Shown here in pieces: positions 1 to 29,393 of a stretch of 29,393 bases of DNA. The notes below the pieces were generated by a model. It saw only the letters and a program-made list of their open reading frames with translations. It was not told the DNA's origin and made no database searches. Both the position numbers and the translations under genes were made by a program. Where the stretch lies: positions 1 to 29,393 of IMG/VR virus record IMGVR_UViG_3300045135_002039, one strand, 5' to 3'. This stretch comes from a virus. Position 1 is the first letter of the stretch; the number at the start of each line of letters is the position of its first letter.

Positions 1-1
1 A

Positions 2-550
2 GGTAAAACATTTATTGGAATGTATCTTGGTTTAGAAACTGTACTCGATCCTAATACATTACAACACCAGCTTGTAGTCGTAAGATCGATGGTACCAACA
101 AGAGAAATGGGATTTTTACCTGGATCTAAAAGTGAAAAAGAAGAAGCTTACGTCGCACCTTATAAAGCAATAGCAAATGATTTGTTTGGCGACAATGGAA
201 CATGGGGTAAAGCTTTTTCTTCGAAGAAAATTGTATTTGAATCTACATCATTTATTCGTGGTCAAACTTTTGACAATGCAGTAATACTTGTAGACGAAAT
301 GCAGAATCTTAATTTTCATGAATTAGATTCTGTGATTACAAGAGTCGGAAGAGATTCGCGTATTATATTTTCTGGAGATCATTTACAAACTGATTTTAAA
401 TATGAAGACGATAAACAAGGAATATATAAATTCTTGACTATTGTTGAACAATTAAAAAACTTTGATGTTATCAATTTTGGATGGGAAGATATTGTCCGAT
501 CTGATTTTGTAAGAGACTATATTATGACAAAAGAGATGCTAGGATATTAG
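2..550 (+). CDS. phoH: PhoH-like ATPase, 5' end cut by the window
   Basis: P-loop NTPase of the PhoH family, common in marine T4-like phages; its exact role is unsettled. The gene begins before the window, since the reading frame is open from base 2, where the last residues of a Walker A motif (GKT) are coded. A Walker B motif follows (ILVDEMQN), as does the family-typical segment MVPTREMGFLPGSKSEKEEA near residue 30. About 182 residues are visible, the C-terminal part of the ATPase domain. It ends 9 bases before the endolysin gene. The ATG at 20 is internal, because it would remove the Walker A lysine. Confidence 0.88.
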   Translation, partial: GKTFIGMYLGLETVLDPNTLQHQLVVVRSMVPTREMGFLPGSKSEKEEAYVAPYKAIANDLFGDNGTWGKAFSSKKIVFESTSFIRGQTFDNAVILVDEMQNLNFHELDSVITRVGRDSRIIFSGDHLQTDFKYEDDKQGIYKFLTIVEQLKNFDVINFGWEDIVRSDFVRDYIMTKEMLGY

Positions 551-559
551 GAGATAGAT

Positions 560-1027
560 ATGGCATTTAAACTAGGAAATAGATCAAAACAAAAACTCGA
601 AGGTGTGCATCCAGATATGGTGGCTGTTGTTGAACGTGCCATTGAACTTACAAAAGTAGATTTTGGTGTCACTTATGGTGTACGTACTGTAGAAGAACAA
701 GAAAAGCTTGTAGCTTCAGGTCGTTCACAAACAATGAAATCAAAACATTTGATTCAGGATACAGGCTATTCACATGCTGTCGATGTTGTAGCATATGATG
801 GTGGAGATGTCGTATGGGAAATCAATGTATATGATGATATTTGTGACGCATTTAAAGAAGCCGCAATTGAACATGGTGTAGCAATTAAATGGGGTGCAGC
901 ATGGTCTGAAGGTGATATTCGTACATATGAAGGTACAGCAGAAGATGCAATGAATAATTATATTGATTTGCGTCGTTCACAAGGACGTCGTCCATTTATT
1001 GATGGTCCGCATTTCGAACTAATGTAA
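560..1027 (+). CDS. M15-family peptidoglycan peptidase, probable endolysin
   Basis: A 155-residue zinc peptidase resembling the VanY/L-alanyl-D-glutamate peptidases (MEROPS M15), which cut peptide bonds in peptidoglycan. Visible features are GVRT (R42), a serine-x-histidine at 61-63, HAVD at 72-75 and the C-terminal GPHFE with H151. D75 and H151 are the expected zinc ligands, with H63 or H72 as the third. No signal peptide is seen, so release would need a holin or similar protein. The size fits a single-domain endolysin. The start has AGGAGATAG just upstream. A role in host lysis is inferred from family and context. Confidence 0.8.
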   Translation: MAFKLGNRSKQKLEGVHPDMVAVVERAIELTKVDFGVTYGVRTVEEQEKLVASGRSQTMKSKHLIQDTGYSHAVDVVAYDGGDVVWEINVYDDICDAFKEAAIEHGVAIKWGAAWSEGDIRTYEGTAEDAMNNYIDLRRSQGRRPFIDGPHFELM

Positions 1028-1035
1028 AGGTTAAC

Positions 1036-1170
1036 ATGGCTAAGTTTCGTCGATTCGATCCTCGTAACAAAAAGAAAAATAGAAATAAAAAGCTTTCAAA
1101 AGAAAAAGAATTTAAAGCTTTAAAACATGTAAAAAAGGGTGTACATTCGAAAGAATACGTGTTAGAATAA
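1036..1170 (+). CDS. Small very basic protein, unknown function
   Basis: A 44-residue open frame lying in the gap between the endolysin and exonuclease genes, beginning MAKFRRFDPRNKKK. About 40 percent of its residues are lysine or arginine, so nucleic-acid contact is possible but unproven. It starts 8 bases after the endolysin stop and ends 4 bases before the next ATG, the spacing of a real gene in this packed region. No family recognised. Confidence 0.55.
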   Translation: MAKFRRFDPRNKKKNRNKKLSKEKEFKALKHVKKGVHSKEYVLE

Positions 1171-1174
1171 TATT

Positions 1175-1852
1175 ATGAACTTTATACATGAAAAAATTGA
1201 TCTTGGTTATGAAACTTTAGTAAGAGAAGACGGAGAAAAACGTCGGTACTTAACGCCTGATGGTACGCCGTATCCAAGCGTTACAACCGTAACTTCTATT
1301 CTCAATGAAGAAAAGATCGCCAAATGGCGGGCTAAAGTAGGCGAAGAAGAAGCCAATAAGATCGGACACCGTGCTGCAACTCGCGGCACGGCTGTCCACA
1401 CTCTCATCGAAAAATATCTACAAAACGATCCAGATTATGCTGAAGATGTATTACCACACGTAATGCAAAGTCTGACAAATCTAAAACCTATTCTTGACAA
1501 ACGTATGAATAAAATCTACGAGCAAGAGGTTCCGCTATATAGTGATTACCTTAAGCTTGCTGGTACATGTGATTGCGCTTGTATGTTTGATGGTGTCAAT
1601 AGTATTGTAGATTTTAAAACATCTCGATTCCCTAAAAAGAAATCAATGCTTGATCATTATTTTATTCAAGCCTGTGCATATTCTATTATGTGGGAAGAAC
1701 GTACTGGTATGGCAATGCCTAATCTAGTAATTATTATGGACGTTGATAACGGTCGTGCTCTAACTTATAAAGAGCATCGCGATAATTGGACCGATAAGCT
1801 TAATGAGACAATAGAACTTTATTACAAAAGGCAACGTCAAAAAGTCATATAA
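1175..1852 (+). CDS. PD-(D/E)XK exonuclease, MGME1/RecB-like
   Basis: A 225-residue nuclease of the PD-(D/E)XK superfamily, resembling the mitochondrial single-strand exonuclease MGME1 and proteins called exonuclease in marine T4-like phages. Visible features in order: PSVTTV near 34-39, the GTAVH motif at 71-75, an acidic QEVPLYS segment (E118), GTCD (D133), the core IVDFKTS (D146, K148) and a QACAY motif thereafter, probably the Q-x-x-x-Y of RecB-family nucleases. The likely role is DNA end processing in replication, recombination or host DNA breakdown. A TGTACA-type promoter follows the gene. Confidence 0.75.
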   Translation: MNFIHEKIDLGYETLVREDGEKRRYLTPDGTPYPSVTTVTSILNEEKIAKWRAKVGEEEANKIGHRAATRGTAVHTLIEKYLQNDPDYAEDVLPHVMQSLTNLKPILDKRMNKIYEQEVPLYSDYLKLAGTCDCACMFDGVNSIVDFKTSRFPKKKSMLDHYFIQACAYSIMWEERTGMAMPNLVIIMDVDNGRALTYKEHRDNWTDKLNETIELYYKRQRQKVI

Positions 1853-1867
1853 TTTTTCACTTTTTTG

Positions 1868-1896
1868 TGTACATTTCAAATGAAATGTGGTAGTAT
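1868..1896 (+). promoter_or_regulatory. TGTACA-class promoter 1
   Basis: The -35-like TGTACA at 1868-1873 is followed by exactly 17 bases and then TAGTAT at 1891-1896, preceded by GTGG. It lies between the exonuclease stop and the phosphatase gene. Five further sites in the window share this layout. Early or middle class is inferred. Confidence 0.7.
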
Positions 1897-1916
1897 ACAT
1901 TATGAAAGGAAATTAT

Positions 1917-2516
1917 ATGAAATTAAATAATCTAAATAAAGTAATCTTAACTGACTGTGATGGCGTTCTCATGAATTGGGAATACGCTATGAATGTATGG
2001 ATGCAATCTCAGGGATATAAGATTGTTGAAAATGGTCAAGAACATTACGATATGGGTGACCGTTATGGTTTAGATAATGAATTGAAAAAACGACTTGTTC
2101 GTCAATTCAACGAATCCGCCGCAATGGGATTTTTGCCTCCTCTTCGTGATGCTATGTACTATGTTGACTTGCTACATCGTAAGCATGGCTATACTTTCCA
2201 TATGATTACATCTCTATCAAAAGATGAGCATGCTCAAAAGCTACGTATTCAAAATACTCAAAAGCTATTTGGTGAAACTGCATTTACTAAATTTATCTTT
2301 GCCGATACTGGTGCTGATAAAGATGATGTACTAGCTCCTTATATCGGTAGTGGTCTTATTTGGATTGAAGATAAGTTTGAAAACGCTGAGCTTGGAGATC
2401 GTTACGGCCTTGAGTCAATTATGGTTGAACACGCTCATAACATGAATAATGATAAGTTTCCAACCTTTGCTAAATGGAGTGAAATCTATGAGTACATCAC
2501 TGGCGAGTCTGCTTAA
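1917..2516 (+). CDS. HAD-fold phosphatase, possible 5'-nucleotidase
   Basis: A 199-residue protein of the haloacid dehalogenase superfamily. The nucleophile motif TDCDGVLMNW places D13 and D15 at the N-terminus. The DxDGVL form followed by W recalls the 5'(3')-deoxyribonucleotidases and related phage proteins. A basic stretch after ITSLSKD and the IWIEDK segment fit motifs II to IV. Its substrate is unknown; nucleotide salvage or sugar-phosphate hydrolysis for the following glycan genes are both possible. The start at 1917 is chosen over 1902 because AAAGGA stands 6 bases before it. Promoter 1 is directly upstream. Confidence 0.65.
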   Translation: MKLNNLNKVILTDCDGVLMNWEYAMNVWMQSQGYKIVENGQEHYDMGDRYGLDNELKKRLVRQFNESAAMGFLPPLRDAMYYVDLLHRKHGYTFHMITSLSKDEHAQKLRIQNTQKLFGETAFTKFIFADTGADKDDVLAPYIGSGLIWIEDKFENAELGDRYGLESIMVEHAHNMNNDKFPTFAKWSEIYEYITGESA

Positions 2517-2745
2517 TCTTCGAAGTGAGTATGAAGATATTATTCGACGTTATCGTATTCCAGATCAATACAAGAATGGATGTATAGATAGTCTCGAATG
2601 GTTTACTAAAAACGGTAAAGGTTCTAATAGACTTAGATCCCAATATGATCGTGCCATTGAAATTGCAAATATTATTTTAAAAGAATATGAAAATGAAACG
2701 GGTAATCTATCAAGTCTACGTGGGCAAGAGATCGCGGCTCTATGA
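2488..2745 (+). CDS. Conserved-looking hypothetical protein
   Basis: An 85-residue, largely helical, charged protein that overlaps the end of the phosphatase gene by 29 bases and the start of the following glycosyltransferase by 59 bases. The start at 2488 has a GGAG upstream in AAATGGAGTG. No motif recognised. Position alone links it to the glycan cassette. Confidence 0.6.
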   Translation: MSTSLASLLNLRSEYEDIIRRYRIPDQYKNGCIDSLEWFTKNGKGSNRLRSQYDRAIEIANIILKEYENETGNLSSLRGQEIAAL

Positions 2746-3490
2746 TCATTGTGTTGAATCAGTAAAAGAATATTGTAAAGCACATAATATTGAACACGTA
2801 GTTCAAACACAACCAATCCTCAAAATTAAACCTGATGTCTTTGCTACAAATCGTAGTAAAGAATCTTATGAAAAGCATGGTGGGTTTCTTCCAATCTTTG
2901 AGAAGGAAAACGCTTTTACGTATCTAAAGACTAATGATCAGGTTGCAATCATTGATGCTGATATTTGGATTCGTCCAGGTGCTTCTAATATCTTTGACAA
3001 AGTACCAGAAGAATATGATTTTGGCGGAGTCTTAGAACGTGATATGCCTTGCACTCCACAATATCTTCGTAAGATCGCAAACTATACTCGTATGCAATAT
3101 GGTATGTCACCGCTTAATCAACTATTTGATTGGAAACATCCAAGCGGAGCAGGTGCAGATTTCTATAATATGGGCATGATGGTATTAAATAAAGGCTTTG
3201 AGAAATATCTCAGAGGGCAAACTCCTATGCAATTTTTAATGCGACCAGAGTTTAAAGTCTTTATTGATGGAATGGGAAATTGGAAATGGTCAACAGATCA
3301 AACTCTACTTAATGTCTTTGTAAAAGAAAGTAAGATGAATGTAAAGAACCTAACGTACCATTGGAATGGTTTATTTACTGGAATTGAAATGGATCGAATT
3401 CCTGAATGTAATTTTGTACACTTCTTTTTGAAAGATAAACTACCAAATCGTGGTGAAAACGTAGAGGAGCTCATGAAATATGTTAATTGA
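2687..3490 (+). CDS. Glycosyltransferase, GT-A fold, GT8-like
   Basis: A 267-residue protein with a DAD metal and sugar-nucleotide binding motif in IIDADIWIRPG (residues 90-92), a FYNMGMMVLNK segment like the NSG/NAG motif of GT8 enzymes, and a late histidine in FVHFFLKDK. Together these suggest a retaining sugar transferase using a nucleotide sugar. Acceptor and donor are unknown. It begins a run of overlapping accessory genes and overlaps the next gene by 11 bases. A second ATG at 2693 is an alternative start. Confidence 0.65.
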   Translation: MKMKRVIYQVYVGKRSRLYDHCVESVKEYCKAHNIEHVVQTQPILKIKPDVFATNRSKESYEKHGGFLPIFEKENAFTYLKTNDQVAIIDADIWIRPGASNIFDKVPEEYDFGGVLERDMPCTPQYLRKIANYTRMQYGMSPLNQLFDWKHPSGAGADFYNMGMMVLNKGFEKYLRGQTPMQFLMRPEFKVFIDGMGNWKWSTDQTLLNVFVKESKMNVKNLTYHWNGLFTGIEMDRIPECNFVHFFLKDKLPNRGENVEELMKYVN

Positions 3491-4166
3491 TAAAAAAATC
3501 TTTGTACATATTCCAAAGAATGCAGGAATGACTATTCGCCATAGTCCATTTCTAAAAGATAAAATTATTGTGAATACTGCTCAAACTCATAAAAGCCGAG
3601 AATATACTCAACAGCTTTTAGATAAAATGGCAATTACTGGAGATCATCATGGAATTGAACACGCTCGTTGGAGAGACCTTAACCCAACCTATACATCCCG
3701 TTATGGTGCTTTTGCTGTGGTTCGTAATCCTTGGGATCGGGTCGTTAGTCGTTACTTTTTTGCAAAAAAAGTTATCGAAGTTGAAAAGAAAATGGACCCA
3801 TCATATGCAGACGTTTCTAGCTTTGATGCCTTTTTAGAAGAACGACATAAATGGGGAAATGAATCATTTATGTGGCATAGAGCCGTCCGTGGTTGGTATC
3901 CAGCATTCGATCATGTAAGTGATGAGCAAGGTAATGTTAAATGTGATATATTACGCTTTGAACATTTAAATGAAGATCTTATGGCATATTTTAAAATTCC
4001 ACAAATGTCTCGTGCACGTAATGTTACTGCTTTAAATCCGGGAAATTATTTAGATTTATATACAAAAGAAACTAAACAAATTGTAGCTGATTGGTACGCT
4101 AAAGATATTGAATATTGGGGCTATGAATTTGGATATGGCCCTACTAAAAATTGTTGGGCATCATGA
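3480..4166 (+). CDS. Carbohydrate sulfotransferase-like protein
   Basis: A 228-residue cytosolic protein of the PAPS-dependent sulfotransferase superfamily (Sulfotransfer_2 type). The phosphosulfate-binding loop HIPKNAGMT lies at 10-18 and the 3'-phosphate motif VVRNPWDRVVSRYF at about 80-93, giving R82 and S90 as expected contacts. It would move a sulfate from PAPS to a hydroxyl, most likely of a sugar, since neighbours on both sides are glycosyltransferases or methyltransferases. It overlaps the next gene as ATGA. Whether the target is a host surface glycan or a phage particle is not visible. Confidence 0.78.
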   Translation: MLIDKKIFVHIPKNAGMTIRHSPFLKDKIIVNTAQTHKSREYTQQLLDKMAITGDHHGIEHARWRDLNPTYTSRYGAFAVVRNPWDRVVSRYFFAKKVIEVEKKMDPSYADVSSFDAFLEERHKWGNESFMWHRAVRGWYPAFDHVSDEQGNVKCDILRFEHLNEDLMAYFKIPQMSRARNVTALNPGNYLDLYTKETKQIVADWYAKDIEYWGYEFGYGPTKNCWAS

Positions 4167-4729
4167 TACGATTTAAAACAACAGAGATTTTCGAAAGTGT
4201 AAAACACTTCCATGATGAAATTAGAAAATGCCAGGAAAATGCTCATGGTAAAGCATATACCGCGCAACACGATGCTATTATAAAATATGGAATTGAATGT
4301 GAAACATATAGAGAACTTGGTATTATGCAAGGAGCTACTGCGGCAGCTGCAGTAGTAGCTGGATTTAAAGATCTACATTTAATTGATACCGATTTAAAAA
4401 ACTTTAATGAGTTTAAACCAATCTTCGAAAAAGAAAATATAAAAATAAAAGTCGATGGTAAATCTTCAACTTCATATAGATCCGAAGATTTACCTGAAGT
4501 TGATTTTCTTTTAATTGATTCTTTACATGTTCCTGGACATTTAAAACAAGAATTAAAAATACATGCACCACGAGTGAAGAAATATATATTATTTCATGAT
4601 ACATTTACTAAAAAATCTTTGCATAAAGAAGTTTTATTTTATATTAAAATGAGACCACAATGGCAATTAGTTGAGTATTATGAAAAGAATGTCGGTTACA
4701 CATTGATTAAAAGGATTAGTGATGAGTGA
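4163..4729 (+). CDS. Class I SAM-methyltransferase-like protein
   Basis: A 188-residue Rossmann-like protein. ELGIMQGATAAAA fits a glycine-rich cofactor loop (motif I), LHLIDTDL an acidic motif II, and VDFLLIDSLHVPGHL plus KKYILFHDT the later strands seen in TylF/cephalosporin-hydroxylase-type methyltransferases. Methyl transfer to a sugar hydroxyl is plausible but unproven. ATG 4163 overlaps the sulfotransferase stop (ATGA) and is preferred to the upstream TTG at 4151. Confidence 0.55.
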   Translation: MIRFKTTEIFESVKHFHDEIRKCQENAHGKAYTAQHDAIIKYGIECETYRELGIMQGATAAAAVVAGFKDLHLIDTDLKNFNEFKPIFEKENIKIKVDGKSSTSYRSEDLPEVDFLLIDSLHVPGHLKQELKIHAPRVKKYILFHDTFTKKSLHKEVLFYIKMRPQWQLVEYYEKNVGYTLIKRISDE

Positions 4730-5348
4730 GCTCGGAGATTTATTTAATAAGTATGGGTGTGATAAAACACGCAAACATCAGTATGAAAAAGTGTACGAAC
4801 CATATTTAGAACAATTTAAAGATAAAGAAATTAATATCCTTGAGGTTGGCGTATTTAATGGCCATAGTACTGAAGCCTTTCATGAATTTCTTCCAAAAGC
4901 AAATTTATATGGTTTAGATATTTTTGTCCGTACTCGTGCAGAAGATCTTGAATGCTATAAAAAAGATCGTACTCAATGGATTAAAGCAAGTAGTATTGAT
5001 CCGTCAACTCCTCGTCTTATCAAAGAAAAATTTGGTAATGTGAAATTTGATGTAATCATTGATGATGGTTTACATACTCCTCAAGCAAATAAAATGACGT
5101 TTCGATATTTGTCTCCACTTCTAAAAGATGATGGAGTCTTTTTTATTGAAGATGTTTGGCCATTAGAATCTATGTCTATGAAAGAATTAGAACACCCCTG
5201 GCTACGCAATCATCCAGATCGATATAATCAATTAGATAATAATATGTTTTTGACTGAAATCGAAAAATCTGATATGACTATTAAACGTCACGATAATCGT
5301 AACTTAACAGGACAACCAGATAGTTATATTATTGAGTTAGCAAAATGA
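4722..5348 (+). CDS. Class I SAM-dependent methyltransferase
   Basis: A 208-residue methyltransferase with a clear SAM loop ILEVGVFNGHSTEAF near 40-54, an acidic residue after LYGLDIF, and DVIIDDGLHTPQANK followed by GVFFIEDV. This arrangement resembles the sugar O-methyltransferases of the MycE/TylF type. It overlaps the previous gene by 8 bases and the following GT25 gene by 4. Probably decorates a glycan built by its neighbours. Confidence 0.7.
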   Translation: MSELGDLFNKYGCDKTRKHQYEKVYEPYLEQFKDKEINILEVGVFNGHSTEAFHEFLPKANLYGLDIFVRTRAEDLECYKKDRTQWIKASSIDPSTPRLIKEKFGNVKFDVIIDDGLHTPQANKMTFRYLSPLLKDDGVFFIEDVWPLESMSMKELEHPWLRNHPDRYNQLDNNMFLTEIEKSDMTIKRHDNRNLTGQPDSYIIELAK

Positions 5349-6043
5349 AAGCATTTGCAATTACATTAGATGGTAATACTACATCAGAAGCGGCGACTGA
5401 AGAATTAATTCGGTCGTCGCATCACGTTGGAAATGATTTTGTTGTGGTTCCCTTTCATGCAGTTAGACCTGAAAATGCTGAAAAAGATTTACGAGCAGAA
5501 GGTTTAATCTGGACTTATCCTTGGTCCCAGCCTAAGATTGATCTAGCTTCTGGCCTTACACTATCTCCATATAGAACTACTGATAAAAGAAAACGTATCG
5601 GTTGTTTTATGAGTCATTATAAACTATGGCAAGAATGTGAGAAATTACAAGAAGATATTTTAATTTTAGAACACGATGCGCTGTTTACAAACAAGTTAGA
5701 ATATGATATAATGAATAATAATTACGGAATAATTGGTATTAACGATCCTCGTGGAGCAACTCGTAAGTCAATGGTATATCATACGATGATACAAGAAAGT
5801 CGATACCCAGTACAATCAGTACCTCGTATAGATGCTGATATGGTTCCACAAGGATTAGCCGGAAACTCTGCATATATAATCAAACCTTGGGCAGCTACTG
5901 AAGTTATTAAGAGAGTTAAACAACTTGGAGCATGGCCTAATGACGCTATGCTTTGTTATCAAAATTTCAGAGCAAACTTTTTAGGCGTAACAAAGAAATA
6001 TTATACAAAGGTACAGGGCACACCCTCAACGACTACATTATGA
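5345..6043 (+). CDS. Glycosyltransferase family 25-like protein
   Basis: A 232-residue protein of the LPS-type GT25 family. It starts with an ITLDGN strand and has the diagnostic block RIGCFMSHYKLWQ followed about 15 residues later by ILILEHDALF, whose EHD is the nucleotide-sugar and metal site. A late segment NSAYIIKPWAA matches the family's core. GT25 enzymes add galactose or glucose to lipopolysaccharide cores. The next gene is a diverged copy of the same family, overlapping as ATGA. Confidence 0.75.
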   Translation: MKAFAITLDGNTTSEAATEELIRSSHHVGNDFVVVPFHAVRPENAEKDLRAEGLIWTYPWSQPKIDLASGLTLSPYRTTDKRKRIGCFMSHYKLWQECEKLQEDILILEHDALFTNKLEYDIMNNNYGIIGINDPRGATRKSMVYHTMIQESRYPVQSVPRIDADMVPQGLAGNSAYIIKPWAATEVIKRVKQLGAWPNDAMLCYQNFRANFLGVTKKYYTKVQGTPSTTTL

Positions 6044-6702
6044 TATATCCTGAACATTATGTAATTACTATTTTTGATAATGAAAAATCTAAAGAAGCAG
6101 CCGAACGTTGTATCAAATCTGGCCTACAAGTAGGAGGATTAAAGATTGAAAAGTGGAAAGCCACAACTCCGCAGGATGACATTGCGAAGATTATTAAAGA
6201 TGAGAAAATTAATACGGCTTATATGGATGAAGTTTATTCTCGGACTCCTAATTGCATTGCTGCTTTTCTTTCCCATTATAGTCTTTGGAAATTAGCTGTT
6301 GAAAAAAATAGAGAAATAACAATCTTCGAACATGATGCTGTCTGTGTGCAAAATGTTCCAACTATGATTAATTATAAAGGAGTAGTTTCATTAGGAGCTC
6401 CGTCTTATGGTAAATTTAATAATCCAACTTCATTTGGAGTTGTTCCGCTTCAATCTAAACCGTATTTCCCGGGCGCACACGCATATAGAGTAAAGCCTGC
6501 TGCTGCTCAAATGCTAATTGATCAAGCACGATTAGAAGCAAGACCTACAGATGTTTTCTTAAATCGTAATACTTTTCCGTTTCTTGAGGAATTATATCCA
6601 TGGCGGGTTGAAGCTCGTGATAGCTTTACAACAATTCAAAATCCGGTTGGATGTAAAGCAAAACATAATTTTAATAACAAATATGAGATTATAGATGTCT
6701 AA
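6040..6702 (+). CDS. Second glycosyltransferase family 25-like protein
   Basis: A 220-residue paralogue of the preceding gene: AAFLSHYSLWKLAVEK, then ITIFEHDAVC, then AHAYRVKPAAAQ, the same three blocks in the same order. The overlap ATGA with the previous stop fixes the start at 6040. The frame is open upstream, but that part lies inside the previous gene. Tandem duplication with divergence is the simplest origin. Confidence 0.75.
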   Translation: MIYPEHYVITIFDNEKSKEAAERCIKSGLQVGGLKIEKWKATTPQDDIAKIIKDEKINTAYMDEVYSRTPNCIAAFLSHYSLWKLAVEKNREITIFEHDAVCVQNVPTMINYKGVVSLGAPSYGKFNNPTSFGVVPLQSKPYFPGAHAYRVKPAAAQMLIDQARLEARPTDVFLNRNTFPFLEELYPWRVEARDSFTTIQNPVGCKAKHNFNNKYEIIDV

Positions 6703-7357
6703 TATGTCCGTTCCTGATTTAACAAGAGCATTCATGACAGGTAGTGATGCCAATACAGAATGGATGCTACCATGGTTTCTTGATAATTTCCAAAAGCATA
6801 ATACTGTTCCTATTACTGTTGTTGATTTTGGAATGACTGATAAAATGTTAAATCATTTAGAGAGTCGTGTACATTCTATTGGTAGACTAGAAACAAAAAG
6901 AAATGTTTTAACATGGCTTTATAAACCAGGTGCTATGTGGAATTCGCCATATAAAGCTACTTGTTGGATTGATACAGATTGTGAAGTCTTAGGTGATATA
7001 TCAGGTATCTTTGATGATTTATATTATGAAAAACTTCATATGGTGGTTGATCGGCCTTGGACTACTCGACATCGATCTTTAATGTATAATTCTGGTATTG
7101 TAGCATTTAAAGGCAAGCCACAAATTTTACAAAGATGGGCACAAGAATGTCATGAGAATCCTAAGCGCGGTGATCAAGAAACACTACACGCTATGTTAGA
7201 TCCTCTACAAGCAGCAATTCATATTCGTGAATTATCACATTCTTATAATGTTGTACGTTTAGATCATTTAGATAAAACTGCGCCCAAACAAATTTTAGTT
7301 AACCACTGGACCGGTCAAAAAGGTAAGGATCATATTCGGAGTTTAATGAATGAGTAA
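6695..7357 (+). CDS. Glycosyltransferase, GT-A fold with DTD motif
   Basis: A 220-residue protein with a DxD motif in CWIDTDCEVLG (D93, D95), a YNSGIVAFKG segment equivalent to the acceptor loop of GT8-type enzymes and a C-terminal NHWTGQKGK, where the histidine and GxK fit the family's diphosphate contacts. Similar in plan to the transferase at 2687-3490 but clearly diverged. Overlaps both neighbours by 8 bases. Confidence 0.65.
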   Translation: MSNMSVPDLTRAFMTGSDANTEWMLPWFLDNFQKHNTVPITVVDFGMTDKMLNHLESRVHSIGRLETKRNVLTWLYKPGAMWNSPYKATCWIDTDCEVLGDISGIFDDLYYEKLHMVVDRPWTTRHRSLMYNSGIVAFKGKPQILQRWAQECHENPKRGDQETLHAMLDPLQAAIHIRELSHSYNVVRLDHLDKTAPKQILVNHWTGQKGKDHIRSLMNE

Positions 7358-7949
7358 AGTTGCACATATTATTGGTAATGGTGATAGTCATAGATTTTAT
7401 AAGCCTGCAAAAGGTATTATCATGACTTGTAACTTGCCTCCTATTACTGGCATCACAAATGTATATGCTACTGCTATTGTAGATTTTAAAATGTGTCGTG
7501 CTATGCATGAAGGTTCTGTAGATTTACGAGCTTATGATTGGGTTATGGGCGCAAGACCTAAAAAATATACAGAAATGAAGCCTGATTTTTATATGAGATT
7601 TGCAAGACATATTAAAGAGTTTTATACGGTATTACCACGATATGCTGCTAATTATACGGACTTTAATTGTGGGCATATGTGTACACATTACGTAGCCAAC
7701 AAACTAAACTGCGATGAGATCCATATGTATGGATTTGATTCTATATTTGATTTTAATCTTGTAAGTACGACTGACTTTGTATTAAACTCAAATCGTGATG
7801 CATTTAATACTCATCGATTAGCTCAAAATTGGAGACCAATTACTGAAGGTATTTTTAGAGAATTTAAAAATACTCAGTTTGTTGTTTATCATAAACATGG
7901 TGCAGCTAAAATTAATTTACCAGAAAACGTAGAAGTACGTGTTGGATGA
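7350..7949 (+). CDS. Rossmann-like protein of the glycan cassette, unknown
   Basis: A 199-residue protein beginning VAHIIGNGDSHRF, a glycine-rich GNG-S strand-turn-helix like that of DUF115 and some sialyltransferase-like proteins, with a later DEIHMYGFDSIF segment resembling the GFD-type motif of those families. No catalytic assignment is possible by eye. It overlaps the GT-A gene by 8 bases and the peptidase gene by 4, so it belongs to the same transcript. Confidence 0.55.
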   Translation: MSKVAHIIGNGDSHRFYKPAKGIIMTCNLPPITGITNVYATAIVDFKMCRAMHEGSVDLRAYDWVMGARPKKYTEMKPDFYMRFARHIKEFYTVLPRYAANYTDFNCGHMCTHYVANKLNCDEIHMYGFDSIFDFNLVSTTDFVLNSNRDAFNTHRLAQNWRPITEGIFREFKNTQFVVYHKHGAAKINLPENVEVRVG

Positions 7950-8368
7950 TTATTGAATTCAGAGGCCACGCAAAGAAAGCCATCAAAGACGAAGTAGAAC
8001 TTGCTGCATGGTTTGTAAAAGATGAACTAATGCCTCGTCATCGTAAGATTTATATTACTATTCATTTTATGAAAAATCTACGTAAAAACGAAGGTATACA
8101 CGGTGATGTATTAGACGAAGAAGATCGTGAATATACAATCAGAGTAGATTCAAGCCAAGCTCGTAAAGAAATTATATCAACTATTATTCATGAAATGGTT
8201 CATGTTTATCAGTACGTAACTGGCAAGATGAAACAAAAATGGGTTCATGAAGTTGTCTTTGAAAAAAAGGTTTATCCATGGGATATGGAATATCAAGAAA
8301 GACCATGGGAAATTGAAGCGCATACTTTCGAAAAGGATCTGTATGCTAAATTTTATAAATATATCTAA
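7946..8368 (+). CDS. Small zinc metallopeptidase (HExxH), SprT-like
   Basis: A 140-residue protein with the zincin signature HEMVH at 82-86 in a helix IISTIIHEMVHVYQ, and a second acidic site EIEAH at 122-126 that could give the third zinc ligand. The arrangement resembles SprT-like and related phage minimal metallopeptidases. No signal peptide, so it would act in the cytoplasm. Substrate unknown. It closes the overlapping cassette begun near 2687. Confidence 0.6.
   Translation: MIIEFRGHAKKAIKDEVELAAWFVKDELMPRHRKIYITIHFMKNLRKNEGIHGDVLDEEDREYTIRVDSSQARKEIISTIIHEMVHVYQYVTGKMKQKWVHEVVFEKKVYPWDMEYQERPWEIEAHTFEKDLYAKFYKYI
8354..8361 (+). promoter_or_regulatory. T4-type late promoter octamer
   Basis: Exact TATAAATA in the last codons of the peptidase gene, about 30 bases before the ATG at 8392. 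It matches the T4 late consensus read by gp55/gp33-modified polymerase. Because it lies inside coding sequence, its use is uncertain. Confidence 0.4.
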
Positions 8369-8391
8369 GTTTAACAACGATAGGATTTTAT

Positions 8392-8580
8392 ATGGACGAA
8401 GAGGAAAGGCTTATGCCTGATGACCCTTGCGACCATATTACAGATATTACAGGATGGATATTCAGAAATGAAAAAAATAAACGATCCGGAACCCGAGAGA
8501 TACTACGAGTGGATGCTGTGGAAGATGAGGCAGGAGGATCTCAAGGAAAAAAATTTATCGGATTCGGGCTAAGTGATTGA
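8392..8580 (+). CDS. Small hypothetical protein (frame 1 of two overlapping)
   Basis: A 62-residue, acidic reading frame with TAGGA 6 bases before its ATG. It overlaps almost wholly with another plausible frame at 8420-8572. Third codon positions here are more AT-rich, as in most genes of the window, which favours this frame. No recognised motif. Only one of the two may be real. Confidence 0.4.
   Translation: MDEEERLMPDDPCDHITDITGWIFRNEKNKRSGTREILRVDAVEDEAGGSQGKKFIGFGLSD
8420..8572 (+). CDS. Alternative small protein in an overlapping frame
   Basis: A 50-residue frame too short for most gene callers. GAGGAAAGG lies 10 bases before its ATG. The product has a hydrophobic helix followed by NDPEPERYYEWMLWKMRQ, which looks more like a folded phage protein than the overlapping frame. 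Its third positions are GC-rich compared with neighbours, which argues against it. Homologue searches would settle which frame is used. Confidence 0.4.
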   Translation: MTLATILQILQDGYSEMKKINDPEPERYYEWMLWKMRQEDLKEKNLSDSG

Positions 8581-8620
8581 TCTGTAATAAAACTTTTTTT
8601 TAAAAAAATGCGTTTTTTTG

Positions 8621-8649
8621 TGTACATTCCCTTTTAGATGTGTTATAAA
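8621..8649 (+). promoter_or_regulatory. TGTACA-class promoter 2
   Basis: TGTACA at 8621-8626, 17 bases, then TATAAA at 8644-8649, preceded by TGTGT. It lies in the 92-base gap before the gene at 8673. The untranslated leader after it is nearly the same as that after promoter 3. Confidence 0.72.
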
Positions 8650-8672
8650 GGTTATATCAAAAGGAGATAAAC
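8649..8672 (+). repeat. Leader sequence shared with 17330-17354
   Basis: The stretch GGTTATATCAAAAGGAGATA and following bases just before the ATG at 8673 recurs at 17330-17354 with two extra bases (AAATAAGGAGATA). Each copy sits between a TGTACA-class promoter and the first codon and contains a strong ribosome binding site, AAGGAG. The rest of the genes differ, so the promoter-leader seems to be a copied module. Confidence 0.65.
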
Positions 8673-8966
8673 ATGACAAATTCAGCTAAAGCTTTTTGGA
8701 CTAACCCTCTAATCGAAGTAAAAACACTTTGTGATCGTACATTCAGCTATTTTGATCAAGCAAGTGAAGATCTTAAATCACTTTATCATGACGATCTAGA
8801 AGATTACCAAATTGCAATTGAATTGTTCAAGCAAGCAGATGCTGAATCGCTTGCTACTCATGTTTCTGAAATGGATACAGCCTCACGTGAGCAATTGGTC
8901 ATTGCTTTCAACGAAGACTGTGGTTCAGTTTTTGTACGTGAAATTCTTGGTTATGAGGTAGCATAA
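8673..8966 (+). CDS. Small acidic hypothetical protein
   Basis: A 97-residue acidic protein, predicted mostly helical, with no recognised motif. It is the first gene after promoter 2, with AAGGAG 8 bases before the ATG. Promoter class and position suggest early expression, where small acidic proteins often bind or modify host factors; this is inference only. Confidence 0.65.
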   Translation: MTNSAKAFWTNPLIEVKTLCDRTFSYFDQASEDLKSLYHDDLEDYQIAIELFKQADAESLATHVSEMDTASREQLVIAFNEDCGSVFVREILGYEVA

Positions 8967-8968
8967 TA

Positions 8969-9205
8969 ATGTATAAAGTTTTAGCAAGTAACGCCAAAGG
9001 CGATAAAGTAGTCGAATTTTTCAACGACGCAGAAAAGGCTGACGTTCGTCATAATCAACTTTACAATGAAGTTGATGACCGTGGTCTTTGGAAGTGGGGT
9101 ACAATCCGCACTATCAATCTTGAGTACAATCGCGATGATAGCATCACAGGTATGTTTGGAAATCGTGAAGGTATGGTTCCTAACTGTATTGCGGAGGTTG
9201 CATAA
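8969..9205 (+). CDS. Small hypothetical protein
   Basis: A 78-residue protein starting MYKVLASNAKGDKVVEFF, two bases after the previous stop, with GAGG upstream. A beta strand followed by a charged helix (FNDAEKADVRHNQL) recalls small phage proteins of unknown role. It overlaps the next start as TAATG. Confidence 0.6.
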   Translation: MYKVLASNAKGDKVVEFFNDAEKADVRHNQLYNEVDDRGLWKWGTIRTINLEYNRDDSITGMFGNREGMVPNCIAEVA

Positions 9206-9345
9206 TGTATTGGGTTGATGTAAAATTTGAAATGAGTAATAAAGAACGTTGGGAAGGCTTGACAAAGGAGCAAGCCGAAGACCTTTACGCTCATTATAAT
9301 AGACGTAACTCTGGCGCGTGGTACGTACGTATGGGTGAAATGTAA
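9205..9345 (+). CDS. Very small hypothetical protein
   Basis: A 46-residue protein, MYWVDVKFEMSNKERWEGL at the start, joined to both neighbours by TAATG overlaps, with GCGGAGG before its ATG. The pattern of strand, charged helix and strand resembles the preceding protein, so it may be a relative. Function unknown. Confidence 0.6.
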   Translation: MYWVDVKFEMSNKERWEGLTKEQAEDLYAHYNRRNSGAWYVRMGEM

Positions 9346-9692
9346 TGAGTATGCATATGATTCGTGGTGTACAAGTACACGGAAGCAAGCGTCGTAAAGC
9401 GAAAAAGAAATCAAAGTCTTTATTAAAAGCAGAAGCTGAGATGGAAAAGTTCTATACGAAAATGGGTATAGATACCAACAAGAAATCAGATTACCGTTAC
9501 GAAATACCAGAATATATGTCTGGTCCTCGAGTAACTTCTGATAAGATTTGTTCGAACGGTACAAAGAAGGATTCCGTTAAATACACTGGTAACGAAATCG
9601 CTGGTATTGTCGTTACACACAAATCTAATTTAATGCCAGTACGCAAAGATAATAAGCAAGCAGCAATTGATGCTGCTAGCATGCGAAGGTAA
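9345..9692 (+). CDS. Basic hypothetical protein upstream of the tRNA
   Basis: A 115-residue protein with a strongly basic N-terminal quarter (GSKRRKAKKKSKSLLKAE) and a C-terminal part reminiscent of small proteins in marine T4-like phages (NEIAGIVVTHKSNLMPV). The tRNA starts 6 bases after its stop, so both probably share a transcript started at promoter 2. Confidence 0.6.
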   Translation: MSMHMIRGVQVHGSKRRKAKKKSKSLLKAEAEMEKFYTKMGIDTNKKSDYRYEIPEYMSGPRVTSDKICSNGTKKDSVKYTGNEIAGIVVTHKSNLMPVRKDNKQAAIDAASMRR

Positions 9693-9698
9693 ACGAAT

Positions 9699-9775
9699 CT
9701 CCACTTAGCTCAACTGGATAGAGCAGCTGACTTCTAATCAGCAGGTTGAGGGTTCGAGTCCTTCAGTGGAGGCCA
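9699..9775 (+). tRNA. tRNA-Arg, anticodon UCU
   Basis: A complete cloverleaf. The acceptor stem CTCCACT pairs with AGTGGAG at 9765-9771, the D arm starts GCTC, the anticodon stem is GCTGA/TCAGC with loop CTTCTAA and anticodon TCT at 9733-9735, and the T loop is TTCGAGT. Discriminator G and an encoded CCA end at 9775. It reads AGA and AGG. The GGAGG of its 3' acceptor strand lies 6 bases before the ATG of the next gene. Confidence 0.95.
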
Positions 9776-9778
9776 AAA

Positions 9779-9958
9779 ATGTGGACATTAGTTTTTATAG
9801 TAATAATGGAACAAGAAGTAGTAGCAACAAATGTAGGTACGTTCGATACTATGTATGAATGCTTTGCTAATTGGAATGATTTATCTGTAACAGCTGGTGG
9901 CGAAAAGGGATACTATCCTGCAAATATGCAGGCAGTATGTGTAAAAAGAGAAGAGTGA
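9779..9958 (+). CDS. Small membrane-anchored or secreted protein
   Basis: A 59-residue protein with a hydrophobic N-terminus (WTLVFIVIM) and two later cysteines, the second in MQAVCVKRE. Marine T4-like phages carry many such short proteins of unknown role. The ATG lies 3 bases after the tRNA CCA, and the only good Shine-Dalgarno is the GGAGG inside the tRNA acceptor stem. The longer frame from 9746 would begin inside the tRNA and is rejected. Confidence 0.6.
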   Translation: MWTLVFIVIMEQEVVATNVGTFDTMYECFANWNDLSVTAGGEKGYYPANMQAVCVKREE

Positions 9959-9960
9959 AC

Positions 9961-9968
9961 TATAAATA
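9961..9968 (+). promoter_or_regulatory. T4-type late promoter octamer
   Basis: Exact TATAAATA in the 25-base gap before the ATG at 9984, with a start point expected near 9974 and TAGGAG just before or after it. It would drive the cluster of small membrane and secreted proteins up to 11162. Confidence 0.65.
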
Positions 9969-9983
9969 TTTAGGAGTTATAGT

Positions 9984-10085
9984 ATGATTGAATATCTTAA
10001 AAATATGCACTGGAAATGCATTTATGGAACGGTCGCTTTGATTGTAATTGGTTTCTTGTTAGGACAACTATATGCCTTGGCCTAG
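9984..10085 (+). CDS. Small single-pass membrane protein
   Basis: A 33-residue protein with a charged start and one hydrophobic segment, VALIVIGFLLGQLYAL. TAGGAG is about 10 bases before the ATG and a late promoter lies just upstream. It overlaps the next gene by 14 bases. Possible lysis or membrane role by size and timing only. Confidence 0.6.
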   Translation: MIEYLKNMHWKCIYGTVALIVIGFLLGQLYALA

Positions 10086-10167
10086 AAAGAATCGCCCACG
10101 TCCAGGACGTCGTAAAATCGGATCAGCAAAAAGGAAAGCTCGTAGAGCGAGGAGATCAAAGAAATGA
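10072..10167 (+). CDS. Tiny arginine/lysine-rich protein
   Basis: A 31-residue frame, MPWPRKNRPRPGRRK at the start; roughly half of all residues are Arg or Lys. It overlaps the previous gene by 14 bases and the next by 4 (ATGA), so it fills the gap exactly. AGGACAACT lies upstream as a weak ribosome site. Nucleic-acid binding is possible; no family recognised. Confidence 0.5.
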   Translation: MPWPRKNRPRPGRRKIGSAKRKARRARRSKK

Positions 10168-10664
10168 AAACTATAGCAACCGCCGCACTTATTGCAATGA
10201 CTGCCACTACAGCTATGGCGGAAACTGTCAGAGCAAAAATTACTCGTGTACAACCAAATTATGGTTATCGTGAAGTAAATATGCCAGTTCAACGTTGTGA
10301 AAATGTTGAAGTTCCGGTATATGGAACAGTACAAGGCGGCGGTGCTACAGGTGGTGATGTACTTGGCGGTATGATTATTGGTGCTCTTCTCGGTAAAGGT
10401 GCTACTGGTGATAGTAATGGTGCTCAAGCTGGAGCAGTTTTAGGCGGCATTATTGCGGCTGATAAAAAAAGAAATCAACAAACTATTGTTGGCTACAAGA
10501 CAGAACATCAGTGTCATACACTAATCACTACTGAAACTGAACGGTATATTAAAAATAATAAAATTTGGTTTACATGGAACGGTATTGAAGGTACGGCTTA
10601 TACCTACAATAATTATCGCGCCGGCCAAACTATTACAGCTACCGTAACTTTACAGGCAAACTAA
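10164..10664 (+). CDS. Glycine-zipper envelope protein with signal peptide
   Basis: A 166-residue protein with a classical signal peptide (MKTIATAALIAMTATTAMA, probable cut after A19), then a strand-rich segment, a glycine-zipper hairpin at about 60-97 (GGDVLGGMIIGALLGKG and GAQAGAVLGGIIAAD), and a C-terminal beta region. The plan resembles the 17 kDa surface antigen/glycine-zipper outer membrane family, and no lipobox cysteine is seen. It would go to the periplasm or outer membrane of the infected cell. Superinfection exclusion or lysis help are possible roles. GGAGATCAAAG precedes the ATG. Confidence 0.7.
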   Translation: MKTIATAALIAMTATTAMAETVRAKITRVQPNYGYREVNMPVQRCENVEVPVYGTVQGGGATGGDVLGGMIIGALLGKGATGDSNGAQAGAVLGGIIAADKKRNQQTIVGYKTEHQCHTLITTETERYIKNNKIWFTWNGIEGTAYTYNNYRAGQTITATVTLQAN

Positions 10665-10924
10665 TGTCAGACATGTTTGATTTTGGCTTTACTGCCGTAG
10701 ACGAAGATGAATTGCAGGCAGTGCAGCAAACAGCTGCACTTGCCAGCGATGCAGAACAATTAGCAACCACTACTCAAGAGAGATTAGATAAACTATACAA
10801 CGCTATTATCCCATTGTTGAACAATTTAAAAAAGAATCCTGAAAAAGATTATATTCTTTGGCCTAATAGACTTGATAAAGTAGAAGAGTTTGAAACTCAT
10901 TTACAGGAGATTTACAAAGGATGA
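10664..10924 (+). CDS. Conserved marine T4-like phage protein, unknown
   Basis: An 86-residue acidic helical protein: MSDMFDFGFTAVDEDELQAV, then heptad-like segments and the C-terminal part ILWPNRLDKVEEFETHL. I recall similar proteins from cyanophages and related myoviruses, without known function. The TAATG overlap with the preceding secreted-protein gene shows co-translation. Confidence 0.7.
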   Translation: MSDMFDFGFTAVDEDELQAVQQTAALASDAEQLATTTQERLDKLYNAIIPLLNNLKKNPEKDYILWPNRLDKVEEFETHLQEIYKG

Positions 10925-10928
10925 TCTT

Positions 10929-11162
10929 ATGGATCCAGCAACAACGTACGGAATGTTTACAGCATTAATTTTATTCTGTAACGTATTTAATGGCGAATGT
11001 AAAGGATTAGCTAATCCAGAAATATATCCAACACTTGAACAATGTTTAGTAAGTGTTGCAGAAGGTGTGGTTATTATTGAACAAGAACCTACTCTTCAAC
11101 TAATAAAATATGAATGTTATGAATGGGTAACTGAGAAAGATTTAAAAGGTTTAGGTATTTAA
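10929..11162 (+). CDS. Small secreted or membrane protein with cysteines
   Basis: A 77-residue protein with an early hydrophobic segment (YGMFTALILFCNVF) and cysteines spaced along the chain, the last in YECYEW. It resembles in plan the small proteins at 9779-9958 and 11159-11341. The ATG at 10929 follows AAAGGATG. Its stop overlaps the stop of the opposing gene. Confidence 0.6.
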   Translation: MDPATTYGMFTALILFCNVFNGECKGLANPEIYPTLEQCLVSVAEGVVIIEQEPTLQLIKYECYEWVTEKDLKGLGI

Positions 11163-11341
11163 TCTTTTACAGTTTCTGGTATACAGTACGCACGAATCGG
11201 TGGAGATCCTGTATACGTGAAATTTAATTCTCTTGCCATATATGTACAATCAGAAAGTTTTGCGAAATAGACTCGATCAGCTATTTCTTCACCTTGGCTT
11301 TGTATTATCAAAACAAAATATATGACACCGAATTCTATCAT
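11159..11341 (-). CDS. Small membrane-anchored protein
   Basis: A 60-residue protein with an N-terminal hydrophobic helix (FGVIYFVLII) and a short outer part with two cysteines, ending RAYCIPETVKD. The layout is very like that of the protein at 9779-9958 (FDTMYECF ... AVCVKRE). Last gene of the minus-strand operon, coupled to the gene before it by a 4-base overlap. Confidence 0.6.
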   Translation of the reverse strand: MIEFGVIYFVLIIQSQGEEIADRVYFAKLSDCTYMARELNFTYTGSPPIRAYCIPETVKD

Positions 11342-11577
11342 TTTTTAACTTCTGGTATTCTCAATATTTTATGAGCAAACCATTTTAAAAAACGTTTCAC
11401 AGTATTGACAATCCATTCATTAAAGAAATGTCGGATTAGTCGTACAATAATAAGAATCGGTGAGTAGATAACGTCAAAGATCAAGAGCAAAAGATCTACC
11501 ATAAGATCTATGATACTGTCAACATTCCATAGCTCTTGTAATTTCTTTTTGATTTTTGCTCTTGTCTTTTTAAACAT
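11338..11577 (-). CDS. Basic membrane protein, holin-like size
   Basis: A 79-residue protein with a basic N-terminus (MFKKTRAKIKKK), a long hydrophobic or amphipathic stretch at about 22-48 (IIDLMVDLLLLIFDVIYSPI) and a basic C-terminus. Size and charge pattern allow a holin or antiholin, but no family is recognised. Joined by ATG/TAA overlaps to both neighbours. Confidence 0.6.
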   Translation of the reverse strand: MFKKTRAKIKKKLQELWNVDSIIDLMVDLLLLIFDVIYSPILIIVRLIRHFFNEWIVNTVKRFLKWFAHKILRIPEVKK

Positions 11578-11972
11578 TACCTATCGTCTATTACCTTCTT
11601 TGAAGAAGATGCGCTAATGCTGTTTTTCTTCTGAGCAGTAATAGCTTCTTTACCATAAAATGCTGCAACGATCGCTGCGACCGATACAAAATAAACTGCA
11701 GCCATATCACCAAGAATTTGGCCAGCTTGATTGAGTCCAAGCCATATTGCTAACACAACTGAGAATGGATAGAGTAGCATTCCAAATAATGCAAACCATG
11801 CCATATTTCTCTGTGCGTCTTGTTTCTTATCTTCATTCTCCATATCACTTCGCATATCTGCGAGTTCAATCATTCTTTGTTCCATTGCAATCTCTTCATC
11901 AGTTATAATTCCATCACCGTCACGATCTAAATGATTCCATTGGGAATCTGGTGGTAATCTTTTACCTGCCAT
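11577..11972 (-). CDS. EF-hand protein with two membrane segments
   Basis: A 131-residue protein. Near the N-terminus it has a canonical 12-residue EF-hand loop, DRDGDGIITDEE (16-27), with D16, D18, D20 and E27 in the calcium-coordinating positions. Next come an acidic helix and two hydrophobic segments at about 58-77 and 86-108, then a basic, serine-rich tail. Membrane-bound calcium sensing is inferred from these parts. It belongs to a four-gene operon of membrane proteins, all probably late. Confidence 0.65.
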   Translation of the reverse strand: MAGKRLPPDSQWNHLDRDGDGIITDEEIAMEQRMIELADMRSDMENEDKKQDAQRNMAWFALFGMLLYPFSVVLAIWLGLNQAGQILGDMAAVYFVSVAAIVAAFYGKEAITAQKKNSISASSSKKVIDDR

Positions 11973-11981
11973 TTTATTCTC

Positions 11982-12464
11982 CTACCAAGCGCCCTGAGAT
12001 ATGCCAATTATATAAATTATAAAACCTATTACTATTGACATAACAGTTGCTAGTGCTATACCAACAAGCCATTCAAGGATCTTTTGCTTACGTTCTTGGG
12101 CTCTGTAAATTGCCTCTTTTCTTTCTTTACGCATTTGAGCTTCAATATTTACGATCTCATCCCAAGCTGAAGGACCATAAAACAAACTAATATGAGATCG
12201 TAATTCTTCTCTCATTTCTTTTGCTTTTTGTTTATGTCCCCATGTCTCCAATGCGGTTTGTTCTATTTGGCTTGATCCAAATATCTTTTTAAACATAGGT
12301 GGATTTTCGGCCTGCCTATGCGCAAAATCCAAATCTGACATTGCACCGGCCCATTGGTTTAATGTTGAGCCCATGTCATGCAGATCTTTACCAACAGCAA
12401 TAGCCTTCTTCAGACCATTGTATGCTGCAGTAGCACCAGCAATAGCTGTTACCGGATCGATCAT
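11982..12464 (-). CDS. Tail-anchored membrane protein, unknown
   Basis: A 160-residue protein: an alanine-rich N-terminal helix (PVTAIAGATAAYNGLKKA), a long charged helical middle (KAKEMREELRSHISLF and RKERKEAIYRAQERKQK), and a C-terminal membrane segment WLVGIALATVMSIVIGFII. First gene of the minus-strand operon. AAGGAGAGG precedes the ATG, and a late promoter lies 29 bases upstream. Function unknown; I recall similar proteins in marine T4-like phages. Confidence 0.65.
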   Translation of the reverse strand: MIDPVTAIAGATAAYNGLKKAIAVGKDLHDMGSTLNQWAGAMSDLDFAHRQAENPPMFKKIFGSSQIEQTALETWGHKQKAKEMREELRSHISLFYGPSAWDEIVNIEAQMRKERKEAIYRAQERKQKILEWLVGIALATVMSIVIGFIIYIIGISQGAW

Positions 12465-12492
12465 CTCGATACCCTCTCCTTGTTCCTAAATC

Positions 12493-12504
12493 TATTTATA
12501 AATA
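12493..12504. promoter_or_regulatory. Overlapping divergent late promoters in one palindrome
   Basis: TATTTATAAATA is a perfect 12-base palindrome. It contains TATAAATA on the plus strand (12497-12504) and on the minus strand (12500-12493), sharing four bases. It is centred in the 62-base gap between the divergent genes starting at 12464 (minus) and 12527 (plus). Both T4-type late promoters point at a gene, but polymerase could occupy only one at a time. Confidence 0.72.
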
Positions 12505-12526
12505 AAAGGTAATTTAGAGGTATATT

Positions 12527-13444
12527 ATGCTAAACAAGAAACCTATTATATTTGCTACTGGTTGTTCATTTACAGATGCAAATTTTATGAGTCGTCATGA
12601 GCATTTGCCTGATGAAAAAAGAGGCGGTTGGCCTATGTGGCCTGAATTAATAAAGGAAAAAATAGAAAAAGAAACAGGAATATCATATGAACTTGTTAAT
12701 TTAGCTAAATCAGGCGCGAGCAATGAATATGTATTTAATAGTTGTTTAGATTCATTGTCTAAGTATGATAAAAGAATAAAAATAGTATTGGTTGGAGGAA
12801 CTCAATGGATGAGATCTCATGTTGTACCTACTCGAATAAATTATAATCCTCAAGTAGCACTGGATTTAAGAACAGACTTTATTGAAAAAAATAAAGAGTG
12901 GCTAAGTAAGCCAACTAGCAGTTGGCTACGAACATACAATCAAGCAACAATAGAAATGTGGGCCAAATGGTCAAATGAATTTGGCATACAACAACAAATA
13001 TATCATAATCTTAGAATTATGTGGTCGTTAGCAGAAATATGTAATAGTAAAAATATAAAATTTATTTGGAATCAACTCCTAACCCCATTTCCTGGATATA
13101 GATTTTGGAAAGATTTGTTTATAAATTATGGAATTTCTGAAGAAGAATTAGTCATTGCTCGACATGTTTTTGAAGAACAGTTTTTCGCAAATACGGTTTT
13201 AAAAAGTTCTTATGCTAAATTTCTTGTACAAAATAAAAAACAATTTTACGGATTTCCATGGTCAATAGGAGAGTATTGGGATCGAGGATCAACGAATATC
13301 ATACAACGCCATCCTGAAATAGTTATGCCTCCAACTATAGTAAATGGCAAAGAAGTAACCGATGCTCATCCGAGTAGATTTGGTCAAGAAACGATTGCAA
13401 GGCAAATGTGGAAAGAATATGGAAATTATTTGGTTAAGAATTAA
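12527..13444 (+). CDS. SGNH/GDSL hydrolase-like protein
   Basis: A 305-residue protein with the block pattern of SGNH hydrolases: GCSFTDANF at 12-20 (nucleophile S14), KSGASNEYV about 50 residues later (asparagine block), and DAHPSRFG near the C-terminus (D279, H281). Such enzymes remove or transfer acyl groups, often acetyl groups on sugars. It heads a second accessory cassette with a sulfotransferase and radical SAM proteins, so carbohydrate O-acyl chemistry is plausible. The ATG has TTTAGAGG upstream. Arginine codons are mostly AGA or AGG. Confidence 0.65.
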   Translation: MLNKKPIIFATGCSFTDANFMSRHEHLPDEKRGGWPMWPELIKEKIEKETGISYELVNLAKSGASNEYVFNSCLDSLSKYDKRIKIVLVGGTQWMRSHVVPTRINYNPQVALDLRTDFIEKNKEWLSKPTSSWLRTYNQATIEMWAKWSNEFGIQQQIYHNLRIMWSLAEICNSKNIKFIWNQLLTPFPGYRFWKDLFINYGISEEELVIARHVFEEQFFANTVLKSSYAKFLVQNKKQFYGFPWSIGEYWDRGSTNIIQRHPEIVMPPTIVNGKEVTDAHPSRFGQETIARQMWKEYGNYLVKN

Positions 13445-13523
13445 AATATGGATAATTAGTCTGTTTAAAAAAGAAACTAAACACGACTATACATACGTAT
13501 ATGAGGAAGATGATGAAACATAA
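13419..13523 (+). CDS. Tiny membrane protein hidden between two genes
   Basis: A 34-residue frame overlapping the SGNH stop and the radical SAM start. It has a basic-aromatic hydrophobic helix (MEIIWLRIKIWIISLFKKE) and an acidic end (YVYEEDDET). The composition change from hydrophobic to charged looks protein-like. TGGAAAG precedes the ATG. It would explain the otherwise empty bases 13445-13512. Confidence 0.4.
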   Translation: MEIIWLRIKIWIISLFKKETKHDYTYVYEEDDET

Positions 13524-14307
13524 AGACTTAGTTTCTAAAGACTCTCATTTTTTTAAAATATGGTTAGACCTATCTACGTTTTGTAATGCTTCTTGTCCGC
13601 AGTGTCATAGAACTGATACAAATGGCCTAGATAAAGTACCATGGCTTCCTTTAATTAAATGGAGTTTAGAAGACTTTATTCAAAAATTTCCAAAAAAATC
13701 TATGGATGCAATATCTCAATTTGATATATGTGGAACTTGGGGTGATCCTATAATGTCTAAAGATATAGGAGAAATTTGTAAATATATTATGGATAACTCA
13801 AAAGCTAAAATTCATATTAATACAAATGGAGGAATGAGGACACCAAAATGGTGGGAAGATCTTGGTAATTATTGTGGTGATAGATTAGTAGTATATTTTG
13901 ACGTAGATGGAATTAATAATGAAATGCATCAAAAATATCGCCGCGGAGTTGATTTGCAAACTGTACTAGATAATATGGAAGCTTTATCTAATACTCCAGC
14001 TATAACAAAAGCGTTTGTTATTCTTTTTAAACATAATCAAGATTATGTGTATGATATTAAAGATATGTGTAAAATGTACGGGGCGGACAAAGTTTTTGTT
14101 ATAAAATCAGATAGATTTCTTATAACTAATCAATTTAAGTTTATAAATGAAAATGGAGAAGAAGAAATCTTAGAAGAAATAGATAAAGACTTAAAACATA
14201 TAATTGAAAATCCATGGATAGATAATGCTTCAAAAAATTTAATGAAAAAAGCTGGCATCAACACAAAAATATCGTTTGACAAATATGCATCAAAATATCA
14301 AAGATAA
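13513..14307 (+). CDS. Radical SAM enzyme core domain
   Basis: A 264-residue protein with the [4Fe-4S] signature CNASCPQC (C24, C28, C31), a GTWGDPIM motif equivalent to GGE, then INTNGG and VYFDVDGIN strands of the radical SAM barrel. These enzymes cleave S-adenosylmethionine to start radical chemistry. No C-terminal iron-sulfur domain is in this frame; it is encoded by the next, overlapping frame. Start 13513 is chosen because GAGGAAG stands 4-7 bases before it; 13501 and 13510 are alternatives. Substrate unknown. Confidence 0.75.
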   Translation: MKHKDLVSKDSHFFKIWLDLSTFCNASCPQCHRTDTNGLDKVPWLPLIKWSLEDFIQKFPKKSMDAISQFDICGTWGDPIMSKDIGEICKYIMDNSKAKIHINTNGGMRTPKWWEDLGNYCGDRLVVYFDVDGINNEMHQKYRRGVDLQTVLDNMEALSNTPAITKAFVILFKHNQDYVYDIKDMCKMYGADKVFVIKSDRFLITNQFKFINENGEEEILEEIDKDLKHIIENPWIDNASKNLMKKAGINTKISFDKYASKYQR

Positions 14308-14635
14308 ACCCTGTATAAATTGTAAATGGCTTGAAACCCGGACGATTGTAGTAAATCCTGATGGTCAAGTTCTGCCTTGTTGCTATTTTGCAAATAGCTT
14401 ATATATGAATTTACAAACTGATGGCGCGGAAGCTCCAAGATGGAACGATACAGAAGTTTTAATAAATTATAAAAATAATATTCAAGAATATAATTTGAAT
14501 AATAAAACAATTACTGAAATTTTAGAATCTGATTGGTTTAACATTGATTTGCCAAAATCATGGGAAAGCTATGAAACTCTTCCTTCAGTATGTGGAACAT
14601 TTTGCAATGACATTCAAAAAGAAAATGAGGCCTAA
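14285..14635 (+). CDS. SPASM-like iron-sulfur domain, separate frame
   Basis: A 116-residue frame that reads like the C-terminal auxiliary-cluster (SPASM-type) domain of a radical SAM enzyme: CINC at 10-13, NPDGQVLPCC with C32 and C33, a TEILESDW segment as in SPASM proteins (normally I-x-E-I-W), and C103 and C107 at the end. It begins 23 bases before the stop of the radical SAM frame, shifted by +1. Either it is a split partner subunit or the pair is one protein joined by frameshift or broken by an indel. Confidence 0.65.
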   Translation: MHQNIKDKPCINCKWLETRTIVVNPDGQVLPCCYFANSLYMNLQTDGAEAPRWNDTEVLINYKNNIQEYNLNNKTITEILESDWFNIDLPKSWESYETLPSVCGTFCNDIQKENEA

Positions 14636-15227
14636 CGCCTCACAATTTCCAAATATGCATGGTTATGCTTTAGAAAAATTAGAGGAATTAAATCATCCTT
14701 TAATCCCTAAATTGTATTATTATGACGATGAAGAATATGAATGCCAATTCATTGATGGATTAACTTTAGAAGCTTTTATTATGAAACATGGCGATTATGA
14801 TGTTGCTCTTAATGTTTTAGAACAAGTCAATGATTTAATGAATAAAATGGCAAAAATTACTTTGACCTTTGAATGGGAAAATATGTGGAATGATTTATAT
14901 TGGAGAATGTCTGCTGATGATATACACGCTGCAAATATTTTAATCGATAAAGATGGAAATCCTTATTTAATTGATTTAGATCAAATAGGATTTTGGCATC
15001 CGTTTACAGTTTATCAACTTATGATGAACGCACATATGAAACTTACTGATTCTTTACGATATACTTTTATTGGATGGCAGCATAAAAATCTCGCAAGAAA
15101 AATCGATCATTTATCAAACACGCATTTAAAATCTGCCATTGCGTACGAAAATGGAGTAAGACATGGGTTTTGGAATGTAAACACTGTAGAAGAAATTAAA
15201 GAAAACTATGAAAAGTATAAAGAATAA
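14625..15227 (+). CDS. Kinase-like phosphotransferase (APH/InaA type)
   Basis: A 200-residue protein with a catalytic-loop pattern DDIHAANIL (D98/D99, N104) and a metal-binding YLIDLD (D117, D119), matching aminoglycoside-phosphotransferase-like and LPS-type kinases. The N-lobe is short: no glycine-rich loop or obvious ATP-binding lysine is seen before the LYYYDDEEYECQFIDG hinge-like segment. It may phosphorylate a sugar or be a divergent or inactive kinase. ATG 14625 overlaps the previous stop by 11 bases; upstream in-frame sequence is shadow. Confidence 0.55.
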   Translation: MRPNASQFPNMHGYALEKLEELNHPLIPKLYYYDDEEYECQFIDGLTLEAFIMKHGDYDVALNVLEQVNDLMNKMAKITLTFEWENMWNDLYWRMSADDIHAANILIDKDGNPYLIDLDQIGFWHPFTVYQLMMNAHMKLTDSLRYTFIGWQHKNLARKIDHLSNTHLKSAIAYENGVRHGFWNVNTVEEIKENYEKYKE

Positions 15228-15894
15228 ATCAGACCCTTTTATATTATGGGCTAGTCCAAGAACTGCTTCTACGGCGTTTTTCTATGAATACGCAAATAAA
15301 AATAATATAAAATATGATGGCACTAATCACGAACCGTTATGTCCATTTGATGGCAATTTATATTCTAAGAAAACCTCTATGCAAAATATAGAAGATGTTT
15401 TAAAACAAAATTTATCTTTTAAGTTCATGGTAGTAGGATATAATCAGAGTTCATCAGAAAAATGGCAAATTAAAAAATTATATAATTCACTTCCAGCTTT
15501 AGACTATCATCATATAATACTTTTTAGAAAAGATGTTTATGCAAGACATAAGTCTTTTGCATTTTCTATGTCTACTCAAATATGGCATCCGAAACATATT
15601 GAATCAACTGAATTTGACGGTTGGTCAAAAACAACTGATTTTACTAAAAATCATAATCTTGCGCTTGGAGGTTTAAAACAATCTTTAGATAATTACGTTA
15701 AATTAATAAATTTTTTAAAAGACGAAGAATTAGAATATCAAATTGTAGAATTTGAAGATGCGTGTTCATATATAGGAAAAGATACTTCACAAGGCACGAC
15801 AAGTTATTATGGCGAATATGAAGATTTAGAATTAAAAGAAAAATTAGAAGATTTAATGAATAATCATGAGTTTACAAAAATATGGAATACATAG
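15208..15894 (+). CDS. Second sulfotransferase-like protein
   Basis: A 228-residue P-loop protein. Near the start is ILWASPRTASTAFFYEY (the PAPS 5'-loop, 12-28), and IILFRKDVYARHKSFAFSM gives R107 and S116 as 3'-phosphate contacts. This is the sulfotransferase layout but not a close copy of the one at 3480-4166. The target is unknown. It overlaps the kinase gene by 20 bases and the next gene by 13, so the cassette is one transcript. Confidence 0.6.
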   Translation: MKSIKNKSDPFILWASPRTASTAFFYEYANKNNIKYDGTNHEPLCPFDGNLYSKKTSMQNIEDVLKQNLSFKFMVVGYNQSSSEKWQIKKLYNSLPALDYHHIILFRKDVYARHKSFAFSMSTQIWHPKHIESTEFDGWSKTTDFTKNHNLALGGLKQSLDNYVKLINFLKDEELEYQIVEFEDACSYIGKDTSQGTTSYYGEYEDLELKEKLEDLMNNHEFTKIWNT

Positions 15895-16439
15895 TACCGC
15901 CCGCTCTTTCTAATGCATGGCGTCAATATCATTATATAAATCATTCAAAAGATAAAGATGCTATTATACATTGTGAAGATATTAATCAGTCTTTACTTTT
16001 TTGGGAAGCATTTAAGCATTTTTTTAAGATACAAGTAGAACCAAAAGAATTTATCGAAGCAACTTCAGAAGTAAGAAAGAATTATGAAGTTTATCAAAAA
16101 CCAACAAAAAATGCTCAATACCCGGTATTTAAAACATATTTAAAAGAAGAACCATTTGAAATGCATCCATTAGTGTATTCTATTATCGATTCAGATACAC
16201 ATCAAAAGGGAATACATTATAAGTCAAAATTAAATATTATAAAGAATTTAAATGGAATTAATTTAGGAGACTCTCGTAACTTTAAAGATGCAGATGAGTT
16301 AATTCATAAGATTATACAATTAGCGAATGCCGAAACTTTTTTAGGTTCTAGTTGTTCATGGGCTTGGATATGTCCTTATTTTGATACTACATGGATAGAA
16401 ATAAAAGAATATAATTTTGACTGGCATAATGACAACTAA
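15882..16439 (+). CDS. Unknown protein, glycosyltransferase C-lobe-like end
   Basis: A 185-residue protein. The C-terminal part, DELIHKIIQLANAETFLGSSCSWAW, resembles the nucleotide-sugar side of GT-B enzymes such as heptosyl- or fucosyltransferases, where a helix precedes a 'fiG..S' loop. The N-terminal part has no clear match. A sugar transferase role is a weak inference supported by the cassette. Confidence 0.4.
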   Translation: MEYIVPPALSNAWRQYHYINHSKDKDAIIHCEDINQSLLFWEAFKHFFKIQVEPKEFIEATSEVRKNYEVYQKPTKNAQYPVFKTYLKEEPFEMHPLVYSIIDSDTHQKGIHYKSKLNIIKNLNGINLGDSRNFKDADELIHKIIQLANAETFLGSSCSWAWICPYFDTTWIEIKEYNFDWHNDN

Positions 16440-17280
16440 AACACAATACATTTTTAAAGATAGAGAAACGATGTATAGTCCTATGGAAGATAGGATGTCG
16501 TTAGAAGATCCGTTTAGTTCTTTAATGTTAATCGATATAATGGCAACAGAGTTATGTAATTTAACTTGTGAGTTTTGTCCACGTGCACATGGGTATCCTA
16601 ACTTAAATCTACATATGGATCTTAAGATAGTAGAAAAAGTGGCAAGAGATCTTTCAATTAGTTTTTATCAGAATAGAATATTATATTGTGGATTTGGCGA
16701 AAGTCTTTTATATAACCATCTTACTGAAAGTATTCAGATATTTAAAAAGCATATGCCATGGCAAAGGAACATTCATTTAGTTACAAATGGCGATAGACTT
16801 ACATATGATAAAATCTTAGAACTTACTGATGCTGGCCTGAATAAATTTTTCGTATCAATGTATAATGGACCTGAGCAAGAAGATCAGTTTAAAGAATTAT
16901 TTTTAAAGGCTGGTGTAGATGATTACATTTTACAACATTACTATAAACCTCCTGAAGAAGATTACGGATTTTTACACTTAAGCAATAGGGCAGGATATTT
17001 GTTTAATGAAAATCTTATTAGTGATGGATGTAACATTCCATTTTATGCAATGAGTCTTCACTGGAATGGAGACGTATTACTGTGTTCTCATGATTGGGAA
17101 AAGAAACAGATTATGGGAAATGTGATGGAGAAAAGTGTACAAGATATTTGGTTAGAAAGTGAGTTACTCAATAAGTTTAGAGAAGAATTAATGAAGTCTC
17201 GTAATATGCATCCGTGTAATAAATGCAATATTAAGGGATTATTATATGGCAACGAAAGTAAAAAAATTCTAAGTTATTGA
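16429..17280 (+). CDS. Radical SAM enzyme with SPASM-like C-terminus
   Basis: A 283-residue protein with the cluster motif CNLTCEFC (C43, C47, C50), a GFGESLL segment in the GGE position, HLVTNGDRLT, and a complete C-terminal region: SLHWNGDVLLCSHDW, then MGNVMEKSVQDIWLES and HPCNKCNIKG. This last order is typical of SPASM or twitch domains. Unlike the radical SAM pair at 13513-14635 it is in one frame. ATG 16429 is preferred to TTG 16417. Product unknown. Confidence 0.75.
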   Translation: MTTKTQYIFKDRETMYSPMEDRMSLEDPFSSLMLIDIMATELCNLTCEFCPRAHGYPNLNLHMDLKIVEKVARDLSISFYQNRILYCGFGESLLYNHLTESIQIFKKHMPWQRNIHLVTNGDRLTYDKILELTDAGLNKFFVSMYNGPEQEDQFKELFLKAGVDDYILQHYYKPPEEDYGFLHLSNRAGYLFNENLISDGCNIPFYAMSLHWNGDVLLCSHDWEKKQIMGNVMEKSVQDIWLESELLNKFREELMKSRNMHPCNKCNIKGLLYGNESKKILSY

Positions 17281-17300
17281 TTTTAAACAAAACAAAAACG

Positions 17301-17329
17301 TGTACATATGTATTTTAATAGTGTAGGAT
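17301..17329 (+). promoter_or_regulatory. TGTACA-class promoter 3
   Basis: TGTACA 17301-17306, 17 bases, TAGGAT 17324-17329, preceded by AGTG. It starts the small-gene region after the second accessory cassette. Followed by the leader repeat. Confidence 0.7.
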
Positions 17330-17354
17330 GGTTATATCAAATAAGGAGATAACC
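17330..17354 (+). repeat. Leader sequence shared with 8649-8672
   Basis: GGTTATATCAAATAAGGAGA and following bases, between promoter 3 and the ATG at 17355, nearly match the leader before 8673. It includes the ribosome binding site AAGGAG. Downstream coding sequences are unrelated by eye. Confidence 0.65.
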
Positions 17355-17678
17355 ATGAAAACTTTCAATGTATATCAGCTACACGGTTCAAGCTTTCGCG
17401 ATGAGCGTTTTCAACTAGGTTTTGGCAAAGATCCAAAAGCTTTGGCCGAAAAACTTTTTAACGATTGGTCTTATACACTTGTTGCAGAAATTTCTGCACC
17501 TGATCTAAATGGAGTTTTTCAAGTTGGCAATATCGGCCCTGAGCAATACATCAATCGTATCGCAGATCGTATGGCTTCAGTTTCTGTCGGTGATATTATC
17601 GAAGATCCTGATACACGTAAGACTTATCTTGTTGCTAACTTTGGTTTCACTGAACTTTTTGATATGGAGGCGGTATAA
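17355..17678 (+). CDS. Hypothetical protein, probable early gene
   Basis: A 107-residue protein with no recognised motif, alternating strands and helices (MKTFNVYQLHGSSF at the start). First gene after promoter 3; the start at 17355 follows AAGGAGATAACC. Arginine codons are CGN, unlike the cassette before it. It overlaps the next gene as TAATG. Confidence 0.65.
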   Translation: MKTFNVYQLHGSSFRDERFQLGFGKDPKALAEKLFNDWSYTLVAEISAPDLNGVFQVGNIGPEQYINRIADRMASVSVGDIIEDPDTRKTYLVANFGFTELFDMEAV

Positions 17679-18073
17679 TGTACGGCGATATAATTTCAGA
17701 TCTTCATAAAGATGCACGTGGCTATCGTCCTTCTCAATATTTTTGGGAAGGTTGGAAAGAGCTTTCTGACGAAGGTCAAAAAGAAATTTTCGATATGCTT
17801 GCAGAAGAGCTTGAAATAAGAGAGCAAGACGAACGCGAGATGGAGCAAAGAGCCATCAAAACATTCGAAGCACGTATCGCCGATGTTATCAAGCTTGGTG
17901 CTGGCGATCGTCAGACAGCTCTTCGCTGGATTACTTCTCAAGAGAAATTCTACCACTCACAAAGTGTTGAGCATTTTGTTTGGGAACAAGGTATCTTATT
18001 CACCGATTATGGTAAAAAACTTCTTAACGAATTGCTTGAGATAGTTGAGTATGAAGAAATGGAATGGGTATAA
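17678..18073 (+). CDS. Charged helical hypothetical protein
   Basis: A 131-residue, mostly helical protein rich in Glu and aromatic residues (FWEGWKELSDEGQKEIFDML, later HFVWEQGILFTDYG). No family recognised. Linked by TAATG to both neighbours, with GGAGG before its ATG. Confidence 0.62.
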   Translation: MYGDIISDLHKDARGYRPSQYFWEGWKELSDEGQKEIFDMLAEELEIREQDEREMEQRAIKTFEARIADVIKLGAGDRQTALRWITSQEKFYHSQSVEHFVWEQGILFTDYGKKLLNELLEIVEYEEMEWV

Positions 18074-18297
18074 TGGAGAAATATAATGGAAAAACTTACG
18101 ATGATCGGCATGGAGGCCCTTTTGATCGTGGAGCGGCTGATTCGTATTACCGTCGTGGTTCTAAGCCTCATTTTTATATCGGTGCAACTTATCAATCTGA
18201 TCTCATAGAAAAGGACTATATGACTGATGAGCAATTGGAAGCATATTACGCAGGTTATAGATACAATGAAGACCTCGGTCACTACAAAGAGTGGTAA
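18073..18297 (+). CDS. Small hypothetical protein rich in Tyr, Asp and Gly
   Basis: A 74-residue protein with a loop-rich first half (YDDRHGGPFDRGAADSYYRR) and a helical end (TDEQLEAYYAGYRYNED). The TAATG overlap sets the start at 18073 rather than 18064. Function unknown. Confidence 0.6.
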   Translation: MEKYNGKTYDDRHGGPFDRGAADSYYRRGSKPHFYIGATYQSDLIEKDYMTDEQLEAYYAGYRYNEDLGHYKEW

Positions 18298-18298
18298 T

Positions 18299-18535
18299 AT
18301 GTTTACAAATGAAATAGAATTTGACGAAACAATTACAACGGTTATGGACGATAAAGGACGGTTTGAAGACGTCGTAATGTTCATAGCCGATGACGGTTGT
18401 TATATTCGTCAATATAACGAAAAGATAAATCGATATGATTTAATTCATATGTCACACGAAATGTTTAAAGAAATGATAGAAGCTTTAAATCATAAAGAAG
18501 GTTTCTTTGTATCGAGGTTTAAGAAAGATGAGTAG
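18299..18535 (+). CDS. Conserved-looking marine phage protein, unknown
   Basis: A 78-residue, acidic, strand-rich protein (MFTNEIEFDETITTVMDD, then VVMFIADDGCYIRQY). I recall similar short proteins in marine T4-like phages. It begins one base after the previous stop and overlaps the next gene by 8 bases. Confidence 0.62.
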   Translation: MFTNEIEFDETITTVMDDKGRFEDVVMFIADDGCYIRQYNEKINRYDLIHMSHEMFKEMIEALNHKEGFFVSRFKKDE

Positions 18536-18698
18536 TGATATCGCACATGTACAAGTGCAAATTATGCAACTTACAGAAAAATTAAATGATATTGAAAAAC
18601 GTTTAAGTAAAGCTGAGCAAAGAGTAATGGATCATAGCGATGATTTGCGTGGTCTAAAACGTGATGTTGATGCAGTAAAGGGAATTTTACGTGGATGA
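18528..18698 (+). CDS. Small coiled-coil protein
   Basis: A 56-residue protein, almost all one coiled coil: heptads such as IMQLTEKLNDIEKRLSKAEQ continue to DLRGLKRDVDAVKGIL. It could oligomerise or bridge partners. It overlaps both neighbours and lacks any other motif. Confidence 0.6.
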   Translation: MSSDIAHVQVQIMQLTEKLNDIEKRLSKAEQRVMDHSDDLRGLKRDVDAVKGILRG

Positions 18699-19558
18699 GT
18701 AAGACTATTATATTTGGTGCAGGACAAATTCCTGTTACGGATAAAATTGATACAAACTTAGTTACACTTAAGAGAGCTATCGATTGGGCAGAAGAAAATA
18801 ATATAGATTATTTGTTAACTCCAGAAGGTTCTCTTTCTGGATATGTTCCATCATTTAATGAAGAAGTTTCTGAAGAAGCTATTGTCGAAGCAGTATGGGA
18901 AATCGTTGACTATGCAGCTGCAAAAAAGGTAGGACTTGTTTTAGGAACAAAGTATAAAGAAGACGACAGGGTTTTCAATCAAATTCGTGTGTATGATAAA
19001 GAAGGATTGTTTGTCGGTGCACATGATAAGATGTATTCACTTGCTGAATACGATCGATCTGAAATGCCTCATCGTATTGATCCAATTACTATTAAGCACA
19101 ATGGATATAAAATTAAAGCTCTTTGCTTATTGTGTAATGATTTTTGGGGAGGCTATAACCAAGATGCCTATCCTTTACCAAAAGTAATTAACGAACCAGA
19201 AACAGCTGCTCATCTTATTCTTCATGGTAGTAATGGATTTAGGGGATTTGGATTACAATCAGAAGATATTCTATACGAATGGCATAATGCTGTGTTGAGG
19301 TTCATGAGCTTTGAATTACATACACATGTAATTACGGCAGATAATTCTATTACGATGCATGGTGGTGACTATGATGGTAGAACAAGCAGTCGAAGCGGTG
19401 TTGTATATAATGGACAATGGTTGACAGAAGAAAAGAATGTTGGAGAACAATATTTTAAAATCGAATTAGATTGTGATAAGCTAACAAATTGGGAATATAA
19501 AGTAGATCCTGACATTGAACAAAAAAGAAAACATAATATTGGCACACACAGACTGTGA
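18695..19558 (+). CDS. Nitrilase-superfamily carbon-nitrogen hydrolase
   Basis: A 287-residue enzyme with the full catalytic triad of the nitrilase superfamily: E44 in LTPEGSLSGY, K112 in GAHDKMYSL, and C147 in ALCLLCNDFWGG. Members hydrolyse nitriles or amides or transfer acyl groups. The length is normal for a single domain. It starts inside the previous stop (ATGA) and uses both AGA and CGN arginine codons. The substrate cannot be read from sequence; amide or carbamoyl nitrogen salvage are possibilities. A dyad and promoter 4 follow its stop. Confidence 0.8.
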   Translation: MSKTIIFGAGQIPVTDKIDTNLVTLKRAIDWAEENNIDYLLTPEGSLSGYVPSFNEEVSEEAIVEAVWEIVDYAAAKKVGLVLGTKYKEDDRVFNQIRVYDKEGLFVGAHDKMYSLAEYDRSEMPHRIDPITIKHNGYKIKALCLLCNDFWGGYNQDAYPLPKVINEPETAAHLILHGSNGFRGFGLQSEDILYEWHNAVLRFMSFELHTHVITADNSITMHGGDYDGRTSSRSGVVYNGQWLTEEKNVGEQYFKIELDCDKLTNWEYKVDPDIEQKRKHNIGTHRL

Positions 19559-19570
19559 CATCTTGTCACA
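19554..19570. promoter_or_regulatory. Inverted repeat touching promoter 4, possible operator
   Basis: TGTGACA, TCT, TGTCACA: a perfect 7-base inverted repeat with a 3-base centre. It ends directly before the TGTACA of promoter 4 and overlaps the nitrilase stop. No T-run follows, so a terminator is unlikely; a protein-binding site is possible. It is not a correctly spaced CRP site. Confidence 0.4.
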
Positions 19571-19599
19571 TGTACATTATAAATATTTCAGTGTAGTAT
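19571..19599 (+). promoter_or_regulatory. TGTACA-class promoter 4 with embedded late octamer
   Basis: TGTACA 19571-19576, 17 bases, TAGTAT 19594-19599. The spacer itself holds an exact T4-type late octamer TATAAATA at 19578-19585. The same gene could thus be read both early and late. Confidence 0.68.
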
Positions 19600-19623
19600 G
19601 ACTTATATTCTGAAGGAGATAGC

Positions 19624-19878
19624 ATGAAGATTGCAAACACATATGATGAACGTATCAACCTAATTCGTGAAATCGCAGAGCGTCGTAAAAAGATGGCTCG
19701 CGTTAAAAAGCAATCTAAAGTTTTACCGAAGAAGGTGAAAAAAGTGAAGCGTGACTTTATGGACGTTCCAAAAGAAGGCGATAATGTTTACGCGTGGACT
19801 GATGCATCGAAGTATGCACAACAATATTATGGAGAAACCTTGTATGAAACAAGAAGGTTCGACAACGAATGGGATTGA
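19624..19878 (+). CDS. Small basic hypothetical protein
   Basis: An 84-residue protein with a lysine-rich middle (ARVKKQSKVLPKKVKKVKRD) and an aromatic, acidic end. GAAGGAG lies before the ATG, downstream of promoter 4. It overlaps the next gene by 35 bases. Nucleic-acid or host-protein binding possible; no family recognised. Confidence 0.6.
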   Translation: MKIANTYDERINLIREIAERRKKMARVKKQSKVLPKKVKKVKRDFMDVPKEGDNVYAWTDASKYAQQYYGETLYETRRFDNEWD

Positions 19879-20182
19879 TCCCATTGAAATTGAATTAATG
19901 CTGAGTCCTCTTAAGGGCCAGCTAGATGATATTACCAGGAAACTAGACGCTCTTATTGGCGTGACATTAGCATGGAATGAGAGTATTGATAATATCAATC
20001 GGCATTTGTCAGATAGTATGGAAGCTTTAAAAAACCATATGGGTTTGTTTGAAGACTCAGGAAATCTGATAAATATAGAAGAGTTCATATTGAAGAGTAG
20101 TTATGAACGCGATGAAGTGGATGAGAATGTAATCAGACTCAACCCTAATTTATTTAATGGAGGCGAAGATAGTGATAATTGA
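19844..20182 (+). CDS. Helical hypothetical protein
   Basis: A 112-residue protein with heptad-like helices (LMLSPLKGQLDDITRKLDAL and SDSMEALKNHMGLFE) and an acidic end. The start 19844 has TATGGAG about 10 bases upstream; earlier in-frame codons belong to the overlap with the previous gene. Function unknown. Confidence 0.58.
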   Translation: MKQEGSTTNGIDPIEIELMLSPLKGQLDDITRKLDALIGVTLAWNESIDNINRHLSDSMEALKNHMGLFEDSGNLINIEEFILKSSYERDEVDENVIRLNPNLFNGGEDSDN

Positions 20183-20201
20183 ACTTGATATGGAGAAGAC
20201 G

Positions 20202-20438
20202 ATGAATCGTATAGATATGATTCAAGAGCTTGTTACTCGTGATTGTAAAGTCATTTTTAAAAAAGTAGATGGCTCTGAACGAACTATGATGTGTACGCTC
20301 CGCGAAGCTGCTATTGATAATGGCAAAAAAGCTGGCCGTGAAGTAAAGGCACATAATGATAATGTACTTGCAGTATGGGATATAGAGAACAAAGGTTGGC
20401 GATCTTTTAGAGTTGATTCTGTAATTTCTTTTTCTTAG
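20202..20438 (+). CDS. SH3-like beta-barrel protein (DUF2693-type)
   Basis: A 78-residue protein. VIFKKVDGSERTMMCTLREA followed by VLAVWDIENKGWRSFRVDSV matches, as I recall it, small SH3-like barrel proteins widespread in T4-like phages. GGAG ends 6 bases before ATG 20202, which decides this start against the in-frame ATGs at 20157 and 20190. Role unknown; nucleic-acid binding is common for the fold. Confidence 0.6.
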   Translation: MNRIDMIQELVTRDCKVIFKKVDGSERTMMCTLREAAIDNGKKAGREVKAHNDNVLAVWDIENKGWRSFRVDSVISFS

Positions 20439-20446
20439 GAGACTAG

Positions 20447-20650
20447 ATGTATATACCACTAGAATGGTTATTTTCAATCATCACAATTGTGGTGGCATAC
20501 GGTACTTACAGACTCGGAAGGAGAGATGACGAAGACTATCGTCAAGATATTGTCGACGCAACTATAGACCATCTTATTCAAGAAAACATGGTTAAATGGG
20601 CAAGACGTCCTAACGGCGAGATAGAATTATTTCCTCTCGACGAAAAATAA
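20447..20650 (+). CDS. Small single-pass membrane protein
   Basis: A 67-residue protein with one N-terminal membrane segment (LEWLFSIITIVVAYGTY) and a charged cytoplasmic part ending ELFPLDEK. TAGGAG precedes the ATG. Last gene before promoter 5. Function unknown. Confidence 0.62.
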   Translation: MYIPLEWLFSIITIVVAYGTYRLGRRDDEDYRQDIVDATIDHLIQENMVKWARRPNGEIELFPLDEK

Positions 20651-20653
20651 ACG

Positions 20654-20682
20654 TGTACATTTGTTTTTATTTGTGTTAGAAT
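20654..20682 (+). promoter_or_regulatory. TGTACA-class promoter 5
   Basis: TGTACA 20654-20659, 17 bases, TAGAAT 20677-20682, preceded by GTGT. Drives the gene at 20708 and probably gp33. Confidence 0.7.
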
Positions 20683-20707
20683 ATTAATATGAATGAAGGA
20701 GTATATT

Positions 20708-21178
20708 ATGGAACCAGTGAAAAAAGTTCGTAAAAAACGTAAACCAATGTCACCTGAGCAACGTGCTGCAGCTGCAGAACGTTTGGCTAAGGCTCGCGAA
20801 AAGCGAATGAAGGAGAATCCACCTACATATAAAAATGTACATCCATCTGTCTTAGCTATTCCAGAAGATCAACCAATGTCTTTGAAAAATATTCGTAGAT
20901 GGATTAAGACTCAAAAAGATTTAATGTCTGCTGAGCGTAAAGCCGTGCGTCAAGATGTAAAAGGAGCAGTTGCTCGTTTTAACAGTCATCAAAAATATAT
21001 AAGTAATCTTGAACGATTCTTACGAGATGGTGATTGGGCCGATGACTACTATGGCGAATATCAACAAAATAAAATCAAATGGCGGTGTGTTGCACCAGCC
21101 TATGATAGAGAAGGGAATCAGAAACGAACACACGGTGTTTTCTATGAAGACCTCGGTTTCGTTTGGAGTGATCTATGA
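20708..21178 (+). CDS. Conserved T4-like phage protein upstream of gp33
   Basis: A 156-residue protein with a basic N-terminal helix (KKVRKKRKPMSPEQRAAAAE) and a central helical part (LKNIRRWIKTQKDLMSAERK). GAAGGAG precedes ATG 20708. It overlaps gp33 by 4 bases. I recall similar proteins next to gp33 in marine T4-like phages, function not known; DNA binding is possible from its charge. Confidence 0.62.
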   Translation: MEPVKKVRKKRKPMSPEQRAAAAERLAKAREKRMKENPPTYKNVHPSVLAIPEDQPMSLKNIRRWIKTQKDLMSAERKAVRQDVKGAVARFNSHQKYISNLERFLRDGDWADDYYGEYQQNKIKWRCVAPAYDREGNQKRTHGVFYEDLGFVWSDL

Positions 21179-21405
21179 TAGAATCAAATTTTTTAACAAA
21201 ATCTAAATTCAGTGTTCTTATTGAGAATGCTGTAATCAAAAAGAAAATGTCATACATGGATGCCGTCCTCGACGTCTGTGAAAAAAATGACATTGATCCT
21301 GAAGATGTAAAGAAATTTATATCAACACCGATCAAAGATAAAATCGAGGCAGAGGCAATGCGCCTTAATTTTCTTCCGAAAGGAAATACCCTACTTTTTG
21401 AATAA
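21175..21405 (+). CDS. 33: Late transcription co-activator gp33-like
   Basis: A 76-residue protein resembling the short gp33 of marine T4-like phages: SYMDAVLDVCEKNDIDPEDV, then KFISTPIKDKIEAEAMRLNF. In T4, gp33 binds the RNA polymerase beta flap and links it to the sliding clamp, making late promoters active. Its position shortly upstream of gp32 is the T4 order, and the TATAAATA sites in this window are its expected targets. It is shorter than T4 gp33 (112 residues, as I recall). Confidence 0.72.
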   Translation: MIESNFLTKSKFSVLIENAVIKKKMSYMDAVLDVCEKNDIDPEDVKKFISTPIKDKIEAEAMRLNFLPKGNTLLFE

Positions 21406-21416
21406 GGAGAAATTCA

Positions 21417-21566
21417 ATGACAGTAACTCGTGACGAACGTATGGCAAAGTCTGAAGCAGCTAGAACAAAGCGTAAACTGCTAAAAGAAACTTTACTATCG
21501 AAGACCGACAGGTTTTACACGAGAATGAGAAAACTCCGAAAGAAAAAGGCTAAACACAATGCATAA
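21417..21566 (+). CDS. Tiny basic protein between gp33 and gp32
   Basis: A 49-residue, highly basic protein (MTVTRDERMAKSEAARTKRK, ending in RKLRKKKAKHNA) with AAGGAG before its ATG. T4 has the small DNA-binding gene dsbA in a similar place; this is a positional hint only, with no sequence match seen. Confidence 0.55.
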   Translation: MTVTRDERMAKSEAARTKRKLLKETLLSKTDRFYTRMRKLRKKKAKHNA

Positions 21567-21572
21567 ATATCA

Positions 21573-21601
21573 TGTACATCAACGTATGAATGGTGTATAA
21601 T
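21573..21601 (+). promoter_or_regulatory. TGTACA-class promoter 6, before gp32
   Basis: TGTACA 21573-21578, 17 bases, perfect TATAAT 21596-21601, preceded by GGTG. About 35 bases of AU-rich leader with AAGGA then lead to the gp32 ATG. Its perfect -10 suits a highly expressed gene. Confidence 0.75.
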
Positions 21602-21636
21602 AATACAGTTAATATTTCAGTTACAAGGAAAAATAT

Positions 21637-22542
21637 ATGTCTTTTGCAAACTTAAAGCGTAATCGAGATCAAATCTCTAAACTCATTCAGGCAGCAGGTG
21701 CTTCTGAAGGTGGTGGTGAAAAGAAATCATATGCTGATGATCGTATGTGGAAACCCACAGTAGATAAAGCAGGTAATGGTTACGCTATTATTCGATTCCT
21801 ACCGGCACGTGAAGGTGCTGAACTACCATGGGCTCGTTATTGGGATCATGGTTTTAAAGGCCCAACAGGTCAATGGTATATCGAAAAATCTCTTACATCT
21901 CTTGGTAATCCAGATCCAGTCGGTGAATTGAATTCTCGACTATGGAATTCTGGTATCGAAGAAGATAAAGAGACAGCACGTCGTCAAAAACGTCGGCTAC
22001 ATTACGTATCAAACATTTACGTTGTCTCAGATCCTGGTAATCCTGAAAATGAAGGCAAAGTCTTCATGTATCAGTTTGGCAAAAAAATCCATGATAAAGT
22101 AATGGATATGATGCAACCAGAATTTGCTGATGAAGAACCAGTAAATCCATTTGATATGTGGGAAGGCGCTGACTTTAAACTTAAGATTCGTAATGTCGAA
22201 GGTTATCGTAACTATGACAAATCTGAGTTTGCTGCTCCAGCTCCACTACTTGGCGGAGACGACGAACGTCTCGAAGCAGTTTATGATAAGATGTATGATT
22301 TATCTGAATGGACAGATCCTGCAAACTATAAAACTTATGATGAACTCAAAACTAAATTGTCAACTGTTCTTGGTGAGTTTGCTTCTGCAGGTGAACCAAC
22401 AATGGCACAGACACGTCAGATCAACGAACCAGTTGAGGCACCTGAACCAGCTCGTATGGAACCAGTCACTGCCGAACAAGTGAAAGTTGAAGATGACGAT
22501 GATACGTTGAGCTACTTTGCGAAGTTAGCAGCAGCGGACTAA
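21637..22542 (+). CDS. 32: Single-stranded DNA binding protein gp32
   Basis: A 301-residue T4-type gp32, which coats single-stranded DNA in replication, repair and recombination. In order: a basic N-terminal helix for cooperativity (SFANLKRNRDQISKL), the OB-fold core starting near IIRFLPAREGAELPWARYW, DHGFKGPTGQWYIEKSL, the RRLHYVSNIYVVSDP strand, and an acidic C-terminus (VEDDDDTLSYFAKL) for partner binding. No cysteine occurs anywhere, so the zinc site of T4 gp32 is absent. All 16 arginine codons are CGN. Promoter 6 upstream and a strong hairpin terminator downstream make it a one-gene unit. Confidence 0.93.
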   Translation: MSFANLKRNRDQISKLIQAAGASEGGGEKKSYADDRMWKPTVDKAGNGYAIIRFLPAREGAELPWARYWDHGFKGPTGQWYIEKSLTSLGNPDPVGELNSRLWNSGIEEDKETARRQKRRLHYVSNIYVVSDPGNPENEGKVFMYQFGKKIHDKVMDMMQPEFADEEPVNPFDMWEGADFKLKIRNVEGYRNYDKSEFAAPAPLLGGDDERLEAVYDKMYDLSEWTDPANYKTYDELKTKLSTVLGEFASAGEPTMAQTRQINEPVEAPEPARMEPVTAEQVKVEDDDDTLSYFAKLAAAD

Positions 22543-22630
22543 AAATCCACCCAAAGATCTGCAGTCTTTGGAATGGTGAGTGACCATCAGCTCATAGTGA
22601 TGCACGGTCTTCCGGTGTACAGGGAGATAG
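22543..22630 (+). other. Structured untranslated region after gp32
   Basis: An 88-base stretch without a gene between the gp32 stop and the terminator. It holds a hairpin CCAAAGA / TCTTTGG (22551-22557 with 22565-22571, loop 7) and further short pairings such as TGGT / ACCA just after. No long open frame. It may be a stabilising 3' untranslated region or a small RNA. Confidence 0.45.
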
Positions 22631-22660
22631 AAAGGGAGGCACCTAGGAAGGCCTCCCTTT
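22631..22660. terminator. Strong intrinsic terminator between convergent genes
   Basis: AAAGGGAGGC pairs with GCCTCCCTTT over 10 bases around a 10-base loop (22641-22650). The T-run after the stem serves gp32; on the opposite strand the same stem is also followed by T's, so it can end the minus-strand tail operon, whose last stop is at 22668. Confidence 0.85.
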
Positions 22661-22667
22661 TGATTTA

Positions 22668-24374
22668 TTAGAATGGCGAAGCTAATAGGTTAAAATTATC
22701 AGTTGTTGGAGTAGTTGCAACAGTACTTGTTGAAGTACTCGTATTTTGAGAATTATTACTTTGATCGACCTGATTAATTACAATTGGCGGTAAAGCGCCA
22801 CTTAATGCTGATAGAGCAGCTTGGGCTTCATTATAAGCCATGGCTGTCTCGCTATCTCTAGCAGCAATTCTGTTATCTCTATCAAGATTTCGAGAAGATA
22901 TACTTTGAGCAGCTGCAGCTCTTGTTGAAGCATCTCCTAATCCAAGTTCAAATCCAGGAATAACTGTAAATTGTTTACCACCATTCATCCATTCTGGCAG
23001 CCAGTCTGGAACTTTACCTTTTACTTCCGGAAAACTAAACTGTAAGTTTTCTGAAAGCATAATGTATAAGTTATCACCTAAGTTATTAATGAATGTTGCT
23101 ATTCTATCAAAAGAATTTTTAAACCCATTTACAATACGTGTTATTTGATATTGCACTTGAGTCACAACTATATCTTTTAATATAGTAAATGAATCACCAA
23201 CGGTACCAAGAATGTCTGTAATACCAGATTTAAATCCGGCAAATTTTTCATTAAACATAGTAAAGTCGCCTTTAATCATATTGACGACCATTTGAATATT
23301 ATCAAATATTCCTTGAACTGTTCCAGAAATTAAATCATCAAAACTAAAGCTTTTAAATTTTTTCATAAACCAGCTATCTTCGCTTACGCCAAGATAATTA
23401 GTCATTAACCAACTAATACCTGATTTTAATAAATCAAATGGTGCACCAACAAAATCGCCAAGGAAAGCGCCAATACCCTCACCTAATCGTGATATGAGTC
23501 CTTCTTTATCACTGTTTATAAATGTATTAACGCCATCAAAAGCAGAGATTATAAATCCAATCGGCCAAAGAATTTTTTGTGCAACTTTTAAAATACCTTT
23601 TGCTCCACTACCAATAACGTCAGTAATTTTTGTGAAGAACGGAGATGTAAAAAACTCTCCCATCAATTCTCCGGCTTTAGTGATTGGCCTAAATAAGCTT
23701 TTAATTTGTAAAATAAATCGACCAATTTTTGGAGATTTAAAGTCACCTCCTTCACCAGCCAATGCAATCAATTTACCATCAGCACCAATTCCAAATTTTA
23801 ATAAAATTTTATCTACAAGTTTGTTATATACATCGCCAATAAGAGCTACAGGATTTTTAATCTGAATCTTCTTGTTTGTTTCAGGATCTATTTCAGTAGG
23901 AAGTGCTGGGTTAATTCCAAAAAGTCTAAGTATTTTTGCTCTAAGATTAATTATTGCTTGTGTAATATTTTCAGTAACAGATGTAGGAATAAGAGCTTTT
24001 ATTCCGTCACCCAATTTACCGATGTTTTCAATAGCTTTGAGTTCCCAGCCTCGAAGACCAGCAAATGCTCCTGCTACAGCTAAAGCTCCTGCAGTAATAC
24101 CGGCTACAAGAGAAGCAATTCGTGCAGCTGTTGCTGCAAGGGCTGAAAACATTCCTTCTCCTGGAAGAGAGATGTTTGGACTATATCCTTCGCCCTTGGC
24201 TCTTGGAGCTTGGACTTTTGGGCCTTTTAGTTTATCTAAAGATCCGTAATCTTCTTTTTTAAAACGAGCAACAAAAACATTTGTAAGCGCCTGGACTGCT
24301 CCAGTCGTTTCTTCTTGAGATTTGTTATTTATCCTGATCTGTTGTACGAGATCTTTTAATGTAGCTTCTGCCAT
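22668..24374 (-). CDS. 29: Tail tape measure protein, gp29-like
   Basis: A 568-residue protein placed and built like a tape measure, close to the length of T4 gp29 (about 590 residues). It has an N-terminal coiled region, hydrophobic segments at about 76-106 (LAATAARIASLVAGITAGAL within it) and near 275-290 (ILWPIGFIISAFDGV), a long helical middle, and a low-complexity Ser/Thr/Asn end (NNSQNTSTSTSTVATT). The protein would fill the tail tube, set its length and help DNA passage. Its ATG overlaps the stop of the gp51-like frame, the usual order of chaperone then tape measure. Confidence 0.72.
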   Translation of the reverse strand: MAEATLKDLVQQIRINNKSQEETTGAVQALTNVFVARFKKEDYGSLDKLKGPKVQAPRAKGEGYSPNISLPGEGMFSALAATAARIASLVAGITAGALAVAGAFAGLRGWELKAIENIGKLGDGIKALIPTSVTENITQAIINLRAKILRLFGINPALPTEIDPETNKKIQIKNPVALIGDVYNKLVDKILLKFGIGADGKLIALAGEGGDFKSPKIGRFILQIKSLFRPITKAGELMGEFFTSPFFTKITDVIGSGAKGILKVAQKILWPIGFIISAFDGVNTFINSDKEGLISRLGEGIGAFLGDFVGAPFDLLKSGISWLMTNYLGVSEDSWFMKKFKSFSFDDLISGTVQGIFDNIQMVVNMIKGDFTMFNEKFAGFKSGITDILGTVGDSFTILKDIVVTQVQYQITRIVNGFKNSFDRIATFINNLGDNLYIMLSENLQFSFPEVKGKVPDWLPEWMNGGKQFTVIPGFELGLGDASTRAAAAQSISSRNLDRDNRIAARDSETAMAYNEAQAALSALSGALPPIVINQVDQSNNSQNTSTSTSTVATTPTTDNFNLLASPF

Positions 24375-24568
24375 TAGCTTTTACCTACGTTTCTTTCTCT
24401 TGCTCTTTCATTCTCTTCTTTAATATGTTCAATCAATAATGTAAGATATATTTCCCTTTCCCATGGTATCATATTCTCAAGTTCAGTTAATGAGTAATTA
24501 TGATGCTGCATTAATCCAAAATTAGTTTTATAGTAACTAATTAGGCTTTCATGAGAAAGGCATATTAC
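24374..24568 (-). CDS. 51: gp51-like tail chaperone domain, read by -1 frameshift
   Basis: A 64-codon frame in the -1 frame of gp26, starting at the slippery site and ending on the tape measure ATG (TAATG). The product is helical: HESLISYYKTNFGLMQHHNY, then SLTELENMIPWEREIYLTLL and a charged end. No ATG, GTG or TTG occurs before codon 20 (ATG at 24511), although the protein-like pattern begins at codon 6, so independent initiation would lose conserved-looking sequence. The most likely product is a gp26 fusion of about 297 residues. The gp51 label rests on gene order and size class in related phages. Confidence 0.65.
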   Translation of the reverse strand, partial: VICLSHESLISYYKTNFGLMQHHNYSLTELENMIPWEREIYLTLLIEHIKEENERARERNVGKS

Positions 24569-24574
24569 AAAAAA
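24546..24574 (-). promoter_or_regulatory. Probable -1 programmed frameshift signal
   Basis: The gp26 frame ends GAT TTT TTG TAA. The heptamer T TTT TTG (24574-24568, minus strand) is in the exact X XXY YYZ phase needed for a -1 slip. Eight bases after it comes a hairpin, CTTTC / GAAAG with loop TCAT (24559-24555 with 24550-24546), a normal distance for a stimulating structure. The zero-frame stop directly follows the heptamer. Confidence 0.7.
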
Positions 24575-25266
24575 TCATTCATCCCCTGTAGTTCAAGTGT
24601 GTTATCATGTGTACAACCACCACATTTAAATTCTACTTTATGTTTTAGTTGTGGCATTGCATCGACAAATTCTCTAATCTTATCAAATTGTGGTCCACTC
24701 AAGGATTCAATAAATTCTAAGACTTCAGACTCTGGTTCGTCTTTCACCATGATTCTTTCTTCACCCGATTCAATAGTATCAATACATCTTAGAATCATTT
24801 TAAATGTCATTTCAGTCTGAGATGTAAATTTGCTTAAGTCTAAAATATCATTATATCGTGGCCAACGTAAATTAACAGCGATTGTATCAGTTAATTCTAT
24901 TCGAGTATTTACTTTTGGTACGTCTATTTTTATTTCTTCTACCGGAATTACGACTTCATTTGGAGTTTCGCACTCAGAACATTTAAGAGATACTTTAGTT
25001 GTTTCTCCAACAGATTTTGCTCTAATTCGTGTAAAAAGATATTCAACATCAAATGTTGTAAGTTTATTTCTATCTACACCATTTTCTACACATGAATCAA
25101 TAGTATCGACGACTGCGTTTAAAGCTTGTTGCTGATCTTGAGATTCCATTGCAAGCATTAATACTTTTTCTTCTTTTACAAGATACGGCCTAAACCGCAC
25201 TTTTTCTTGAGTCGAAGGAATTACCGTTTCATATTGTGGTACATTATTTAATTTAGGTAAGGCCAT
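24565..25266 (-). CDS. 26: gp26-like baseplate hub or tail chaperone protein
   Basis: A 233-residue protein of the T4 gp26 (T4 baseplate) type. Two CxxC pairs, CSECETPNEVV and CGGCTHDNTLEL, suggest a zinc ribbon split across the chain; N-terminal segments RFRPYLVKEEKVLMLAMESQ are typical. In T4, gp26 is needed for hub assembly. Here the gene sits between a tube-family protein and the tape measure, the place of lambda gpG, and ends in a slippery heptamer. ATG 25266 with GGAG upstream is chosen over a TTG at 25281. Starts by TAATG overlap. Confidence 0.75.
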   Translation of the reverse strand: MALPKLNNVPQYETVIPSTQEKVRFRPYLVKEEKVLMLAMESQDQQQALNAVVDTIDSCVENGVDRNKLTTFDVEYLFTRIRAKSVGETTKVSLKCSECETPNEVVIPVEEIKIDVPKVNTRIELTDTIAVNLRWPRYNDILDLSKFTSQTEMTFKMILRCIDTIESGEERIMVKDEPESEVLEFIESLSGPQFDKIREFVDAMPQLKHKVEFKCGGCTHDNTLELQGMNDFL

Positions 25267-25853
25267 TATACAGATCTCCAATCCTTATATGATAATTGCA
25301 CATTCAATTCAACCATTCCATTTGCTTCATTATTAAATTCTATAGCGTTCATGGTTGTGGGAAACGCTTTTTCAAGTATACACGTATATACTGATTTTGC
25401 ATCAGTAAACAAATCAATATCTATATCTATGTTTAGCTGTCCGAGATTAAAGTTAATATCGACAGGCAAATCGAAAGCTGCGCCTTTCTCAAGTTGTTCA
25501 ATACGTACTTCAAAGCTATATTCATCCGGATAGTTTAGCTGCTTTGTCTCGATATCGACAGCGAGGTTTTGCCAATATTCAAAATAACGTTTTAGGTTAT
25601 AATCATTCGTAACATGAAAAGTTAAAGATACGTCTTCCTGAGCATATGCATAAGCTTGTTTTACCGCTTTCATTCCAACTACTCTATCATTTGTTAAGAG
25701 TTGCCGGCCGGGTAGCTGCACATTTTTACATAGTAAATTTAATGTACGAGTGTCTACAATTCCTGGTAATGCAGGAAGATATACACGAAATAAGTTAGGC
25801 GTAGCAAGGCCTCTGCTTAATGCACCTTTTAATTGATCGACGCTATAAACCAT
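25266..25853 (-). CDS. Tail tube family protein (gp19/gp54-like)
   Basis: A 195-residue protein with the layout of T4 tube proteins: PNLFRVYLPAL near the start (T4 gp19 has RPNLFQV), then NLLCKNVQLPG, then VSLTFHVTNDYNLKRYFEYW (gp19: a strand, then a helix with W), and a C-terminal VELNVQLSYKDW strand. It may be a tube subunit or the tube initiator gp54. It stands directly before gp26, like the lambda tube gene V before G. Overlaps both neighbours as TAATG. Confidence 0.6.
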   Translation of the reverse strand: MVYSVDQLKGALSRGLATPNLFRVYLPALPGIVDTRTLNLLCKNVQLPGRQLLTNDRVVGMKAVKQAYAYAQEDVSLTFHVTNDYNLKRYFEYWQNLAVDIETKQLNYPDEYSFEVRIEQLEKGAAFDLPVDINFNLGQLNIDIDIDLFTDAKSVYTCILEKAFPTTMNAIEFNNEANGMVELNVQLSYKDWRSV

Positions 25854-26437
25854 TAAATCATTTTCCTTGAATCTCTATATACTGTAGCTTTGCTTGATTT
25901 TTGGAAATCAGCCGTTGGCAAAAATGTTGCTATCTCCCATTCAGGAGCAGGCACAAGAGCAAATCTACTTCTTACATGTTCATTTAAGTAATGTTTAAAA
26001 CATGGCTTAAAATATTTTAATTTAGAAGTACGTTGCAGCATATTATATCGAATTTGAAACTTTGTAGTTTCATCATAGTTTTTATTATTTGTAATATCCA
26101 TAAGACCATCGAGCATTCGTGCACGTAATACAGGCGGAAGATAGTGTAGATTCAAACCATAGAATCCACCAGGTGCACGGCCGACTACAATAGTTAATGG
26201 AAAGCTGTCATAATATGGTAGAGTATCTTTTGTTTTCGGATCGTAGAAATACATGTACATATTACCAAGTATACCACGATTTCTTAACTCAACAGGATCT
26301 TGATTCATGAGTTGCCGACGATTGACACGACCCATCGATTGCGCCTTACGCCTAAACCAATCCATAGATTCTCTTGATCGTGGAGTAATACCTGCCCGAA
26401 AAGCTTCGTACTCTAGTTTTTGAAATATATTTGTCAT
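25853..26437 (-). CDS. DNA end protector-like protein (gp2-like)
   Basis: A 194-residue basic protein with the segment MYFYDPKTKDTLPYYDSFPL and then GGFYGLNLHYLPP, which I associate with gp2-type proteins of T4-like phages. In T4, gene 2 lies close to gene 4, as here, and gp2 guards packaged DNA ends from RecBCD. The assignment rests on memory of the motif and synteny. A late octamer ends only 5 bases before the ATG, so the transcript may be nearly leaderless; M25 is an alternative start. Confidence 0.5.
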   Translation of the reverse strand: MTNIFQKLEYEAFRAGITPRSRESMDWFRRKAQSMGRVNRRQLMNQDPVELRNRGILGNMYMYFYDPKTKDTLPYYDSFPLTIVVGRAPGGFYGLNLHYLPPVLRARMLDGLMDITNNKNYDETTKFQIRYNMLQRTSKLKYFKPCFKHYLNEHVRSRFALVPAPEWEIATFLPTADFQKSSKATVYRDSRKMI

Positions 26438-26442
26438 ACCAC

Positions 26443-26450
26443 TATTTATA
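26443..26450 (-). promoter_or_regulatory. T4-type late promoter, minus strand
   Basis: TATAAATA on the minus strand (plus TATTTATA), between the gp4 stop and the ATG at 26437. Transcription would begin at or next to the start codon. It could also be chance in AT-rich DNA. Confidence 0.45.
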
Positions 26451-26452
26451 TG

Positions 26453-26938
26453 TTATTTCGTCTTTTTTCTCACAGGGCCTAGCGGCTTTAATTTCTTAAT
26501 TGGTTTAGGCATAATCTTCATTTCTTGTAGAGTTTTTTCGGTCCATATCTGAAACTCCCATCCACGATCTTTTGCAAAACTATTTGCGGCTTCCCACTTA
26601 TTCATATTCTTAACGTACGTTAATCCTTCATTGATGTATTGTTTTGTCTTACGTTTGCCTTGTGGTGGCATAGTTTCTTTTTCAGGTTTAATCTCTACAA
26701 GAAGTGTTCTATTATCTTTAAACGTGATTTTAAGATCAACAAAATAACGATGGTATCTCTTATCAACCTCATAAAAATATGGAACTACGGTTTCTTCTGA
26801 ACTCCAGGCTTTTACGTTTGGATTATCATCACACCATTTAAAACAATGACGTTCCCACATCGATCGAAATACAACTGCAGTATGATCGCCTTTGTACTTC
26901 GATATGTTCTTCACCTTATACTTTCCAGAATATGCCAT
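26453..26938 (-). CDS. 4: Head completion protein gp4
   Basis: A 161-residue homologue of T4 gp4, needed to finish filled heads before tail joining. It starts MAYSGKYKVKNISKYKGD, very close to T4's MAYSGKW, and keeps RSMWERHCFKW. A PD-(D/E)XK-like core is present: E29, D68 in RYFVDLK, and E82-x-K84 in VEIKPEKET, followed by an ITTE-like segment WEFQIWTEKTL, as in the TnsA-like endonuclease fold. Divergently arranged with gp48. Confidence 0.88.
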   Translation of the reverse strand: MAYSGKYKVKNISKYKGDHTAVVFRSMWERHCFKWCDDNPNVKAWSSEETVVPYFYEVDKRYHRYFVDLKITFKDNRTLLVEIKPEKETMPPQGKRKTKQYINEGLTYVKNMNKWEAANSFAKDRGWEFQIWTEKTLQEMKIMPKPIKKLKPLGPVRKKTK

Positions 26939-26945
26939 AAAACTT

Positions 26946-26953
26946 TATAAATA
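26946..26953 (+). promoter_or_regulatory. T4-type late promoter before gp48
   Basis: Exact TATAAATA about 35 bases before ATG 26988, in the gap between divergent gp4 and gp48. The minus strand of the same site reads TATAAAGT, a poorer match that could serve gp4. Confidence 0.68.
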
Positions 26954-26987
26954 GTTGAAAGATTTTTTAGTATTTATTGGAAAAACT

Positions 26988-27941
26988 ATGCCAAAATATC
27001 AATTTCCTCTTTCTGATCAAGATGACTATAGAGGTAGAGTTTTATTTACTACTATCATAGAAACGCCCGCATCCATTGATCAGGCTGCATTAGACCGTGT
27101 TTCAAATGCTACAAGCGAAGGAATCGGTGATGTCCTTAGCGCCTTGAAAGATTTTGGAACAAAAGAAATTCAATCTGGATATGCAACACCCGGAGAAAGC
27201 GTTGCGTTGTATCTACCTCCGGCTCAACAAGTGCAAGATGCTGTACAGTTTGACAACATGGAATTTGGAATCCGCGGAGCCATGGGTTTAGACGCTATGC
27301 AAAATGGTGGGCAAAGTATTGCAGGTTCTGTTATGGATAATATGTTTGGAGCAGGAAGTATTTCTAAACTGTTAGAAAACATTGGATCTCAGAGCGTGGC
27401 AAGAGTTGTTGCAGCTGAAACTGCCAGACGTGTAAATGAAAGAGCAGGCGGCGTAATCTCTACTGCAACACAAACAGTAGCAAATCCAAATATTCGTGCA
27501 GTATTTAAATCAGTAAGACCAAGAGAGCATACATTTACTTTTAAATTTATGCCAAGGAACGAAAGAGAAGCAAGAGAAATAGAGAATATTATAAAATTCT
27601 TTAGAAAAGAAGTATATCCTGAATCTATTAATATTGGTAAAGTAAGTGTAGGATATAAATTTCCAAACAAATTTGCAATTCAAACAATATATAACGGTAA
27701 AAAGGTTGGGGCAGATCTTCTTCCAAGCTATCTTACTTCTATGTCTACTAACTATAACTCTACGTCTATGTCTTTCTATAGAGACGGCCAATATTCAGAA
27801 ATTGATCTAACATTAACTATGCTAGAATTTAGAACGCTATCTAAACAAGACGTCACGCTTGGATTTAACTTTTATGGTGATGGTTATCAAAATTGGTGGG
27901 AAACATTTATTGGCGATATATTCCCGACTTGGAGACCGTAA
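26988..27941 (+). CDS. 48: Baseplate tail tube cap protein gp48
   Basis: A 317-residue protein resembling gp48 of marine T4-like phages: a variable N-terminal half with Ala/Gly-rich helices, then SVRPREHTFTFKFMPRNERE (T4: KVFTWDLTPRSTED), a helix IENIIKFFRKEVYPE, and C-terminal strands ending LTLTMLEFRTLSKQDV, like T4 LEITMREIITLNRA. It caps the baseplate and starts tube growth with gp54. ATG 26988 is used because the TTG at 26955 would lie against the late promoter. Overlaps gp53 as TAATG. Confidence 0.72.
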   Translation: MPKYQFPLSDQDDYRGRVLFTTIIETPASIDQAALDRVSNATSEGIGDVLSALKDFGTKEIQSGYATPGESVALYLPPAQQVQDAVQFDNMEFGIRGAMGLDAMQNGGQSIAGSVMDNMFGAGSISKLLENIGSQSVARVVAAETARRVNERAGGVISTATQTVANPNIRAVFKSVRPREHTFTFKFMPRNEREAREIENIIKFFRKEVYPESINIGKVSVGYKFPNKFAIQTIYNGKKVGADLLPSYLTSMSTNYNSTSMSFYRDGQYSEIDLTLTMLEFRTLSKQDVTLGFNFYGDGYQNWWETFIGDIFPTWRP

Positions 27942-28678
27942 TGGCAACTTATTTTAAAAATTTTCCTATACTCTCATATTCTTTTGGTGATAATGAACAG
28001 CCTGTTGCATTTCAGAATTTGACAGCATATGTAGATCTTATTGATAGAATAAAAGATGATATTTCTTTTTATCGTAAATATTACATTTTAGAAGGTGATA
28101 GGCCTGACCAAGTATCACATAAACTATACGGATCAACAGATTTTTATTGGACGTTCTTTTTACTTAACGATCATTTAAGATTACAAGGATGGCCGTTAAC
28201 AGAAAAAGAATTAAAAAAGTTAGCAGCAGAGCAATTTCCAAATACTGTATTAACTACAGGAGATAATTTAACCGGAATCTTTTTAGTAGGTCAAACAGTA
28301 AATGGTTCTACAAGTGGTACATCCGGCACAATTGTACATCGCAATTTAGATTTAGGCCAAATACATGTAGGCGGTTCGTTAACATTCAATAGTACTGAAG
28401 TTGTTACATCACAGGCTGGAGAACAAGTTCAGGCTGTTACACTCAATAGAGCCATTGATGAAGTAAATGCAATCAGATATTATATTGACGGAGATGAAAA
28501 TCACGTAGATATAGATCCTCTGACAGATTCTGATGGATCTGTTTCTGCCGGAGGTTTTGTTCCTGTTACAAACATTGAGGCATTTAGAGCCGCTAATGAT
28601 AAGCTAAAAGAAATAACTGTTATAAGACCCGACGTAATCAGAGATGTAGTAAGAGATTTTGAAGAAGCCTTAGCATGA
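27941..28678 (+). CDS. 53: Baseplate wedge protein gp53
   Basis: A 245-residue homologue of T4 gp53, which joins wedges in the baseplate. Shared features are an N-terminal YFKNFPILSY, FYRKYYILEGDRPDQVSHKL (T4: YYIKGSPRPEELANAI) and STDFYWTFFLLNDHL followed by W. It is longer than T4 gp53 (196). The extra part is a Ser/Thr/Gly-rich strand region at about 108-150 (GQTVNGSTSGTSGTIVHRNL), perhaps an inserted beta domain. C-terminal NDKLKEITVIRPD matches T4 LRQIKIIAKSD. Ends ATGA on the next gene. Confidence 0.82.
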   Translation: MATYFKNFPILSYSFGDNEQPVAFQNLTAYVDLIDRIKDDISFYRKYYILEGDRPDQVSHKLYGSTDFYWTFFLLNDHLRLQGWPLTEKELKKLAAEQFPNTVLTTGDNLTGIFLVGQTVNGSTSGTSGTIVHRNLDLGQIHVGGSLTFNSTEVVTSQAGEQVQAVTLNRAIDEVNAIRYYIDGDENHVDIDPLTDSDGSVSAGGFVPVTNIEAFRAANDKLKEITVIRPDVIRDVVRDFEEALA

Positions 28679-29393
28679 CAGATTATATTCCTTTTGATCC
28701 TCATGAATATAATTTAGATGAGGTCATTTTATCTACACAAAGAAACGATCATAGCGTTGATATTACTCCAACGATTGCTGAAATAGAAATATTCGAGCAT
28801 TTAGAACGATCGTATCTTACTGGGACAGTTACATTTACTGACAATGATCGTATCATTGAGATTATGGATTTTCAAGGTACAGAGTTTTGTGATATTAAGT
28901 TAGGTTTGTTTCAAGGTGATAGAAGAACTATAACAAAAAGATTTGTTGTAAGAGAATTAACGAGTGTTGTACCATCTTCTGACTTTTCAGATGTTGTGAC
29001 ATTATCTCTTATTGATTATGATGCTTACTTTAATACACTCTTAAATGTAAATAAAACATATGATGGTACACCTGGTGATATTATAGAAAAAATCTTAAAC
29101 GATTCTTTTGTAGGTAAATCTTTAATTAGAGCACAAGGTGGAACCTTAGGTCAAAGCCAAGATCCAAGCTTACAATCAGAAATACCAACTGAAGCTGCAC
29201 GTGCGCAGAATCAAGCTCGATCATACGAACTACAATCTATAATGAGATATATTGTTCCGAATCTTAAACCATTTGAAGCGATAGAAATTTTAAAGCAAAG
29301 AGCAACAGCAACAAATGGATCTCCGTTCTATTGCTTTGCCTCTCTCAAAGATAATGATTTACGTTTCTTTGATTTATATACAATGCTTACAAG
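28675..29393 (+). CDS. Baseplate hub protein, gp27-like, cut by the window
   Basis: At least 239 residues, open to the right edge. The N-terminus has a strand-rich pattern, TPTIAEIEIFEHLERSYLTG, then TFTDNDRIIEIMDFQGTEF and FVVRELTSVVP, resembling the tube-like first domain of T4 gp27 hub (TLTMRDSLYGRNEGMLQF, IYGCKHFSV). Later NTLLNVNKTYDGTPGDIIEKIL and IVPNLKPFEAIEILKQRA fit hub proteins of the gpD/gp27 group. It starts inside the gp53 stop. Another hub or wedge protein is not excluded. Confidence 0.55.
   Translation, partial: MTDYIPFDPHEYNLDEVILSTQRNDHSVDITPTIAEIEIFEHLERSYLTGTVTFTDNDRIIEIMDFQGTEFCDIKLGLFQGDRRTITKRFVVRELTSVVPSSDFSDVVTLSLIDYDAYFNTLLNVNKTYDGTPGDIIEKILNDSFVGKSLIRAQGGTLGQSQDPSLQSEIPTEAARAQNQARSYELQSIMRYIVPNLKPFEAIEILKQRATATNGSPFYCFASLKDNDLRFFDLYTMLT

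Follow-up and report, generated by a model that had tools for sequence, protein, structure and literature searches.

The G-T frameshift is conserved in long-tailed phages, with T4 as the exception (2016 review, PMC5009743). In phage lambda, the tail tube and tape measure genes flank the coding region of a short and a -1 frameshifted long chaperone (PMC5009743), and the locus described below shares this layout; its proteins belong to a different family, for which no sequence similarity to G/GT is claimed, and ratio and binding, established by experiment in lambda, are predictions for the present system. The E/E+E' pair of phage P2 has the same T_TTT_TTG heptamer, in the same phase and just upstream of tape measure gene T; a preliminary description of our locus had rightly named this heptamer, as P2 E reads GGT TTT TTG TCG at its annotated frameshift site, although P2 E encodes only 91 aa and its stop lies several codons past the heptamer. 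Bacteria are known to have Shine-Dalgarno (SD)-type stimulators located 5' of -1 frameshift sites (PMC4066793; dnaX in PMC3711429). In Escherichia coli dnaX, an upstream SD sequence is combined with a slippery heptamer and a downstream hairpin (PMC3711429), a combination that recurs in cyanophage relatives of our locus, the differences being that the dnaX heptamer is A_AAA_AAG and that the clade of our locus has a weak or absent hairpin and a stop after the heptamer.

Within the T4-like phages themselves, tail assembly chaperones were the subject of Vladimirov, Gautam and Davidson (2022, Virology 566:9-15, doi 10.1016/j.virol.2021.11.003), as cited in passages of PMC10885494 and PMC12846349. 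With reference to that work, the latter passage treats polyT runs as known -1 signals in T4-like TAC-N genes (PMC12846349), and the former, from the PRFect paper, states that some T4-like phages have one short and one long fused gene (PMC10885494). The TAC genes concerned pair the same gp26-type TAC-N with the same gp51-type TAC-C as our locus, under the same explanation. Thus, the central idea of a frameshifted T4-like chaperone was already known, and the novelty that the preliminary description had implied does not hold, the phenomenon having been published for T4-like phages in 2022. The abstract of that study is said to report frameshifting as conserved or inferred in several T4-like groups, with T4 itself using genes 26 and 51. 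The clade of our locus and its stop-adjacent arrangement may or may not be new relative to that study; the SD-like element and the Ackermannviridae variant set out below are possibly new details, with the element possibly the most useful addition. In the open literature we found no paper on the baseplate hub assembly catalyst with a frameshift. What is at stake is that a very abundant group of ocean viruses probably controls tail assembly by a ribosomal slip known from lambda and P2.

The window, by which we mean the whole stretch of DNA analysed, is a 29.4-kb IMG/VR viral fragment in which profile matches identify T4-type genes for the gp32 single-strand binding protein, tail tube, DNA end protector, head closure, tail tube cap and baseplate wedge proteins. 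The tail tube gene, on the minus strand, is followed there by gp26, a -1 frame extension and a 568-aa gene (Table 1), upholding the lambda-like order of tube, gp26, gp51 and tape measure that had been proposed, with the last gene assigned from phrog_305 (E 1.7e-6) and other tape measure PHROGs, all weak. The gp26 gene ends GAT TTT TTG TAA, which sets the heptamer in slippery phase next to the stop. Following a slip, reading would continue as GTA ATA TGC CTT ... and add 64 codons, giving a 297-aa fusion (TAC-NC) with the junction ...NDFL-VICLSHESL.... In this frame, no ATG, GTG or TTG occurs before the ATG at 24511, which lies about 19 codons from the beginning. The phase of the heptamer, the 64 open codons, the TAATG ending on the tape measure gene and the lack of start codons until about codon 20 had all been read correctly in the preliminary description; the extension, there called protein-like from codon 6, is indeed protein-like, but its gp51 match runs from the first codons on. 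Furthermore, a TGA closes the -1 frame immediately 5' of the heptamer in the window, such that the frame could be entered only by a slip at the heptamer and not from an upstream start. TTTTTTG is common in this AT-rich window without being enriched (14 found, 19.6 expected), and the heptamer was rejected as stand-alone evidence; conservation and position are therefore the test that counts. On the evidence that follows, we assign a probability of about 0.93 to a -1 programmed frameshift which would let one gene yield two tail-assembly chaperones, one short and one long.

Table 1. Coordinates of features at the gp26-gp51 locus of the window
Feature	Position	Strand	Remarks
Tail tube protein gene, 195 aa	25266..25853	-	phrog_45 tail tube, E 8.5e-32
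gp26 / TAC-N, putative short chaperone form, 233 aa	24565..25266	-	PF12322, phrog_150
SD-like AGGGG, centred ~12 nt upstream of heptamer; candidate stimulator	24583..24587	-	anti-SD duplex -6.5 kcal/mol
Slippery heptamer T_TTT_TTG, 0-frame phase	24568..24574	-	in-phase T6N in 85/86 relatives
gp26 stop TAA, adjoining heptamer	24565..24567	-	stop-adjacent in 40/85 relatives
Junction peptide of predicted gp26-gp51 fusion			NDFLVICLSHESLISYYK
-1 frame TAC-C / gp51 domain, 64 codons	24377..24568	-	phrog_634; pN/pS 0.42 before first ATG
CTTTC-TCAT-GAAAG hairpin, 8 nt after heptamer	24546..24559	-	not conserved
-1 frame stop TAA, overlapping downstream ATG (TAATG)	24374..24376	-	
Putative tape measure protein gene, 568 aa	22668..24374	-	weak PHROG matches and position

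Profile matches place gp26 and its extension in the T4 gp26/gp51 family. The former matches PF12322 (T4_baseplate, E 6.8e-62) and phrog_150 (E 1.7e-66); the last 47 residues of the latter match phrog_634, the 'baseplate hub assembly catalyst' or gp51 family (E 3.7e-20), and the extension also matches the C-terminal end of phrog_150. T4 gp51, a protein of 249 aa which is essential and needed for assembly, yet absent from the final particle (PMC3004832), contains PF12322 over residues 1-201 (E 3.9e-52) and aligns with phrog_150 from end to end (E 2.6e-84), also where the window's -1 product matches that profile, whereas T4 gp26 covers just the first part of that profile. From this coverage it follows that T4 gp51 would be equivalent to the gp26-gp51 fusion, but encoded in a single frame, and T4 gp26 to the short form, the two being homologous to the whole fusion and the short form, respectively; the comparison thus favours the earlier proposal that the T4 pair is the counterpart of lambda G/GT, and two proteins long of uncertain role in hub assembly would correspond to long and short chaperones. 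T4 differs in having two divergent genes and no heptamer at the end of gene 26. PF12322 gene copies number two in T4 and RB49 and one in each of eight other records tested; with the window being a 29-kb fragment, its own lack of the two-gene arrangement rests on these counts in relatives. A vestigial heptamer in T4 gene 26 was considered and rejected, the gene ending GAG TTC TTT GAG TTA CTA TAA, with no heptamer left. AlphaFold models of the window's gp26 (pLDDT 85) and of a T4-type gp51 (pLDDT 82) have the same predicted order of secondary-structure elements, to which gp51 adds three C-terminal helices. Sequence searches of the PDB gave no significant homolog, and a Foldseek search of it with the gp26 model gave no significant match. 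The HK97 tail assembly chaperone 2ob9 had the highest listed probability for gp26 (0.75, but E 0.47), a suggestive hint of a similar fold and nothing firmer; the T4-type gp51 model returned nothing useful from the same database and no match to the HK97 chaperone.

Alignment of related marine T4-like phages, which had been proposed as a check on the frameshift, came out in its favour. Loci were collected from IMG/VR scans and named phages with no condition set on the heptamer (182 in all, 86 after dereplication), and 85 of the 86 dereplicated relatives have T_TTT_TTN in phase, either at the gp26 stop or close to it, and leading into a gp51 domain in the -1 frame. These 85 fall mainly into two clades, and they span phages of cyanobacteria, Pelagibacter, Methylophilales, Pseudomonas, Stenotrophomonas, Rhizobium, Sinorhizobium, Agrobacterium, Aeromonas, Vibrio and Acidovorax. 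All of them carry the extension, about 57-71 codons long when complete, and the stop follows the heptamer directly in 40, after one codon in 43, and after two and eight codons in one locus each. Elsewhere in the same genes, a T6N in the same phase occurs at just 13 of 19,235 codon positions. The codon before TTT may be GAT, AGT, AAT, TCT or GCT, such that the residue varies (D, S, N, A) and the wobble base does not: it is T in 85/85 loci where the genes' own codon usage would give 0.65, and Phe is likewise always encoded by TTT (85/85, against a predicted 0.73), figures that take no account of shared ancestry and so express a contrast and not an exact probability. Two marks of a lambda G/GT-type system are present here: the short gene has a conserved slippery site close to its end, and the frame that overlaps it has no start of its own.

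How the start-less stretch evolves could be followed in 25 loci in which the heptamer is followed by 18 or more codons free of ATG, GTG and TTG. For 16 codons that fall entirely between the gp26 stop and the first ATG, pN/pS was 0.42, compared with 0.39 beyond that ATG; with synonymous differences near saturation, these values are ratios of raw proportions. Read in either of the other two frames, the same stretch gave 1.1-1.3 and ran into stops. Three loci in the set are one codon out of register, which can only raise pN. By this comparison, the start-less stretch of the -1 frame is evolving as protein.

The strongest competitor, though a very improbable one, is that gp51 is a separate gene with its own start, an ATG past the gp26 stop (24511 in the window) that ribosomes would reach through translational coupling or by re-initiating. 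Database records do list separate gp51 genes, some with the start placed at an internal ATG (Mosig, Syn1, Milchi) or within TAATG (KVP40, EniLVp02), TAATG is also found in three ackermannvirus loci, and in KVP40-like, Rhizobium I46 and P-SSM2-like loci an ATG lies within 2-3 codons of the heptamer on its 3' side, where separate initiation is possible. Such a gene, however, would not explain why the stretch before the ATG is as constrained as the rest in the 25 loci or why the wobble bases of the heptamer are invariant; start positions vary among relatives while the reading frame runs unbroken from the heptamer, and a start at 24511 would lose the conserved FF..LSHESL block. In the P-SSM2-like loci, furthermore, about 26 nt separate the SD-like element from the ATG, too great a distance for initiation. 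The heptamer and an ATG overlapping the stop do occur together in KVP40-like phages, Rhizobium phage I46 and Agrobacterium phage Atu_ph04, where both routes could therefore operate.

For the programmed frameshift, the same SD-like element is a candidate stimulator. When 9-nt windows were scanned against the anti-SD end of 16S rRNA, pairing energy showed a sharp dip with its centre 11-12 nt 5' of the heptamer (mean -6.8 kcal/mol), and 75% of loci attained -5 kcal/mol or lower at that position compared with 3.7% elsewhere in the genes. The conserved L-E/Q-G peptide encoded here accounts for part of the motif. Yet synonymous recoding with each gene's own codons gave -4.81 kcal/mol (sd 0.14) against an observed mean of -6.37, a strength matched by 0 of 400 recoded sets, and the Glu codon at the element is GAG in 40 loci versus GAA in 12, the reverse of whole genes (GAA 1335, GAG 497). 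Judged by these recodings, the element is conserved beyond amino-acid need, and a role in stimulating the frameshift, for which it is a candidate, is directly testable.

Downstream structure divides the loci. The CTTTC/GAAAG hairpin on which the preliminary description had drawn is present in the window, 8 nt past the heptamer, but is broken in relatives 77% and 70% identical; RNAalifold found no consensus structure in 20 members of the window clade, nor did that clade have conserved structure by z scores against dinucleotide shuffles (z -0.62). This hairpin is thus not one that the relatives have in common. Where a single codon separates heptamer from stop, as mainly in cyanophages, there is a hairpin signal (mean z -2.45, against about -0.4 in controls). 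Their hairpins differ in sequence and lie in nearly the same place (about 14 bp in S-PM2, for example), a placement that suggests selection for structure. In the window-type clade the stop comes directly after the heptamer and no hairpin is conserved; there, slow termination may take over the pausing role of the hairpin.

These elements also bear on transcriptional slippage, a rival rated slightly below a separate gp51 start, in which RNA polymerase stutters on the T run and the mixed mRNAs give two proteins. A run of six T is short for efficient slippage of this kind, and exactly six are present in 65 of the 85 loci; the other 20 have 7-8 T when the stop is counted. T runs can cause such slippage, a possibility raised for UUUUUUU in PMC4066793. 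Run length disfavours it here, and an anti-SD-pairing element at fixed spacing, together with the cyanophage hairpin, are features of ribosomal and not transcriptional events. Least credible, at the very bottom of the scale, is that the heptamer arises incidentally from a conserved Asp-Phe-Phe C-terminus and T-rich codons, beside a decaying or unused -1 frame: the motif G..[DSN]FF is conserved, and hexamer and heptamer are common in the window's AT-rich DNA, but T at both wobble positions in 85/85 loci, the protein-like constraint that pN/pS reveals in the -1 frame, and a -1 product that is the conserved C-terminal domain of essential T4 gp51 all contradict it.

Under the programmed frameshift, then, most ribosomes would terminate at the stop that follows TTTTTTG, giving the 233-aa short form (gp26, TAC-N), whereas a minority, with tRNAs on TTT and TTG, would slip back one base in vivo, resume at GTA and add 64 residues to make the 297-aa long form (gp26-gp51, TAC-NC). 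By analogy with lambda G/GT, both products would act as chaperones: the tape measure protein would be coated by many short and few long copies, the long ones recruiting tail tube subunits through their C-terminal domain. The comparative evidence supports such a gp26-gp51 fusion as it had originally been proposed, and the frameshift would also account for gp51 being misannotated or missing in many phage records. Cyanophage gp51 has been described as about 20% of the length of other gp51 proteins and without about 200 N-terminal residues (Sullivan et al. 2010, PMC3037559), probably because the frameshift supplies the residues that seem to be missing. A wider synthesis is offered tentatively, at somewhat less than even odds: in marine T4-like phages, an internal SD 10-13 nt upstream of T_TTT_TTN would work together with an adjacent stop in the window clade or a hairpin in cyanophages, Ackermannviridae would slip at T_TTC in place of the heptamer, and the T4 lineage would have split a single frameshifting gene into two paralogues.

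The T6 heptamer is absent from Ackermannviridae (18 IMG/VR loci and Dickeya phage Kamild). Their gp26 genes keep GA[AG] ATT TTC AT[TC] TAA at the end, and a gp51-like -1 frame of 50-54 codons, mostly without ATG, is conserved, which suggests that these phages slip at T_TTC as a variant site.

Annotation of gp51 is uneven across phage records. The gene is missing in DSL-LC03 and S-CAM1, starts at an internal ATG in Syn1, Mosig and Milchi, and has its start placed on the gp26 stop or shortly behind it in KVP40 and S-PM2; a joined frameshift CDS is absent from all these records. As a separate observation, Synechococcus phage S-CREM2 has two very long adjoining virion genes after gp51 (2484-11555; 1565 and 1456 aa). 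Their summed 3021 aa, at 0.15 nm per residue, correspond to about 453 nm, the reported tail being 418 nm, and the pair may together act as a split tape measure.
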